In this document: positions 1-64,000 of the stretch, in pieces
How positions within the stretch are numbered: the first letter of the stretch is position 1
Layout: the number at the start of each line of letters is the position of its first letter
Assembly (NCBI RefSeq): GCF_023161665.1
Contig: NZ_JALNTW010000004.1
Coordinates: 211,182-275,181 of the forward strand
Direction of reading: 5' to 3'
DNA length: 64,000 nucleotides
DNA from: Shewanella sp. 1CM18E
GTDB lineage: Bacteria > Pseudomonadota > Gammaproteobacteria > Enterobacterales > Shewanellaceae
The notes under the pieces: generated by a model
The model's database searches: none
Seen by the model: only the letters and a program-made list of their open reading frames with translations
Told to the model about the DNA's origin: nothing
Position numbers and translations under genes: made by a program

Positions 1-77
1 CAAAACAGTATAACTGCTTTGCCTTTTTTGATGTCGCTTACTTAAGCTTAATGCCTGCTAATGCAGAGTTAGCTAAG

Positions 78-1541
78 TTACATGCCTAGTGCAGTTTTAA
101 CACGTTGGCCGTAACCACTATCAGCAGCAGTAAAGTGTTCTACCATCTTCAGCTGCGTAGCTTCGCTAACTAGACTCAAACTACCAACGATATTAGCAAT
201 CAAGCGCGCTTTTTCATCTTCTGGCAGTAAACGATACAAGTCACCAGCTTGACTGAAATCATCTTGGTCGTAACGACTGTAGCGGTCAGCTTCGCCATCT
301 AAACGCAGTGGTGGCTCAGCAAATTGCGCTTGGTCTTGTAGGCCGTCAAAACTGTTTGGTCCGTAGTTTCTGCTTGCATCACCACCTGTTTGGCTACCAG
401 AGAATGGACATTGTGTACCCGCCATTGCTCCGCCACGCTGATGATGATTAGCTGTTGTTGCATGTGGGCAGTTAACAGCTAACTGGTTGTAGTTGGCACC
501 AATACGGTAGCGTTGAGCGTCAGCATAAGCGAACAAACGTGCTTGCAGCATCTTATCTGGCGATGCCCCTACACCTGGTACCAAGTTGCTTGGCGCTAGT
601 GCCACTTGCTCAACTTCTGCAAAGTAGTTTTGCGGTAAACGGTTTAGCTCTAACTCACCAATTTCAATCAGTGGATAATCAGCGTGTGGCCATACTTTGG
701 TAAGGTCAAACGGGTTGATCTTGTAAGTATTAGCCTCAGCTTCTGGCATGATCTGTACTTTAACGGCCCACTTAGGGAAGTTACCGTCAGTAATCGCTGC
801 CACCATATCGCGCTGTGACGAATCAGGATCAATACCTTTAAGGATATCCGCCTGCTCAGCTGTTAAGTTAGCAATACCTTGCTTAGTCTTAAAGTGGAAC
901 TTCACCCAGAAACGCTCACCTTCTGCGTTCCAGAAAGAGAATGTGTGTGAACCAAAACCATGCATTTGACGGTAGTTAGCTGGAATACCACGGTCTGACA
1001 TCAATACTGTCACCTGATGCATAGCTTCTGGATTTAGTGCCCAGAAGTCCCACATTGCATGTGGATCTTTCAGGTTTGTCTGTGGATTACGCTTCTGGGT
1101 ATGGATAAAGTCTGGGAACTTAATACCATCACGTAAGAAGAACGTCGGCGTGTTATTACCTACGATATCGTGATTACCGCGAGTCGTGTAAAAACGTAGG
1201 CCAAAGCCGCGTGGATCACGCTCTGCATCAGCAGAACCCATTTCACCACCAACTGTAGAGAAACGCACAAAGGTTTCAGTCTCTTTACCTACACCGTTGA
1301 AGTGGTCAGCGATTGTGTACTCGCTCATATCGCGAGTTAGGGTGAACTTACCGTAAACACCGGTACCTTTGGCATGCACGATACGCTCAGGGATGCGCTC
1401 GCGGTTAAAATGCGCTAGCTTCTCAATAAGGTGCCAATCTTGCAGTAATAGTGGACCACGCTCGCCTGCTGATAGTGAATTTTGGTCATCACTGATTGGT
1501 GCGCCATTTTGTGCGGTAAGAACTCGGTTTTGCTGACTCAT
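78..1541 (-). CDS. katA: Monofunctional haem catalase
   Basis: This 487-residue small-subunit catalase breaks down hydrogen peroxide to water and oxygen using haem. The distal-site segment ERIVHAKG places the catalytic His at residue 56. The distal Asn is residue 129 (DIVGNNTP) and the proximal haem ligand Tyr is residue 339 (RLFAYADAQRYR). These spacings match the His/Asn/Tyr spacing of bovine catalase exactly. There is no signal peptide, so it is probably cytoplasmic. The ATG is preceded by GAGGAG, and a short hairpin lies just upstream of that ribosome site. It stands alone, with a 468-bp gap upstream. I could not identify an OxyR site by eye. The family call is secure; the exact symbol (katA or katB) is not. 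Confidence 0.95.
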   Translation of the reverse strand: MSQQNRVLTAQNGAPISDDQNSLSAGERGPLLLQDWHLIEKLAHFNRERIPERIVHAKGTGVYGKFTLTRDMSEYTIADHFNGVGKETETFVRFSTVGGEMGSADAERDPRGFGLRFYTTRGNHDIVGNNTPTFFLRDGIKFPDFIHTQKRNPQTNLKDPHAMWDFWALNPEAMHQVTVLMSDRGIPANYRQMHGFGSHTFSFWNAEGERFWVKFHFKTKQGIANLTAEQADILKGIDPDSSQRDMVAAITDGNFPKWAVKVQIMPEAEANTYKINPFDLTKVWPHADYPLIEIGELELNRLPQNYFAEVEQVALAPSNLVPGVGASPDKMLQARLFAYADAQRYRIGANYNQLAVNCPHATTANHHQRGGAMAGTQCPFSGSQTGGDASRNYGPNSFDGLQDQAQFAEPPLRLDGEADRYSRYDQDDFSQAGDLYRLLPEDEKARLIANIVGSLSLVSEATQLKMVEHFTAADSGYGQRVKTALGM

Positions 1542-1555
1542 AAATTACTCCTCAC

Positions 1556-1576
1556 CTTGGCTAGCTTCGAGCCAAG
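1556..1576 (-). promoter_or_regulatory. Hairpin in the catalase leader next to the RBS
   Basis: A perfect 7-bp stem, CTTGGCT paired with AGCCAAG around a 7-nt loop, sits immediately 5' of the catalase GAGGAG ribosome site. It may stabilise the leader or modulate translation. Nothing in the sequence proves a function. Confidence 0.35.
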
Positions 1577-1962
1577 TTTCGATTAAATCAAATACGGTGG
1601 CCATGGTTTACCCCTAATCTGCGATACGCTATGGCAATGCGGCTACTTGCCGCTTGTCGATGTGGTAAGAATAAACACCTTCCACAAAACAATAAAACGA
1701 TTAAAGACGATAAGCTTAAACTAAATTACAGATTAAAGGAGGCGGAAAGATGGTGCTCAGTAAACTTCAATTTAATTAAGAGCTTGCAGATTAGTGTTGA
1801 ATTTAATTAACAGTATTGATGCTAATCAATAAATAAAATGTTCAGGTTTAATCACCAACAAGTTTTAAGTTTGTGAGTTTTAAACACTAGAAATCAACGA
1901 TTTATTGAGAAGAAAACAGAGGATAACTCCAGAAGGTAGTGTTTTTACTCTATTTACATTTG
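1577..1962. other. Intergenic region upstream of catalase
   Basis: This AT-rich non-coding stretch lies between the catalase leader hairpin and the terminator of the small membrane-protein gene. It must carry the catalase promoter, reading toward lower coordinates. I see no convincing ORF, repeat or clearly recognisable operator in it. Confidence 0.5.
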
Positions 1963-1995
1963 TAAAAAAAGGGAAGAATGAGTCATTTCTTCCCC
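1963..1995 (-). terminator. Rho-independent terminator of the YgjV-like gene
   Basis: Read on the minus strand, a GGGAAGAA/TTCTTCCC stem with a short loop is followed by a run of seven T residues. It begins about 15 bp past the stop codon of the small membrane-protein gene. Confidence 0.8.
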
Positions 1996-2009
1996 TAATT
2001 GGTTATTTT

Positions 2010-2264
2010 TTATAATTCTGTGGTGTCATTAATTTGTGAATCCGCTTTATAAAGCTTCACTAGGTAATAGGCGTCAATCAACACAATAAAGAAATTTACC
2101 AGTGCAACCGGAATGGCATCAATGGCTAAGCCATAAGCCACAAATAGCGCAGCACCAATTAGGTTCCACCAACGTAGCTTTTTAATGTTAGACATCATTA
2201 GCGATATCGCGACGACGACCGATGCTAGGTATCCTACCCATTCCCATATTGTTGCGTTATCCAT
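2010..2264 (-). CDS. Small YgjV-like inner-membrane protein
   Basis: This 84-residue hydrophobic protein has about three predicted membrane segments: roughly residues 6-24, 32-50 and 52-70, with a basic KKLRWW turn between the first two. The pattern resembles the YgjV family of short inner-membrane proteins, whose role is unknown. The gene is monocistronic, with its own terminator directly downstream and a separate gene upstream. Its tail is polar and acidic. Nothing in the sequence indicates a substrate. I am sure that it is a gene and moderately sure of the family. Confidence 0.75.
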   Translation of the reverse strand: MDNATIWEWVGYLASVVVAISLMMSNIKKLRWWNLIGAALFVAYGLAIDAIPVALVNFFIVLIDAYYLVKLYKADSQINDTTEL

Positions 2265-2439
2265 CGCTTCCCCCTATTTATTGCCATGCTTTATCGGAGC
2301 AGTTTTTAGCCACATCACTAGCTAATTCAATAACCGATACTCGAAACATGACTTTATTATGATCAAAAAACCAACAATAAAACAGGGTTAAGCCAAACAA
2401 TTTACGCCTAGCAATATAACAAGAACACTAAGCTTACGC

Positions 2440-2877
2440 TTAACGCTTAACGACTGCCGCCGTCATGCGCGAAATACAGCAGAGCTCACCTGCACTATTA
2501 TGGATCAGCACTTCCCACACCGAGCTGCGCTTGCCCAAATGAATAGGTTTCGCCGTTGCCGTCAACAGGCCATTACGTGAAGCTTTGAGATGATTAGCAT
2601 TGATCTCTTGGCCAACGCAGTAGTAGTTTTCAAAGTCGACTGCAAAGTTTGCCGCATAGCTAGCAACCGTTTCAGCCAACGCGACATTTGCGCCACCATG
2701 CACTATCCCTAGAGGGTTATGTATCGCAGGCGTTGCAGGCATAGTCGCTACCATATAGTCATCACCAATCTCGGTAATAGTAATCCCCATGGTTTGCATC
2801 AAGGTGCCTTTGCCGTGCATTCCGGCATCCATCTTAGCGCAGATCTCAAGCGTTACAGGCTTAAACCAAATCGACAT
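2440..2877 (-). CDS. PaaI/YdiI-type hotdog-fold thioesterase
   Basis: This roughly 145-residue single hotdog-domain protein probably hydrolyses acyl- or aryl-CoA thioesters in the cytoplasm. The family signature is the segment HNPLGIVHGGANVALAET, where HGG and the following Glu form the usual active-site region of PaaI/YdiI/EntH-like enzymes. The frame can open at a TTG four codons upstream (2889), but GGAAAAAG sits at proper spacing before the ATG at 2877, which I prefer. No menaquinone or phenylacetate genes are adjacent, so the substrate cannot be inferred from context. Confidence 0.85.
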   Translation of the reverse strand: MSIWFKPVTLEICAKMDAGMHGKGTLMQTMGITITEIGDDYMVATMPATPAIHNPLGIVHGGANVALAETVASYAANFAVDFENYYCVGQEINANHLKASRNGLLTATAKPIHLGKRSSVWEVLIHNSAGELCCISRMTAAVVKR

Positions 2878-3045
2878 TTCTTTTTCCAAAAATACTATTA
2901 GTGCAACTAGTCTACTTTGTCTGCAAAGATCTTTAAACCTATCAAAATCTTGCTTGGCTATTTTAGCTTAAGAGTTGGAATATAGAGTTGAAATAAAAAG
3001 TAATAGGGATATAGGCAGGATAGATATCATGTAATGAACAGAAAC

Positions 3046-3085
3046 AATTCAGCCCAAACAGCAGATTTGCTACTTGGGCTGAATT
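3046..3085. terminator. Long two-tier stem-loop downstream of deoD
   Basis: A perfect 12-bp stem (AATTCAGCCCAA with TTGGGCTGAATT) encloses a second AGCA/TGCT stem. It lies about 160 bp past the deoD stop, in the 365-bp gap before the thioesterase gene. On the minus strand it is followed by a moderately T-rich stretch, so it may terminate deoD transcription. It could instead be an mRNA-stabilising element. The rest of the gap shows nothing recognisable. Confidence 0.5.
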
Positions 3086-3242
3086 GGCGCGCGACTAGGC
3101 TTAGTATTTTTTGTTGATAACGCTGGGCGTCCAACTTAATGTGCCTAGCCGCGGCCATAGGGTAAAACGTTACACTTACAACAGATCACTATCTAATGGC
3201 GCGCAAAATACTTTAATAAGCTTAAGCAACCATTAATATTGA

Positions 3243-3953
3243 TTAAAGTAAGTCTTCTACCGCATCTAGAGTAAGCTTGATCATGTCATTCAGCGTTTGC
3301 TGACGCTCTTCAGCAGTCAAATGCAAACCTTGGCGAATGTGGTCCGTTACTGTCATCATCGCCAATGCCTTAGCGCCATATTCAGTCGCAACACCGTATA
3401 AACCAGCCGCTTCCATTTCGACGCCTAAGATGCCGTACTTTTCCATTAGGTCGTAACGTTCTTCATCAGCGCTATAGAATAGATCTGAAGAGTAAAGGTT
3501 ACCGACATGGTAGTTAGCGCCTAGCTTTTCAGCTGAATCAGCAGCACGCTTAAGTAGGTTAAAGTCAGCAATCATTGCAAAGTCAGTGTGTGCAAAGCGA
3601 GTTCTGTTTACTGCAGAATCAGTACTTGCGCCCATTGCCATAACAACGTCCATTAACTTGATGTTATCGCTGATAGCGCCACAAGAACCGATGCGAACGA
3701 TATTCTCAACGCCGTATTCAGTGATCAGCTCTTTAGCGTAGATAGAGATAGATGGAATACCCATGCCAGAACCCATAACAGAGATCTTCTTGCCTTTGTA
3801 CTCACCGGTGTAGCCCAACATATTACGTACGTCTGTAATCAATACAGCGTTTTCTAAGAAGTTGTCAGCAATGTATTTAGCACGCAGTGGATCACCAGGC
3901 ATTAATACTGTTTTAGCGAAAGCACCGTTTTCGGCATTGATATGTGGAGTCAT
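3243..3953 (-). CDS. deoD: Purine-nucleoside phosphorylase, DeoD type
   Basis: This 236-residue hexameric-type purine nucleoside phosphorylase cleaves purine (deoxy)nucleosides with phosphate to free base and (deoxy)ribose 1-phosphate. Visible family hallmarks are [12 protein letters not shown] near the N-terminus, the central GSGMGIPS phosphate region, EMEAAGLYG (ribose contact) and VTDH with the purine-site Asp near residue 204. The length is as expected for DeoD. It lies downstream of nupC on the same strand, but a 266-bp MITE-like repeat separates them. Its promoter is therefore in, or disrupted by, that repeat, or it is read through from nupC. The rest of a deo operon is not in the window. 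Confidence 0.95.
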
Positions 3954-3994
3954 GATATTTCCTTAAAAAAATTGAGTAGTTGTTTGCGCTAATA

Positions 3995-4260
3995 ATACCA
4001 ATCAGTATAAGAATTTAATCTACTCAGAGCGGTTTTTGGCAAACTAATTCAAGGCGAATAGCTGCAATAATGGTTATTCCCTTATCAAGCTATTCAACGC
4101 AGAAGTAGGCAGCCAAAAGCGCTCCAGAATGGCGAGTTTTAGCGATTCTGATGCTGTGTTAACGAGCTTGAACGTAGAGCAACTATGCTCTTCACTCGTT
4201 GCCTTGCCTCAAAACCGCTAAACTCTCGCTGAGTGACTAAATGTTTATACTGATTGGTAT
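3995..4260. repeat. MITE-like element with 16-bp terminal inverted repeats
   Basis: The element begins with ATACCAATCAGTATAA (3995-4010) and ends with its exact reverse complement (4245-4260). Inside are further inverted matches, ACTCAG...CTGAGT and AGCGGTTTT...AAAACCGCT, so the ends form nested imperfect inverted repeats. It holds no ORF and no transposase. It fills nearly all of the gap between deoD and nupC. The structure fits a non-autonomous miniature transposable element. Only one copy is visible in this window. Confidence 0.8.
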
Positions 4261-4304
4261 AAACACCTACTCATGATAAAAATTACAATTTCAAACCAGA
4301 GTGG

Positions 4305-5531
4305 TTAACCCGCTAAGCTGTATAGCAAACCTGCAATGGTACCGCTCATTAAGTTAGCTAGAGCTGCAGCGATTAGGGCTTTCATACCTAGAGCGCTTAA
4401 GTCTTGACGACGCTCAGGGCAAAGCGCTGCTAAACCACCAATAACCATGGCTAATGAACCAATATTAGCGAAACCACACAGGGCAAAACTAATAATAATT
4501 TGCGTCTTTTCAGATAGCTGATCTGCCACTTTTAAGAAGTCGATATAAGCAACAAACTCGTTGATAACCATCTTTTGGCCAATAAACGATGCCGCTTGAG
4601 TCGCTTCGCTCCAAGGTACACCCATCACCCAAGCAAGCGGTGCAAGTAAGTAACCTAAGATAGCTTGCATGGTTAGGCCTTCAATACCGAACCAACCACC
4701 AATACCACCTAACATGCCGTTCACCATAGCGATTAGCGCTACGAATGCTAACAACAAGGCTGATACAGACATGACTTGCTGCATACCCATTGCGGCACCG
4801 CCAGCGGCTGCATCAAGCACGTTAGCTGGCTTGTCTTCCACATCGTCCATCACTTTCTTGATATCGTTTTGTGGCGTTTCAGTTTCTGGCCACATTAGTT
4901 TGGCAAACAATAAACCAGCAGGAGCAGTCATAAACGCTGCGGTTAGCACGTATTTAACGTCAACACCCATCTGGATATAACCAATCATGGTGCCGCCAGC
5001 AACCGATGCTAAACCGCCCGTCATCACTGCGAATAACTCAGAGCGAGTCATGTGTTTTACGAAAGGACGCACCATTGATGGCGCTTCAATTGGACCAACA
5101 AAAATGTTAGCCGTTGCCGATAATGATTCTGCACGGCTTGAGCCCAGCAGCTTAGATAAGCCGCCACCGATAAGGCCAATAACCATCTGCATAATGCCAA
5201 GGTAATAAAGTACGGCAATTAATGCGCTAATAAAGACCACAACAAATAGCACGTTAATCACAAAGATAAAGCCAACACCAAATTTTGCTAAGTCGCCAAA
5301 TAAGAAGGTTAAACCTTCGTTAGCATAGCCAATAACATGCATTACGCCGTTTGATGCGCCATCTAGCACTGCTTGACCCATTGGCACATACATAACAAAT
5401 GCACCAAAGGCGACTTGAAACGCAAGTGCACCTAATACTGTTCTAAGGTTAATTGCTTTTCTATTTTCTGATAAGGCTACTGCCAGTCCCATTAGACACA
5501 GCATACCGAACAAACTGATGAAAACTTCCAT
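4305..5531 (-). CDS. nupC: NupC-family concentrative nucleoside transporter
   Basis: This 408-residue inner-membrane transporter of the CNT family carries out cation-coupled nucleoside uptake. It shows the family architecture: an N-terminal hydrophobic region, then the conserved core with FVGPIEAPSMVRPF and later FVAYIDF and CGFANIGSLAM, the two re-entrant/unwound binding-site regions of CNTs. The length is typical. The neighbouring deoD on the same strand would process imported purine nucleosides, so the two form a salvage unit. I looked for a CRP or CytR site upstream and found none that convinced me. Substrate preference cannot be read from the sequence. Confidence 0.93.
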   Translation of the reverse strand: MEVFISLFGMLCLMGLAVALSENRKAINLRTVLGALAFQVAFGAFVMYVPMGQAVLDGASNGVMHVIGYANEGLTFLFGDLAKFGVGFIFVINVLFVVVFISALIAVLYYLGIMQMVIGLIGGGLSKLLGSSRAESLSATANIFVGPIEAPSMVRPFVKHMTRSELFAVMTGGLASVAGGTMIGYIQMGVDVKYVLTAAFMTAPAGLLFAKLMWPETETPQNDIKKVMDDVEDKPANVLDAAAGGAAMGMQQVMSVSALLLAFVALIAMVNGMLGGIGGWFGIEGLTMQAILGYLLAPLAWVMGVPWSEATQAASFIGQKMVINEFVAYIDFLKVADQLSEKTQIIISFALCGFANIGSLAMVIGGLAALCPERRQDLSALGMKALIAAALANLMSGTIAGLLYSLAG

Positions 5532-6115
5532 AACTTTATTACCATTTAAATCTTGATGTGTCCGCAGTGTATACAGGCAAAAGTTTGCTGCAAGGAGTTA
5601 ACTAGGATTTGCTGCAGATAATTTGGAATTTTGTCGAGTTCGCACTTCACTGAATGCGAAGCAAGTAAAAATCGCACAAAAGTAAACATTAGCAAAACAA
5701 AAATTAGACACAAAGCCAACTGCCGAGCCAAATAAAGCCACAACAGATTACATTTAAAGTGATTTACAAAAGGGGAAGGACAAACAATTTTAGCGCTCTA
5801 AAACAGCCGGAAACCGATCAAATAGCTACAGTTTTGTAATTTTACAACTTAAATAAACGACCCTAAACTTAGGTTATTCATGCTTAACAGCTGTTTTAGG
5901 CATTCTTACTGCGATTCGTCATTATTAACTGCGCTAGATTAACCATAAATTAAATCAGCATACAAAGAGCATCACCCCAGGCTAGCAGCTTTAGTTGATG
6001 GCTATTTAAGTTAAGGCTCTAATTGCATAGCGCTATAACCAAGCGAGTTATAGCTTTCCAAGGTCAATTTTTAATAAAGCCTTTTCTGTGGACTCATTTT
6101 TTAATCGAAGTGTTT
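5532..6115. other. Intergenic region upstream of nupC
   Basis: This non-coding stretch of about 580 bp lies between nupC and the CsgD-like regulator, both on the minus strand. It must hold the nupC promoter and the end of the regulator transcript. A 65-codon open frame (5546-5743) has only a TTG start without a ribosome site, and I do not call it. I saw no repeat or strong terminator. Confidence 0.5.
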
Positions 6116-6790
6116 TTAATGAGTCAGTGCAAATAAATCTAAGTGACTCTGAAATGATTGTGCCCAACGCAACAACTCGACTCGATTACGAGCTTGGGTC
6201 TTTCTAAAAATCGAGGAAATGTGTGCTTTAACCGTGTGCTCACTAATGCTGAGCTTATTGGCGATCTCTTTATTACGCGCACCACTAGACACTAACTGAA
6301 TAATGGTCTTTTCACGGTTTGTCAGTACTTCTAAGGTTTCAGCGCTCTCGGTAGTTAAGTCTTGAGAAACTTCAACCTTACTCACTAAATGACGAAATAC
6401 TTTGCTTAGCAAAGGTCTATCAAACCAAAGCTCATCGGCCAACATCTTGCGTAATCCGGTAAGCAATAGATCCATGCGCTCCTCAAGAAACAGTAAGCCA
6501 CAAAAGCCGCCTAATAATGCTGCTTCACCATTTAAACGCTCGCGTTCAACCTCATATAAGGCAACAGGTACATGCTTAACGAGTTGAGTCGCCACTAGAG
6601 GAATACCATTATTATCTAACGCAGCACCTTGCTGAGACACGAGGTAAAAGCAGCGTTTATTGGTATCAGTTTCTAACTGCTCAATATCCGAGACAACCCG
6701 TGTTTTTAGTCCTATAGAATCTGCAAGAATAGCTAAATGGCAAGGGGAAGCCACTTGATGAAGGAAGACTATTTCGTCAATTTTACTCAT
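6116..6790 (-). CDS. CsgD-like LuxR-family transcriptional regulator
   Basis: This roughly 224-residue regulator has a degenerate receiver-like N-terminal domain (about residues 1-135) and a C-terminal LuxR-type helix-turn-helix (LTNREKTIIQL...SEHTVKAHISSIFRKT). The size and arrangement match CsgD, the biofilm-matrix regulator of enterobacteria. The ATG at 6790 has GGGAGAAAAG just upstream and is preferred over an upstream Met that would add 15 residues. No csg (curli) genes lie nearby. The window instead carries a Fap amyloid operon and a pilus operon, which are possible but unproven targets. The family call is good; the regulon is unknown. Confidence 0.8.
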   Translation of the reverse strand: MSKIDEIVFLHQVASPCHLAILADSIGLKTRVVSDIEQLETDTNKRCFYLVSQQGAALDNNGIPLVATQLVKHVPVALYEVERERLNGEAALLGGFCGLLFLEERMDLLLTGLRKMLADELWFDRPLLSKVFRHLVSKVEVSQDLTTESAETLEVLTNREKTIIQLVSSGARNKEIANKLSISEHTVKAHISSIFRKTQARNRVELLRWAQSFQSHLDLFALTH

Positions 6791-7022
6791 CACTTTTCTC
6801 CCTGAAAAGTTATGCCTGTCCGCTAAACAAAACAAAAGCTAATGTAGTTATTGCTGCAATAGCAGCTTACACCTGCAATATGTCGACTCGATAACGGAGA
6901 TGACTTCGGCATTATTAAATATTTATGCAGACCGCATCATGCGATCCGCCAAAAACAGCGAGAGTATACAGAGTTTATTCACCCTCTGCTGCATTTGAGT
7001 GGTTTAACCTGTTAGCTTAATG

Positions 7023-7634
7023 TTAACTCTGCTGAGCTAGTTTTACACTCAATTGCTTGTCATGCAAATGTCCGAGCAGTAACACTGAGGCGATTGCGCC
7101 TATCAATGCCATTGCCATGTCAGACTGCGTGTCCCAAACATACCCTTGAGTACCTAAAAAGGCTTCGGCATCTTCACCGGTTAGCTCTGCAACCCACCAC
7201 TCAATCAGCTCGTAAAAGGCTGAAAATGCCAATGCAAAACAAACAGCTAAGAAGTTACACCAAGCCCCGACCTTAACCACATTAAGACGAATAAACACTT
7301 CACGCGCTAACAATGCCGGGATAAAACCTTGAGCTAAATGGCCAACCTTATCGTAATTGTTACGATCACCACCGGTCCAATCTGCGATCCAGTCAAATAA
7401 CGGCACTTCAGCATAGGTGTAATGCCCGCCGACCATTAAGATCACGCAATGCACTAAGACCAAACCATAAGCTAAACTGGTGAGCGCAAAACTTTTACGG
7501 GTAAGGATTAGTATTGGCAAGGCAATAATCGCCGGCGCCACTTCTAAAAACCAAGTAAATTGGTCTTTAGGATTAATCCCTGACCAAATCAATACAGCGA
7601 AGAATATCACTAGCCACACAGTGCTTTTATTCAA
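7023..7634 (-). CDS. yjdF: YjdF/DUF2238-type inner-membrane protein
   Basis: This roughly 203-residue multi-pass membrane protein has about six hydrophobic segments. The family segment YDKVGHLAQGFIPALLARE carries conserved Asp and His in or near the membrane, followed by FYELIEWW. These mark the DUF2238/YjdF family, whose biochemical function is not established. The frame can start at an ATG at 7655, but GAGGGAG is correctly placed for a TTG start at 7634 that gives MNKSTVWL, so I prefer that start. The gene stands alone, divergent from serA. Confidence 0.8.
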   Translation of the reverse strand: MNKSTVWLVIFFAVLIWSGINPKDQFTWFLEVAPAIIALPILILTRKSFALTSLAYGLVLVHCVILMVGGHYTYAEVPLFDWIADWTGGDRNNYDKVGHLAQGFIPALLAREVFIRLNVVKVGAWCNFLAVCFALAFSAFYELIEWWVAELTGEDAEAFLGTQGYVWDTQSDMAMALIGAIASVLLLGHLHDKQLSVKLAQQS

Positions 7635-7898
7635 AATAACTCCCTCATATACCATATTGTTCTAAATTACGAATAAACACTTTAGCCATCTAGCCCTCCA
7701 CAGCAACCAAAAAAAGTGCTACTTTGTTACCTCTGTTACGCTTTCGAACTCTCGAAGCAAATTTCGGTTGTCGAGGCTTTACAGTCCTTAGTACATTGAC
7801 AGTCTATACCCAAACCACTCCTACAACGTAGAGTTTAGTCGGCTCTGCGGTGGCATTAAGTATACATAATACATATAAACTAAAAGGGTACATAAATC

Positions 7899-9128
7899 AT
7901 GGCGAAACATTCGCTGGACAAGGATAAAATTAAGATCCTGCTGTTGGAAGGCGTCCACCAATCTGCGGTAGATGTGTTTGAACGTGCTGGTTACACTAAT
8001 ATTGAATATCACAAAGCATCACTTGCTGAAGATGAACTTCATGCGGCCGTTAAAGATGCGCATTTCATTGGTATTCGATCCCGTACCCAATTGACTGAAG
8101 ATGTCTTGTCCCGCGCTGAAAAACTAGTTGGTATTGGCTGTTTCTGTATTGGTACCAACCAAGTTAGCTTAAAAGCTGCTGAAAAACTGGGGATCCCAGT
8201 GTTTAACGCACCTTTCTCAAACACTCGTAGTGTGGCTGAATTGGTATTGGGCGAAATCATTATGTTGCTACGTGGTATTCCGCAGCGCAACGCCCTAGCC
8301 CACCGCGGCGGTTGGCTAAAAAGCGCCTCTGGCAGCTATGAAGCTCGCGGCAAAACTTTAGGTGTTATCGGTTACGGCCATATTGGTACTCAGTTAGGTA
8401 TTTTGGCTGAAACACTAGGTATGCGAGTGATTTTCTTCGATATCGAAGACAAGCTACCGTTAGGTAACGCCCAGCAAGTGCATTCACTGCAGCAACTGCT
8501 TTCATTGGCAGATGTAGTGAGCCTACACGTACCAGAAACACCACAAACCAAAGAGATGATTGGTCATGAAGAACTTGCCTTTATGCGTAAAGGTAGCATC
8601 TTGATTAACGCATCTCGCGGTACCGTAGTCGATATTGATGCATTAGCGGCATCACTTAAAGAAGAGCATCTTGCAGGTGCGGCAATCGACGTGTTCCCGG
8701 TTGAACCTAAGTCAAATGATGATGAGTTTATCAGCCCACTGCGCGGCTTAGATAACGTGTTACTGACTCCTCATGTGGGTGGCAGCACAGCTGAAGCCCA
8801 AGAGAACATCGGTATTGAGGTTGCTGGTAAGCTTGCGAAGTACTCTGATAATGGTTCGACCATGACAGCAGTTAACTTCCCTGAAGTATCGCTGGCGCAA
8901 CATACAGGCACATCTCGCTTGTTGCATATTCACCACAACCGCCCTGGTATTCTAATCAAGATTAACTCGGCGTTTGCAGAGAAAGGCATCAACATTGCTG
9001 CTCAGTATCTACAAACTACCGCTGAAATTGGTTATGTAGTGATGGAAGTCGACTCAGATCAAGCTGATGAAGCCTTAGTTGAAATGCAGGCAATTGAAGG
9101 GACGATTAGAACCCGTTTACTTCACTGA
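7899..9128 (+). CDS. serA: D-3-phosphoglycerate dehydrogenase
   Basis: This 409-residue enzyme catalyses the first step of serine synthesis, the NAD-dependent oxidation of 3-phosphoglycerate to phosphohydroxypyruvate. It aligns nearly end to end with E. coli SerA. The Rossmann motif GYGHIGTQLG is near residue 160. The catalytic Arg (NASRGTVVDI, about 240), Glu (VFPVEP, about 269) and His (TPHVGGST, about 292) are all present. A C-terminal ACT domain (about 335-409) provides serine feedback inhibition in this enzyme class. It is monocistronic, followed by a strong terminator, and divergent from the YjdF-like gene. Confidence 0.97.
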   Translation: MAKHSLDKDKIKILLLEGVHQSAVDVFERAGYTNIEYHKASLAEDELHAAVKDAHFIGIRSRTQLTEDVLSRAEKLVGIGCFCIGTNQVSLKAAEKLGIPVFNAPFSNTRSVAELVLGEIIMLLRGIPQRNALAHRGGWLKSASGSYEARGKTLGVIGYGHIGTQLGILAETLGMRVIFFDIEDKLPLGNAQQVHSLQQLLSLADVVSLHVPETPQTKEMIGHEELAFMRKGSILINASRGTVVDIDALAASLKEEHLAGAAIDVFPVEPKSNDDEFISPLRGLDNVLLTPHVGGSTAEAQENIGIEVAGKLAKYSDNGSTMTAVNFPEVSLAQHTGTSRLLHIHHNRPGILIKINSAFAEKGINIAAQYLQTTAEIGYVVMEVDSDQADEALVEMQAIEGTIRTRLLH

Positions 9129-9178
9129 TTGAAGCTATAAACCTGGTGAGTTAGCACCAAGCTAATAGCACGTAAAAT

Positions 9179-9216
9179 AAGGCCGTATAAATCAGTTTAT
9201 ACGGCCTTTGTTTTTA
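9179..9216 (+). terminator. Rho-independent terminator of serA
   Basis: A perfect stem, GGCCGTATAAA with TTTATACGGCC and a TCAG-type loop, is followed by TTTGTTTTT. It lies 50 bp past the serA stop. Confidence 0.92.
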
Positions 9217-9314
9217 TCTACTGCGACACAAATTGTTTGAGCTACTGCGCTTGCACGCTTGGAAATTAGCGGTACAATCATTGTCCTTACTTGATTTAAT
9301 TCTTGGACTCTCAG

Positions 9315-10286
9315 ATGACGCTGTCAACTTCTCAGCCTACTTGGTCTCTTAACGACCCACAGCCAGAACTGCTTTTTGCTGAACTTTCACACTTAGGCTT
9401 AATGTCTGTCACAGGTGAGCAAGGTCGCAGCTTTATTCACGGCCAAGTGACCACCGATATTAGCTCACTTGAAAATGACCAATGGCGCTGGGGCGCACAT
9501 TGTGATCCTAAGGGTAAGATGTTGGCGACCTTTAGAACCTTTGCCAAAGATGACACCCTGTTTCTACTGATGCCAAAAGACACCTTGGCATTAGACCTAC
9601 CACAACTGCAAAAGTACGCGGTATTTAGCAAAGCGGAGCTCACTGATGTTAGTGATGCTTGGTTATTACTCGGTGTGGCCGGCGAGCAAGCTCAAGCTTG
9701 GCTAACCACACAGTTTGGTGAGCTTAATGCTGAACTAACCTTGATTGATAATGGCGCGATTATTCATGATAACGGTCGTTATATCTTGGCTATCGACCAA
9801 GCACATGCTGATGCATTAGTGGCTAAAATCGAGCAACCTATCTTTGATGCAAGCGCATGGCAAGCACTGGAGATTTTAGCGGGTTACCCAAATATTGCCG
9901 CAGCCCACCAAGGTCAATTTGTACCGCAAATGTGTAACGTGCAGGCAGTTAACGGTATTAGCTTTAAAAAAGGCTGTTACATGGGCCAAGAAACCGTTGC
10001 CCGTATGAAGTATCGCGGCGGTAATAAGCGTGCCCTTTATATTGTAACTGGTCAGGTATCGTTACCATTAACCAGTGAAAGCCAGCTTGAAATTGCGTTA
10101 GAGGATGATGCAGGCTACCGCCGAGCTGGAAGCATTATCGAAAGCACTCAGCGTGATGGCCAAGTATTGCTAACTGCCGTATTGGCTAACGACACAGAGC
10201 TTGATGCAAAGCTTAGAATTGCCGGTGATGAAGCTTCAACGTTAAGTCTTATCGCACTGCCATACTCGCTAGAAGAACAAGACTAA
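9315..10286 (+). CDS. ygfZ: YgfZ-type folate-binding protein
   Basis: This 323-residue member of the YgfZ/GcvT-like folate-binding family helps maintain certain iron-sulfur enzymes (including MiaB) and so affects tRNA modification in E. coli. The diagnostic YgfZ motif is present as KKGCYMGQE near residues 220-230, including its conserved Cys. The frame is open from a TTG at 9303, but the ATG at 9315, with GGA about eight bases upstream, is the more likely start. It is a single gene followed by a bidirectional terminator. Confidence 0.92.
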   Translation: MTLSTSQPTWSLNDPQPELLFAELSHLGLMSVTGEQGRSFIHGQVTTDISSLENDQWRWGAHCDPKGKMLATFRTFAKDDTLFLLMPKDTLALDLPQLQKYAVFSKAELTDVSDAWLLLGVAGEQAQAWLTTQFGELNAELTLIDNGAIIHDNGRYILAIDQAHADALVAKIEQPIFDASAWQALEILAGYPNIAAAHQGQFVPQMCNVQAVNGISFKKGCYMGQETVARMKYRGGNKRALYIVTGQVSLPLTSESQLEIALEDDAGYRRAGSIIESTQRDGQVLLTAVLANDTELDAKLRIAGDEASTLSLIALPYSLEEQD

Positions 10287-10320
10287 GCTGCAGTTAATAC
10301 CAGACTTCTGTTAGTTAATA

Positions 10321-10345
10321 AAAAAGGCGCTTAATGCGCCTTTTT
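10321..10345. terminator. Bidirectional terminator between ygfZ and the HD-GYP gene
   Basis: The symmetrical hairpin AAAAAGGCGC-TTAAT-GCGCCTTTTT has A and T tracts on both sides. It lies between two converging genes and can serve both strands. Confidence 0.9.
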
Positions 10346-10383
10346 GCTAACTCATACAAAGTTATGCCGATTCAGTAATGCCA

Positions 10384-11403
10384 CTACGTATTTTCGCCAT
10401 AGCTATCACGAATTTTTATCGCTTCGTCTACAACTTGCTTAAAATGCACCACCAGCTCTGGATCAAAGTGTTTGCCTGATTCACTCTCAATTAGCGCAAC
10501 GGTTTCTGCAACTGACCAGGCTTTTTTATAAGGCCGGATTGAGGTTAATGCATCAAACACATCGGCAATAGCAATAATGCGTCCCTCTATCGGAATATCT
10601 GTGCCAGCTAAGCCATGTGGGTAGCCACTGCCGTCCCATTTTTCATGGTGACTAATTGCGATTCTACGCGCCATTTCAAGCAGCGGATCTGAGTGTTCAC
10701 CAATAATTTCAGCGCCAATTTCAGCGTGGCGTTGCATCTCCTGCCACTCATCTTCATTAAGCTTATCTGGCTTTTTCAAAATAGAATCTGGCGTACCAAT
10801 TTTACCTATATCGTGCATAGGGGCTGCGTTATAAATTAGCTCGCAGTATTGCGCGGGTAAGCCGGACTCAATAGCCAGCAGGCGAGCATAATGACTCATC
10901 CTTACCACGTGTAAACCTGTTTCATTGTCTTTATATTCTGCCGCACGACCAAGGCGACGAATAATCTCAAAGCGAGTTTCTTCAAGCTCTTTAGTGCGCG
11001 CCTTAACTTCCTGCTCAAGTAAGCGTTTTTGATCATACAAGGCCAAGTGCGTTTTCACCCGAGCTTTGACCACTGGTGCACTAACAGGTTTAGTAATGTA
11101 GTCCACAGCGCCTAACTCAAAGCCTTGAGTTTCATCTGAAACATCACTCAGTGCGGTAACAAAGATAACGGGGATGTGGCAGGTTAATGGTTCAAGTTTA
11201 AGCCGCTTACACACTTCATAGCCATTCATGCCAGGCATCATCACATCCAGCAATATGATATCTGGCAATGTTTTTACCGCGAGTGCTAAGGCTTTAGGTC
11301 CGTCTATAGCCACTTTCACTTTATAACTGGGCGCTAATATCCCCACCAAAATATCAATATTTTCTGGTGTGTCATCAACAACTAAAACAGTGGCTTTCTC
11401 CAT
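10384..11403 (-). CDS. Response regulator with HD-GYP phosphodiesterase domain
   Basis: This 339-residue RpfG-like protein has an N-terminal receiver domain with the acidic pair D10/D11 and the phospho-acceptor Asp53 (LLDVMMPGMNG). A coiled linker (about 125-150) leads to an HD-GYP domain with MHDIGKIG, HHEKWDGSGYP and IADVFDALTS, the metal-binding and signature residues of active cyclic-di-GMP phosphodiesterases. It lies about 130 bp downstream of the giant hybrid histidine kinase on the same strand, so the kinase probably phosphorylates it and sets cyclic-di-GMP level. The family call is firm; the partnership is inferred from position. Confidence 0.93.
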   Translation of the reverse strand: MEKATVLVVDDTPENIDILVGILAPSYKVKVAIDGPKALALAVKTLPDIILLDVMMPGMNGYEVCKRLKLEPLTCHIPVIFVTALSDVSDETQGFELGAVDYITKPVSAPVVKARVKTHLALYDQKRLLEQEVKARTKELEETRFEIIRRLGRAAEYKDNETGLHVVRMSHYARLLAIESGLPAQYCELIYNAAPMHDIGKIGTPDSILKKPDKLNEDEWQEMQRHAEIGAEIIGEHSDPLLEMARRIAISHHEKWDGSGYPHGLAGTDIPIEGRIIAIADVFDALTSIRPYKKAWSVAETVALIESESGKHFDPELVVHFKQVVDEAIKIRDSYGENT

Positions 11404-11535
11404 TAACCTCGCTCTCCTTGATAGCGCAACCCTTTAGACTAAAAACCTTTCATTCAAAGCCAGTTACTTATCTAGTATAGCCAAGCAAAGTTTCTCAGTA
11501 GGCAAATCTTTAATGTCAGCTTTAAACGACTATGC

Positions 11536-14500
11536 TCACTCATTAGCCTTACCTCGCGCTTTAAATAACACTTCAATCAGCTCTGCGGCCTCATCAAATT
11601 GATAGCTATTAACCATGCTGACTGCAGGGCTCATTTTTTGCCATAACGACTCTGGTACATAATTGCGAATCGTGTGCATTTGCTCCACAGCATCGGCATC
11701 CGCCTCCTCTAACATCTGCAATAAGCGAGCGATAGCTTCACTCAATTCAGACTCAGACATAAGCGTTTCATTTGCAGAGGGCTCAACCGAGCCTTGCTCT
11801 TGCTTTAACCTTGCACTCCACGCTTCAATGGCGTTACAAACCGATTCAATAAGCACTGATAACTCTGTCAGTTCGCTACCAACATCTGCTGTGGCCGACG
11901 CTATTAACTTAGCTTCTATTCCCCGTGCAAGCTCAGCTAACGGCGCTGAATACAAGTTGCCAGCAACGCCTTTTAAGGTATGAGCATAACGAATAGCATC
12001 ACCGACTTGAGCTTGGGCTAACGCTTGCTCAATTTGGGCTGCTATATCTTTTTGACCAGAGTAAAAACGCTCAAATATCCGCCTATAAAGACGCACTGAG
12101 TTCTGTACCAGTTGTAGCCCCTTATCAACATCAATCGCTTCATGAGCAGGCCAAAAATTAATGTCTTCGATTGCCTCATTTTCTATAGGTTCAGCAGAAA
12201 CCTCCGCATTCGTGTCGTCAGCTAAATAGTGCAACAAAGTGGTATATAACAGTGATACTTCTATGGGTTTAGCGATATGGTCATTCATCCCCGCGCGCAA
12301 ACACATATCGCGATCACCCGCCATGGCATTGGCAGTCATAGCGATAACAGGTAAATCTGATAGGCCAGGTAGTTTTCTTAGGGCTTGCGTTGCTTGATAG
12401 CCATCCATAACTGGCATTTGGCAATCCATTAAGACGAGGTCAAAACTCTGTAACGCCAATTTCTCCAGTGCCACCTGACCATTTTCAGCAATCGATAACA
12501 CTATGCCAACTTGCTCTAAAAACTCGCTGGCAACCTCTTGGTTCATGTCGTTATCTTCAACTAATAACACCCGCTTGCCCTTTAATTGCCCCAGCAGCTC
12601 TTTACTTACCTCTACCCCGCTGCGCCTAACCGGCATGGCCCCGTTTTTTCCCAAAGATGACATGATGCCGTCAAGTAAGCGTGAGGCGCTAATAGGTTTA
12701 GTGATATAGCCGGCAATACCACTGTTGGCGACTTGCTCGGTAAACTCGCTATTGGCATGGGCCGAAACAATAAGAATTTTAGGTGGATTATTATGGCTAG
12801 ATAAGATTTTTTGCGCCGCTTCCAGCCCATCCATCTCTGGCATTAGCCAATCGATAAGCGCGACGGGATAGTCTTGATTCTGGCAACGCTCGACCGCCTC
12901 TGCGCCGCTTTTAACAACATCAACTTCAAAGCCCATATTGTCTAAAGTCGTGCGCAATATATCTCGCGCAGTGGCGTTATCATCGGCCACTAAAATGCGC
13001 ATCCCTTCGACCTCTTGCTTAACTCTTAATAATTTTTTGTCGGCAACATTGAGCTCCACGGTAAAGTAAAAAGTACTGCCGTAACCAAACTGACTATCCA
13101 CGCCGATTTCACCGCCCATTAGCTCGACTAGCTGCTTGCTAATCGCTAGCCCCAACCCTGTGCCGCCATAACGGCGTGTAGTAGAAGTGTCAGCTTGGCT
13201 AAATGACTTAAACAGTTTGTTGCGCTGCTCTTCCATTAAGCCAATGCCACTATCACGCACACTAAACTTGAGCATAATATGATTGTCGACTTGCTCTAGC
13301 TGGCTTATCGATAGCAGCACTTCACCTTGCTCAGTGAACTTAATCGCGTTGTTCATTAAGTTGATCAGTACTTGGCTTAAGCGCAGTGGGTCCCCTTTAA
13401 GATGCCTTGGAATATTAGGCGCTACCGCAAACAGCAACTCTAATTGTTTATCGGCTGCTTTGGTTGAGAACATATCACTAAGATCTTCAAGCATGGTATC
13501 GAGCTGAAATGGCACAGACTCGATATCAAGTTTGCCAGCTTCAATCTTAGAAAAATCAAGAATATCGTTAATGATCCCCAGCAGCGACTTAGAAGCTCTA
13601 TCAATTTTTTGCACATAGTTTTGCTGTTTAGCATCAAGCTCTGTCTGCAAACAAAGCTGAGACATACCAATAATGGCATTCATTGGTGTGCGAATTTCAT
13701 GGGACATATTTGCTAAGAAGTCACTCTTAGCTTGATTGGCAGCATCAGCGCTATCTTTCGCCTCGGTAAGCTCTTGAGAAAGGTGCTTTAATGAGGTGAT
13801 GTTAGCCATGGATAACACTACCGAGTTAAGCTCACCTTGGGAGTTTTGTAATCGCGTTAAGGTTAAATCCATCCACATGCATTCAGATGCATGGTTAACT
13901 AGACGCACTTCGCAGGTTAAACAATCATTGCCGTTAACAGTCAGCTCTTTAAACAAGGCTCTTGTGGCATCGCGATCTGCATCAAATTGATAATCAAAGA
14001 AAGAGCGGCCTCTTACCTGTTCTGTTGTGCACTGCATATATTGACTAAATTGCTCATTGCAATCTAGTACCATGCCGTGCTCGTCGACGTTGACAATGCC
14101 GATGCCGGCGTTATCAAACAGCGCTCTAAAGTGGGCTTCCCTGTCTTCTAAGTCCTTATCGATTTGTTTACGGTCAGTAATATCCATTAGATAGCCGTTC
14201 CAGATAATACAGCCATCATCTTGTAAGTCACCATGAGCGCCAGCTTGTAGCCAGCGAATATCGCCTATTGGGTGGCGATACCTAAACTCTTCAGTCCACT
14301 GCAGTCCTTTACTGCTCTTGCCCGACAATGCCTCAATAATATGAGATCGCTCTTCACTGACAATGCACTCAGCCACTCGGTCAAAATTATTGAGCACTTC
14401 ATCACGGTGAAACCCTAAAGTGGCAATGCAAGCACTAGATAAAAAGGTAAATGTACGCTCGGTATTGCTGCACCAATGCATTTGATACACGGTACTTGGA

Positions 14501-16842
14501 ATGGATTCGGTAATCGTTTCGAGTTGCTGCTGAGACTGCGCGATCTCCTCTTGCGCAATTTTACTGCTGGTGATGTCATTAATACTGCCATCAAACCAAA
14601 GAGCGACAGCATTATCATCATAAATCGCTTTGCCTTTTTCATGCACCCAATGAATGCTGCCATCACGATGTTTAATACGATATTGCACTTCAAAACTCTT
14701 TTGCTCTAAAAGGGCCTCTTCAATAGTCTGTCGCGCGAAATCGCTGTCCTGCTCCAATATTAAGCTGGCATAACTGCGGCTGGTATTTTCGATAAAATCA
14801 GAAGCAGGAAAGCCAGTAATATCGCTGATATTATCGCTGACATATTCCATCAGCCAAGACTCGCCAATTCGTGTGCGATACACAGCCCCGGGAATATTGG
14901 TCACTAGGCCGCGAAAGCGGTTTTCACTGTCTTTAATTCGTTGCGCTGTGGCTAACTCCAACGTCATGTCGCGCACAGTTGCTGCAACCTGTCGCTTACC
15001 CTCTTCATCTTCTGGCAATAACCCAAGACTAATCTCTACCGGAAACTCACTTCCATCAGCCTTAATTGCCATTAAAGTTGCGCCCATGCCGGCGCCCATT
15101 TTGCGATCACGCCCTTCTGCCACAAACTTGGCTCGCTGCGCAGCATGGCCTCCTCGATGCGCTTCTGGCACCAACTCATCCACTGTCATGGTTTTCATCT
15201 GCGCTTCGTCATAACCAAACAGCAACTGACAACGGCTATTGCTAAAAATTAACTGGCCAGACTCATCGACAATTAACATCGCCTCAGGCGCTGACTCCAA
15301 TACCGCATTTGACCAAGCAGCTGCAGAGAACTGCTCACTGACATCATTAAATAACATCTCAACCGACAATAGCTCTTGTCGATCTGACAGCAGTGGCTGC
15401 ATAAACACATCTAAATGGCGGATTGCACCATTAGCGTCGAGCATCTCAATTTGATGGGGCGGCACATTTTCGCCTTTTAATGCCTTATCCATGTATTGCC
15501 AATTGAGTTCATTGATTGGGTTATCTGAAAACATGCGCTGATATTTGCGCTTGAGTAACTCAGGCGATACGCCAAGCACCTTTTCAACTCCTTCGCTAAC
15601 TCTAACAATCTCGCCATTTGCGCCTAAAGAGCAATAAAACGACTTATCGCTCATGCCATCAATTAACTTAGCGAAACGGTTTCCACGAGAATCTAGCAAC
15701 GCCGCTTCTCGCTGCGCTAGTACCTCAGCCATGTCATTAAACTTATCGGTTAGGGTGACGATTTCACTGGCAGCGCCTTTGGGCTTTGCTAACTGTTTAG
15801 CATCGCCGGCGCCAAATGCCATAATGCCAGATTCAAGTTCTTCAATAGGGCGAGTTAATCGGCTTGCTGTTACATAGCCGGTCAAAAACAATATGATAGA
15901 GAACAGCGCTAAATTAAGCGCTAGGGTTAAAAAGCCTTTTAGAAACTCATTATGCAGCTCTTGCTCAGGCGTCATGATAATCACCCGCCAATTAAGCACA
16001 GGCACCACGGCAACGCTTGCAAGATAACGCTCACCAAAGCTGTCTTCTATGTGGGTAAATCCTGATTGCCCCTGACGTGCTAATTCGAGAAAACGTTGAT
16101 TACTCCTGGAGGGAGACAGCCACTTTTCACCGCTATGTTGTAGTAATAGGCTGCGGTTATGATGGTAAATTAGCTGTTCTCGGTCATTGATAATCACCAA
16201 ACGCTTTGCTGCTATCCCCACCATGCTAGGTAGGTTGTTGAGACCTAAATCAACGGTTACTACGCCATCAAAAGCAGCAGGCTGACCAAAGGGCAATGAA
16301 TAGCTGATCATCATGACATCGCTTGCGCCCTCATCAAGGTAAGGCTCTGACCAAAAACCATTTTGGTTAACGATGGCTTTGCTCCACCAGTCCCATTCGC
16401 CATTGGTATAGTCATAACTGTCGACACCGATATCAAGTGACTCTATCTGACCATCGTTACGGTATACATAAGGCGCATAGAGCTCACGATCTTCAATAAA
16501 AAAGCGTTGGAAGGCGATAGCACTACCATAATAATCCGGGTGTCTGTCTAAGCGTCGAGTCAGTATGTCATGCAGTTTATTCTTATCAGCAAGTAATTGC
16601 TGTTTATCCGCTTGAGCCAAAAAGTCTGCAATTGAGGCGGTGTTAGTTTCAGCTCCTTGTAAAAAATGTTGAATACGCAAGGCAACGTTTTCAGCTTTTT
16701 GACCAAGGTGAGTGTAAATATCACGCTCTTCAGCCTGATAATTAAACCAAGCATTCACGCTAAAAACGACGGCCATTATCGCAATTAACGGCAGCGCCAT
16801 TTGCGTTAAAATTCGGCTACGAAAGGTTCGAAGTCTGCTCAT
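11536..16842 (-). CDS. Giant multi-PAS hybrid sensor histidine kinase
   Basis: This BarA-like hybrid kinase has about 1768 residues. In order it shows an N-terminal membrane helix, a periplasmic Cache/PDC-like sensor of about 280 residues, a second membrane helix (LALNLALFSIILFLTGYV), HAMP, about five PAS domains, HisKA (FLANMSHEIRTPMNA, phospho-His near 1048), HATPase with GIGL and GGTGLGL, two receiver domains (LIDWLMPEMDG and LMDCQMPVMDG), and a C-terminal Hpt domain (RYAHTLKGVAG, His near 1621). The frame extends 40 codons further to 16962, but GTGGA is well spaced for the ATG at 16842. The signal is unknown; the HD-GYP regulator just downstream is the likely output. Confidence 0.92.
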   Translation of the reverse strand: MSRLRTFRSRILTQMALPLIAIMAVVFSVNAWFNYQAEERDIYTHLGQKAENVALRIQHFLQGAETNTASIADFLAQADKQQLLADKNKLHDILTRRLDRHPDYYGSAIAFQRFFIEDRELYAPYVYRNDGQIESLDIGVDSYDYTNGEWDWWSKAIVNQNGFWSEPYLDEGASDVMMISYSLPFGQPAAFDGVVTVDLGLNNLPSMVGIAAKRLVIINDREQLIYHHNRSLLLQHSGEKWLSPSRSNQRFLELARQGQSGFTHIEDSFGERYLASVAVVPVLNWRVIIMTPEQELHNEFLKGFLTLALNLALFSIILFLTGYVTASRLTRPIEELESGIMAFGAGDAKQLAKPKGAASEIVTLTDKFNDMAEVLAQREAALLDSRGNRFAKLIDGMSDKSFYCSLGANGEIVRVSEGVEKVLGVSPELLKRKYQRMFSDNPINELNWQYMDKALKGENVPPHQIEMLDANGAIRHLDVFMQPLLSDRQELLSVEMLFNDVSEQFSAAAWSNAVLESAPEAMLIVDESGQLIFSNSRCQLLFGYDEAQMKTMTVDELVPEAHRGGHAAQRAKFVAEGRDRKMGAGMGATLMAIKADGSEFPVEISLGLLPEDEEGKRQVAATVRDMTLELATAQRIKDSENRFRGLVTNIPGAVYRTRIGESWLMEYVSDNISDITGFPASDFIENTSRSYASLILEQDSDFARQTIEEALLEQKSFEVQYRIKHRDGSIHWVHEKGKAIYDDNAVALWFDGSINDITSSKIAQEEIAQSQQQLETITESIPSTVYQMHWCSNTERTFTFLSSACIATLGFHRDEVLNNFDRVAECIVSEERSHIIEALSGKSSKGLQWTEEFRYRHPIGDIRWLQAGAHGDLQDDGCIIWNGYLMDITDRKQIDKDLEDREAHFRALFDNAGIGIVNVDEHGMVLDCNEQFSQYMQCTTEQVRGRSFFDYQFDADRDATRALFKELTVNGNDCLTCEVRLVNHASECMWMDLTLTRLQNSQGELNSVVLSMANITSLKHLSQELTEAKDSADAANQAKSDFLANMSHEIRTPMNAIIGMSQLCLQTELDAKQQNYVQKIDRASKSLLGIINDILDFSKIEAGKLDIESVPFQLDTMLEDLSDMFSTKAADKQLELLFAVAPNIPRHLKGDPLRLSQVLINLMNNAIKFTEQGEVLLSISQLEQVDNHIMLKFSVRDSGIGLMEEQRNKLFKSFSQADTSTTRRYGGTGLGLAISKQLVELMGGEIGVDSQFGYGSTFYFTVELNVADKKLLRVKQEVEGMRILVADDNATARDILRTTLDNMGFEVDVVKSGAEAVERCQNQDYPVALIDWLMPEMDGLEAAQKILSSHNNPPKILIVSAHANSEFTEQVANSGIAGYITKPISASRLLDGIMSSLGKNGAMPVRRSGVEVSKELLGQLKGKRVLLVEDNDMNQEVASEFLEQVGIVLSIAENGQVALEKLALQSFDLVLMDCQMPVMDGYQATQALRKLPGLSDLPVIAMTANAMAGDRDMCLRAGMNDHIAKPIEVSLLYTTLLHYLADDTNAEVSAEPIENEAIEDINFWPAHEAIDVDKGLQLVQNSVRLYRRIFERFYSGQKDIAAQIEQALAQAQVGDAIRYAHTLKGVAGNLYSAPLAELARGIEAKLIASATADVGSELTELSVLIESVCNAIEAWSARLKQEQGSVEPSANETLMSESELSEAIARLLQMLEEADADAVEQMHTIRNYVPESLWQKMSPAVSMVNSYQFDEAAELIEVLFKARGKANE

Positions 16843-16962
16843 ATCCATTTTCCACAGGGCTAAGTTTATTGTTGTAGCAGTTAAGGCTTTAGTGGCTATG
16901 ACCCACCCGCTAGCTCGCGAGACTGGCTCACTGTTTAGCATTTTCATATTAGGTAAGCCCAT

Positions 16963-17257
16963 TGCGCTGCAGCTAACACCTCAAAGCCAATAATAGTGGG
17001 GTTGTCAGTGTACGCTTAGCTAACGACAGTTAATTGTTAGCATTGATGTTCTCTCATCACAACAAAAAAACGCTTAATTATTCAACAAAGGTTAAACCGT
17101 ACACTTAAACCAAAACTCGCTTTGCCTGTATAAGGCTAGTCCAATTAGAAAGGCTTAAGCCTATTAAAGATCTTATTGCGAAACAGATACGTATAAGGCT
17201 AAAACCGTGGTAGATTAATCAAGATCTTTCAGGGAAAGCCCAGCGACAGGAGTTGTA
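16963..17257. other. Divergent promoter region, hybrid kinase / ABC operon
   Basis: This non-coding gap of nearly 300 bp lies between two divergent transcription units. It must hold promoters for both. I identified no repeat, hairpin or known operator. Confidence 0.5.
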
Positions 17258-17926
17258 ATGAGCAGTGAGATTGTTAGGCTAAAGCAGGTCTCAAAAGGGT
17301 TTGATGATGGTGATAAATATCACCAAGTACTCAATGAGATTAACCTCTGTATTAATCGCGCAGATACCGTTGCCCTCACCGGCCCGAGCGGCAGTGGCAA
17401 GAGCACCCTGCTCAATATCATCGGCGGCTTTGAATTTATCAACCAAGGTGAGTTACTTTTAAATTCAAGCAACACCGCAAACTGGCAAGACACGCATTGG
17501 AGCCGATTTAGGCGTCAGCATTTAGGCGTAGTATTCCAACAATTTAATCTATTAACGCCATTAAATGTTCGCAACAACATCGCCTTTTCACTGCGCTTAA
17601 ACCAGCAAAAGTGGGATCCTTGGTGTGACTACCTCATTCAACAACTCGGACTCAAGGATGTGATAGACCGCAACGTTGAAACCCTATCGGGCGGTCAGCA
17701 ACAACGTGTAGCCATCGCTCGCGCCCTTGCCCACAAACCACAGCTGTTATTAGCCGATGAGCCCACCGGTAATTTAGATGAAAAAGCCGGTCAGCAAGTG
17801 ATGGCATTATTGACTCAACTTGCCCTTGAGTCACAAACCAGCATTTTAATGGTCACTCATAGTAATGAGTGCGCTAGCTTTATGCAGCGGCGTTGGCACC
17901 TTGAGCAAGGTAAAATCCATGAGTAA
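17258..17926 (+). CDS. ABC transporter ATP-binding protein, LolD/MacB type
   Basis: This 222-residue ATPase energises the adjacent FtsX-like permease. It carries Walker A (GPSGSGKST), a Q-loop (VFQQFNLL), the ABC signature LSGGQQQR, and Walker B ([12 protein letters not shown]) followed by the switch His (MVTHS). The size and signature place it with LolD, YbbA and MacB, which serve permeases that move or release envelope molecules rather than import solutes. Its last eight bases overlap the permease start, which implies translational coupling. With the downstream AttH-like lipoprotein, the trio resembles the attEFGH arrangement. Confidence 0.92.
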
Positions 17927-20477
17927 CAGCTCAAATAACGCTTCAGGTTTTGGCTTAACCGTAGGGTTAAGCCTTGCAGTCTTTGCGCGCCACTACTTAA
18001 AGTCGCCATTACAAGCAGGCGCTATTTTGCTGGGTATTATCCTAGCGGTAACCCTGCTGATAGGGGTTAGAGCCACTAACGAAAATGCAGTGCGCAGTTA
18101 CTCAGAAGCAACCGAACTCCTCAGTCAGCGCGCCCAGTTACTGCTCACCCCAGCAACGGGTAAGAAATCCATTGATGAAGCGGTTTATTTTGCCCTAAGG
18201 CGAGCCGGAGTCACGCAAGCACTCGCAGTGTTAAATGGCACAGTGACTGACAAGCAAGGCCAACGCTGGGATATACAAGCCAGTGATTTAGTTGCAGCGC
18301 TGTCGATACAAAGCGAAAAAGTTACCGGCAGCAACAAAACACAGACTAATAATCACAGTACAGAGCAAAGCGTATCGCTATTGTCCGCCGAGATCCCCCT
18401 CGCTAAATTACTCGCGGGTGCGCCCTATGTATTAACCAGCCAAAGTTTTGCCGACGATGCTGCGCCAACTGGCAAGATGACACTAAATGGCATGACGCTC
18501 AATGTCATTGCCTTAGATGACAGCCTAGGTCTAGGCAATGCCATTTTTATGGATATTTCACTGGGGCAGCAGCTACTGAATCGTCAGGGGCAACTCAGTT
18601 ATATTGCGCTATTTGGTCAAGCTGATGGCCTGACCAAACAAGTCAATGACACCTTTGCCCAGCAAACCAGCCAGCACTTTGACTTTGCCGAGCAAGATCA
18701 AGGTGAAGGACTAACAAGCTTAACCCGAAGCTTTCATTTGAATTTAACCGCCATGAGTTTGCTCGCCTTTGTGGTCGGTCTATTTATTGCCTATAACGGT
18801 GTACGTTATAGCTTATTGAAACGGCAAAAATTACTGGTACAACTGCAACAACAAGGGGTGCCGCAGCGCGCGTTACTATCGGCATTGCTTATAGAACTGT
18901 TTAGCTTAGTATTGGTCGGCTCTTTTGCCGGGTTCATTCTTGGATTACAGCTCAGCCATTGGCTACAGCCTATGATTGCCCTGACCTTAGAGCAGCTCTA
19001 CGGCGCAAGGCTAATGCCGGGCTTATGGCAGTGGAGCTGGTTATACCAAGCCATAGGGTTGACCTTTTTTTCAGCCTTGCTTGCTTGTTACCCGTTATTT
19101 AACACCTTAGCCAAACAGCCTTTGGCGCGAAGCGCAAGCCGCTATGAGCAACAAAGCCAAGCCAAAAAACAACACAAAAAACTCTTTATCATTGCCCTAT
19201 TTCTGCTCGGTGGTAGCGCGCTACTGTTTCCGCTCACCGATAACTTTCAATATAGCTTAGCCTTGCTGGGCGTGGTGACCATAGCGATCCCATTATTGTT
19301 GCCACTGGTGTTGCAAATCGGGATCTCGTTAGTTGAGCGCTTTACCCGTAATGGTCTGTGGCGTTATGCCGTTGCCGAAAGCAAAGAACTGATTGCACCG
19401 CTGTCTTTAGCCATGATGGCGATGTTGCTTGCCCTGACAGCGAATATCTCGATGAATACTTTGGTCGGCAGCTTTGAAATCACCTTAAAACATTGGCTCG
19501 ATGATAGACTCTATGCTGATCTGTATATTCGCCCCCCTAGCGACAAAGTATTGCAAACCCAAGAACTACTAGCTGAGCTGCCTAAAGTCACGGCCATTTT
19601 TGGCCAGTGGGTCCACAACAGTCAGTATCAACAGGTGCCACTGAGTTTGATGACTCGCGATGACCACTCTTTGCGTAATAGCAATCAAATTAAAGTGAGC
19701 AGCAATAATCACTGGCAATCATTCTTCGATGCCAAAAGCGTCATGATCAGTGAACCGCTGGCGATAAAATACCAGCTCAATGTGGGCGACCAAATCAACT
19801 TACCTGAATTTGAACAAGCAAACATTGAGCCGCTATTAATAAGTGCCATTTTTTATGATTATGGTGATCCACTAGGCCAAGTCATTGTTAGCCAAACAAC
19901 TTGGCAACAGCTAGCTTTATCTGAACTGCCGACTAGTATTGCCGCTAGCTACGCTAATAACATTGGCGAACTGGAAACTCTATTACAGCAAGAACTTTCG
20001 CTTAGCGAAGCGCAAATGTACAACCAAACCAAAATCAAACAACGGGCATTGGAGATTTTTAAGCGCACCTTCTCGATTACGTTAGTGTTAAACAGCTTAA
20101 CCTTACTGGTTGCAGCCATAGGCTTATTCAGCGCCTGCTTAATGCTGACTCAAGCGCGGCAAGCCCCACTCGCTAGGCTGTATGCATTAGGAGTCAGCCG
20201 CAATCAACTGCGCGCTTTAGTGTCAGGGCAAATGTTATTAATCGTGCTGTTTACCTGTTTATTGGCCTTACCAACGGGAGCACTACTGGGTTACTTGCTG
20301 ATTAATAAAGTGACCTTGCAAGCATTTGGCTGGAGTATCGCCATGGTATGGGATTGGCAGGCTTATTTTAGAGTGCTGGTTATCGCAATAATTGCTAGCG
20401 CAATTGCAGTGATTTTGCCTTTGTTATGGCAGACCCGAAAACCACTGATAAGCAGTTTGCAGCAGGAGGCATTATGA
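17919..20477 (+). CDS. FtsX-like ABC transporter permease
   Basis: This roughly 852-residue inner-membrane protein is built like the large duplicated FtsX permeases. One N-terminal membrane helix is followed by a long periplasmic domain, a first group of membrane segments (about residues 265-430, plus more around 440-490), a second periplasmic domain and a C-terminal trio of helices. The ATG at 17919 overlaps the stop of the ATPase gene (ATGAGTAA). The stop overlaps the next ATG (ATGA at 20474). Such permeases work with LolD-like ATPases on lipoproteins, toxins or other envelope substrates. The actual cargo cannot be told from the sequence. Confidence 0.88.
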   Translation: MSNSSNNASGFGLTVGLSLAVFARHYLKSPLQAGAILLGIILAVTLLIGVRATNENAVRSYSEATELLSQRAQLLLTPATGKKSIDEAVYFALRRAGVTQALAVLNGTVTDKQGQRWDIQASDLVAALSIQSEKVTGSNKTQTNNHSTEQSVSLLSAEIPLAKLLAGAPYVLTSQSFADDAAPTGKMTLNGMTLNVIALDDSLGLGNAIFMDISLGQQLLNRQGQLSYIALFGQADGLTKQVNDTFAQQTSQHFDFAEQDQGEGLTSLTRSFHLNLTAMSLLAFVVGLFIAYNGVRYSLLKRQKLLVQLQQQGVPQRALLSALLIELFSLVLVGSFAGFILGLQLSHWLQPMIALTLEQLYGARLMPGLWQWSWLYQAIGLTFFSALLACYPLFNTLAKQPLARSASRYEQQSQAKKQHKKLFIIALFLLGGSALLFPLTDNFQYSLALLGVVTIAIPLLLPLVLQIGISLVERFTRNGLWRYAVAESKELIAPLSLAMMAMLLALTANISMNTLVGSFEITLKHWLDDRLYADLYIRPPSDKVLQTQELLAELPKVTAIFGQWVHNSQYQQVPLSLMTRDDHSLRNSNQIKVSSNNHWQSFFDAKSVMISEPLAIKYQLNVGDQINLPEFEQANIEPLLISAIFYDYGDPLGQVIVSQTTWQQLALSELPTSIAASYANNIGELETLLQQELSLSEAQMYNQTKIKQRALEIFKRTFSITLVLNSLTLLVAAIGLFSACLMLTQARQAPLARLYALGVSRNQLRALVSGQMLLIVLFTCLLALPTGALLGYLLINKVTLQAFGWSIAMVWDWQAYFRVLVIAIIASAIAVILPLLWQTRKPLISSLQQEAL

Positions 20478-21616
20478 AGCCCGTTAACTACGCGTTACTC
20501 GCTTTACTGCCTTGCGTCTTGCTTAGCGGTTGTTTTAATAATAGCGAAAAGCCGACAGCAGGCATGGGGCAACTATTAGATGGTGACACTGACGGTTACA
20601 GCCCGGTAGTGCCCGGAATAACATTGAGTTTTCCAGAAGATCATCAGGCCCATGATAGTTTTCGCCAAGAATGGTGGTACCTAACTGCCAACCTTACCAC
20701 TGAAACCGGCGAACAACTTGGTATGCAGTGGACTCAATTTCGCATCGCCTTAGCGCCGCCAAAGACAACAGAAAAGACAACAGAAAAGACAACAGAAGTA
20801 AGCGCGAAGGGAGTAAGTCCCACAAACAGTTGGCAGACTGAGCAGCTTTATATGTCTCATACAGCTCTCACCTCAACAAATGAGCATTTGGCTGCTGAAA
20901 GATGGTCTAGAGGTAACGCTAACTTTTCTGGCACACAAGCCAATCCTTTGATTATCCAGCAGGATGATTGGCAGTGGCGCAGTAACAATCAGCAACTGTT
21001 TCCTGCAACGCTTAATGTCACTACAGCGGATTTTAGCTACCAATTGCAACTCAACAGTCAGGCACCTTTTCAACTGCAAGGCGATAACGGCTATAGCCGT
21101 AAGAATGCCACAGGTACGGTAGCGAGCTACTACTATAGCCAGCCTTTTATTCAAGTCAGTGGCAGTATAGAACGTAATGGCAAAACCATTAAAGTTAGCG
21201 GCGATGCCTGGCTAGATAGAGAGTGGAGCTCACAGTTTTTATCTAAGACTCAACAAGGCTGGGATTGGTTTGCACTCAGGCTGAATGACGGCTCAGCATT
21301 AATGCTGTTTCAACTAAGAGATAATAGCGGTAAACAGCAAGACTTTTACAGTGCTAAGCGCATGTATCCAGATGGCAGCGGCACGCTTATTAGTAGCGAC
21401 CAGATCTCAATGACTGCCACTGACTGGCAACAAACCGAATCAGGCCGTTATCCAGTGGCTTGGGATATTAGCATTGAATCTGAGTCGATAAAGATATCCA
21501 CCCAAGCGCTAAATGCTGATGCTAACATGCCGTTATCAGTGCCCTACTGGGAAGGACCAATAACGATTTCGGGCAGCCATAGCGGTATGGGTTATATGGA
21601 GCTAACCGGTTACTAA
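20474..21616 (+). CDS. AttH-like lipoprotein (CrtC/lipocalin-like fold)
   Basis: This roughly 380-residue protein starts at 20474 behind a perfect AGGAGG. A lipoprotein signal ends in LLSGC. The mature part has the AttH/CrtC-like pattern, including HDSFRQEWWYLTANL near the start and DAWLDREWSSQFL with GWDWFALRLNDG further on, typical of two consecutive lipocalin-like halves. The same domain accompanies ABC transporters as AttH. Translational coupling to the permease makes a joint envelope role likely. An in-frame triplicated 12-bp repeat encodes KTTE three times at about residues 97-108. Confidence 0.85.
   Translation: MKPVNYALLALLPCVLLSGCFNNSEKPTAGMGQLLDGDTDGYSPVVPGITLSFPEDHQAHDSFRQEWWYLTANLTTETGEQLGMQWTQFRIALAPPKTTEKTTEKTTEVSAKGVSPTNSWQTEQLYMSHTALTSTNEHLAAERWSRGNANFSGTQANPLIIQQDDWQWRSNNQQLFPATLNVTTADFSYQLQLNSQAPFQLQGDNGYSRKNATGTVASYYYSQPFIQVSGSIERNGKTIKVSGDAWLDREWSSQFLSKTQQGWDWFALRLNDGSALMLFQLRDNSGKQQDFYSAKRMYPDGSGTLISSDQISMTATDWQQTESGRYPVAWDISIESESIKISTQALNADANMPLSVPYWEGPITISGSHSGMGYMELTGY
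20761..20796 (+). repeat. Three tandem 12-bp repeats inside the AttH-like gene
   Basis: AAGACAACAGAA occurs three times in perfect tandem, in frame, giving KTTEKTTEKTTE. The unit length keeps the frame whatever the copy number, so this is a possible slippage site that varies a linker. Confidence 0.9.
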
Positions 21617-21730
21617 TCACTTGCTCGACTCGGGAGCGATTGGTAACCAACCAATTAGATAACGATACTAGCAAGCACTTTTCAAGCTCTATACTCGCCG
21701 TCAAATATGCGCGCGCAATCAGACTATATC

Positions 21731-21762
21731 TTATGAGGCAAGTTAGACTGTTTGCCTCATAA
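21731..21762. terminator. Stem-loop downstream of the AttH-like gene
   Basis: The 11-bp stem TTATGAGGCAA/TTGCCTCATAA has a 10-nt loop and lies about 115 bp past the stop codon. No T-tract follows, so it may be a weak terminator or a 3'-end stabilising structure. Confidence 0.5.
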
Positions 21763-22017
21763 CAACCCTATCAATTTTCAATACTCAAAACTGATCACCA
21801 CAGCATCGATTTAGCCATAGAACTGAGTGAATTAAGGTTAATAACATTGGCTTTTTTGGCATTTTCACGACCAGCAAATACGAACCATTCTCATTAACCA
21901 AGCTTTTGAATATCTTGGTTTTTTAATGTAGCGCAAGCTAACATTTTAGATGGACAAATTTCGAACAGCCGCCTAATATTTATTAGTAAAATTGAGAACT
22001 AGATCACCACCAAAAAG
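21763..22017. other. Long leader/promoter region of the nap operon
   Basis: The whole gap between the AttH-like gene and napD is 545 bp and has no credible ORF. This part appears featureless by eye. The recognisable sites lie in its last 150 bp and are listed separately. Confidence 0.5.
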
Positions 22018-22031
22018 TTGATCTTGGTCGA
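22018..22031 (+). promoter_or_regulatory. Possible FNR/EtrA-like site upstream of napD
   Basis: TTGAT-CTTG-GTCGA matches 8 of 10 defined positions of the FNR consensus TTGAT-N4-ATCAA. Anaerobic control of nap by an FNR homologue is known in related bacteria. The weak right half keeps this tentative. Confidence 0.35.
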
Positions 22032-22044
22032 CAAAAACTCTCAT

Positions 22045-22060
22045 TACCTCTTGTGAGGTA
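22045..22060 (+). promoter_or_regulatory. NarL/NarP-type 7-2-7 heptamer pair upstream of napD
   Basis: TACCTCT-TG-TGAGGTA is an inverted heptamer pair with two-base spacing. It fits the NarP/NarL consensus TACYYMT-N2-AKRRGTA at 13 of 14 positions. It lies about 100 bp before the napD start, where a nitrate-responsive NarP regulator would be expected to act. Confidence 0.65.
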
Positions 22061-22162
22061 TACCCACAATTTATATGAGGTCTAGACTCGATATTAACCT
22101 TGGTAGATAGCAGCTAACCGACTTCAACCTAAGTTATTTACCGGCCAATAAAAGGTAAACAG

Positions 22163-22438
22163 ATGAGCCAAGAATTTCACATTACCAGCTTAGTTGTGCA
22201 TGCCGCGCCACATGCTGTTGCCGAGATTAATAGCAGTATTTCTGCTCTTAATGGCACCGAAATCCATGCCGTTACTGATGAAGGTAAGTTTGTGGTCACC
22301 GTAGAAGGTGACACCCAACGCGCCATCCTCGATAGCGTTGAAGCGATTAACGCCTTAGAAGGCGTGTTAAATAGCAGTCTAATTTATCATCAAGTCGATC
22401 CAGTAGAAAAAAAGAGTGAGGAACACCATGAGCATTAG
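22163..22438 (+). CDS. napD: NapD, chaperone for periplasmic nitrate reductase
   Basis: This 91-residue cytoplasmic protein of the NapD family binds the twin-arginine signal peptide of NapA and restrains export until the cofactor is inserted. The ferredoxin-like pattern is clear, beginning [12 protein letters not shown] and continuing with the strand [18 protein letters not shown] His-rich tail (EEHHEH) ends the protein. It is the first gene of the napDAGHB operon. Its last 11 bases overlap napA, so the chaperone and its client are translationally coupled. Confidence 0.93.
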
Positions 22439-24908
22439 CCGTCGCGAGTTTCTAAAAGCCAACGCTGCCGTTGCCGCTGCAACAGCCGTAGGTGCGACTC
22501 TGCCAGTTAAGATAGTTGAAGCTGCAGAGCAAAAAGATAGCATCAAGTGGGACAAAGCACCTTGTCGTTTTTGTGGCGTAGGTTGTAGTGTGCTTGTGGG
22601 CACAGACAATGGCAAAGTGGTCGCCACCAAAGGTGACCCTGAAAGCCCTGTTAACAAAGGCCTTAACTGTATTAAAGGCTACTTCCTTTCTAAGATCATG
22701 TACGGTAAAGATCGTCTAACCACACCGCTACTTCGCATGAAAGACGGCCAATACGATAAAGAAGGTGAATTTACCCCAATCAGCTGGGATAGCGCTTTCG
22801 ACATCATGGCTGACAAGTGGAAAAACACCCTTAAAACCAAAGGCCCAACAGCAGTTGGTATGTTTGGTTCTGGCCAGTGGACAGTATGGGAAGGTTATGC
22901 CGCCTCTAAACTACATAAAGCTGGTTTCTTAACTAACAACATCGACCCAAATGCGCGTCACTGTATGGCGTCAGCGGTTGTTGGCTTTATGCGTACCTTT
23001 GGTATCGATGAGCCAATGGGTTGTTACGATGACTTAGAAGCTGCAGACCAATTCGTGCTTTGGGGCGCCAATATGGCTGAGATGCACCCAATCCTATGGG
23101 CGCGTCTATCAGATCGCCGCTTAAGCAGCCCAACAAGTCGCGTGCATGTGTTATCGACGTTCGAAAACCGTAGCTTCGATTTAGCTGACAACGCGATGGT
23201 GTTCCGTCCACAGTCTGACTTGGTGATCCTTAACTACATTGCCAACTACATCATTCAAAACGATGCCGTCAACAAAGACTTCGTTAATAAGCACACCACT
23301 TTTGCATTAGGTACTGACGATATCGGTTACGGTCTGCGTCCAGATCATCCGCTTGAGAAAAAAGCCAAAAACCCAGGCAACGGCAAGTTCGCACCAATCA
23401 GCTTCGATGAGTACGCTAAATTCGTAAGCACTTACACGCTAGAATACGCAGCTGAAATGAGTGGTGTTGAGCCAGAAAAGCTAGAGCTTATGGCTAAAGC
23501 TTATGCTGATCCAAACGTGAAGATGATGAGCTTGTGGACCATGGGTATTAACCAACACACCCGTGGTGTGTGGGCCAACAACATGCTTTACAACATCCAC
23601 TTACTCACCGGTAAGATTGCCACCCCTGGTAACAGCCCGTTCTCGCTCACAGGTCAGCCTTCTGCTTGTGGTACTGCTCGTGAAGTCGGTACGTTTGCGC
23701 ACCGTTTACCAGCAGACATGGTAGTAAATAATCCTAAGCACCGCGCGATTACCGAAAAACTATGGCAAGTACCAGAAGGCACTATTCCGCCTAAGCCTGG
23801 TTTCCACGCGGTACTGCAAAGCCGTATGCTTAAAGATGGCAAGCTGAACTGTTACTGGACCATGTGTACCAACAACATGCAAGCGGGTCCAAACATTAAC
23901 GATGAAATGTACCCAGGTTTCCGTAACCCAGAGAACTTCATCGTAGTGTCTGATCCATACCCAACAGTCACAGCAATGGCAGCCGACTTGATTCTACCAA
24001 CAGCGATGTGGGTAGAAAAAGAAGGCGCTTACGGTAACGCAGAGCGCCGTACTCACATGTGGCATCAGCAAGTTAAAGCACCGGAAGGCGCTAAATCTGA
24101 CTTGTGGCAGCTAATGGAGTTCTCTAAGCGCTTTAAAGTGTCTGAAGTTTGGCCTGCAGAGCTAATTGCTAAGCAACCTGAACTTGCTGATAAAACCCTA
24201 TTTGACGTGCTTTACGCCAACGGCGTAGTTAACAAATTCCCAACAAGCGATTGTAAAGGCGAGTTTAACGACGAAGCTGAGGCATTTGGTTTCTATGTAC
24301 AAAAAGGCCTATTCGAAGAATACGCTCAGTTTGGTCGCGGTCACGCTCACGATTTAGCTGATTTTGATGCTTACCATGAGACGCGCGGCCTACGCTGGCC
24401 TGTGGTTGATGGTAAAGAAACCCTACGCCGCTTCTCAAAAGGCGACCCGTATGTGAAGAACGGTGAAGAGTTTGACTTCTACGGCAAGCCAGACGGTAAA
24501 GCGGTTATTTTCGCTCTGCCTTATGAGCCTGCAGCTGAAGAGCCGAATGAAGAATACGATATCTGGTTATCAACCGGTCGTGTACTTGAGCATTGGCATA
24601 CAGGCTCAATGACAGCACGTGTGCCAGAGCTTTACCGCGCTTACCCAGATGCACAGATCTTTATGCATCCTGAAGACGCTAAAGCCCGTGGTCTTAAACG
24701 TGGTGATGAAGTGATTGTGGCGTCTCCTCGCGGCGAAGTGAAAACCCGTGTTGAAACAAAAGGCCGCAACAAGCCGCCTAGAGGCGTGGCGTTTATGCCA
24801 TTCTTCGATGCGCGTCAGCTGGTCAACAAGTTAATACTTGATGCGACTGATCCGCTGTCAAAAGAGACAGACTTCAAGAAGTGTCCAGTTAAAGTGATGA
24901 AAGCATAA
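22428..24908 (+). CDS. napA: Periplasmic nitrate reductase catalytic subunit
   Basis: This 826-residue molybdoenzyme reduces nitrate to nitrite in the periplasm. The N-terminus has a Tat signal ([12 protein letters not shown]). The [4Fe-4S] cluster is bound by C46, C49, C53 and C81, and the molybdenum ligand is probably C179 (NARHCMASA). The C-terminal portion has the usual Mo-bisMGD-binding features ([16 protein letters not shown]). The start at 22428 lies inside napD and is preferred over an ATG four codons earlier. No napC is present, so electrons probably arrive from a quinol dehydrogenase encoded elsewhere, such as CymA in Shewanella. Confidence 0.97.
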
Positions 24909-24968
24909 GCTTTCCACTAACAAACTTAACTTTAATCGCTAAAGCAAAAGCGGAGAAAACTAACGCAA

Positions 24969-25703
24969 ATGAGTACGGTCAATCACAGTAAGTTCACAGC
25001 TAAAGGCGTTAATCGCCGTCAGTTTTTAGCCACTTCGGCAAAAGCTAGCTGCGCAATGGGTTTACTTGGAATGGGATTAACGGCAGTTGCTAAGCAATCG
25101 AGTCAGTTAGACCCACTCGCGATAAGGCCGCCAGGTGCATTAAGTGAAGACGATTTTCTTTCAGCCTGTGTACGCTGCGGTTTATGTGTAGACGCCTGCC
25201 CTTACGACACCCTCAAACTGGCCCGCTGGTTTGAAGGTGTCCCTACAGGCACGCCTTACTTTACCGCACGTAAGATCCCATGTGAGATGTGTGAAGATAT
25301 CCCTTGTGTTAAAGCTTGCCCATCAGGCTCGCTGGATCACGCGTTAACGGATATTGAAGACTCGAAGATGGGAGTTGCAGTCTTAATTGATGAGAAAAAT
25401 TGCCTTAACTTTAAAGGGCTACGTTGCGATGTTTGTTACCGGGTTTGCCCGCTAATCGACGACGCTATAACCCTAGAAATGCAGCACAATGAGCGCAGCG
25501 GTCATCACGCCATGTTTTTACCTACAGTCAACAGCGATAGCTGCACAGGCTGCGGTAAATGTGAACATGCTTGTGTGTTAGAGCAAGCTGCGATCAAGGT
25601 GTTACCTGCTCATATTGCTGTTGGAAAAACGGCTGCACACGATACCTATATCAACACCGAAGAGACCACGCTTGAGATGCTAAACAAGGGGCTTGAATTA
25701 TGA
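24969..25703 (+). CDS. napG: NapG, periplasmic ferredoxin-type protein
   Basis: This 244-residue MauM/NapG-family protein carries a Tat signal (NRRQFLATSAKAS) and several Cys clusters for four [4Fe-4S] centres: CVRCGLCVDACP, CEMCEDIPCVKACP, CLNFKGLRCDVCYRVCP and CTGCGKCEHACV. With NapH it forms a quinol-oxidising branch that feeds electrons toward the NapAB complex. The gene follows napA by 60 bp and overlaps napH by four bases (ATGA). The length is normal and all ligands look intact. Confidence 0.95.
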   Translation: MSTVNHSKFTAKGVNRRQFLATSAKASCAMGLLGMGLTAVAKQSSQLDPLAIRPPGALSEDDFLSACVRCGLCVDACPYDTLKLARWFEGVPTGTPYFTARKIPCEMCEDIPCVKACPSGSLDHALTDIEDSKMGVAVLIDEKNCLNFKGLRCDVCYRVCPLIDDAITLEMQHNERSGHHAMFLPTVNSDSCTGCGKCEHACVLEQAAIKVLPAHIAVGKTAAHDTYINTEETTLEMLNKGLEL

Positions 25704-26608
25704 GCCAGACACTAAAGCAAAAACCGACAACACGTGGCTTTGCAGCTGCGGCAGTAAAAGAACTAGGCTGGTGGCGTGCCCACAAGTTCTTGTTCTTACG
25801 CCGTATTAGTCAAGTCAGTGTCTTTGCATTGTTTGCCCTTAGCCCCTTTATCGCAACGTGGGCTGGCGTTTGGTTGCTTAAAGGTAACCTTTCTGCCAGC
25901 GAACTCTTTGGCGTTGTGCCATTGTCTGATCCACTTGCCACCTTGCAAGTGTTACTAACTGGCCACTTACCCGAGCTAAGCTTGGTACTTGGCGCCACTA
26001 TTATTGCGCTGTTTTACGCAGTATTAGGTGGCCGAGTATTTTGCAGTTGGGTTTGCCCAGTGAACATGGTGACTGACCTCGCTAGCTGGCTACGACGTAA
26101 ATTGAACTTGCCTCGCACAACTGAGATGCCAAAAAATTTACGTTACTACCTGCTAGCACTGGTACTGTTATTGCCAATCATGACAGGCTTAACGGTATGG
26201 GAATGGGTTAATCCCGTGCCAGTAATATACCGTGCTGCGCTATTTGGTGCAGGCAGTGGTTTATGGATCTTGGCCGCCATCTTCTTACTGGATCTGTTTA
26301 TCAGTGAGCGAGCATGGTGCGGACATTTATGCCCAACAGGTGCCCTATTTGGCCTGCTAGGTAAAGTGAGCCCGGTAAAGGTATCAGCTGTTAATGCCAA
26401 AGACTGCGATAACTGTATGGATTGTTTTGCCGTTTGCCCTGAAAGACAGGTATTAAAGCCTGCCCTCAAAGGTAAACAGCCAATGATAACCGACAGCGAT
26501 TGTACTCAATGTGGCCGTTGTATCGACGTTTGCGCCCAACGCGTTTTCCAGTTTCAGAATCGAAAGAATCAAAATCGAATTGCCCTAAAGGCGGAGAACA
26601 ACCAATGA
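25700..26608 (+). CDS. napH: NapH, membrane quinol dehydrogenase component
   Basis: This 302-residue inner-membrane iron-sulfur protein has about four hydrophobic helices, two CxxxCP motifs (CSWVCP and CGHLCP) and two C-terminal ferredoxin motifs (CDNCMDCFAVCP and CTQCGRCIDVC). It is the membrane partner of NapG in quinol oxidation. Its start overlaps the napG stop, and its stop overlaps the napB start at 26605. The C-terminal tail after the last cluster is strongly basic (RKNQNRIALKAE). Confidence 0.95.
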   Translation: MSQTLKQKPTTRGFAAAAVKELGWWRAHKFLFLRRISQVSVFALFALSPFIATWAGVWLLKGNLSASELFGVVPLSDPLATLQVLLTGHLPELSLVLGATIIALFYAVLGGRVFCSWVCPVNMVTDLASWLRRKLNLPRTTEMPKNLRYYLLALVLLLPIMTGLTVWEWVNPVPVIYRAALFGAGSGLWILAAIFLLDLFISERAWCGHLCPTGALFGLLGKVSPVKVSAVNAKDCDNCMDCFAVCPERQVLKPALKGKQPMITDSDCTQCGRCIDVCAQRVFQFQNRKNQNRIALKAENNQ

Positions 26609-27030
26609 AAAAAGTACTCACCTTAGCTGCGCTAGTGATGGCGCTTAGTGCTTGCTCTGGTCAGCAAGCGAACACTCAAGCAGAACCTGTGAACATCAGC
26701 TCACTGGGTAAGTCTGAGATCACCGATATTCGCGCTGCCGATCCTGCGCCGCTATATCCAAAGCGTGGTAAATCTATTGAACGTACTTTTGTACATCAAC
26801 CACCTATGATCCCGCACAAAGCAGACTACCCAATCACGCTTAAGCGTAATGGTTGCATCAGCTGTCATAGCCCAGCAAAAGCAAAACGTATGAAAGCAAC
26901 CGCAGTGGATCCATCGCATATGTTGGCCGACGGCAAGTTAAACAACGAGTACTACAACTGTACTCAGTGCCACACGCCTCAAGCTGAAAACAAGCAGCAC
27001 TTAGTTGAAAACGAATTTTCAACTAACTAA
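26605..27030 (+). CDS. napB: NapB, dihaem cytochrome c subunit of nitrate reductase
   Basis: This 141-residue dihaem c-type cytochrome passes electrons to NapA. Two haem motifs are visible, CISCH (84-88) and CTQCH (119-123), with conserved His residues before each. The ATG at 26605 follows GGCGGAGAA and overlaps the napH stop. The signal peptide ends LSAC at residue 17, which reads like a lipobox. NapB is usually described as soluble, so this copy may be lipid-anchored, unless ordinary signal peptidase cuts nearby. It is the last gene of napDAGHB. Confidence 0.93.
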   Translation: MKKVLTLAALVMALSACSGQQANTQAEPVNISSLGKSEITDIRAADPAPLYPKRGKSIERTFVHQPPMIPHKADYPITLKRNGCISCHSPAKAKRMKATAVDPSHMLADGKLNNEYYNCTQCHTPQAENKQHLVENEFSTN

Positions 27031-27056
27031 TCCCGATAGCGGGCTTGTTTAGACAG

Positions 27057-27088
27057 TAAAAACCACCTCATTTGAGGTGGTTTTTGTT
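27057..27088 (+). terminator. Rho-independent terminator of the nap operon
   Basis: The perfect stem AACCACCTCA/TGAGGTGGTT is preceded by an A-run and followed by TTTGTTTG. It lies 30 bp past the napB stop. The flanking A and T runs may let it also serve the convergent UspE-like gene. Confidence 0.9.
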
Positions 27089-27106
27089 TGTTATCTTATT
27101 GGCTGC

Positions 27107-27985
27107 TCACTCTATCGGCAGTAACTGCCCTTCTCTTGCTGGCACGATTAATACATTGCTGCGAGTACGACTCAAAATAGACTCGGCCATATTACCCACC
27201 ACATAAGCATAAACGCCCTGACGCTGCACCGCGCCAAGCACCAGATATTGCACTTTATGCTGGCAAGCTAACTGATACAAACACAAGTCGGGCTCGCCGA
27301 CCGTGATATGCACACAGTCATCAGTTAAGTTAAGCTCATCGAATAAAGGCTGATGCTTTTGCTTGGCTTCTCGCACCAATGCATGGGTATCGACAATTTC
27401 CATATCATGGATAACCTGCGGCAAGCGGATCACGTAGGCCAAATGCAATTGGCTACCTGTAGCCTGTGCCAGCGCGGTTGCTTGACGGATCACCGCTTGG
27501 TTAAGCTGTTGCTTTAAGGTTTTTTTACTGTCTAGATCCAGCGCCATCATCACGCTATTGCCTTTATGCATTGGGTTGTCGGTTAACAGCATGAGTGGCA
27601 CGCGAGTGTGGCGAATGAGACTCCAGTCGACAGGCAGATAATGGTCGGCGTGATGTACTGCCTTTACGATAAGATCAAAGCCATGGCGCTTTGAATGATG
27701 ACAGGCATGTTCAAATAAATCTTTACTCCACACGCTGTGGATAGGTGTGTCTTGCTCATCAATATCCTGCAGCATTTGCTCGATTTTAGCCTCACGCTGC
27801 TTCATCACATGCTTTTGAGCCACCGCGACAAACTTAGGATTGTAAAACTCGGCATCGCCAAAATATTCAAAACTATAGGCAAATACCTCGGCACGTTTAC
27901 CAAGTAACTTAGCTAATTCAACACCTTTTACCACGGCATTAATATGTGCTTCTTGCCGCTGCGAAATCACTAACACTTTACCCAT
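27107..27985 (-). CDS. UspE-like tandem universal stress protein
   Basis: This 292-residue cytoplasmic protein is made of two universal-stress-protein (USP) domains, roughly residues 1-140 and 145-290. The second ends with the family-like segment VLGAVQRQGVYAYVVGNMAESILSR. This resembles the UspE C-terminal domain more than the ATP-binding UspFG type. It is slightly shorter than E. coli UspE (316). It converges with the nap operon and stands alone. In E. coli, UspE affects adhesion and motility; whether it does so here is unknown. Confidence 0.8.
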   Translation of the reverse strand: MGKVLVISQRQEAHINAVVKGVELAKLLGKRAEVFAYSFEYFGDAEFYNPKFVAVAQKHVMKQREAKIEQMLQDIDEQDTPIHSVWSKDLFEHACHHSKRHGFDLIVKAVHHADHYLPVDWSLIRHTRVPLMLLTDNPMHKGNSVMMALDLDSKKTLKQQLNQAVIRQATALAQATGSQLHLAYVIRLPQVIHDMEIVDTHALVREAKQKHQPLFDELNLTDDCVHITVGEPDLCLYQLACQHKVQYLVLGAVQRQGVYAYVVGNMAESILSRTRSNVLIVPAREGQLLPIE

Positions 27986-28188
27986 GAAGTCACCTCTGCT
28001 GATTATCCTTATCCTAATTTTAGCTTAGCAAATCTTAGATATAGGTGGAGCAGATATGGCGTATTTAATGACCTAGATCAAGCCATTGCTTTGACTATTT
28101 CACTAAAGAAAATTAGCTAACTGGCTATTGCCATTAACAATAACTTAGGTAATGTAAAGGAACATCAATCGACAGAAGAAATGCCTAT

Positions 28189-28449
28189 ATGAAGTCAGGT
28201 AAGCACGATGCACAACTACTGAAACTCGCGATGGAAATTGGTGTTGGCTACGCCAAGAAAAGAGGCTTTGCCGATTTTGGCCAAGGGATCTCTCCCAAAG
28301 ACAAGGTCGAATGTATTTACCGCTTATTAGTGCAAGACAACCTTATTCAAGCACTTCCGAAAGACAAAGAAGACGGCCCGAATATGAAGCACAAATTAGT
28401 GTTATGGATAAGCCGCCAGTTACCAGCCGATCATCAACTACTCAATTAA
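28189..28449 (+). CDS. Small DUF5062-like protein
   Basis: This 86-residue soluble protein is rich in Lys and looks helical, beginning MKSGKHDAQLLKLAMEIG. It contains a segment with alternating hydrophobic residues (VECIYRLLVQDNLIQALPKDKED). It resembles DUF5062, a family I associate with Vibrio and Shewanella relatives and with no known function. It stands alone and ends three bases before the convergent LysR gene. No RNA-binding or catalytic motif is visible. Confidence 0.7.
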   Translation: MKSGKHDAQLLKLAMEIGVGYAKKRGFADFGQGISPKDKVECIYRLLVQDNLIQALPKDKEDGPNMKHKLVLWISRQLPADHQLLN

Positions 28450-28452
28450 CCC

Positions 28453-29370
28453 TCAAATAATTATTGCGTCAGTTAGCTTGGGAACCGCTGTTTTCCCAAG
28501 CTCCCTATCTAAAGGCACACAACTCGCTAATTGCTGCGTTAACCATAATGAAAAAGTCTGCTGCTCCACACTCACCGAATTCGCATCAGTTATAGCCACA
28601 TATTTATGACCAGATGGCACAAAGCCGAAAGGCGCAATAAGGTTACCTCGTCTTAAATCATCGATAATTAACGGGTACGAACCTAATGCTGCACCTAACC
28701 CATCAACTGCAGCCTGAAAACAAAAATAGAAATGCGCAAACGTCTGCTGCTCCATTTTATGACTTGGCTGCTCTGTCATAGTTTCTAACCAGCGTTCCCA
28801 TGCTTGAGATCTTGTCTGACTATGTAGCAGCTTCATTCTGGATAGATCTTTACTTATTGCTTGCCAATAATCGGGCGACATAACAGGACCAACCCACTCA
28901 TCGACTAATGATTGCTGTAGGTAATATTCGGGAATAATGAAATCATCGCGGCGAATCGCCATAGACAAGCCTGTGGCCCCTAGCGTAACAGGCCCACCAG
29001 CAGTTGAAAGCCTAACATCAATACCGGATTGTTCATTAAAAGCAGATAATCTAGGCATCAACCAACGCATGGTCAAAGTCGGTTCACAGCTCACCTCAAG
29101 ATAATGCTGATTTAACTGCTGAACACGTTTAACCCCAGAAGTTAACGTATCAAATGTTTGCTGAGTAACTTTTAGCAGCTCATGTCCCTCTTGCGTAAGA
29201 TGAACATTTCTTCCCTGTTTAAAAAATAGTGGCACGCCAAGATAAGTTTCCAATAACTTTATCTGTTTACTCACTGCGCCATGAGTAAGATGCAGCTTAT
29301 TTGCTGCTTCACTATAACTATTAGAACTAGCAGCAACATGAAAAGTATAAAATGATTTTAAATGTCTCAT
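28453..29370 (-). CDS. LysR-family regulator, divergent from a LysE-type exporter
   Basis: This 305-residue LysR-type regulator has an N-terminal winged helix (NSYSEAANKLHLTHGAVSKQIKLLETYLGVPLF) followed by a periplasmic-binding-like effector domain. The C-terminal half resembles the GcvA-like group (PVTLGATGLSMAIRRDD). It is divergent from the LysE-type exporter gene with a 98-bp shared gap. This is the classic layout of a LysR protein controlling an amino-acid exporter, as ArgP/LysG does with LysE. The effector is unknown. Confidence 0.9.
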   Translation of the reverse strand: MRHLKSFYTFHVAASSNSYSEAANKLHLTHGAVSKQIKLLETYLGVPLFFKQGRNVHLTQEGHELLKVTQQTFDTLTSGVKRVQQLNQHYLEVSCEPTLTMRWLMPRLSAFNEQSGIDVRLSTAGGPVTLGATGLSMAIRRDDFIIPEYYLQQSLVDEWVGPVMSPDYWQAISKDLSRMKLLHSQTRSQAWERWLETMTEQPSHKMEQQTFAHFYFCFQAAVDGLGAALGSYPLIIDDLRRGNLIAPFGFVPSGHKYVAITDANSVSVEQQTFSLWLTQQLASCVPLDRELGKTAVPKLTDAIII

Positions 29371-29468
29371 CTGTGAATTTAACTCACAATTAGGTGAAGT
29401 TATTTCGATTATAACCAGCTATAAAGCCTCCTACAATGCCGCCTTAATTATCGAATTTAGGAGGTGTT

Positions 29469-30077
29469 GTGGAAATTCTCAGTCTAGCTATTTTAGGGTT
29501 TATTATTGTTATTAGTCCTGGGGCTGACTTTGTATTAGTGCTTAAAAATAGTATTAATAGAAGTCGTAAAGCCGGATGCTATACCGCAATAGGCATTAGC
29601 CTAGCGATTAGTGTTCATATTGGTTATTCATTACTGGGGATTGGTTACCTAGTCTCACATAATCAGTGGCTATTTAATCTAATCCGATATGCTGGCGCTC
29701 TATACCTAATCTATTTAGGAATAAAAGGCTTGCTCGCTAAACATCAAAACCTTAGTGTCCAAACGGATTCGGAGACATCTGCTAATCATTTTAGCTACTT
29801 ACTAGAAGGGTTCTTATGTAATGTATTGAATCCAAAAACCATGTTGTTTTTCTTGAGTATTTTTAGTCAAGTAATGACTTTAGATAGCAATAATGAAGTG
29901 GCGTTACTTTATGGCGTGTACATCATGCTATTACACTTGCTTTGGTTCATTCTGGTGGCACTGCTATTCACTTCAAAGCCGCTACAAAGCGTATTAATGA
30001 GAGCGCAACGCAAACTTAATCAACTCTGTGGGGTTGCGCTTATCGGTTTTGGAGTCGCTTTAATATCTAATGACTAA
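29469..30077 (+). CDS. LysE/RhtB-family amino-acid or metabolite exporter
   Basis: This 202-residue inner-membrane exporter has about six membrane segments. It begins with the LysE/RhtB pattern IISPGADFVLVLKNSINRSRKAGCYTAIG in which G/D residues are conserved. A central LYLIYLGIKGLLA and NVLNPKTMLFFLS complete the family signature. The start is GTG, supported by a perfect AGGAGG six bases upstream. The divergent LysR gene is the likely regulator. The substrate could be a neutral or basic amino acid but cannot be told from the sequence. Confidence 0.9.
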   Translation: MEILSLAILGFIIVISPGADFVLVLKNSINRSRKAGCYTAIGISLAISVHIGYSLLGIGYLVSHNQWLFNLIRYAGALYLIYLGIKGLLAKHQNLSVQTDSETSANHFSYLLEGFLCNVLNPKTMLFFLSIFSQVMTLDSNNEVALLYGVYIMLLHLLWFILVALLFTSKPLQSVLMRAQRKLNQLCGVALIGFGVALISND

Positions 30078-30105
30078 CCATAGGGTTTACGCCAATTAGA
30101 AACCT

Positions 30106-30130
30106 AAGTGGGAAATTAACTTTCCCACTT
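30106..30130. terminator. Stem-loop between the exporter gene and the pilus operon
   Basis: The perfect 10-bp stem AAGTGGGAAA/TTTCCCACTT with a TTAAC loop lies between two converging transcription units. No long T-tract follows on either strand, so the terminator call is moderate. Confidence 0.6.
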
Positions 30131-30185
30131 CTGTAACCCAATATTAAGGCTAATTAAAACATCATATCAGCAACGATTGTGGGAG

Positions 30186-31058
30186 TTAGCTACTATAAAG
30201 ATTAATACCAGTGCTGGTTGCAACAATACAATCCAAACCACTTTGCTTCATGCTAGTACATGCTGACAATGCTTGTTGACGCTGGGTAAACTCGCCAACT
30301 TTAATTCGGTAATATGTTTTTCCGTTAACTAAAACGCGCTCATACCTCGGCACATAACGAGCTAACTGAGTGCCAAAACGACTATTTAACTCAAACCAAG
30401 TAGGCTCGATACGAGAGAATTTATCCACTGATGATAACTGCAATGCAAAACCACTTTTCTTCCCAGCGGTTTTAGCTTCTGCTTGCGTCTTATTCGCATA
30501 GTTCAAAACCTTTGGATTAGACTCGATAGGTTGTTCAGGCCCACCCGGATACGCTGAAGCGTAACTTCTAATAGCTAAAGGTTCTGGCACATTAACCTTG
30601 GTTTTCGAGCTCTCAGGTGCAACCATTTGCTCAACCTGTACTTCGTCAACTTTATTGTCACTGCCTTGGCTCGAAATTTGGTGTTTAACCTCCATCGTTG
30701 AACTTGCTACTGCTATTGAATCTGACGAAACGGACGTTGGCATTTGTTTAGTCGCTTTAGGCGTTATTGGAGCTGGTCTAGCTGGTGATTGGTTTCCTGC
30801 CGCCAACATAGTGAGTTGCTCAACCAATAACTTCAAGTCGCCCTCAATAACAATCAAACGGGATAGACCAGCCTTCATTTGATGCCACTCAGCAAGCTCT
30901 TGCTCTAATTGTTCTATTTTGTCTTTTAGTTGTTTTTGCTCTGCAACACGTTGCTTTTCAAGCGCGATATCAGCCTGATTAGCACAGCCCGTTAAGCTCA
31001 TTATGGCAACAAGCAAAGCCGCTGCTATAAAGCGAGCTCGATAGTTCACTAGATTCAT
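30186..31058 (-). CDS. Lipoprotein with coiled coil and SPOR-like C-terminus
   Basis: Last gene of the pilus operon, about 290 residues. It has a lipoprotein signal ending in LTGC, a coiled coil (about residues 30-90), a low-complexity linker (about 90-200) and a C-terminal SPOR-like module from about 215 (FALQLSSVDKFSR...YYRIKVGEFTQRQQAL). The module ends with a Cys pair spaced C-x9-C. SPOR domains bind denuded peptidoglycan, so this may tie the pilus base to the wall. Its coiled coil (ELAEWHQMKAGLSRLI) is recognisably similar to that of the first gene of the operon. GTG or ATG starts up to 31076 are possible. The SPOR assignment is by pattern only. Confidence 0.75.
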   Translation of the reverse strand: MNLVNYRARFIAAALLVAIMSLTGCANQADIALEKQRVAEQKQLKDKIEQLEQELAEWHQMKAGLSRLIVIEGDLKLLVEQLTMLAAGNQSPARPAPITPKATKQMPTSVSSDSIAVASSTMEVKHQISSQGSDNKVDEVQVEQMVAPESSKTKVNVPEPLAIRSYASAYPGGPEQPIESNPKVLNYANKTQAEAKTAGKKSGFALQLSSVDKFSRIEPTWFELNSRFGTQLARYVPRYERVLVNGKTYYRIKVGEFTQRQQALSACTSMKQSGLDCIVATSTGINLYSS

Positions 31059-31127
31059 TTTAAAACTCATTTCCACAAGACTGTCTCTGAAAAGTAATAT
31101 GATTTAAATAGAAAAAGCCTAAATTTA

Positions 31128-34100
31128 TTATGATTCAAATTCGAACTCAAAAGGCTCGACACTGCACTTTAGACCTTGTTTTGTAATTTGAGAGCAACCG
31201 TTTTCAGCTTGTTGTTTACGAGCCAAAAAGGCTACATTTAACGCATAACGCTTAGTTTTTTTATCTTCGATATAAAACACTTGCTGGCTCATGGCATCAT
31301 CATAATTGTGCTTAACTAACTGCCAATAGGTTTTTAGCATTGCCAGTGAGTTAAATTTACCTAGGTTCATTACATAGCCTTTGGTCATCATGATCTCTGC
31401 AAACGTAAAGTCAGCACCATTCATTACATCACCATTATTTTGCAAGGTAATCGCCATTTGTGACTCACCACGTAACTTCTTACGTTCAAGGTAGTTTGTA
31501 TCAATAGATAACTGGTAATCACCCGGAATTAAATCGGTAAACAGGTAATATCCATCAAACTCTGTTTCTGTAGTGGCGACAATATCACCTGCCGCATTGA
31601 CTAAGTTGACTGTGGCATAAGGTGCGATAGATTCAGTACCATCGACTTCGCGCACATACACAGTACCTTCAACTTCTGCTGCGTTAACGACAGGAAAATC
31701 TAAAGTCTGTATATGACCACGCCTTGGGGTGATAGAGACCCCTGGAATAGCGGGAATTAAGAAAGGATCACCTAAGCTTTTTTGATCAAGCACAATATCG
31801 GTTTTCTTCTGACTAGACATTGAGGTTAACATCGCCACGCCATCTTGATTACTAGTGCCATAGCGGTACTGTTGCACACCTTTGACTCTTGCGCCTTCAA
31901 TTACAGCCTCACCAGCATCAAACCGTCCATTAAGGTTGTCATCCTCAAACACTCGCACCATTAAGGCTCCCGCACCAGATAAGCTACGCGATGACATAAA
32001 CACTTGCTCAGTTTGCGGCTCATAACCAAAGCTAAAGCGGCCATACAAACCTAATGACCAGTCGCCAGTATTATCATAAGAAACAGTAGAATTAAGACTA
32101 AATGCATTATGCTGCCAGCTTAAGCTAGCACTACTACTTAACAGATCAGTTATAGGGTAGTAATCAAGCTCAAGTTCAGATTGTAGATGAGTGTTAATTG
32201 GGATGGAGAACTCAGTAGAGAATCTAGAAATTTCAGCTTCTGGCTGAATAAAATAATCTAATTTCACCCTGCTAAACGCCCACCCAAAACTCTTTTGCAG
32301 CTGCAATTGGCCTGTAAGCGAGTCATCTAAAGCTGCGTCATTAGAAGAGTGCCCAGTATACCAAGTTAATTGGTTATTAATGTTTGCCCAACCAGTACTT
32401 ATCGCGAGCAAGTTGCCGAACTCATCGTGCTTTGCGCCATTACTCGTTTGAGTTTGTCGCCAATGATTTCGATAATTTAAACGATAGGGAGAGCCTTGAA
32501 AAATATATCCACTGTGGTCAAAATTATATTCTGTATGTTGTTGCTGACTTAAATTTTCTAAGGTCTTTTCTGATACCTGATAACGCAAGCTTAAAGATTG
32601 GTTACCAATTTGGGTTCGCCCTGAAACAGCAAATGTGCTGTCTTGATGGTCTTTCATTTGATAATCAGCATCAACAAGAAAACGTTCAAACAGATTAAAA
32701 TTACCACCAATGGCATAAGTATCGACAGAAGTGCCCTGATCTGATAACTGCTCTTGCACACCTAAATTAATCGATGCCCAATCAGTTAAACCGCGCTCAT
32801 AGGTCGAGCTTAGCACCCAACCCGTTTCATTATCATCAGGTGTACTAGAGATACCAGATAAACCTTTACCAATTTCAGCAAGCGAAACACTATAGCTGCT
32901 CTCGTTAGCTTTGAGCTTATTACTATCAACATAAACTTGTTTAGTTTCGGTTTTAACCTGTCCTTGCGGGCCATAAGCGATCATCTCAAATTGGTTATCA
33001 CCATACAGCAATTCGATGTCGTTAAACTCATAGCGACCATTTTGCAAACTAAGCGCCTGCCTGATCAGTAAACCGTTTTGATATAGCTCTATATCCCAGC
33101 CAGGTTGAATATCACCACTGAGATTGATGGTTCTATTGTTGGCCGATACACCTGTTTTATCATTAGTTACTGAGACACCGCGACTTTGACCTAGCGTGCC
33201 ATCAACTCCAACGCTCACAGGAGTAATATCACCCAATCTAAATTCTGTCGCCTTTAATGGGCCTAGTAAGTCCCCAGCAGCCGATTCTTTTGATAAGGTT
33301 AAACGTAAGTCCGTCAATGCATCGTTACTATTGCCGCTGGCATAAAACTCACTACTTAAGAATGCGAAATCATGACCGCCAATTATCGAGTAACTTTGAT
33401 AATTGTTGTGTTCTGTCACTGCAGCGTTAACCTGCACATCGACTAAAGGAGAGGATATCGCTTGATAATTAGATTCTTTCCAAGGCAACACAGCCTCTCT
33501 ATTGCGACTTACAGCTTGATTTAGTTGACGCTTTTTTCGCGCTAATCTTTGTTGTACAGGTAACGGCGAGGAGCTGCTAATTTCTACCTTTAAATCTGAA
33601 AAACTATAGTCAAAAGTGATACCAAACCACTTTTCAATCTCATCGCCGGCAATATAAATATCATCAGCCATAAGGGTGTAATGACTAGGTTCTAATTCGA
33701 AATCCTGCTGATTAACCGAGACATTAACGACTTCCTCTCCCGCTTCAGGTAGGCGCATTAAAAATTGACGAGTCTCATCTAAATACCAGCCTTTAACTAT
33801 GCGATTGTCAAAGTCGCCTTCAATTGGAAAATCAATTAACTCAAATAGCCCTATTAAACTAAATTGCGCATTTTGCTTGCTTTTAATAGCAAACACATCT
33901 GACAAATAATGATTATCGACATAAAGAGATAGCAGTAATTCCTCCCCTTCGGGAATACCCAACTGCTCGCCGGAGAGTTCAGCGTTTACACTCGTGACAT
34001 CAGTTGTAGATGCTAAAACTGCAGCTTGAGATTGTAGCTCCTGCAGTGACAAACTGTAACTTTGCTTCAGCCTCGCTAAAGTGCGCGCAACGTCGGCATT

Positions 34101-34259
34101 ATTTAAACTTGCAAGCTGAACGTTTTGCTCTGATTGAATAGCTACAGGTAAGGCGTGTTGAGACGATATAAAAGCAATAAAAGCAGGCTGCGCACTTGCG
34201 GAGCCTGCATAACTGACAAGCAGAGATAAAAGTAATGCATAACTTAGGCGATAGCGCAC
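31128..34259 (-). CDS. TcfC-like outer-membrane usher with SPOR-like tail
   Basis: A 1043-residue usher of the alternative (class 5/CS1, TcfC-like) chaperone-usher type. It has a signal peptide and an N-terminal region of about 280 residues. A beta-barrel core follows, holding the usher-type segment GDIQPGWDIELYQNGLLI and the plug-like stretch RYEFNDIELLYGDNQFEMIAYG. After the barrel come Ig/carboxypeptidase-regulatory-like modules (VFEDDNLNGRFDAGE and FDGYYLFTDLIPGDYQLSID). The last about 83 residues (from 961) look like a SPOR module with C1022 and C1032 spaced C-x9-C. I know of no described usher with that tail. It exports and assembles the pilins encoded upstream. Confidence 0.88.
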   Translation of the reverse strand: MRYRLSYALLLSLLVSYAGSASAQPAFIAFISSQHALPVAIQSEQNVQLASLNNADVARTLARLKQSYSLSLQELQSQAAVLASTTDVTSVNAELSGEQLGIPEGEELLLSLYVDNHYLSDVFAIKSKQNAQFSLIGLFELIDFPIEGDFDNRIVKGWYLDETRQFLMRLPEAGEEVVNVSVNQQDFELEPSHYTLMADDIYIAGDEIEKWFGITFDYSFSDLKVEISSSSPLPVQQRLARKKRQLNQAVSRNREAVLPWKESNYQAISSPLVDVQVNAAVTEHNNYQSYSIIGGHDFAFLSSEFYASGNSNDALTDLRLTLSKESAAGDLLGPLKATEFRLGDITPVSVGVDGTLGQSRGVSVTNDKTGVSANNRTINLSGDIQPGWDIELYQNGLLIRQALSLQNGRYEFNDIELLYGDNQFEMIAYGPQGQVKTETKQVYVDSNKLKANESSYSVSLAEIGKGLSGISSTPDDNETGWVLSSTYERGLTDWASINLGVQEQLSDQGTSVDTYAIGGNFNLFERFLVDADYQMKDHQDSTFAVSGRTQIGNQSLSLRYQVSEKTLENLSQQQHTEYNFDHSGYIFQGSPYRLNYRNHWRQTQTSNGAKHDEFGNLLAISTGWANINNQLTWYTGHSSNDAALDDSLTGQLQLQKSFGWAFSRVKLDYFIQPEAEISRFSTEFSIPINTHLQSELELDYYPITDLLSSSASLSWQHNAFSLNSTVSYDNTGDWSLGLYGRFSFGYEPQTEQVFMSSRSLSGAGALMVRVFEDDNLNGRFDAGEAVIEGARVKGVQQYRYGTSNQDGVAMLTSMSSQKKTDIVLDQKSLGDPFLIPAIPGVSITPRRGHIQTLDFPVVNAAEVEGTVYVREVDGTESIAPYATVNLVNAAGDIVATTETEFDGYYLFTDLIPGDYQLSIDTNYLERKKLRGESQMAITLQNNGDVMNGADFTFAEIMMTKGYVMNLGKFNSLAMLKTYWQLVKHNYDDAMSQQVFYIEDKKTKRYALNVAFLARKQQAENGCSQITKQGLKCSVEPFEFEFES

Positions 34260-34328
34260 TACTTTCCCTTAAATTCGACTAACAACAAAGTATTCACCAA
34301 CTCTGGTCAACATCCACCACAAAAATAG

Positions 34329-35168
34329 CTAGTTGTTAGTAAATGCTTCTGCGGTTACAGCAAACTCTTTCTCTGCAAAAACTTGCCCGTTAAATTCTTG
34401 CTGCCCTTCATAAACAATACGCAGCTTGCCGTTAGACCGGGTGAAATCCTTTGCAATCCAAGCCATAGACTTAACAGCTTGATTGACCTCTGGATATATA
34501 TTGACGTTATTTAAGCGCGCAACAACTTGCTCAGCTCCTTGATCCCCTAACCAATACGCAACTAAATTCCCAGCTGTAGAATATTCACCTGTTCGAGTTA
34601 AATTAACGTTCAATACGGTTTTACCACTATGTTGATCAAAGCGTAATGCCTTTGACGTAATCTCAACTTTAGGGTTAGCTTTTCCTTGCCTAACGATTAC
34701 TGGCAGGCTGTAACTTAACAAAACGTCCAGATTAATCGACATTTCACCATCTGACTTTTTAGCTCGTTTTGGCGGTAACGCTTCTAGCTTTAAATGCGAA
34801 CGATACTCTCCATCAGCAAGATCTTTAGGGCGCCTTAGACCCAACCTAACTATCTGACGCTCATTAGGCTTCAAAGTCACCTGCCTCGGACTAAAGCGCA
34901 GCATTTTGCTAGCTGAGGGATAGCCAATTGCCTCTTCTGCTGTTAGGTCTTTATAGCCACCACTTGGTAAAGCTAACTTTTCTTGCCACGCAAGACGGTA
35001 TGTTTTGACTTCAGAGCTGCTATTTATAAGTACAATCTCATGGGATCTTTCGCGTCCCTCAAAAGCAACCCGGATAGGAGACACCAATAAGCTAGCTTGA
35101 GCTGAATTGATAAATGAAAATAAGCATATTGACACAAAAAATGTAGCTTTTAATAAGCGCTTAAACAT
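34329..35168 (-). CDS. Periplasmic pilus chaperone (PapD-like fold)
   Basis: This 279-residue exported chaperone holds pilin subunits and delivers them to the usher. It has a signal peptide (FFVSICLFSFINSAQA), a first Ig-like domain with the chaperone pattern SPIRVAFEGRERSHEIVLINSS and FSPRQVTLKPNERQIVRLGLRRPKDLADGEYRSHL, and a second domain to the end. It has the basic cleft-like RLGLRR segment typical of the group. It lies between the minor pilin gene and the usher gene on the same strand. The length fits the alternative chaperone family rather than classic FimC/PapD. Confidence 0.88.
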   Translation of the reverse strand: MFKRLLKATFFVSICLFSFINSAQASLLVSPIRVAFEGRERSHEIVLINSSSEVKTYRLAWQEKLALPSGGYKDLTAEEAIGYPSASKMLRFSPRQVTLKPNERQIVRLGLRRPKDLADGEYRSHLKLEALPPKRAKKSDGEMSINLDVLLSYSLPVIVRQGKANPKVEITSKALRFDQHSGKTVLNVNLTRTGEYSTAGNLVAYWLGDQGAEQVVARLNNVNIYPEVNQAVKSMAWIAKDFTRSNGKLRIVYEGQQEFNGQVFAEKEFAVTAEAFTNN

Positions 35169-35260
35169 AGAAAATACTCAAAACAAATGGAATACAGTTC
35201 GCTCTATTGTGGGTCTAGGCCCTATAAAATTACAGAGTTACTCTGTAGTTGTTAATTGAA

Positions 35261-35710
35261 CTAATAACTAATATCTAAATAAAAAACGGCTTGGTAGGAA
35301 GTATTTAAATAATGCTTACCATTACCTGAAGTCATCAATTTGCCACCCATTTGAGTGATAGCCATACCAGCACTATCTGTACGAATATTCGGCTCAATAT
35401 AGATCTCACTTAAGGTGAATTGTTCAGTATCTCCTGATGCAACAGTCGTTATAACAGGCAACATTGGAGTAATTGAAAGATCGACATAAGGTGGGTAATC
35501 AGTAATGACCATTTCAGCTGCTTGCCCGGGTTTAATGATCAGCAGTTGCCCTGAAGAAGTGCTATGGCCAAAGGTAGGCACTACCACACTACTTTGAATG
35601 CTGTTATCACGTATCACTATAGTGCCAAACGATAGCGGCTGTTCAAAATACACATCTGCACTTACGTCAAAAATGGCCGTTGTTAAAACCAAAAATAAAA
35701 TAGATTTCAA
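35261..35710 (-). CDS. DUF4402-type minor pilin or tip subunit
   Basis: This 149-residue exported subunit has a signal peptide ending FDVSA and a beta-rich body. It shares with the major pilin the N-terminal pattern QPLSFGTIVI (major: KPLNFGEITAV) and the alternating C-terminus SYQAVFYLDISY (major: EFTGTFPITVSY). That places both in the DUF4402 group of pilus subunits. The shorter length and its position after a strong intercistronic hairpin suggest a lower-abundance initiator or tip subunit. Which it is cannot be read from the sequence. Confidence 0.8.
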   Translation of the reverse strand: MKSILFLVLTTAIFDVSADVYFEQPLSFGTIVIRDNSIQSSVVVPTFGHSTSSGQLLIIKPGQAAEMVITDYPPYVDLSITPMLPVITTVASGDTEQFTLSEIYIEPNIRTDSAGMAITQMGGKLMTSGNGKHYLNTSYQAVFYLDISY

Positions 35711-35727
35711 AGTTAGCCTTTTATATA

Positions 35728-35755
35728 AGGTGGCGAAACATATGTTTCGCCACCT
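35728..35755. promoter_or_regulatory. Perfect 28-bp palindrome between the two pilin genes
   Basis: AGGTGGCGAAACAT and its exact reverse complement ATGTTTCGCCACCT are directly adjacent, 14 bp after the major pilin stop and 17 bp before the minor pilin start. Placed here it would form a very stable mRNA hairpin that can protect the pilin message or partly terminate, raising pilin over downstream products. A DNA-binding dimer site is possible but less likely inside an operon. Confidence 0.75.
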
Positions 35756-35769
35756 AAGTCTATTTTTAC

Positions 35770-36399
35770 TTAGTAGCTAACAGTAATAGGAAAAGTGCCT
35801 GTAAACTCACCATCTTGATACTGTCTATCAATAACATTGGTATCAGCAACATACACATCTGTCGTTAACGTGCCACCAAAGTTAAAGCTCGCATTACCTT
35901 GACCGTCTGCAGTCAACTTTTTATCTGCAGCATAAAGAGAGCCGTCATTATCGCCAGATGTGATGTATGCAGTAATAGCGCTTAATACAAACTTAGGTGA
36001 TCCTGGAGGTGCTGAAGCAGCTACAACATTGGTTGGAGTTGTCGGTAAAGTCACGCTTAACTCTGAATATGGTGCAACACCAGCAACGGTAACTTCACCT
36101 GGTTCACCCGGTACTAATAATCTAATAGTTGCTGCATTCAAAGCACCATTAACCACAGTTGCCTGCTCAGTTGGGTTTGGCGACATTGTAATACTAGCAC
36201 TTACGCCATCAGCATCTGCTAGGTCGACTACTGCAGTGATTTCACCAAAGTTTAATGGCTTAGCCACAACCATTTCAAAAGCATTTTTAACAGTAACAGA
36301 TGCTGTAGCATTCTCTGTTTCAGCAGCCATAACTGGTGCAGATGCAACCATAACTAATGCTAAGCCAACAGCTTTTGCCACCATAGAAATATTTTTCAT
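35770..36399 (-). CDS. DUF4402 major pilin
   Basis: This 209-residue exported pilin has a clean signal peptide (LALVMVASAPVMA), then a body with KPLNFGEITAV near the mature N-terminus and a C-terminal strand GEFTGTFPITVSY. That strand is of the kind exchanged between subunits by donor-strand complementation. It contains no Cys. It is rich in Ala, Thr and Val. Its position just before a strong palindromic hairpin in the operon fits the most abundant subunit. The DUF4402 assignment is from pattern recall, not a search. Confidence 0.85.
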   Translation of the reverse strand: MKNISMVAKAVGLALVMVASAPVMAAETENATASVTVKNAFEMVVAKPLNFGEITAVVDLADADGVSASITMSPNPTEQATVVNGALNAATIRLLVPGEPGEVTVAGVAPYSELSVTLPTTPTNVVAASAPPGSPKFVLSAITAYITSGDNDGSLYAADKKLTADGQGNASFNFGGTLTTDVYVADTNVIDRQYQDGEFTGTFPITVSY

Positions 36400-36607
36400 T
36401 TAAAACTCCATTTTACACATTATTGTATTTAATAAATAACGCCAAGACACACTTTGACTAAATAAAAACCAAAGGTGACAACAAACCAAGTTAAACTCAG
36501 GCTAAAAATAGAAAAGATAAAGCTAGATAACTAATCGGCATTATAAAATTTAACTTTAATTAAATTTACAACAAAGTTCTTTTTCCATAATACTTCATAA
36601 AATCCTT

Positions 36608-37363
36608 TTATATTCTCTCACCCTTATATTCAACTACGGCACAGTACTGCCCTTCGACTTTTAATAGGCGGCATATTGATAATGCCGATTTTTTACTCGA
36701 GTATGGCCCATAGACCAACCGAGAGAAACTCTTACCTTTACTAACAAAATCGACTTTCATTGGTTGGCCATCAACCAAAAAATCATGAAACCTTTTTTTA
36801 TAACTAAGCCAACCTGCCTTTAGGTTATTACTTTTAGAGTAAGAAGACAGGTGAATGCCATAAGCATTAGGAGCATTTTTTATTTCGGTCACCTTATTAT
36901 TTTTTAGTGCCTTCTCTACCTTATTAACGACTTTCGGTTTAATTGTATTTTTTTTAGCCATAGCATCAGTGGAAATAAATTCTTCAATAAAACCTTTATT
37001 AGTTACCGATTCTTTAGATACGACAAACTTAACCGGTTGCTGCTGAATCTCGACAACTTTACTCAGCTCGGATATCAATAAAGCAAGATCAGCTTCATTC
37101 TCGACCAATCGCTCTATCGCAGGCTTTAACTTATTCCAAGCTTCAAGCTCTTGTTTTACATGTAACAACTCAGCAGTCAGTGCCACTAACTGGCCCGCTT
37201 CAGTGTCTTTAGTTTCAGCTGCATCGCTAGATGCAGTAAAGGCACATAACCAAATCGAAACCACGGTACTGACAACAAGTGAGTAAAAATCGCTATAATT
37301 AATTTTTAATGATTTAGTAAAAAGACTCACTTCATTAACTCTTTCATTAATTAAAAAATGCAT
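36608..37363 (-). CDS. Membrane-anchored coiled-coil protein with SPOR-like C-terminus
   Basis: First gene of the pilus operon, 251 residues. One N-terminal hydrophobic helix (DFYSLVVSTVVSIWLCAF) precedes a coiled coil (about 55-100) with QELEAWNKLKPAIERLV, clearly similar to the last gene of the operon. A basic linker follows. The C-terminal SPOR-like module (YGIHLSSYSKSNNLKAGW...YGPYSSKKSALSICRLL) has C231 and C241 spaced C-x9-C. It may anchor the assembly in inner membrane and wall. The gene is AT-rich and Lys-rich. Function is inferred from architecture only. Confidence 0.75.
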   Translation of the reverse strand: MHFLINERVNEVSLFTKSLKINYSDFYSLVVSTVVSIWLCAFTASSDAAETKDTEAGQLVALTAELLHVKQELEAWNKLKPAIERLVENEADLALLISELSKVVEIQQQPVKFVVSKESVTNKGFIEEFISTDAMAKKNTIKPKVVNKVEKALKNNKVTEIKNAPNAYGIHLSSYSKSNNLKAGWLSYKKRFHDFLVDGQPMKVDFVSKGKSFSRLVYGPYSSKKSALSICRLLKVEGQYCAVVEYKGERI

Positions 37364-37919
37364 TAGCGCAGTATAAATTAAACCTATGCCTAAGATGATA
37401 TAAAAACTGACACTAGTTTAAAACCAAACCAACTAATAATTAAGCATCCTGCTAAAAACATGCCAACAACAGACATTTAAAACCCGAACAATAAAAAATC
37501 ACAAAAAATCGTTATAAGTCACATAAATTGATAGGTTAAAATGCAGAGGCAAAAGCCAAAAAAAAGACTTAACCTAAAATAATAAACCAAAATAAATAGC
37601 CTTTTAACTAAAAGAGGTGAAGAATAATAAAAATAAACAGTTAACAATATAGACCCACGGTCAGCATTAATAATTAATTTATATTATCGGACATATAAAT
37701 TAACTTTTAAATAAAAGAGTAAAGCCGCCTTGTTGGCTGGACATTTTTTCGACTAAACAAAACTAAAGACAAAATACTGACGCTATAAACAGAGGCTAGA
37801 TATTATTAACAACAAATACGAAAGGCTATTTTTAAAAAAATAACTCTGGATACATATTCAATTTCAAGATAACTATCCTCTAGTATTAGATAACTAATTA
37901 TCTATTGATTGATCCTTCA
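37364..37919. other. AT-rich promoter region of the pilus operon
   Basis: This is a conspicuously AT-rich non-coding stretch of about 550 bp, with many runs of A and T, upstream of the pilus operon and of the Trp-rich gene. It must hold the divergent promoters. The composition suggests H-NS-type silencing or recent acquisition, but I see no defined operator. Confidence 0.55.
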
Positions 37920-37943
37920 TCAATTGTTATTCGTAACAATTGA
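37920..37943 (+). promoter_or_regulatory. Perfect hairpin with TTCG loop at the Trp-rich gene start
   Basis: Arms TCAATTGTTA and TAACAATTGA (10 bp, perfect) enclose a TTCG tetraloop. The right arm ends one base before the ATG at 37945, exactly where a ribosome site should be. The gene has no Shine-Dalgarno sequence. It may control translation or be a repressor operator. Confidence 0.6.
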
Positions 37944-37944
37944 C

Positions 37945-38160
37945 ATGAATAGAATAAATCCCAAAAAGCTATTGAATAGCAAATGGACTGCGGTTCAGCC
38001 TTTAAATAAGCAGAAACACTTTTTAGTCACTAAGGTGAAATTTGATGAGGATGGTGAGGTAAGCTTGTGTTTGATAGAAGCGGTTCTCACTCGCAAACAA
38101 TCGATAATTGATTGGCGCGAACTAACAGACCACAAAGTTTGGCTTCAGGGCTGGAAATAA
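37945..38160 (+). CDS. Small Trp-rich protein of the TIGR02450 type
   Basis: This 71-residue protein begins with the family motif NPKKLLNSKWTAVQPLNKQKHF and ends DWRELTDHKVWLQGW. The Trp and Lys placement is typical of the Trp-rich TIGR02450 group, whose function is unknown. I chose the ATG at 37945 because the family starts just before NPKKLL. The open frame extends 12 codons further to a TTG inside the leader. A perfect hairpin covers the ribosome-site position. A terminator-like stem lies 30 bp past the stop. Confidence 0.85.
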   Translation: MNRINPKKLLNSKWTAVQPLNKQKHFLVTKVKFDEDGEVSLCLIEAVLTRKQSIIDWRELTDHKVWLQGWK

Positions 38161-38183
38161 GCCAGCCCAAGCCATTTACTACC

Positions 38184-38324
38184 TTAGAAAGAGAAAAAGT
38201 GGCGCTTTTTCTCTGACTTTTGGCTCTTTATTGATTTAGCTGCTAGCTTTTGCTTCTGCTCTTTATCTAATGGTTTCGCTGCAAGATAAAGCGCTTGAGC
38301 AAATAGACCTTGATATGACTTCAT
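38184..38324 (-). CDS. Possible 46-residue basic small protein
   Basis: A short frame begins at an ATG with AGAGGAAAAG correctly spaced before it and encodes a 46-residue Lys-rich peptide. It begins MKSYQGLFAQALYLAAKPLD and ends in a basic KSEKKRHFFSF tail. No domain is recognisable. The ribosome site argues for a real gene. Against it, its 3' end coincides with a perfect terminator-like stem that also serves the convergent gene. It is divergent from a LysR gene. I give even odds. Confidence 0.5.
   Translation of the reverse strand: MKSYQGLFAQALYLAAKPLDKEQKQKLAAKSIKSQKSEKKRHFFSF
38190..38220 (+). terminator. Terminator-like stem after the Trp-rich gene
   Basis: The perfect 10-bp stem AGAGAAAAAG/CTTTTTCTCT with a TGGCG loop is followed on the plus strand by GACTTTT. 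It overlaps the 3' end of the small minus-strand ORF. Confidence 0.6.
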
Positions 38325-38452
38325 TTCTTTTCCTCTAGTGCATCGGGATTGCTGCACTAAAAACCAACAAACCTGTTTAATTGATGCTAAAATAACCGCC
38401 ACCTCACTATTAGTAAAATGAATAGTTAGCATCAAATGAATTCACTTTTGGC

Positions 38453-39346
38453 ATGAATATTCAAATCAAAAACTTATATTGTTTCCTTACCTTAGTTGAG
38501 GTTGGCAACTACACCCGCGCGGCAGAAAAACTGCATCTAACTCAACCCACTTTAACTAAAATTATCCAGCGGCTTGAAGAGCATCTCGCCCAGCCTTTAC
38601 TTATTCGTAATAATCAAAAAGTGCTCGCCACTGAAGCGGGTCAATTGCTTGCGGTTAGTGCTAAGCAAATTGTCGGGCAATGGCATCGGCTACAAGAGGA
38701 GATGGATAATTTAAATGGACTTCAAACTGGGCAGTTACGTTTAGGCGTCTGTCCCATGATGGGCGAAATGATTATTGAACTACTGTCAGAGTATCGTCGA
38801 CGCTTTCCTAAAATCGATGTAACCATCGTTGAACTTGGTGGCTATGCCGCTGAACAAGCTCTGCTTAACGATACTCTTGATTTGACCTTTACCGCGCTAC
38901 CAACCACCCATACGCAAGACTTTTGTAGCCATAACTTACAAGGTTACCCACTATTGGCCTGTTTGCCTAAAACGCATAAACTCGCACTAAACAACACCAT
39001 CTCTTGGGCTGATCTCGCTCAGTATCCTTTTATACTTTACAACGATGACTTTTCTCTCGCTAAGCTGATCCGCAGACTAACTCATAAAGCCAATATTGAA
39101 TTAAACATTACAGCACAAAGTGGCCAATGGGACTTTATTGCTACTATGGTAGACGCACAAATGGGGCTCGCCATATTGCCAGAACCTATTTGCAATAAAA
39201 TTAACTCGCCGAATTTGACTTATCGTGCACTAGCACCTGCGCTCACATGGGATCTTGCATTAATTTGGCGTAAGAACTTACCGCTAACGCCTGCCGCTGA
39301 CAGCTTTATTAAGTTAAGCCAAGAATTAAACCCGACAACACTTTAG
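38453..39346 (+). CDS. LysR-family transcriptional regulator
   Basis: This 297-residue LysR regulator has an N-terminal winged helix (NYTRAAEKLHLTQPTLTKIIQRLEEHLAQPLL) and a C-terminal effector-binding domain (LRLGVCPMMGEMIIELL). The DNA-binding end is close to the CbbR/CynR-like majority of the family. It sits divergent from the possible 46-residue ORF. No obvious catabolic or exporter gene is adjacent, so its target is unknown. Confidence 0.9.
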   Translation: MNIQIKNLYCFLTLVEVGNYTRAAEKLHLTQPTLTKIIQRLEEHLAQPLLIRNNQKVLATEAGQLLAVSAKQIVGQWHRLQEEMDNLNGLQTGQLRLGVCPMMGEMIIELLSEYRRRFPKIDVTIVELGGYAAEQALLNDTLDLTFTALPTTHTQDFCSHNLQGYPLLACLPKTHKLALNNTISWADLAQYPFILYNDDFSLAKLIRRLTHKANIELNITAQSGQWDFIATMVDAQMGLAILPEPICNKINSPNLTYRALAPALTWDLALIWRKNLPLTPAADSFIKLSQELNPTTL

Positions 39347-39426
39347 CCTAAACTAAGATTTCGCTTGAAGTAAAAGCTAATAACTAGTGACACAACGCTT
39401 TACTGGGGAGTTAACAAACGACTTTG

Positions 39427-40431
39427 CTATACAAAAATATCTGAATAGAAATAGTAGGCATTTTTGCCTTGACGCTTAACCTTATACATAGCTTGGTCTG
39501 CTTGCTCATAGACTTGAGCAAAACTTTGATCAGTGAATGCGCAGATCCCAATACTCATCCCAATGTTGACTTTTCGTCCCTCTACATGGGTGATAGCCGC
39601 AAAAGCCGTTAGAACTCTATCGGCAATACTTGCTAGTTCAACCTGCTGCAACGACTCAAATAAAATCACAAACTCATCGCCTCCAAGACGAGCGATATTG
39701 TTCGACTCTTCGATTATGTGTTGCAAAGTGCTGGCGATTTGCATCAACAAACTGTCGCCAAACTTATGCCCATAGCGATCGTTATGAGATTTAAAATCGT
39801 CTAAATCAATAAACATGAGAGCGCCGCAGCCAATACTATTACGTTGACGTTCAAAGGCTTTTAGTAATGCCTTTCGATTGAGTAAATCCGTTAAGGGATC
39901 TCTATGCGCCAGCTTATCTAGCTCTAGTTCATAACGCTTCTCTTTGGTGATATCGATATGGGTTCCCATTATTCTTAATGGCTTACCATTATCATCAAAC
40001 TCTATGACTCGGCCTCTATCCGATACCCAGCTAACTGAGCCATCTTTATGCAGCATTCTATGAGTAACATCGTAGGAATCAGTTTTACCACTGATATGAT
40101 CGTCAAAATTAGCAATAACCCAATCGCGATCATCTGGATGCAAATTGCCTTTCCAACTATCGACGTGCGCTGCAAGTTCATCTATGGTATAGCCTAAAAG
40201 TGAGCCCCACTCCATGTTGTACATAGTCAGATTTCCACTGGGGATATGCTGCTCCCAAACACACAGGCCGGTGCCATCAAGTGCGGCATTGAGCTTCTGC
40301 TCTAACAAGCTATTTTGCTGCCTAAGTCGCTGATTATCTCGTTGCAAAATGAGGTTCTGTGCTTTTAGCTCAGCAAGTTGTTTATCTATCTCAGCCTGAA
40401 ACAGTGAACACTTTTGTTTGATTTCCACCAA
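39427..40431 (-). CDS. PAS-GGDEF diguanylate cyclase
   Basis: This 334-residue cytoplasmic protein makes cyclic di-GMP. It has an N-terminal coiled coil (about 10-50), a PAS domain with PAC tail (about 50-160, DGTGLCVWEQHIPSGNL ... VIEFDDNGKPLRIMGTH) and a GGDEF domain (about 165-330). The active-site motif is intact as RLGGDEF. The RxxD inhibitory site normally five residues before it is not present, so product inhibition may be weak. There is no membrane helix. It is divergent from glf. A regulatory link to the pilus or Fap operon is plausible but unproven. Confidence 0.93.
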   Translation of the reverse strand: MVEIKQKCSLFQAEIDKQLAELKAQNLILQRDNQRLRQQNSLLEQKLNAALDGTGLCVWEQHIPSGNLTMYNMEWGSLLGYTIDELAAHVDSWKGNLHPDDRDWVIANFDDHISGKTDSYDVTHRMLHKDGSVSWVSDRGRVIEFDDNGKPLRIMGTHIDITKEKRYELELDKLAHRDPLTDLLNRKALLKAFERQRNSIGCGALMFIDLDDFKSHNDRYGHKFGDSLLMQIASTLQHIIEESNNIARLGGDEFVILFESLQQVELASIADRVLTAFAAITHVEGRKVNIGMSIGICAFTDQSFAQVYEQADQAMYKVKRQGKNAYYFYSDIFV

Positions 40432-40592
40432 TTGCTTTCCATGCCCGTATAATCAATACAAAGATTAACAACTATTGATTAACATTTGAATATTAGCTGA
40501 CGCCTGAATTAACTCTCATTTGCGCAAAAATAACTTAATGCCGCCTTTATAAGATAAACTACAGTTAAATTAAGTTGATTGCAGATTTAAAT

Positions 40593-41738
40593 ATGCCAAT
40601 AAATATTGCCATCGCTGGTGCTGGCTTTTCCGGCGCAGTTATCGCCAATGAGCTAGCTCAAGCTGGCCACACTATTACCGTCTACGAACCTAGAGCTCAT
40701 GTTGCGGGTAACTGTTACTCAGCAAGAGATGAGTCGAGCCAAATAATGCTACATCATTTTGGACCGCATATTTTCCATACAGATAAAACACATATTTGGG
40801 ACTACGTCACCCAACTCGGAGAATTTAAACCCTTCGTCAATCGGGTAAAAGCCGTCACTCAAGGCCAGGTTTATTCACTGCCTATCAATCTGCATACGAT
40901 TAACCAGTTTTTTAATAAGCAGATGTCACCTGACGAGGCAAAAACATTTATCGCCAATCAAGCTGATGAGAGCATTATCGAGCCGCAGAATTTTGAACAG
41001 CAAGCGCAGAAGATGATTGGCGAATCGCTGTATCAAGCTTTTTTCAAGCATTACACCATCAAGCAATGGGGGCGTTCACCCGATAGCTTACCTTCGAGTA
41101 TTTTAAAGCGATTACCGCTGCGCTTTAATTACGATGATAACTACTTTAATCACCCATATCAGGGGATGCCTGCAGATGGCTACACGGTATTAATCGAAAA
41201 ATTACTCGACCATCCCAATATTAAAGTCCATTTAAACACCCCATTTAATGCTGCGATGAAAAGCCAGTATGCTCATGTCTTTTTCTCTGGACCATTAGAT
41301 GCCTATTTTGACTATCAGCTAGGGCGCTTACCTTATCGAACCTTAGATTTTGTCAAAGAAACTCATGATGGCGACTATCAAGGTAATGCAGTAATCAACT
41401 ATTGTGATACCAGCCAAGCTTATACCCGAATTAGCGAGCATAAGCACTTTGCGCCCTGGGAAGAGCACAGCCAAACCGTCATTTTTAAAGAATATAGCCG
41501 TGAAGCGACTGAATTAGACACGCCTTATTATCCAGTTCGTTTGAGTGATGACAATAGCTTGCTAGAGCGTTATATCAACCTTGCTAAGCAAGAAAAAAAC
41601 ATCACCTTTGTTGGCCGTTTAGGCACCTATCGCTACCTAGATATGGATGTCACGATTGACCAAGCATTAAGCGCTAGCAAACTATTTTTAACCTCTTTGG
41701 CTAATGGCCAAAAAATGCCAGTATTTACTGAGCAATAA
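40593..41738 (+). CDS. glf: UDP-galactopyranose mutase
   Basis: This roughly 381-residue flavoenzyme interconverts UDP-galactopyranose and UDP-galactofuranose. It shows the FAD-binding motif GAGFSGAVIANELAQAG near the start, the family segment HHFGPHIFHT, and later GRLGTYRYLDMDVTI, the Arg-containing C-terminal motif of Glf. The ATG at 40593 is preferred over a TTG six codons earlier. The DUF707 gene follows by 24 bp, forming a two-gene operon. Galactofuranose would go into a surface glycan such as lipopolysaccharide or exopolysaccharide. Confidence 0.95.
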   Translation: MPINIAIAGAGFSGAVIANELAQAGHTITVYEPRAHVAGNCYSARDESSQIMLHHFGPHIFHTDKTHIWDYVTQLGEFKPFVNRVKAVTQGQVYSLPINLHTINQFFNKQMSPDEAKTFIANQADESIIEPQNFEQQAQKMIGESLYQAFFKHYTIKQWGRSPDSLPSSILKRLPLRFNYDDNYFNHPYQGMPADGYTVLIEKLLDHPNIKVHLNTPFNAAMKSQYAHVFFSGPLDAYFDYQLGRLPYRTLDFVKETHDGDYQGNAVINYCDTSQAYTRISEHKHFAPWEEHSQTVIFKEYSREATELDTPYYPVRLSDDNSLLERYINLAKQEKNITFVGRLGTYRYLDMDVTIDQALSASKLFLTSLANGQKMPVFTEQ

Positions 41739-41762
41739 ATGATTTTAAAGAGTGAATAAAAC

Positions 41763-42578
41763 ATGAAAAGATATTTGGTTATTGCTCGTATTGGCGATAA
41801 CTCATTGCACCCTAAGTGGTTAGAAAATGCCGCGCCTAACTTCGATTTATTCTTAAGCTATTTTGGTGATACAGATGATAAATTTCGCCACGAAGCAACC
41901 TATTATGAAAAAGTAAAAGGCGGTAAATGGCCTATCGTACATCAACTGATTAGTAATAACTGGTCGCTGATCTCTCAATATGAGGCCGTATGGATCCCTG
42001 ATGATGATATTCTCGCTGATGCGAACACCATCAATAGAATGTTCAGCTTGTTTGAAGGGTTTGATTTAGCTTTAGCGCAACCGGCATTGACAATGAACTC
42101 TTACTTTTCACACTCAAGCTTGCTCTGCCAGCCTGATTCGGTATTACGCTACAGTAATTTTGTTGAAGTCATGGTGCCGGTATTCTCCAAAGCTGCGCTA
42201 GAAAACTTAAAGCATAGTATGGGGCAAAGCCCATCAGGCTGGGGGCTAGATGCATTATGGCCACACCTGATTAACAACCCTAAGCACGATAAAATTGCAG
42301 TGATAGATGCCGCAGCTGTGGTTCATACCCGCCCTGTCGGCGGTGAGCTGTATAAGCTTAACCCCGAGCTATCACCAGAGAAGGATGCGATCCACCTACA
42401 AAGCTTATATCCGCAGTTTAATATTAGCCGTCGTCACGGGCCGAATAAATTTAAGGTCTATTCCCAAGTGTCTCAATCGACCACTCATAGCGGCCTGTTT
42501 GCCAGCATACGCGGTAAATGCCAACGCGTAATAGCTAAACATCAAGCGAAAAAGCGACCTAAGTACCCAATTAACTAA
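41763..42578 (+). CDS. DUF707-family putative glycosyltransferase
   Basis: This 271-residue cytoplasmic protein of the DUF707 type begins MKRYLVIARIGDNSLHPKWL. An acidic DDD (AVWIPDDDILAD, about residue 80) could bind metal and nucleotide sugar. A conserved later segment (PSGWGLDALWPHL, about 155-170) and VVHTRPVGG follow. The fold resembles GT-A enzymes by motif. Coupling to glf suggests it transfers galactofuranose. This is an inference; the family has no assigned reaction that I can name. A terminator follows at once. Confidence 0.75.
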   Translation: MKRYLVIARIGDNSLHPKWLENAAPNFDLFLSYFGDTDDKFRHEATYYEKVKGGKWPIVHQLISNNWSLISQYEAVWIPDDDILADANTINRMFSLFEGFDLALAQPALTMNSYFSHSSLLCQPDSVLRYSNFVEVMVPVFSKAALENLKHSMGQSPSGWGLDALWPHLINNPKHDKIAVIDAAAVVHTRPVGGELYKLNPELSPEKDAIHLQSLYPQFNISRRHGPNKFKVYSQVSQSTTHSGLFASIRGKCQRVIAKHQAKKRPKYPIN

Positions 42579-42583
42579 ATACA

Positions 42584-42617
42584 AAAAAGCCCGCTAATCA
42601 AATTAGCGGGCTTTTTA
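42584..42617 (+). terminator. Rho-independent terminator of the glf-DUF707 operon
   Basis: The stem AAAAAGCCCGCTAAT/ATTAGCGGGCTTTTT is nearly perfect, with a short loop, flanked by A and T runs. It can work on both strands. Confidence 0.93.
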
Positions 42618-42664
42618 TTTGTTCAGTAAAGCTGAGCAACTTTAATTGCTCAGCTTTACAGCCT

Positions 42665-45600
42665 TTACTTAGTCACAGGTGATACTACAAATAGTAGTTC
42701 GCCTTGTGATACTTGTTGGCCGTTACTATTAAGAATACGCTCAATACGATACTGCTGATCTTCAGGGTAAAGTACCGCATTCTTACGGTTAAAGCCGGCA
42801 AGGGTTACTTGCGAGAACATCTTCATCGCTTCTGTAAGCGCTAAAGTCTGATCTACAGTAACAATGTCACCTTCTTTAACGAAGTCAGCTTCACCAGGCG
42901 CTGGAGAGGTATAGAAGATACCCGCACCCTGTGCCATAACTTTAAGCTCGTTACTTTCACCAACACGCAGCGATGCAGTATCAACACCTACCGTTTCTGC
43001 TGCTGCTTCCATTTCAGCAATGAGCTCTGGTACATCTAGCTCTGCCATAAAGCGCGGTAGGTAGTTAGTGTCGTAAACACCTTCGTTGAACGTGCCATCT
43101 TTAAGAATGCGCGTTAACAATGGAATGTTAGTCGCAATACCTTTAATCACAACTTGATTTGCTAGGTAATCATGTAGCTTAGTGATTACGTCTTCACGGC
43201 TTTCACCGCGGCAAATGATCTGTGCAATTAAGCTATCGTAGTATGGTGATACTTCTTTACCTTCACCCGCAATAGAGATGATTTCAATGTCATCACGCTC
43301 TGGCATTTGGTATTCAGTAATCAAACCTGGGTGTGGTAATAGCTGTAGAACGCCATTGCTATCAAGTGCCGCTTTCTCAGCAGTTACACGTACTTCCATC
43401 GCGTAGCCAATTTCTTGCGGCTCAAGCTCTGCAATCGAGCGACCAGCTGCAATATCAAAACCTGCGCTTACGATATCAATACCTGAAGTAGCCTCTGTTA
43501 CTGGGTGCTCTACCTGTAGACGCGTATTCATCTCCATAAAGTAGACTTCGTTAGCGTCTAAGTTATAGATAAACTCTACTGTACCAGCGCCCATGTAATC
43601 TGTTGCGTCACCTAGTGCACGAGTGTATTCCATCACGCGCTGTTTAAGCTCATCAGGCAACATAGTTGAACCAGACTCTTCAACCACTTTTTGGTTGTTA
43701 CGCTGTACAGAACAATCACGTAGACCAAGTACTTTGGTGTTACCAAACTGGTCACGCAGCAACTGAACTTCGATGTGGCGTAGTGAAGTAACATACTTCT
43801 CTAGGTATAAGTCACCGTTACCAAATGCTGCTGCCGCTTCGGTAGAAGTCTTTTGGAACAAGGAGATCATGTCGCCTGGGCGTTCAACAACCTGAATACC
43901 TTTACCGCCACCACCTTGTACTGCTTTAAGCAATACCGGGTAGCCAATTTCGCTAGCAACGTTTACCGCTTGCTCTGCGTTATTCAAAATACCGTGGCTA
44001 CCAGGAACTACCGGTACGTTTTGCGCTTGAGAAGTCTTAATCGCGTTCGACTTGTTACCCATAGTCGTCATACTGTGCACGCTTGGGCCGACAAAGTTAA
44101 CGCCATTGTTAACACAAAGTGCGGCAAACTGTGGGCTTTCAGATAAGAAACCAATACCTGGGTGCAGGGCATCAACGTTTTCATATTCAGCAACTTTTAG
44201 CACTGAGTATGCGTTTAGGTAACTTTCATCAGAAGTGTTACCACCAATACAAACTAGCTTATCGTCGCCTTTAAGCATGTCTGCTGGTACCGAAGTCATA
44301 TCAGGATCTGATGCAACTAATACCACGTTGATGTTGTTGTCGTGCGCTTTACGGATAAGCTTAACCGCAGTACAACCACGAGCGTGTACCAATACTTTTT
44401 CAATCGGCTTCATTAGCTGACGTGGATCGTCTTGAACAATCTCTTCTTCAGCCACTAATCGTTCTGGCACTAAAGTAGAAACCGCATTACTGATCACATC
44501 AACGATTTTAGCTGTTGGCTTAGGCATTAATGGATCAATGCTTTGTAGCTGAGCGTCAATTGTGTCACTAAACGGGTTAGTCACCAATGCATCCATCGCA
44601 CCCGGTACTTTCGACAAGTAGTTAGATAGCGTTGAAGTTGATGGTAGGTATGCAGGTACAACCATTTGGCCAGCAAATGGCATGTTTGTGCCTGATAGGT
44701 AGTAAGTTTGCACTAATGGGTGAGTCACAAAACTCGCCTGTGCACCACCAGTACAGTCACCGTAACCAAACATCAATACTGGCAATTCGTTATCACGAAT
44801 AAAGCGCGTAATACGGTCGTTCACGACTGCCATAGAGAATAGTGCTGCAGCACCTTCTTTAGTCTGCATACCACCAGAGCTGATGAAACAAATCACTGGC
44901 AGTTTACGCTTAGCACACTCGATTAACAGCGCGCTGAACTTCTCTGCAGCAGCCATATCAAATGCACCCGCTTGGAATGCTGTGTTTGATACCGCTACAC
45001 CGACGCGCATTGGCTGGCCGTTATGTTCGAAATCAGCAAGACCTGTGATTAAACCACATGGGCGAATGCCTTTGTCTAGCGCATCTTCAATAGATAGACG
45101 GAAACCAGGGAAGTTAAGCAAGTTAGCAGAGATCTTATCGCCATTGATTTCTTCAAACTCAGTGAAGAACTTAGCAACAATTGCATCCCAACCCATTTTG
45201 CCCGCACGCTTTTCATCGCGCAGAACCTTTTGGATTAGCAAATCTTGGTAACCCATAGTTAAACGGTTCCAGAAGTCTTTACGACGACCGATACGCACAG
45301 GGTTAATCGCGCCAGTGTATTCACTGCTTTCTTCTTCGCTGTCGAAATACTCTGGCAGTAGACGTTCGAAGAAGTAAGTTAGAATAACGAATAGACTGTC
45401 GTTCAGCTGTGGGAAACCAACACTCTTCCACTGCTCTGTACGAGTCAATAGTTCTGCACGGTTTGACTGAGTCATAAAGTACTTCAGCCACTTGTAGAAC
45501 TTGCTCTTGTCGTTAGCAACGTTTTGGGTTGATAAAGCACGGTCAATCGACTCATGCAACAGGTTATCAACTGAGTTACGTGACAAGCTCTTAGACATCA

Positions 45601-47221
45601 TGGCTTCTTTAGCGATAGATGCTAAATTGCCTACTACGTTGTCGTAAAGTGCGTTGAATACAAGAATGTTATGACACTGCCAAATAAAGTCTTCACGTAG
45701 CTCGTCGTGAATGATCACGTCAAGTACCGTCAGCTTGTTTAGCTCAGGCCAATCAGCTTGAGTCACTTCTGATGGAAGCGTTTCTAGGTAGTTGATTAGA
45801 CCTTTAAAGTTGTTTTCTGCGTTACCTTTCCAGCGGTGGTATAGAGACCAGCTGATGTTAAAGATAAGCGCCTTACGAGCTTTTTTGTAGTTCTCTTTTG
45901 GTTCACCCAAAATCAAACGAGTCAGCATATTACGCTCAGTAGATACGTCATCACGCTTAGCGATGAAGTTACCCCAAAGCTTGTTTAGCTCTTCGTCGTA
46001 AACCAGTTTATCAGGGCTTGATAACCAAGACTGGAATACGCGATCTTGCTCTTGCTGAATACGCGCTAGCAAATCACCTTCTGGTACGCTCACCTTAGAT
46101 AGACGACCATACTGCTCTTGCGAGATTGAATGAATGCGGCTACGTAGGGTTAGGTAACGTAGGTAACGGTATGTGCTACCAAATAGGTTTAAATGCATGG
46201 TTGGGTTGTTAGCAACCGCAAGCTCTGCATTTAGTTCTAGCGCTTCAAGGTTCTTAGATGGGCTAAGGAAACGCGTTAAACTGCGATCGTAATGCTCGCG
46301 TAAGTCTTCTGATTCGCGTACAAAGTTAACCGCCGCTTTTTCTACAGCTTCAATGCTGCTAATGATTGCACGACGTAGGTTGTGCTGACGCTCATCTTTA
46401 TCTGATGGCGAGAAATCAACAATACCGTCAATACAACCAGAGGTGTATAGCTCTTCAGGCGATACACCCACTGATTTAGCACATTCTTGCCAAGATAGGT
46501 TGTATTTGCGCGCAATACTTTGCAAACCTTGAGGCTGAATGGTGTTAAAAATACCGTCACGTAGCGATAGCAAAATGTTTGCTGCAGCCAGTGGAATAGC
46601 GCCGCCAGAGTAACCCGCACCGATAACGATACCGACAGTCGGTACGTCAACGTTTGCGCTCTCAGCAATCGCTTTAGAAATTGAGTGTGCTTGGTTTTGG
46701 CTGTTAGCCACCTCACCTGCATCAGCACCAGGGGTGTCGATAAGGTAAACAATTGGCATAGACAATTCAGCAAAATGACGAATCGCCTTACAGCAAGCGA
46801 TATGGTGCTCAGGCATCCAAGCGCCATTTGAAGTTGTACGCTCTTGCGCTACAAAACCGATACGGCGAGTACGAGAACCAAAATTCAGTTCGATCTCTGC
46901 ACTATAAAAAGGGCCAATATGAGTTTCGGTAATGAGCTTACCTTTAAGATCCGCAATGATGCGCTTAGCACCAGGGCGGTTTTTATCTTGAGTAGGTTGA
47001 ATAACCTTAGTGACGTAACCATCGACGTCTAATTGGGCCAAATCTTTAAGATTGGCTTGAATCGCGTCGTCGTCTAAAAGACCTTTAACTTCGTCAGAAA
47101 GCGACTGCTTACTGTGTTCAGGAAACAAGGAAAAGTCTTTAGCTAGCTGCTCTGCTTTTAGAAAAAGCGGATCGGCAGTTTGCACTTGAGTCGTGTTAGC
47201 GGGCTGATTTTGGCTGGTCAT
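42665..47221 (-). CDS. accADC: Fused acetyl-CoA carboxylase-type enzyme (AccADC)
   Basis: This single 1518-residue chain joins an AccA-like carboxyltransferase half (about 30-300), a helical linker (about 300-670), an AccD-like half (about 690-900, VICFISSGGMQTKEGAAALF), biotin carboxylase (about 945-1390, GGGGKGIQVV, FMEMNTRLQVEHPVTE) and a biotin-carrier domain (about 1440-1518) with the biotinylated Lys in EAMKMFSQ. I recall the same fusion in Shewanella as a multifunctional acetyl-CoA carboxylase. The substrate could be acetyl-CoA or another acyl-CoA. It is divergent from a LysR gene, the likely regulator. Ordinary accA, accBC and accD are expected elsewhere. Confidence 0.9.
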   Translation of the reverse strand: MTSQNQPANTTQVQTADPLFLKAEQLAKDFSLFPEHSKQSLSDEVKGLLDDDAIQANLKDLAQLDVDGYVTKVIQPTQDKNRPGAKRIIADLKGKLITETHIGPFYSAEIELNFGSRTRRIGFVAQERTTSNGAWMPEHHIACCKAIRHFAELSMPIVYLIDTPGADAGEVANSQNQAHSISKAIAESANVDVPTVGIVIGAGYSGGAIPLAAANILLSLRDGIFNTIQPQGLQSIARKYNLSWQECAKSVGVSPEELYTSGCIDGIVDFSPSDKDERQHNLRRAIISSIEAVEKAAVNFVRESEDLREHYDRSLTRFLSPSKNLEALELNAELAVANNPTMHLNLFGSTYRYLRYLTLRSRIHSISQEQYGRLSKVSVPEGDLLARIQQEQDRVFQSWLSSPDKLVYDEELNKLWGNFIAKRDDVSTERNMLTRLILGEPKENYKKARKALIFNISWSLYHRWKGNAENNFKGLINYLETLPSEVTQADWPELNKLTVLDVIIHDELREDFIWQCHNILVFNALYDNVVGNLASIAKEAMMSKSLSRNSVDNLLHESIDRALSTQNVANDKSKFYKWLKYFMTQSNRAELLTRTEQWKSVGFPQLNDSLFVILTYFFERLLPEYFDSEEESSEYTGAINPVRIGRRKDFWNRLTMGYQDLLIQKVLRDEKRAGKMGWDAIVAKFFTEFEEINGDKISANLLNFPGFRLSIEDALDKGIRPCGLITGLADFEHNGQPMRVGVAVSNTAFQAGAFDMAAAEKFSALLIECAKRKLPVICFISSGGMQTKEGAAALFSMAVVNDRITRFIRDNELPVLMFGYGDCTGGAQASFVTHPLVQTYYLSGTNMPFAGQMVVPAYLPSTSTLSNYLSKVPGAMDALVTNPFSDTIDAQLQSIDPLMPKPTAKIVDVISNAVSTLVPERLVAEEEIVQDDPRQLMKPIEKVLVHARGCTAVKLIRKAHDNNINVVLVASDPDMTSVPADMLKGDDKLVCIGGNTSDESYLNAYSVLKVAEYENVDALHPGIGFLSESPQFAALCVNNGVNFVGPSVHSMTTMGNKSNAIKTSQAQNVPVVPGSHGILNNAEQAVNVASEIGYPVLLKAVQGGGGKGIQVVERPGDMISLFQKTSTEAAAAFGNGDLYLEKYVTSLRHIEVQLLRDQFGNTKVLGLRDCSVQRNNQKVVEESGSTMLPDELKQRVMEYTRALGDATDYMGAGTVEFIYNLDANEVYFMEMNTRLQVEHPVTEATSGIDIVSAGFDIAAGRSIAELEPQEIGYAMEVRVTAEKAALDSNGVLQLLPHPGLITEYQMPERDDIEIISIAGEGKEVSPYYDSLIAQIICRGESREDVITKLHDYLANQVVIKGIATNIPLLTRILKDGTFNEGVYDTNYLPRFMAELDVPELIAEMEAAAETVGVDTASLRVGESNELKVMAQGAGIFYTSPAPGEADFVKEGDIVTVDQTLALTEAMKMFSQVTLAGFNRKNAVLYPEDQQYRIERILNSNGQQVSQGELLFVVSPVTK

Positions 47222-47343
47222 CTAAAGATCCTCTGCTTTTAGCCTCTGAAATTTTTAGCTGGTAAATATAACTTTGTTATCCCGTCAATTGCTATTAAAC
47301 TGCGCTAGACGCTTTGTTCCATATTTGAGACAGTGGAGATAAC

Positions 47344-48255
47344 ATGCCAGATTTAAACGGTATGATGCTCTTTGCGGCGGTAGTTAGAGCCAAAGGTTTC
47401 TCTCAAGCTGCCCGTGAAATAGGCATGCCAAAATCAACCATTAGTCGTAAGGTTGCCCAGCTTGAAGAGCAGCTAGGTGTACGACTTTTGCAGCGAGATA
47501 CGCGCAATTTGAGTTTGACTCAGGTCGGTGCGCTGTTTTATCAGCACTGCTCCAGTATAAGCGATGAAATTGAAGCTGCAAAAGCCACGGTTGAAAATAC
47601 CCACAATGATGTCTCAGGCTTACTGCGTATCGCTATTCCAGTATCTTTCAGCCAAGAACTAATCGCCACTTTATGTAGTGGTTTCTTACGCCTCTACCCC
47701 AATGTTGAACTTGACGTGCAGTTTACCGATAGTGAAGTTGGCTTAGTGGGTGAAGGCTACGATATTGCAATTAAATATGGTCCGCTGCAATCATCAGACT
47801 TGGTAGCGAGGTTACTGTTCGAGCGCCAACCTATTTTGGTTGCTAGCCCCGGCTATTTAAAAATCCATGGCACCCCTGCAACCCCGCAAGACTTGGCTGA
47901 ACACAGCGGTATTTTACTTGGTACTTCACGCTCCGCGCCGATTTGGCCACTTGGTAAAGGCGCTAGAAAAACTATGGTTAATTTTCAGCGTAAAGTCAGG
48001 GTCAATAGCGCTGTAATGGTAAAACAATTAGTTATGGATGATTTTGGCATTGCCATGCTATCCAACTCCGTTTGTAAAAATGAGCTAGCTAGCGGCTCGC
48101 TAGTGCCTATTTTACAAGAATGGCCTATGGAAGCCTTTAAGGTTTATGGCGTGTACTCTAGCCGTCGTCAATTAGCGACTAACATCAGCGTTTTTCTAGA
48201 CTTCTTTCATAAGCGCTTTACTAGCCAAGAGTCGTTACAGTCGCTAATGGTGTAA
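47344..48255 (+). CDS. LysR-family regulator, divergent from accADC
   Basis: This 303-residue LysR-type regulator has a winged helix (KGFSQAAREIGMPKSTISRKVAQLEEQLGVRLLQRDTRNL) of the CrgA/DsdC-like subgroup and an effector domain (VSGLLRIAIPVSF). A 122-bp gap separates it from the divergent accADC gene, so it is the natural candidate to control the fused carboxylase. The signal it senses is unknown. It shares a terminator hairpin with the converging fap operon. Confidence 0.92.
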   Translation: MPDLNGMMLFAAVVRAKGFSQAAREIGMPKSTISRKVAQLEEQLGVRLLQRDTRNLSLTQVGALFYQHCSSISDEIEAAKATVENTHNDVSGLLRIAIPVSFSQELIATLCSGFLRLYPNVELDVQFTDSEVGLVGEGYDIAIKYGPLQSSDLVARLLFERQPILVASPGYLKIHGTPATPQDLAEHSGILLGTSRSAPIWPLGKGARKTMVNFQRKVRVNSAVMVKQLVMDDFGIAMLSNSVCKNELASGSLVPILQEWPMEAFKVYGVYSSRRQLATNISVFLDFFHKRFTSQESLQSLMV

Positions 48256-48285
48256 ATCAGCTGATGTAAACATGCTGACATAAAA

Positions 48286-48305
48286 AAGCGCCTATCAAGG
48301 CGCTT
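48286..48305 (-). terminator. Rho-independent terminator of the fap operon
   Basis: AAGCGCC/GGCGCTT forms a 7-bp stem with a 6-nt loop. On the minus strand it ends in a T-run just past fapF; on the plus strand it may also serve the converging LysR gene. Confidence 0.85.
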
Positions 48306-48340
48306 AATTTATCCGTGCAAACCAATGCTTACTTAAGCCA

Positions 48341-49708
48341 TTAAAAACGGTAAGGGAAACGCAAGCTAATCTGATAGTCGGGTGAGTCTTCCGTTAAGCC
48401 GGCACCAATACTAGTGACCATAGAAAAGTTTTCAGTCAAGGCTAGCGTGGCACCTAAACCTAGATTAGCCGTATTGGTATCAGTACGTGCAATATCTTGC
48501 CACTGACCACCCAAGGGCTTTTGGCGGGTTTTAGTAAAGAAGCGCTGATTAAAGCTCATCCCGATACTCATGCGCTCTGACACAGCAAACGCTAACCCTA
48601 AGCTGTAATCAATATAGTCACCTAAATCAATCTCTCCTGGAGATAATCCTGGAAGGCCTGATAAATCACCATACTCTTCCGAAAGAAAAGTACCGTAATT
48701 AAGGTTAAAAAACACAATGGCGGGGTCATAGGTTTTAGCTAAACTAAACCCGGTTGAAATGCCCCACACACCGGCACCTGTAGCGATTTGATCGGGATAG
48801 GTCAAATTACCTGATTCAGACGACTCAAGGTTAATACCAAATGGATCATCTCCAGTTGGCATTCGCACTCTTACGTTCCAAACCCAATCTGGCCACCCGT
48901 CACCTTCTGTCATTATTCGATAGTAGGCGGCAACGCTCATGTCACCAATTTGCGCGCCTTCTACATCAGCTGATTCATAAAGCTGGCTCGAGTTACCTTC
49001 ACCTACTGACTCATACTTGTTTAGGCGGTACACAAATGGCATCGCCATTTCAAACTGCCAGCTATCGTTTAACGTATAGCGAGTAGTGAGATCTAGTTGG
49101 ACCGTATTTGAGCGAATGCGATCCAAATTTAAGTTACCGAGGAAAATCGCATCTAATGCCAAAAAGCCCCTTAACACTAAATCTTTACGACCGTAGTAGC
49201 TGTAGGTTAGAGATGGCTCAATCGTCAGTTTACGATCAAATACATTGTGCGCTTCTTGCAGCACATCTTCAGTGCTACGCGAGCGTTCAGGTTCTTTTTT
49301 CACAGCAGCCTGAGTTGGACTTTGTGCTTGTGAATTAGCAATTTGGGTTGGTTGTTGTGGCGCTCTTTCGATTGCCGCCTGTTGATTTTGAGGCTGCGCT
49401 TGAGAAGATGTTGATACCCGCGCTTGCTGCGCAGTAACTTGGGGAGCTTGAGCGGCTTTAGTTTGAGTGGTGTTAGCTGTTTGAGCTTGCTTCAGCTGCG
49501 CCTCTTTAGACAGTACTTTTTGAGCCATTTGATTAATGGCTCTTTGCTGCATCTGTAATTGCTGGTTGAGCAAAATAAGCTGTTTTTTTAATAGTTGTAG
49601 CTCTTCGGCTTCAGTCATCTGAGCTTGGTTTGCATCAACAGAAAAAGTCATCATTGGCATACTCGAAATGGATACCAGTAGCGCCACTTTAGTCCATTTA
49701 AAATCCAT
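48341..49708 (-). CDS. fapF: FapF-like outer-membrane amyloid secretion pore
   Basis: This 455-residue outer-membrane protein ends the fap operon. It has a signal peptide, a Gln/Lys-rich coiled coil (about 30-70), a Gln/Ala-rich low-complexity stretch (about 70-140) and a C-terminal beta-barrel of roughly 12 strands ending with the terminal Phe typical of outer-membrane proteins (ISLRFPYRF). The plan matches FapF of Pseudomonas, a trimeric pore that secretes FapC through a coiled-coil-gated barrel. The context (FapE, FapD, FapC, FapB upstream) supports this. The Gln-rich spacer looks longer and more repetitive than I expect. Confidence 0.85.
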   Translation of the reverse strand: MDFKWTKVALLVSISSMPMMTFSVDANQAQMTEAEELQLLKKQLILLNQQLQMQQRAINQMAQKVLSKEAQLKQAQTANTTQTKAAQAPQVTAQQARVSTSSQAQPQNQQAAIERAPQQPTQIANSQAQSPTQAAVKKEPERSRSTEDVLQEAHNVFDRKLTIEPSLTYSYYGRKDLVLRGFLALDAIFLGNLNLDRIRSNTVQLDLTTRYTLNDSWQFEMAMPFVYRLNKYESVGEGNSSQLYESADVEGAQIGDMSVAAYYRIMTEGDGWPDWVWNVRVRMPTGDDPFGINLESSESGNLTYPDQIATGAGVWGISTGFSLAKTYDPAIVFFNLNYGTFLSEEYGDLSGLPGLSPGEIDLGDYIDYSLGLAFAVSERMSIGMSFNQRFFTKTRQKPLGGQWQDIARTDTNTANLGLGATLALTENFSMVTSIGAGLTEDSPDYQISLRFPYRF

Positions 49709-49740
49709 TTCTTGTTCCCTATTTTTATACTTTAAAAAAA

Positions 49741-50469
49741 CTATAGTCCAATACCTATAATATCGCGTACCTGCATCCCTAATAATTGACGCTGTTTTAC
49801 ACCTAAACTAATACCGTTATAACGGATCAAAGAGTGATTAGTGACTTGATGAAATGCCCCATCAATTTTAATCGATTGCACCAATTGACCGTTACCACCT
49901 TGTGATGCAACCCCTTGCGCAAAAGAAGCTGAAGACATACCAACCTCATAGCCAAGCTGACCACTGGCGGTTGAGTAAACCACGTCACCGCGACTGTTAA
50001 CTAAAGTCTGACCAATAACGATTTCAACTCCATTATTTAATGGCGCTAAGTGACCTTGCTCTAAATCAAACTGATTATTTACTTGATTAAAATCCCCCGC
50101 GATTTGAATCGATTGTTGCAGTCCCCGCTGCTGACCGTTAGCAGATAAGTTAACGCTATCGTTAGCATTTAATACATTATCGGCAATGGTAATGCGCATA
50201 GCTGGGCCACTTTCCGCATTCGCAAGCTCCACTTGCATATGAACTTGCTGAGACAGCCCCTGCTCATTGATATAGTGGGTTTGCATGTGAAGACCAAAAT
50301 AAAAATCTTGGCCATTCTCGGTGTATTTACCACGCATTTCAGCGAGCTCTTGATCCAGTAAAGGCGACTTTCCAGCAAAAGCCTCTAACGGAACTTCAGA
50401 TGCAAATACTGTGTTAGCCAGTAATATCCCTGCACCTGTAACTAATCCTGTCATAAAGCAAAATTTCAT
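49741..50469 (-). CDS. fapE: FapE-like secreted amyloid component
   Basis: This 242-residue exported protein has a signal peptide ending TVFAS and an early LAEMRGKYT, similar to the ELRGRY-type motif of FapE. Its later region is rich in Asn, Gly and Gln with internal repeats such as GQLVQSIKIDGAFHQVTNHS and GLQQSIQIAGDFNQVNNQF. In Pseudomonas, FapE is a minor part of the Fap fibre. The ATG has a perfect AGGAGG upstream and lies eight bases after the fapD stop. The assignment relies mainly on operon order. Confidence 0.78.
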   Translation of the reverse strand: MKFCFMTGLVTGAGILLANTVFASEVPLEAFAGKSPLLDQELAEMRGKYTENGQDFYFGLHMQTHYINEQGLSQQVHMQVELANAESGPAMRITIADNVLNANDSVNLSANGQQRGLQQSIQIAGDFNQVNNQFDLEQGHLAPLNNGVEIVIGQTLVNSRGDVVYSTASGQLGYEVGMSSASFAQGVASQGGNGQLVQSIKIDGAFHQVTNHSLIRYNGISLGVKQRQLLGMQVRDIIGIGL

Positions 50470-50477
50470 TTTGCCTC

Positions 50478-51161
50478 CTAGAGCATGTCTGCATACTCGA
50501 AACCAAACTCTAATAATTCAGCATCGGATAATGGCTGCAAGGGATCCAATATCTTGTAAGTCAACTGCGGCCGAGGGTGTAATAGAGGGTTATCTTTAAT
50601 GTATTGATTACCTATCACCACAAATACGATGCCATTCCATTTATCGGTAAACTCGTCAAAAGTTAAGATACGATTCCCTAACGCGGGATCGCCTAAGTAA
50701 ACTTGATTCCCGGTGAACCTTCTCATCACGACAAAGTGGCTATAACCACCATCATTTAATAGCACTATCGCAGGAATTTTTAACTGCTGGAGCTCTGCAA
50801 TACCTACACGGTAACCGCGCCCACGCATATTTTGTGAGTTTAAATATCGCTTCATATCTAATAAGGAGAAGCCTTGCTGTTGCACAAGCTCAATATCAGA
50901 CACTTTTAGCATTCCCAATAACACTTCTTGTTCGGTTATTGTTTCGTTGCCGTAGCCATATTTAAGAATGCTTGCCAAACTAGCTGCACCGCAAGAAAAG
51001 TCTGTTCTTTGCTGCACAACATATTCAAACTTTTGCTCTCTGATACTTTGAATATTTTTGCTGTAGTTACCCATTCCAGGGATCATGCCTGTCAACATGA
51101 TGTCTGCAGCAAACGCATTAAAAGATAAAAAGGTAATTAAGATAACAAACGAACGTTTCAT
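50478..51161 (-). CDS. fapD: FapD-like C39 cysteine peptidase
   Basis: This 227-residue exported C39-type peptidase has an active-site Cys57 in RTDFSCGAASLA, His142 in GGYSHFVVMRR and Asp158 in LGDPALG. AAGGAAG-type spacing supports the ATG at 51161 over an upstream start 11 codons earlier. A signal peptide (LITFLSFNAFAA) follows. In the Pseudomonas fap operon, FapD is the proposed protease needed for fibre assembly or processing. All three catalytic residues look intact here. Confidence 0.9.
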   Translation of the reverse strand: MKRSFVILITFLSFNAFAADIMLTGMIPGMGNYSKNIQSIREQKFEYVVQQRTDFSCGAASLASILKYGYGNETITEQEVLLGMLKVSDIELVQQQGFSLLDMKRYLNSQNMRGRGYRVGIAELQQLKIPAIVLLNDGGYSHFVVMRRFTGNQVYLGDPALGNRILTFDEFTDKWNGIVFVVIGNQYIKDNPLLHPRPQLTYKILDPLQPLSDAELLEFGFEYADML

Positions 51162-51231
51162 AGATGACTTCCTTGTATGTATCGGCCTGAGCAATGCCCA
51201 GGCCGATTATCACACTAATGGTTAGTGTTGA

Positions 51232-52332
51232 TTAAGGAGCTTCTGAAACAATGGCTCCTCCGGTCATACTAGTAAGTGATAGGTTATTTGACTGTAAATT
51301 ACCATTACCAGATGCCATATTAACGCCAATGTTACCTGAGGCATTTTGGAAAGCATTTCCGCTCAGAGATGCTGTATTGGTGGTTTTTTGAGTCACTGTC
51401 TCGATATAGAAAGGTAGCTCACCACTTACAACACCAAGTAAACCGATAACACCTTCCTCTTCAAAAGTTAAACCTGAATCTCCGGTTGGATTATTAGCGT
51501 CCATATCTAGATGTCCCCAAAGTTCAGCATCATCGCCGTTAGCGTGGGAACCGTCATCTCTCCAAATCTCAGGGTAGTAACTACCAGTCTGTTCAGACGT
51601 ACCGCTATAACCGCCTATGGCACCAAAACCTAAAGTAACTTCTACTGATTCTGCTGAGTTTTGAACAACACTTTCGTTATTAATCCCGTTATGGGCCGAG
51701 ACTTGCGAGTTAGATACACTAGCTTCACCTAAACTACCATTATGTGCAGATGCAGCCATGTTATTAGCTTGAATATTATTGCCACCAGCAGCAATGTTTA
51801 CCCCAATGTTACCTGAGGCACCTTTAAAGGCATCACCTTTAATGCTGGCATCATTGGTTGTTGCATAGTTATTGGTTAAATTAAATGATCCACGTTGAGT
51901 ACTGAAGATCTCTGCATCACCAGAACCAAAAGCAAAGCTTTGGTCTATTGACGCTAATGCAGCCGAATTACCTTGCACATTATAGTCACCAGCAGCTTGG
52001 TTAACGCCAATATTACCGCTGGCATTATTAAACGCTGAGCCTGAGATGCTCGCTGAGTTTTCTACGTATGAATTGCCAACACCATTGGCTCCAGTAGTCT
52101 GCACATTATCGACAACTGCCATACCTAATCCATTAACTCGAATATCACCGTCTATCTTGACTTTACCTGAAAATTCCACATCTTTTTTAACGGTTACTTC
52201 TTTCTTCAATTCAACAGAGCTGTTCGACTCAGAATTAGACTCAGAAGAGTCATTTCCGTTAGCAAATGCTGGCGCACTAATCGCCGCACCGATACACATG
52301 ACTAGGGTTAATTTTTTCATTTCCATTTTCAT
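51232..52332 (-). CDS. fapC: FapC-like major functional amyloid
   Basis: This roughly 366-residue exported protein is the main fibre subunit. After the signal peptide (AAISAPAFA) and a Ser/Asn-rich leader come three imperfect repeats at about 92-128, 160-197 and 320-357, each with the core ASGNIGVN, A/S-G and Q-x-N. The first two are separated by a short linker and the second and third by about 120 residues that contain no repeat. I found no C-terminal CxxC-type Cys pair, unlike Pseudomonas FapC. RBS spacing suggests the second or third Met is also possible. It lies 18 bp from fapB. Confidence 0.87.
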   Translation of the reverse strand: MKMEMKKLTLVMCIGAAISAPAFANGNDSSESNSESNSSVELKKEVTVKKDVEFSGKVKIDGDIRVNGLGMAVVDNVQTTGANGVGNSYVENSASISGSAFNNASGNIGVNQAAGDYNVQGNSAALASIDQSFAFGSGDAEIFSTQRGSFNLTNNYATTNDASIKGDAFKGASGNIGVNIAAGGNNIQANNMAASAHNGSLGEASVSNSQVSAHNGINNESVVQNSAESVEVTLGFGAIGGYSGTSEQTGSYYPEIWRDDGSHANGDDAELWGHLDMDANNPTGDSGLTFEEEGVIGLLGVVSGELPFYIETVTQKTTNTASLSGNAFQNASGNIGVNMASGNGNLQSNNLSLTSMTGGAIVSEAP

Positions 52333-52349
52333 ATCTCCATTTGAGCAAT

Positions 52350-52955
52350 TTAATTCCCACTAGGTAACTGCAGCGAGAACTGATTTATGGCGCTGTTGCC
52401 ATCGCCAGAAACTTGGTTGATTTGAACTATGCCTTGGGCATTTTCAAAACTGTCTGGAGCAATAACTGCATGGTTTGTATCGTTGCGTTCGAGAGGCAAA
52501 GCGGTGGGGCTTACAATATTATCAAGTGCGTTATCATCAAGACCTAAACCAATCACAGACTGTAGAGCGATAGCTCCAAGATTGGCTTGAATATTTCCTT
52601 GACCACTAACCTGATTAATACTGACAAGCCCTTGTGCATTTTCAAATGCAAGTTCTTCAATATGAGTAAGGTTATATGCCGTATGATCATCTAACAGTTT
52701 TAGGTAAGGATTTTGTTGATCCGATAAGATAATGACTTGATCAGCAATAGCATGGCTATTTGATTGCAGGTTGCTATCACCAGCTGCCTGATTGATTGCG
52801 ATACGTCCAGTGTTGTTGCTAAAAGACTTGGTACCTACGGTAGAGCGATTATCAATGTGATGAGTAAGCGTACTTGCATCACTGTCCGACCAAACAGCAG
52901 ATGAAAAACCTACTAGGGATAGGCATAAGTACATTGGAACATTGCTTAACTTCAT
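52350..52955 (-). CDS. fapB: FapB-like minor amyloid or nucleator
   Basis: This 201-residue exported protein has three copies of the same repeat as FapC (INQAAGDSNLQSNS, INQVSGQGNIQANL and INQVSGDGNSAINQ), each preceded by an F-x-N stretch. In Pseudomonas, FapB is the minor fibre component and probable nucleator. It is the first gene of the operon here, behind a sigma-54 promoter about 40 bp upstream. No fapA gene lies between it and the regulator, so this operon begins at fapB. Its ribosome site is weak. Confidence 0.83.
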   Translation of the reverse strand: MKLSNVPMYLCLSLVGFSSAVWSDSDASTLTHHIDNRSTVGTKSFSNNTGRIAINQAAGDSNLQSNSHAIADQVIILSDQQNPYLKLLDDHTAYNLTHIEELAFENAQGLVSINQVSGQGNIQANLGAIALQSVIGLGLDDNALDNIVSPTALPLERNDTNHAVIAPDSFENAQGIVQINQVSGDGNSAINQFSLQLPSGN

Positions 52956-52994
52956 TCAACACTCTAACTATCATCAAAACCGTGTCAAACAAGT

Positions 52995-53011
52995 AGCAAA
53001 CAGCACGCCAA
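52995..53011 (-). promoter_or_regulatory. Sigma-54 (-24/-12) promoter of the fap operon
   Basis: On the minus strand, TGGCGTGCTGTTTGCT places GG and GC exactly ten bases apart, as sigma-54 requires, and fits TGGCACG-N4-TTGC well. It lies about 40 bp before fapB, and a sigma-54 activator gene is next door. Confidence 0.82.
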
Positions 53012-53049
53012 ACAATAAAAACAAAGTAATTCATGGACTTAATTTTCAC

Positions 53050-53084
53050 ATAAAAAAAGACAATCTCATTTCTGAGACTGTCTT
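53050..53084 (-). terminator. Terminator of the VpsR-like regulator gene
   Basis: On the minus strand, a 12-bp stem with one mismatch and a four-base loop (AAGACA...TGTCTT arms) is followed by seven T residues, 65 bp past the regulator stop. It insulates the regulator from fap. Confidence 0.85.
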
Positions 53085-53149
53085 AAGTTAACCCATTGAA
53101 TTAATTAGACTCATAATTAATTACTGCATTCTCAAAACTGAGAAATTAT

Positions 53150-54487
53150 TTATTCAGCCGCACAAATCTCATGCTTATCGATAAGTCGATACAAGGTGGC
53201 ACGGGAGATCTGTAAGTCACTAGCAACAATGTCCATTTTTCCGTTATGTTTTTGAATTGCGGTAACTAAAGCATTTTTTTCCACTTCATCTTTTATCGTT
53301 TTAAGGCCTTGGGCAAAACAAGGCTGCACTATGACTTCTTTAAGCTCGAGATCTTGAGTTTTAATTAATCCATTTTCGCATAACAATACCGCTCTTCTAA
53401 TGCGATTGATAAGTTCCCTCACATTACCTACCCACTCATGCTTTAACAGGGCATAGCAAGCATCTTTACTTAACTGACATTTGCCTACATTGTATTCGTG
53501 AGTATACTTTTCACAAAAATAACTCGCCAACGGAATGATGTCTTCTTTTCGCTCTCTCAATGGAGGTAATTCGATTGTAATACCGTTAAGACGGTAAAAA
53601 AGATCTAAACGAAATTCACCTCTTTCAATCGCCAACTCCAAATCAATATGGGTCGCAGCAACCACGCGCACATCCGATGACTGCGCACACGTACCACCAA
53701 CCGTATCAAATGTTCCTTCTTGTAAAAAACGCAGTAAATTCACTTGCTGCTCCAACGGTAGATCACCAATTTCATCTAAAAAAAGTGTCCCACCATCGGC
53801 TTGTGATATTTTACCTTTATGACTACCTACCGCGCCGGTAAATGCACCTTTTTCATGGCCAAATAGTTCTGATTGCACAACCCCTGAAATTAACGAACCA
53901 CAATTAACAGCCACAAATGGACCGTCAGCCCGAGAGGATTGGGTATGAATTTTTCGGGCGATGAGCTCTTTACCTGTGCCACTTTCACCACGAACTAAAA
54001 TAGGAATATCGGTAGGGGCTGCTCGATTGATATTTTTTGATAGCATTTGCATGGCTGCAGAGCGCATTACAGGGTTTACAGGGCCAGAATTACTAGTATT
54101 ACTTCCGCCCTCTTTCATGCATTGTTGGCGAATCCGAATTACACCAATTGCATGGCCCATTAAGCGAGCAAGTCTGTCTATTTCAAAAGGGGCGGTATGA
54201 TAATCCCACGCGTGCTGACCGATAAGTTGCTGCACGGAATCGCACTTTAGCTGCTGCCGGTCAATCAACACTAATACCAAGGTATGCTTATGTAACTTGC
54301 GGATCACAGACTCAGCCCAAACGATTTGTTCAAAGCATCGAAGATCGAGTAACAATAGATGACAACTAAAATTAAAGCGCTCTAGCTCATCAACTGCACA
54401 GTATTCAGCAAATATTTCTCTACGCTTTAACTGTTCACATAAGAAGTCGTCATAACTTTGGCCAATAATACTGACACGTTTCATCAT
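53150..54487 (-). CDS. VpsR-like sigma-54-dependent activator
   Basis: This 445-residue regulator is probably the activator of the fap operon. It has an atypical receiver-like N-terminal domain (about 1-120) that lacks the usual acidic pair. A sigma-54 AAA+ domain (about 140-370) follows with Walker A GESGTGKE, the sigma-54 contact motif GAFTGA, Walker B (GGTLFLDEIGDLP) and an arginine finger region. A Fis-type helix-turn-helix (MDIVASDLQISRATLYRLI) ends the protein. The overall plan resembles Vibrio VpsR, but GAFTGA is intact. It is transcribed toward fap and ends about 140 bp before the -24 element. The sensed signal, perhaps cyclic di-GMP, is unknown. Confidence 0.9.
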   Translation of the reverse strand: MMKRVSIIGQSYDDFLCEQLKRREIFAEYCAVDELERFNFSCHLLLLDLRCFEQIVWAESVIRKLHKHTLVLVLIDRQQLKCDSVQQLIGQHAWDYHTAPFEIDRLARLMGHAIGVIRIRQQCMKEGGSNTSNSGPVNPVMRSAAMQMLSKNINRAAPTDIPILVRGESGTGKELIARKIHTQSSRADGPFVAVNCGSLISGVVQSELFGHEKGAFTGAVGSHKGKISQADGGTLFLDEIGDLPLEQQVNLLRFLQEGTFDTVGGTCAQSSDVRVVAATHIDLELAIERGEFRLDLFYRLNGITIELPPLRERKEDIIPLASYFCEKYTHEYNVGKCQLSKDACYALLKHEWVGNVRELINRIRRAVLLCENGLIKTQDLELKEVIVQPCFAQGLKTIKDEVEKNALVTAIQKHNGKMDIVASDLQISRATLYRLIDKHEICAAE

Positions 54488-54851
54488 CTACTCCCTAGAC
54501 TTAGATGTTTAATTCGTCTGAGTGAATACCGGCCTTTATCAGGTATGAATTGCACCACATAGATATCAATGTACTTGGTCGAGTAGATATCTTCAGGCCA
54601 TCACTTGTTACGGTGTATGACAGTATAGTAACGATCTCAGCCATACGTTTGTTGATCAGAACATAAATCTGAACCATCAAGCTAACACTCAAGGTTAATC
54701 ATTTACTTAGCTCTGCCTAAAAGTGGACAACTTTTCATCATCCATCTTGTCAGGCATACTTAACTGCAAATTTTAGGTTAAAAAGTGCCACCAATTATGG
54801 GTTGGCTTCACCCGTAACTGATACAGTACCCATCGTTAGAAAGGACCCACA
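54488..54851. other. Divergent promoter region, VpsR-like regulator / Pcp-like gene
   Basis: This non-coding gap of about 360 bp lies between divergent genes. A 63-codon open frame on the minus strand has no ribosome site and I do not call it. I saw no -24/-12 element here, so the regulator gene itself is probably sigma-70 dependent. Confidence 0.5.
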
Positions 54852-56012
54852 ATGACTGTTTTTAATACGGCTTTATTTAGCGCAACTCTCGCCATGGCAG
54901 CAATATGTCAACCAGCTTGGGCAAAATTAGATGTTGAAGAGTCACGTCTACCTACAGCAAAACAAGCCATACCTGAAGTCGTTGACCGTTATCAAGTTTT
55001 TGTTAGTCAGCTTAGTGACAAGTACAGCCGTCACTCTGATGAGCTTAAAATAACCCAAATGGTTGCCAACCAAGGCTTAAGATTATGGCAACAAGCCGTG
55101 CGTGATGTGCAATCAGGCCATCAAGATGACCGCTCTTTATATTGGAGCCGCTTAGCCATTCGTGAAAAACTTAAAACTCAACAGCCTAACTTTGCATTAG
55201 CCGCTTGGCAGCGTGATATTTTAGTTGATGCCGTAGAGAAGTCGTCTCGTGGATTTAGTGATATTGATTTTAAAACTGATAACGATATCAAAATCCTACT
55301 AACGGGCTTTGATCCTTTCTTTCTTGATAAAAATATCGACCAAAGCAACCCCTCTGGGTTAACCGCTTTAGCGCTTGATGGTTATCGCTTTAAGGTTAAT
55401 GGCAAACAAGTGCAAATTGAAACCGTAATGATCCCTGTTCGCTTTGCCGATTTCGATGAGGGCATGATTGAGTCGTTACTCACCCCCATTTATCGCGATA
55501 CCAGTGTAGATATGATTTTTACTGTGAGTATGGGGCGTGAAGATTTTGATATTGAACGCTTTCCAGGCTTAAATCGCAGTGCTGCGGCCCCAGATAACCT
55601 CAATGTGCTTACAGGCGCAAACAAACAAGCCCCTATCGCCCCGCCTTTTAACGGCAGTAAGTTAACTGGGCCTGAATTTGTCGAGTTCTCTTTGCCAATT
55701 AACGCTATGCAAAGTGTTCAAGGGCCATGGAAAGTTATCGATAACCACACTGTATCAACCTTGGAGCAAGGCGAATTTAAAGCCAAATCATTAGCGCAAC
55801 TAACCAACGCCACTTCCGTTGAAGGCTCTGGCGGCGGATACTTATCTAATGAGATCTCATACCGAGCTATATTGCTGAAAAACCAATTTAATAGCAGCAT
55901 TCCAGTGGGCCATATCCATACTCCACGGATTGCAGCTTACGATGCAAAAATTGAAACCGATATAGTCAATCAGGTCAGAGACATGGTTAAGGCTGCGGCC
56001 GCAACCCTTTAA
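54852..56012 (+). CDS. Secreted pyroglutamyl-peptidase I homologue, catalytic Cys replaced
   Basis: This 386-residue exported protein has a signal peptide (ALFSATLAMAAICQPAWA), an added N-terminal region of about 125 residues and a C45/Pcp-like domain starting ILLTGFDPF. The Pcp Glu region (DIERF) and the His (GHIHTPRI, about 356) are kept. In the active-site loop, where Pcp has A-G-x-x-x-C-N, this protein reads G-G-Y-L-S-N, so Cys is Ser332. It may be inactive, a serine-type variant, or a binding protein. It follows a divergent fap regulator. Confidence 0.8.
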   Translation: MTVFNTALFSATLAMAAICQPAWAKLDVEESRLPTAKQAIPEVVDRYQVFVSQLSDKYSRHSDELKITQMVANQGLRLWQQAVRDVQSGHQDDRSLYWSRLAIREKLKTQQPNFALAAWQRDILVDAVEKSSRGFSDIDFKTDNDIKILLTGFDPFFLDKNIDQSNPSGLTALALDGYRFKVNGKQVQIETVMIPVRFADFDEGMIESLLTPIYRDTSVDMIFTVSMGREDFDIERFPGLNRSAAAPDNLNVLTGANKQAPIAPPFNGSKLTGPEFVEFSLPINAMQSVQGPWKVIDNHTVSTLEQGEFKAKSLAQLTNATSVEGSGGGYLSNEISYRAILLKNQFNSSIPVGHIHTPRIAAYDAKIETDIVNQVRDMVKAAAATL

Positions 56013-56118
56013 AGCGCTACATTAATAAATCTTTGAGGCTGGATCAGACCCAACTGGTCAGCCTCTGTGCGCTCAGTTAGAATGCGTATAAGGCTTCATC
56101 AAATCAATTTAATTACTC

Positions 56119-56676
56119 ATGTTCAAAGCGCTTAATCCATTTAAATCGCGAACTAATACGCCTGCCAGTGCAAAAAACAGCCAACCTTTGACATTTAACG
56201 ACCCGCAGCAGCAACTGATCGCCCAGCAAGTGGAACGTTGTTATCAAATAGCCGAAACGAAACTTAAGCGCTCCTTTCCAAGGCCAGAGATCAATTTTGC
56301 GCTTAGAGGCAAAAGTGCGGGCACTGCTCACTTGCAGCTAAACAAGCTGCGCTTTAATGCCACTTTACTTAAAACTAATCATCAAGCTTTTATTGATGAA
56401 GTGGTGCCACACGAAATTTGCCACTTACTCGCTGCACAAGTTTTTGGTCGAGTAAAACCCCATGGCCGCGAGTGGCAAAGCCTTATGCTGCAAGTGTTTA
56501 ACCTACAACCTCGCACCACCCATAGCTTTGATACCACAGCCGTTGAAGGCAAAACCTTTGACTATTTTTGCCTTTGCGGGCCAATAAAGCTCAGTGTACG
56601 CAGACATAACAAAGTATTACGAGGAGAAACTCAATATCGCTGTCGTAAGTGCGGCAGCCAGTTACAGTCAAATTGA
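56119..56676 (+). CDS. sprT: SprT-family zinc metalloprotein
   Basis: This 185-residue SprT-like protein contains the metal-binding HEICHLL (HExxH) near residue 95, a downstream His (KPHGREWQSLM), and a C-terminal zinc-ribbon-like tail with FCLCGP and CRKCGSQ. SprT relatives include the DNA-protein crosslink protease SPRTN, but the bacterial protein has no agreed function. The gene follows the Pcp-like gene by about 100 bp and precedes endA. The start and length are normal for the family. Confidence 0.9.
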   Translation: MFKALNPFKSRTNTPASAKNSQPLTFNDPQQQLIAQQVERCYQIAETKLKRSFPRPEINFALRGKSAGTAHLQLNKLRFNATLLKTNHQAFIDEVVPHEICHLLAAQVFGRVKPHGREWQSLMLQVFNLQPRTTHSFDTTAVEGKTFDYFCLCGPIKLSVRRHNKVLRGETQYRCRKCGSQLQSN

Positions 56677-56692
56677 GTCAGAACCATTACTA

Positions 56693-56715
56693 GTACCTAA
56701 GTTTCGTACCTAAGT
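56693..56715. repeat. Short direct repeat downstream of sprT
   Basis: GTACCTAAGT occurs twice with three bases between, just after the sprT stop. It could be a slippage product or a binding site. It lies in an otherwise featureless 257-bp gap before endA. Confidence 0.6.
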
Positions 56716-56933
56716 AATATCGAATAAATACCGCTATTTAAGCCATCTCAAGCACCTCGGGCAAAAAGAGCAAACAGCCAACGCATGTCATAACGAATTC
56801 GTAAATGACAATAAACAATGCGGTAATCGCTTTGCAGCTCTCTCTACCATTGCAGCTAACGCGCTGCTCACTTACAATCCCGCCCAAACGAACATACGTT
56901 TCGTCATCGCGATATTTTTTAGGGATTTTTTAG

Positions 56934-57677
56934 ATGTCATTTATCAAAGTGCTCGCAGTAGCGCTCGGCCTTATGTGGCTGTTACCTCAAACAACTTATG
57001 CTTCAACCGGTCATGCAAAAAGCTTTAACCAAGCGAAGAAAAATATACGTAAGATTTATCTCAATAACCTGCCGCAAACTAGTTTTTACTGCGGCTGTGA
57101 TATCACAGTAAAAGGCAAAAAATGGATCCCAGAGCTTGATACTTGTGGCTATGAAATTCGTAAACAAAAAGTGCGCGCCTCACGCATAGAATGGGAGCAT
57201 GTTGTTCCGGCGTGGGAGTTCGGTCATCAACTACTTTGCTGGCAAGAAGGTGGTCGTAAAAACTGTGGCCGAAAAGATCGCACCTTTAAAAAAATGGAAT
57301 CAGATTTACACAATTTAGTACCTGCAATTGGCGAAGTGAACGGCGACCGCAGTAACTATCGCTTTAGTCAGTGGAATGCCAAGCCAACTCAATATGGTGA
57401 GTGCCAATTCACTGTTGATTTCAAAGGCCGTAAAGTACAACCACCAGCCCATACTCGTGGCCAAATTGCTCGCACCTATTTCTATATGCAACAAGCTTAC
57501 GGATTGAAAATATCCAGCAGCCAATTAAAGTTATTTAAAGCATGGGATAAAACCTACCCAGTTGATACTATGGAATGTCGACGTGACCAAGAGATTGCCA
57601 AAGTACAAGGCAACCACAATGAGTTTGTTCAAGCTCAGTGTCAGCGCCTAAATAACTCAACGACTTACGCAGAATAA
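56934..57677 (+). CDS. endA: Endonuclease I (periplasmic/extracellular nuclease)
   Basis: This 247-residue exported nuclease of the Endonuclease_1 (EndA/Vvn/Dns) family cuts DNA and RNA in the periplasm or medium. It has a signal peptide ending QTTYA and the active-site segment [12 protein letters not shown] with His, followed by [19 protein letters not shown]. About eight Cys form the expected disulfides. Vibrio Dns limits natural transformation and feeds on extracellular DNA; the role here is inferred. rsmE follows 13 bp later, so the two are co-transcribed. Confidence 0.95.
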
Positions 57678-57690
57678 GGCTTGTAACATC

Positions 57691-58422
57691 ATGAGAGTGC
57701 CAAGAATTTATCAACAATCAACATTAACTGTCGGCCAATCGGTTGCTTTAGATGAAGAAGCGGCTGGTCACGTAGGCCGCGTATTAAGAATGGCTTCAGG
57801 TGAGCAAGTTAGCTTATTTAATGGCGATGGTAATGATTACCTTGCTGAAATTGTCAGTGCCAGTAAGAAAAACGTTGAAGTTAAGGTCCTTAGTTGTGAG
57901 GCCAACGATAGTGAGTCGCCACTTAACTTGCATTTAGGCCAAGTGATCTCTCGTGGTGACAGAATGGACTTTACCATTCAAAAGTCGGTCGAGCTGGGTG
58001 TTAACACTATTACACCTCTGTTTTCAGAGCGCTGTGGTGTAAAGCTAACAGGCGAGCGTTTAGAGAAGAAAATTCAGCAATGGCAAAAGATTGTTATTAG
58101 CGCTTGTGAGCAGTCAGGTCGCAGCGTGGTGCCAATTGTGCGCCCTGCAATGCAATTAGTAGACTGGTGCGCAGAACAATCTGATGCCGTGAAGCTTAAC
58201 TTGCACCCACGAGCTTCTCATGGTGTCAACGGCTTAACACTACCAAACAATCGCGTAAGACTGGTTATTGGCCCAGAAGGCGGCTTATCAGGCCCAGAAA
58301 TCGCCATGACAGAAGAACATCAATTTACCGACGTATTGCTTGGTCCACGAGTGCTTCGTACTGAAACAGCCGCGCTCACCACCATTAGTGCGCTGCAGCT
58401 TAAATTCGGTGATATCGGCTAG
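57691..58422 (+). CDS. rsmE: 16S rRNA m3U1498 methyltransferase
   Basis: This 243-residue SPOUT-class enzyme methylates U1498 of 16S rRNA with S-adenosylmethionine. It has the N-terminal PUA-like domain (MRVPRIYQ) and the C-terminal knot with [14 protein letters not shown] and [11 protein letters not shown], the cofactor-binding loops of RsmE. It lies 13 bp behind endA. The length is normal. The gene pair endA-rsmE-gshB is common in gammaproteobacteria. Confidence 0.97.
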
Positions 58423-58446
58423 AGATTGATTAATCGCTTGTCAGGC

Positions 58447-58475
58447 AGTGGCAAATACCTAATTGATTTGCCACT
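58447..58475. terminator. Stem-loop between rsmE and gshB
   Basis: The perfect 10-bp stem AGTGGCAAAT/ATTTGCCACT has a 9-nt loop and lies 25 bp past the rsmE stop. No strong T-tract follows, so it may attenuate rather than fully stop transcription into gshB. Confidence 0.55.
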
Positions 58476-58573
58476 CGCTATATTAGTAAAAGTTTATCGG
58501 TTAAACGCTGGAAAACCGGCAACATAGCCCCCATATTCATCGTTGAAACGAATATAAGATAAGGAAATGCTCC

Positions 58574-59527
58574 ATGATTAAACTCGGCATCGTGATGGAT
58601 CCCATCAGCGACATCAACATCAAGAAAGATTCTAGCTTTGCAATGTTAATGGCCGCGCAGGCCCGTGGTTATCAGCTTTTCTACATGGAGATGAAAGATC
58701 TCGCCATGGTTAACGGCCAGGCAATGGCGACCATGAGCGCGTTAACTGTTCAAGACGACCCACAAAACTGGTACCAGCTAGAAGACGCTATCGATACGCC
58801 TCTTGCCGATCTAGACGTTATTTTAATGCGTAAAGACCCACCATTTGATACCGAATTTGTTTACTCCACTTACATGCTAGAGCGTGCAGAAGAACAAGGT
58901 GTTTTGATTGTAAACAAGCCGCAAAGCCTACGTGATGCTAACGAAAAACTCTTTACAGCTTGGTTTTCTGAGTTCACCCCAGAAACTATCGTTACCCGCG
59001 ATGAGCAGCGAATTCGTGCTTTCCATCAAGCTAAAGGTGACATCATCCTTAAGCCATTAGATGGCATGGGCGGTAGCTCAATCTTTAGAGTGAAAAAAGA
59101 TGACCCTAACCTAGGTGTTATCATCGAAACCCTTACTGCAGAAGGGACCCAATACGCGATGGCACAAGCCTTTATCCCGGATATCACAGCAGGTGATAAG
59201 CGGATTTTAGTGGTAGACGGCGAACCAGTGCCTTACTCGCTTGCGCGTATTCCACAAAAAGGTGAAACCCGCGGTAACTTAGCAGCAGGTGGTCGCGGAG
59301 TAGCACAACCGCTTTCGGATTCTGACTGGCATATCGCTCGCACTATCGGACCAGAGCTGAAAAAGCGCGGCCTGATTTTTGTAGGTCTTGATGTTATTGG
59401 TGACAAGCTAACTGAAATTAACGTTACCAGCCCAACTTGCATTAAGGAAATTCAAGCAGCATTCGATGTGGATATCACCGGCATGCTAATGGATGCTATT
59501 GAAGCCCGTATAAATAAAACAGCTTAG
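58574..59527 (+). CDS. gshB: Glutathione synthetase
   Basis: This 317-residue ATP-grasp enzyme joins gamma-glutamylcysteine and glycine to make glutathione. It has the N-terminal family pattern KLGIVMDPISDINIKKDSSFAML, the ATP-grasp region KPLDGMGGSSIFRV and the C-terminal metal/substrate segment LIFVGLDVIGDKLTEINVTSPT. The length is that of E. coli GshB. The alkaline phosphatase gene follows 14 bp later. Confidence 0.97.
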   Translation: MIKLGIVMDPISDINIKKDSSFAMLMAAQARGYQLFYMEMKDLAMVNGQAMATMSALTVQDDPQNWYQLEDAIDTPLADLDVILMRKDPPFDTEFVYSTYMLERAEEQGVLIVNKPQSLRDANEKLFTAWFSEFTPETIVTRDEQRIRAFHQAKGDIILKPLDGMGGSSIFRVKKDDPNLGVIIETLTAEGTQYAMAQAFIPDITAGDKRILVVDGEPVPYSLARIPQKGETRGNLAAGGRGVAQPLSDSDWHIARTIGPELKKRGLIFVGLDVIGDKLTEINVTSPTCIKEIQAAFDVDITGMLMDAIEARINKTA

Positions 59528-59541
59528 CCAAAGGAATCGGC

Positions 59542-60846
59542 ATGAACTTAACAAAAACATTAACTTGGGCCATTAGCGCCCTAGTTATGTTACCTCTATT
59601 TGCTGCGGCAAATCTCGATATTAATGATGCGCCGTCGCGCCCTAAAAACATGATTATCATGGTGGGTGACGGTATGGGGCCTGCCTATACCAGTGCATAT
59701 CGTTATTACCAAAATAACCCTGACACAGAAGAGATAGAGCAAACAGTTTTTGATAGGTTACTTGTCGGTATGGCTTCAACCTACCCGGCAAGACAAAGTG
59801 GCTTTGTCACCGACTCAGCCGCCTCAGCAACAGCATTAGCTACCGGCGTCAAAAGTTATAACGGCGCGATATCAGTTGATGTTAACAAGCGTCCGTTAAC
59901 CACCATAATGCAAATGGCTAAAGAGCGCGGTATGGCAACAGGTGTTGCTGTTACCTCGCAAGTTAACCATGCAACGCCGGCGGCCTATTTAGCGCATAAT
60001 GAAAGCCGTCGCAATTACGATGAAATAGCTAAAAGTTACTTAGACTCTGACGCTGATGTCATTTTAGGCGGTGGACAAAAGTACTTTTCAGAGGCTCTGC
60101 TTGAACAGTTTAAAGCCAAAGGTTATCAACACATTGATGACTTTTCACAGCTAAGTAGCATCACCCAAGGCAAAGTGCTTGGACTGTTTGCCGAGGTGCA
60201 ATTACCTTGGGTTATCGACAAGCAAGAATCTACTCAGCTCAGCCTACTGACCCAAAAGGCACTCGATTTATTGTCACAAAATGACAAAGGCTTTGTGTTG
60301 TTAGTTGAAGGCAGCCTAATTGACTGGGCTGGCCACAATAATGATATCGCCACGGCAATGGGTGAAATGCATGGTTTTGCCAACGCTATTGAAGTGGTAG
60401 AGCAATTTGTTCGTGCCAATCCAGACACCTTAATGGTGGTAACCGCCGACCATAATACCGGCGGTTTATCTATTGGTGCTAACGGAGAATATGCTTGGGA
60501 TACCCAACTACTGCAGGGCATTAAAGCCAGCCCAGCAAGTATTGCAGAGCAAGCCATTGCTATTGATAGCTGGCAAACTCTCATTAACGACAAGCTTGGT
60601 TTTGAAGTCACTGACACTGAATTACAACGACTAAGCAATGCGCGTATGCAAGGCAAACAAGCATTGGAAACTAGCTTAAAACAGCTGATTGATACCCGCA
60701 GCTTTACCGGCTGGACCACAACAGGTCACACTGGTGGCGATGTGCAGGTATTTGCAGCCGGCCCTGCAGCTGATCTTTTCAAAGGCAATCAAGACAATAC
60801 CGATATTGCAGAAAAGATGATGAGCCTACTACCGCGGACTAAATAG
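59542..60846 (+). CDS. phoA: Alkaline phosphatase
   Basis: This 434-residue exported phosphomonoesterase has a signal peptide (ALVMLPLFAAA). The metal-binding MVGDGMG is near residue 42, and the nucleophile Ser lies in TDSAASATALATG (about 92). Metal His/Asp residues occur in EGSLIDWAGHNND, TADHNTGG and TTGHTGGDV. All key residues appear intact. It is 14 bp behind gshB, so they are probably co-transcribed, and a terminator follows. I saw no PHO box. The symbol phoA is a family label only. Confidence 0.92.
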   Translation: MNLTKTLTWAISALVMLPLFAAANLDINDAPSRPKNMIIMVGDGMGPAYTSAYRYYQNNPDTEEIEQTVFDRLLVGMASTYPARQSGFVTDSAASATALATGVKSYNGAISVDVNKRPLTTIMQMAKERGMATGVAVTSQVNHATPAAYLAHNESRRNYDEIAKSYLDSDADVILGGGQKYFSEALLEQFKAKGYQHIDDFSQLSSITQGKVLGLFAEVQLPWVIDKQESTQLSLLTQKALDLLSQNDKGFVLLVEGSLIDWAGHNNDIATAMGEMHGFANAIEVVEQFVRANPDTLMVVTADHNTGGLSIGANGEYAWDTQLLQGIKASPASIAEQAIAIDSWQTLINDKLGFEVTDTELQRLSNARMQGKQALETSLKQLIDTRSFTGWTTTGHTGGDVQVFAAGPAADLFKGNQDNTDIAEKMMSLLPRTK

Positions 60847-60895
60847 CACAACGATGTAAGCTATGCGTAAGTCAAGGTGCAGAACAAACTCATAA

Positions 60896-60922
60896 GGCCG
60901 CTAATTTAGCGGTCTTTTTTTG
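60896..60922 (+). terminator. Rho-independent terminator of gshB-phosphatase
   Basis: The stem GGCCGCT/AGCGGTC (one G-T pair) with a 5-nt loop is followed by seven T residues, about 50 bp past the phosphatase stop. Confidence 0.9.
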
Positions 60923-61005
60923 CTCAAGCTTCGATATTATCAAATTCGCATTCCAAAGCCGTTACGGTATAATTGCAGCCAATTAAACCTCGACCTTGAA
61001 AACTC

Positions 61006-62034
61006 ATGCTAACCAACGCTTCGCAAGTCCTTCTCAGAAATAGTGAACTAGTTAAAGACCAATCTGTATTGGTCATTAACTATGAAAGTGACCACCTACC
61101 AAAAGAACTTCTCAACACTGCTAGCAGTGTATGCGGGTTAGCATTAGATTATCACCACCACTTGATGATGTTGCCTTATGCAGCTAAAAACTTAACGTTG
61201 CACTTTGGTCATCAACTACCTAATGACGATAGCTTTGATACAGTTATTGTTTATTTTCCTAAAGCTAAAGCGTTAGCACCTTACCTATTTAACTTGGCAG
61301 CAAAGCACCTAAAATCTCAAGGCCAGTTGATTGTCGTTGGTGAAAACAAAGGTGGTATCAAATCACTGCCTAAACAGCTCCCTAGCTACTTTGACAAGCC
61401 ATTTAAAGCCGATAACGCACGTCACTGTGTAGTATTTTTAAGTGAGCTAAATGCCGCTGCACCAAAGTTAACTCTTACTGACTGGCAAAGTAAATACCAA
61501 CTTGATACGCCTCAAGGCCAAATTACTATCTGTAATCTAGTTGGCGTATTTAGCGAGAAAAAGCTTGATGAAGGCACGCAGCTACTACTTGAAAACTTAC
61601 CGAAGATGCGCGGTAAAGTGCTCGACTTTGGTTGCGGTGCAGGTGTAATTGCCGCAGCATTATTAAAAGTGCAGCCAGAGTTAAAAATAGATTGTGTTGA
61701 TATTAATGCGATGGCTTTAGCTTCTTGTGAATTAACCCTCGCTGCTAATGGTTTTAGCGCCAAGGTTTTTGCATCTGATGGACTTACGCAAACCAATAAC
61801 CGCTATGATGGTATTATCTCAAATCCACCGTTTCACGATGGCTTAGCAAGCACCACTAATATCGCAACCACCTTTGTTAAAGACAGCGCTAAAAATTTGC
61901 AGTCTGGCGGCTTATTTCACATTGTTGCAAATCGTCACCTACCATACTCAGACACCATAGCTGAATATTTCGGTTCAGTTAATGTCGCTGCAGAAAACAA
62001 CAAATACAAAATTTATAGCAACACTAAAGCCTAA
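61006..62034 (+). CDS. rsmC: 16S rRNA m2G1207 methyltransferase
   Basis: This 342-residue enzyme methylates G1207 of 16S rRNA. It is made of two related methyltransferase-like halves. The N-terminal one (about 1-165) is inactive and helps binding. The C-terminal one carries the cofactor motif [14 protein letters not shown] and the catalytic SNPPFHDG. The length fits E. coli RsmC (343). It stands alone between two terminated units. Confidence 0.96.
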
Positions 62035-62212
62035 TTACCGCCCTTATTACCTATCGTCCTAGTTGTTGGCACTATCAGCAACTTAGGCGACTAGTATCGC
62101 TTGTTTTATTTGATTCACACTATTTGTGCTTGAAGCTTTTTTACCCACCTTTTATATGGTTATATTGGTATTAGCAATCTCTTAAAACAATAAAAGATAC
62201 TAGAGGTGTTCG

Positions 62213-63877
62213 ATGCTACATCCTGGGCTCATAGAGCTAAGTCATGATCAACAAAAAGCCGAATTGAAAATCATCCCTAATACACATGGGCCGATTTCAG
62301 AGCAAGATCTGCAGCAATTATTAACCCTGCCAGACTTTGCTTACCTCTTCCCCCTTCAAGCGCAAATCACTCAAGCTGTTATTCAAGTTAATCAACTAAA
62401 TAACCAACCCGATGGCAATATAGAGCTATTTTTTGAAATTGCTGATAAACGTGATGCTGCTATTAGCTTTGAGATCAGCGATGATAAAATGCAAGCTAGC
62501 ATGCAACTCACGGCCGCTTATGGTGGTAAGAGTATTGATATCAGAGATATCTTGCAAAACCTTAAACTGCAACGAATAAGCATGGGGCTAAGTAAAGCCA
62601 AAATCGATAGCTTACTAACTGAGTTTGCGACACTTGCTCCGGGTAAAAGCTGCGCAGGCGTTATTGCCAGTGGCCGCGCAGCCATTAACGGCATAGCAGC
62701 CAAGTTAGAGCGTAAAGTATCTTTAGCAAGAGAGCGCTTATTACAGCCACAATCTAACAGTGATGGCACTGTTGATATGCGTAACCTTGGCGCAATGATA
62801 ATGGTCAAGCCGGGCAGTTTATTAATTGAAAAAACACCGGCAACACCTGGGACTGATGGCTACAACGTTCATGGTGAAAAGCTAATCGCTAAACCCGGAA
62901 GAGATCTAAAACTAGCAGCTGGTTCAGGCACGGAACTCAACCCTAAAAACCCTAATCAACTTATTGCCACTGTAGCAGGTCAACCTGTTGAAAATAAAAC
63001 AGGTATGCAAGTTGATGACGTACTGCAGATAAAAAACGTCGATGTGGGCTATGGCAACGTCGATTTCAAAGGCAGTATTTTAATCACAGGTGATGTATGC
63101 GAAGGCATGGTCGTCAAAAGTACGGGCGACATTACTGTAATGGGCTTTGTCGATTCAGCCACACTGCATGCAAAAGGCGATATCACCGTCAGTAAAGGTG
63201 TCATTGGTCGTCAATTAAAAGATCTAAGCCTATCAACAACGTTAGTCGCTCAAGGGCAGATTAGTGCGCAGTTTGTGCAATATTCTCGCTTACAGGCACA
63301 GGCCAATATTTTGGTAACTAAACAACTGCTACACAGCCATAGCCAAACTCGGCAACAGCTTATTGTTAGCGATTCTTCAGGCAGACGTGGCGATTTAGTC
63401 GGTGGCAAAGCAGAGGCCAATAAAGGTATACAAGCCGTAGCCATTGGCGCTACCGCAGACACCAAAACTGAAGTGTTTTGTGCCATGGAGCTCAGTGAAC
63501 TCAAATCACAGCTCAAGCAACTGGATCAGAGTATTAAGTCCATGGTCGTTGCCATGCTAAATATTGAATCGCAATTAAGAAAGCTGCCACCAAAAGAGCA
63601 ATGGCAAGACGATGCAATGATGGTTGAGCAAGTCACCGTAATGCTTGATGAAAAGCGCAGAATGGCAACCATTAGAGCGCAAGAAGAACTAGAGCACGAC
63701 GCGCTAAAACTTGAAGTCGATAACTACTATAAAAGCTATTGTGTCCACGCCCTCAAGCACGTTTATTCTAATGTCGAAATCCATATCGGCAATGTTTTTC
63801 AGCGTACACAAAGAGAGCATGGTCCTTGTCATATCCACAATAAAAACCAAGAGATCTATTTCGATTACAGCAACTAA
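62213..63877 (+). CDS. DUF342/FapA-type polymerising protein
   Basis: This 554-residue cytoplasmic protein of the DUF342 family (also called flagellar assembly protein A, unrelated to Fap amyloid) is complete. It has an N-terminal domain, a conserved middle with AIMVKPGSLLIEKTPATPGTDGYNVHGE-like pattern, a parallel-beta-helix-like region (INVTVSKGV, SILITGDV, KSTGDITVMGFVD, about 280-420) and a C-terminal coiled coil (about 425-510) ending CHIHNKN. Flagellar and chemotaxis links exist for relatives, but its own role is open. A terminator is not visible in the last 120 bp. Confidence 0.88.
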   Translation: MLHPGLIELSHDQQKAELKIIPNTHGPISEQDLQQLLTLPDFAYLFPLQAQITQAVIQVNQLNNQPDGNIELFFEIADKRDAAISFEISDDKMQASMQLTAAYGGKSIDIRDILQNLKLQRISMGLSKAKIDSLLTEFATLAPGKSCAGVIASGRAAINGIAAKLERKVSLARERLLQPQSNSDGTVDMRNLGAMIMVKPGSLLIEKTPATPGTDGYNVHGEKLIAKPGRDLKLAAGSGTELNPKNPNQLIATVAGQPVENKTGMQVDDVLQIKNVDVGYGNVDFKGSILITGDVCEGMVVKSTGDITVMGFVDSATLHAKGDITVSKGVIGRQLKDLSLSTTLVAQGQISAQFVQYSRLQAQANILVTKQLLHSHSQTRQQLIVSDSSGRRGDLVGGKAEANKGIQAVAIGATADTKTEVFCAMELSELKSQLKQLDQSIKSMVVAMLNIESQLRKLPPKEQWQDDAMMVEQVTVMLDEKRRMATIRAQEELEHDALKLEVDNYYKSYCVHALKHVYSNVEIHIGNVFQRTQREHGPCHIHNKNQEIYFDYSN

Positions 63878-64000
63878 TGGTCAATTATTGTCAGTACATC
63901 AGGCTCGATAGGCCTTTTGTATGCTTTCGACTTTCAATGCGCAGGCTATTCACGGCATAATTAAGTGACTTTTCGCTTTAGAGATAAAACGTGGAATTAT

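Follow-up and report, generated by a model that had tools for sequence, protein, structure and literature searches.

A divergent SPOR-fold domain behind the last usher domain of a Shewanella chaperone-usher pilus operon with SPOR genes at both ends

In the stretch of 64,000 nucleotides from the marine bacterium Shewanella sp. 1CM18E analysed here (the window), we found a chaperone-usher pilus operon whose outer-membrane usher ends in a divergent domain of the SPOR fold, the type of domain that normally holds the cell wall. The first and the last genes of the same operon also end in SPOR modules, as the preliminary description of this DNA had proposed (Pfam SPOR, 25.0 and 28.5 bits, respectively, against a cut-off of 21). 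As the usher pore and the products of its neighbours share a wall-holding domain, the machinery that builds the fibre is probably fastened to the cell wall. Our main reading, with a probability of about 0.5, is that the SPOR-footed usher works with the SPOR partners of its operon, such that a partner binds glycan, the foot of the usher docks on the partner or shares its strand, and the pore is thereby tied to the wall. SPOR domains have been described from proteins of cell division and morphogenesis (PMC6895207), and the recurrent link between ushers and SPOR domains extends them to a machine for surface fibres.

All genes of the operon are on the minus strand, in the order SPOR protein, two DUF4402-type pilins, PapD-like chaperone, usher, and SPOR lipoprotein. 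The upstream SPOR protein (36608..37363; 251 aa) is without a clear lipobox, and its SPOR domain (36632..36865) carries His, Arg, and Val at three contact positions. The downstream SPOR lipoprotein (30186..31076; 296 aa as called) is laid out as a lipobox (LTGC, read by eye), a coiled segment, a linker, and a SPOR domain (30219..30452) with Gln, Arg, and Lys at the positions of Q270, R309, and R311 of RlpA. These two SPOR genes are homologous over most of their length (BLASTP E 7e-14). Between them lie the pilins (35770..36399, Pfam DUF4402 20.9 bits, and 35261..35710, 25.6 bits; cut-off 25.2), the periplasmic chaperone (34329..35168; Pfam PapD_N 21.9 bits, cut-off 23), and the usher (31128..34259; 1043 aa). 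The context of a chaperone-usher operon is present, with the chaperone and one pilin slightly under the Pfam cut-offs, and none of the operon proteins was matched over cut-off by NCBIfam.

The usher consists of an N-terminal domain (NTD), a barrel with a plug, and C-terminal domains, followed by the SPOR domain. The full-length model (pLDDT 85.9), built from a 68-row alignment which left out L100 (a 771-aa ORF), L131, L137, and some near-duplicates, has the FimD/PapC-type fold throughout barrel, plug, NTD, and C-terminal domains. Its top 14 structural matches by VIA-align are all FimD/PapC ushers (Z 18-21), and Foldseek finds 3rfz at E 1.7e-27, the entry which alone among the listed VIA rows spans the NTD, with a high rmsd. 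The translocation barrel (about residues 271-747; 32019..33449) was placed by alignment to the FimD/PapC translocation domains 3ohn, 2vqi, and 3fip. Among 14 aligned ushers, that of the window being one, neither Pfam Usher nor Pfam TcfC gives a match at E<=1, and a search of the own genome for the TcfC E-set domain (PF16967) was negative at E<=0.001, with a positive E. coli control; the label 'TcfC-like', given to this usher earlier, is therefore not supported. A PDB sequence search with the usher profile returned mostly antibody chains and an SdrD domain and was uninformative, and the identity of the window protein as an usher rests on its fold and gene context. It is 97-98% identical to the ushers of S. 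pneumatophori and S. marinintestina.

The C-terminal side of an usher is periplasmic, and FimD ends at its second C-terminal domain. Among the FimD chains, those extending into the C-terminal domains are aligned up to FimD residue 833-834, which corresponds to about residue 953 of the window usher, and the SPOR domain is therefore an addition behind the second C-terminal domain. The window usher is like FimD and PapC in its NTD, its plugged barrel, its C-terminal domains, and an operon with pilins and a PapD-like chaperone; unlike them, it has about 90 extra residues behind the FimD-matched stretch, which are the SPOR domain, and it escapes the two Pfam usher models named above. Since the aligned range of FimD/PapC ends where the SPOR begins, load bearing with and without a wall anchor becomes comparable.

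The SPOR-fold domain covers usher residues 957-1041 (31137..31391). The AlphaFold2 model of the tail, made from 81 tails including two Desulfobacteraceae rows with plain SPORs, gives a beta-alpha-beta-beta-alpha-beta (RNP-like) fold with pLDDT mostly over 90 across the domain (71/112 residues at >=90, with the lower values mostly in residues 1-22, which precede the domain), and the full-length model, with the Desulfobacteraceae rows left out of its alignment, has the identical tail topology. By VIA-align, the best matches of the tail are 6ozd (Z 10.1), CwlC (8.5), RlpA (8.0, twice), DamX (6.6), and DedD (6.4), with the next row at 4.9; five of these six are titled SPOR or wall-binding, and the first-ranked, 6ozd, is an exported protein whose domain is unnamed in the title. 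Foldseek of the tail against the PDB gave nothing at E<=0.001 (best CwlC at 1.2e-3, with PII-like and other ferredoxin-like folds close behind), and because of this the claim of a SPOR fold rests on the Foldseek rank of CwlC, the VIA-align matches, and the topology. A PDB sequence search with the tail produced one chance match (ribosomal S8, E 0.64).

Under Pfam SPOR (PF05036; cut-off 21 bits), the window tail scores 20.2 bits as a piece and 18.1 bits within the whole usher, below the cut-off in both cases, and 16 of 81 usher tails (the two Desulfobacteraceae rows included) match at E<=0.01. A SPOR profile grown solely from neighbouring genes, seeded with the two bracketing genes of the window and drawing on the neighbours of 80 related loci, matches residues 963-1037 of the window usher at 3e-11 and 40/81 ushers at E<1e-3. 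The likeness of the tail to SPOR therefore exceeds chance, and we call the tail a divergent SPOR-fold domain because of its fold and this neighbour-derived profile and not because of the Pfam score. The SPOR-type beta-alpha-beta pattern first read from the sequence was thus borne out by the predicted fold, the solved SPOR structures matched, and the profile. Its start needed a correction: Gly961 starts at 31379, the 31376 given before being one codon late, and the domain itself begins at about residue 957. A chance pattern or an ordinary usher C-terminus was considered and rejected on two grounds: the matches of tail-less relatives break off in the last C-terminal domain or shortly after it, and the tail is the mark of a single clade. 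In comparison with the SPOR family PF05036 (RlpA, DamX, DedD, CwlC), the tail is alike in its fold and in the Phe of beta1 (F969); it is unlike them in its C-x9-C pair, in being without the Gln and basic contacts, and in its carrier, a pilus usher.

The two cysteines are at the sites read earlier, Cys1022 in helix alpha2 (31194..31196) and Cys1032 just before beta4 (31164..31166), and their C-x9-C spacing is found in both bracketing genes too. Every aligned SPOR has the pair, whether encoded downstream (70/70), upstream (60/60), or in the usher itself (79/79, counting the window); it is a mark of the entire SPOR subfamily rather than of the usher.

For related loci we used the best 80 of 408 relatives, and the frequencies therefore lean to the window's clade. 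A long usher ORF runs through to the end in each of these 80 loci (950-1322 aa; L100 has just 771). Among the best 80 of 408, the last two Cys of the usher are nine apart in 76 and ten apart in two, a Cys-paired tail in 78/80, while the two ushers without a Cys pair are both from Desulfobacteraceae. A chaperone gene is present in 79/80 loci, at least one pilin in 78/80, and at least one SPOR gene in 77/80 (both sides in 35, upstream only in 16, downstream only in 26). The SPOR gene is within 6.5 kb of 77 of the 78 ushers with Cys-paired tails and directly downstream on the same strand in 57/80 loci; the most frequent gene order is SPOR, pilin, pilin, chaperone, usher, SPOR (18/80). Beside tail-less ushers, no SPOR gene was found in 8/8 counted loci, one of which, L171, is truncated by the end of its contig a short way upstream of the usher. 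Such absences are not strong, since the SPORs of a second usher clade (see below) escaped the SPOR profiles; the silence of these profiles beside second-clade ushers and seven f230/f231 ushers counts for little. L172 (usher runs to the contig end) and L175 (a 5.5 kb locus) were kept out of this co-occurrence count, and L168 was dropped as an intact usher.

In RlpA, the contacts to denuded glycan are given as Q270, R302, R309, R311, and F274 plus backbone contacts, and most polar contacts come from the backbone of the beta1 strand and the beta1-alpha1 turn (PMC6895207). Q270, R309, R311, and F274 were located in the SPORs of downstream genes (70), upstream genes (60), and ushers (79, counting the window) by aligning them with MAFFT. 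At the Q270 position, a Gln occurs in 55/70 downstream and 29/60 upstream SPORs and in 2/79 usher tails; the corresponding numbers are 54/70, 21/60, and 4/79 for a basic residue at R309, 67/70, 29/60, and 3/79 for one at R311, and 53/70, 11/60, and 0/79 for the full triad (Gln and two basic residues). The window usher has N965, A1006, and N1008 at these positions, neither the Gln nor the basic patch. Phe at the F274 position has the reverse trend (14/70 downstream, 9/60 upstream, and 75/79 usher tails; F969 in the window), Gly is at the G272 position in 73/79 usher tails, and the glycan-binding beta1-alpha1 turn is kept in the tail of the window usher. Other basic residues are found at the beta3 start in 48/79 usher tails, and the net charge is positive in 64/79. 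The structural alignment with RlpA bears out the mapping of the first strand (model residue 30 = RlpA 266); the mapping of the third strand comes from the sequence alignment and is perhaps off by one, the neighbours Y1005 and L1007 not being basic either. As a mapping control, three SPORs of the own genome aligned only in part, with the first strand misplaced; L002 and L003 have the Gln by eye.

The canonical contacts are missing in the usher foot and were therefore lost there, but another binding mode is possible. As F969 and the beta1-alpha1 turn are kept and 48/79 tails have basic residues at the beta3 start, weak or altered glycan binding is conceivable. Known SPORs form their basic patch from residues that are in part not equivalent (PMC6895207), and the loss of the R309/R311 equivalents is therefore not proof of lost binding. 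Hence the proposal of the preliminary description that the usher itself may grip the wall stands in part: the SPOR fold, its carriage by the usher, and its periplasmic position remain, and the grip is weakened by a canonical triad that is absent from all 79 tails. A direct grip, with the SPOR foot of the usher itself attached to denuded peptidoglycan and serving as the chief anchor in the wall, would draw on that fold, on the retained Phe and Gly in a domain type where the backbone makes most polar contacts (PMC6895207), on the basic residues of beta3, and on usher SPORs of other lineages which keep Gln or Arg. Set against the near-absence of the Gln and of both basic residues from the tails, we consider it rather unlikely.

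The tail also has conserved residues of its own, namely G-x-F-x-S, Lys976, and Tyr978, and a pattern for them fits 60/80 ushers and 0/130 partner SPORs. Such tail-specific residues, in a domain directly behind the last usher C-terminal domain, would suit a tail that does not bind the wall and is now a protein-protein module in assembly, e.g., for docking chaperone-subunit complexes or for gating the plug. We regard this as very improbable, given the SPOR genes beside nearly all Cys-paired ushers and the existence of two stripped ushers that have retained the foot, with neither a chaperone nor a pilin gene found in their surroundings.

These stripped ushers, L052 (774 aa; L052:5989-8313) and L053 (800 aa; L053:5680-8082), come from two genomes of one genus. 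By alignment to full ushers, both are without most of the chaperone-facing NTD (about 100-230) and C-terminal domain (about 765-935) stretches and retain the barrel, the plug, and the SPOR foot. One SPOR lipoprotein adjoins each of them, and the chaperone and pilin profiles which are positive beside the full Psychromonas ushers L038 and L040 had no match in the L052 and L053 stretches. The stripped form was found in 2/24 genomes of that family. Possibly it is a wall-tied barrel with a job other than the pilus; barrel, foot, and lipoprotein travel together in these two loci.

In the clade of the window, the pattern of contact residues points to the downstream partner as the more probable binder of the wall; the usher tail would be its docking half or a half-site. 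A lipobox is found, by a loose pattern and with the window left out, in 51/69 downstream and 42/59 upstream proteins, and thus the partners are probably lipoproteins in most loci. None of the lipobox-positive SPOR partners has Asp behind the Cys, and by the sorting rule for lipoproteins the SPOR lipoproteins would sit in the outer membrane. A helical motif, KPxIxRLxxxExDLxxL, lies ahead of the linker in SPOR partners (window 30819-30905 and 37064-37150; partners of L058-L136). A loose form of it fits 54/130 partners against 1/1059 other neighbours, and we consider the motif a candidate docking element.

The computed results are the fold, its position at the end of the usher, the make-up of the operon, the joint occurrence of tail and partners, and the pattern of contact residues. 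Beyond these, we infer glycan binding, foot-partner docking, and load bearing in the following way. The downstream partner, held by its lipid in the outer membrane, would bind denuded glycan strands; the usher foot would dock on this partner, or share the strand as a half-site; and foot and partner together would tie the pore to the wall. With this tie, the pore would withstand a pull on the fibre instead of being dragged through the membrane, and it would perhaps also be placed where denuded glycan is rich. Two findings count against the role given to the partner: SPOR genes are only upstream in 16/80 loci, where the triad is rarer (11/60), and the upstream protein of the window is without a clear lipobox. 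The SPOR modules could instead serve mainly to target the pilus machine to the division site or new poles, the source of denuded glycan, and not to carry load. The SPOR proteins studied so far are described as binding septal denuded glycan (PMC6895207), and the contact residues kept in the downstream partners would fit such targeting. Present evidence does not separate targeting from load bearing, and both may coincide; as the main function, targeting seems to us unlikely.

In two trees of ushers, the tail-bearing ushers are one side of a branch with support 100/100 (47 rows, 32 with the window-type tail, in the first tree; 50 rows, 26 with that tail and 12 rows left out, in the second). The tail is thus no ordinary part of all related ushers, as tail-less relatives exist and the tail is confined to one clade of the sampled ushers. 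SPOR domains are also found in ushers outside this clade. Those of the Desulfobacteraceae loci L131 (1318 aa) and L137 (1322 aa) have three C-terminal SPOR-like repeats (43.1 and 43.8 bits, respectively, in Pfam); their first two contact positions are occupied by His and Arg. The L169 usher (1077 aa) has one SPOR (Pfam 28.5 bits) and the L170 usher (1204 aa) two (62.9 bits); in both ushers, Gln, Arg, and the C-x9-C pair are kept. These two and L131 group with the window clade in the second tree (100/98, 29 rows). L169 gives a weak Pfam Usher match (17.4 bits, under the cut-off of 27.1). The pattern is complementary: the ushers of L131, L137, L169, and L170 have Arg together with Gln or His, and their loci showed no SPOR gene apart from the usher itself; in such lineages the usher SPORs may bind the wall directly. 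In the L170 locus (14.8 kb), the chaperone and pilin profiles that are positive in L169 found no match, and the L170 usher is possibly without its usual partners nearby.

In a second group of SPOR ushers (L210-L212 and L029-L033), 1114-1233 aa long, the SPORs are, as read by eye, mostly in tandem. Pfam SPOR is over cut-off in six of these eight (L210, L211, L212, L030, L031, and L032); L029, which at 13.7 bits is below the cut-off, and L033, without a Pfam match, were called SPOR-bearing by eye. Gln is present in all 15 first strands read by eye in this group, and Pfam found no SPOR in 10 neighbouring proteins of L210 and L212. Seven of the group stand together elsewhere in the second tree (99/99), with L030 beside them on a long branch, and tail-less ushers stand between the window-side clade and this group. 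On the evidence of this tree, usher SPORs would lie in at least two branches, through two gains or one old gain with losses.

The ushers just described suggest a class of pili with a pore built for wall fastening, either by one to three contact-keeping SPORs of the usher or by an altered foot with SPOR lipoproteins, which in some Psychromonas relatives is stripped to barrel, foot, and one lipoprotein without a pilus; to this joint claim we give even odds. No description of an usher-borne SPOR was found in open-access literature searches (by title or abstract start), and the claim of a new architecture holds to this extent, weakened in so far as it included a wall grip by the tail itself. The nearest precedent is the type II secretion secretin LspD of Legionella, likewise an outer-membrane pore with a predicted SPOR domain of its own (PMC6617341, PMC9239104). 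Unlike the window usher, LspD is a secretin with the SPOR at its N terminus, and the passages on it in these two sources mention no operon of SPOR partners. The inverse autotransporter YeeJ differs in having LysM in place of SPOR and in being a one-protein adhesin with no pore for fibre assembly. A long usher with a SPOR tail and C-x9-C SPOR partners can serve as a marker for this pilus type, which is present in many marine Gammaproteobacteria; SPOR-bearing ushers occur in Desulfobacteraceae too.

Within the genus, the SPOR-usher operon looks patchy (accessory). Among the matches listed from same-genus genomes, the usher of the own genome alone aligns through the tail. The own genome also has a second, tail-less usher operon (L056, on C14). 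Its usher shares 24% identity with that of the window; a chaperone gene accompanies it, as do small pilin-like genes recognized by eye, which the pilin profiles missed. In the second group of SPOR ushers, FlgO-family genes (L210:11510-12861; Pfam FlgO, 145.7 and 116.7 bits) adjoin the SPOR-usher operon, and FlgO-like genes were seen by eye beside the usher loci L041, L042, L047, and L048 too.
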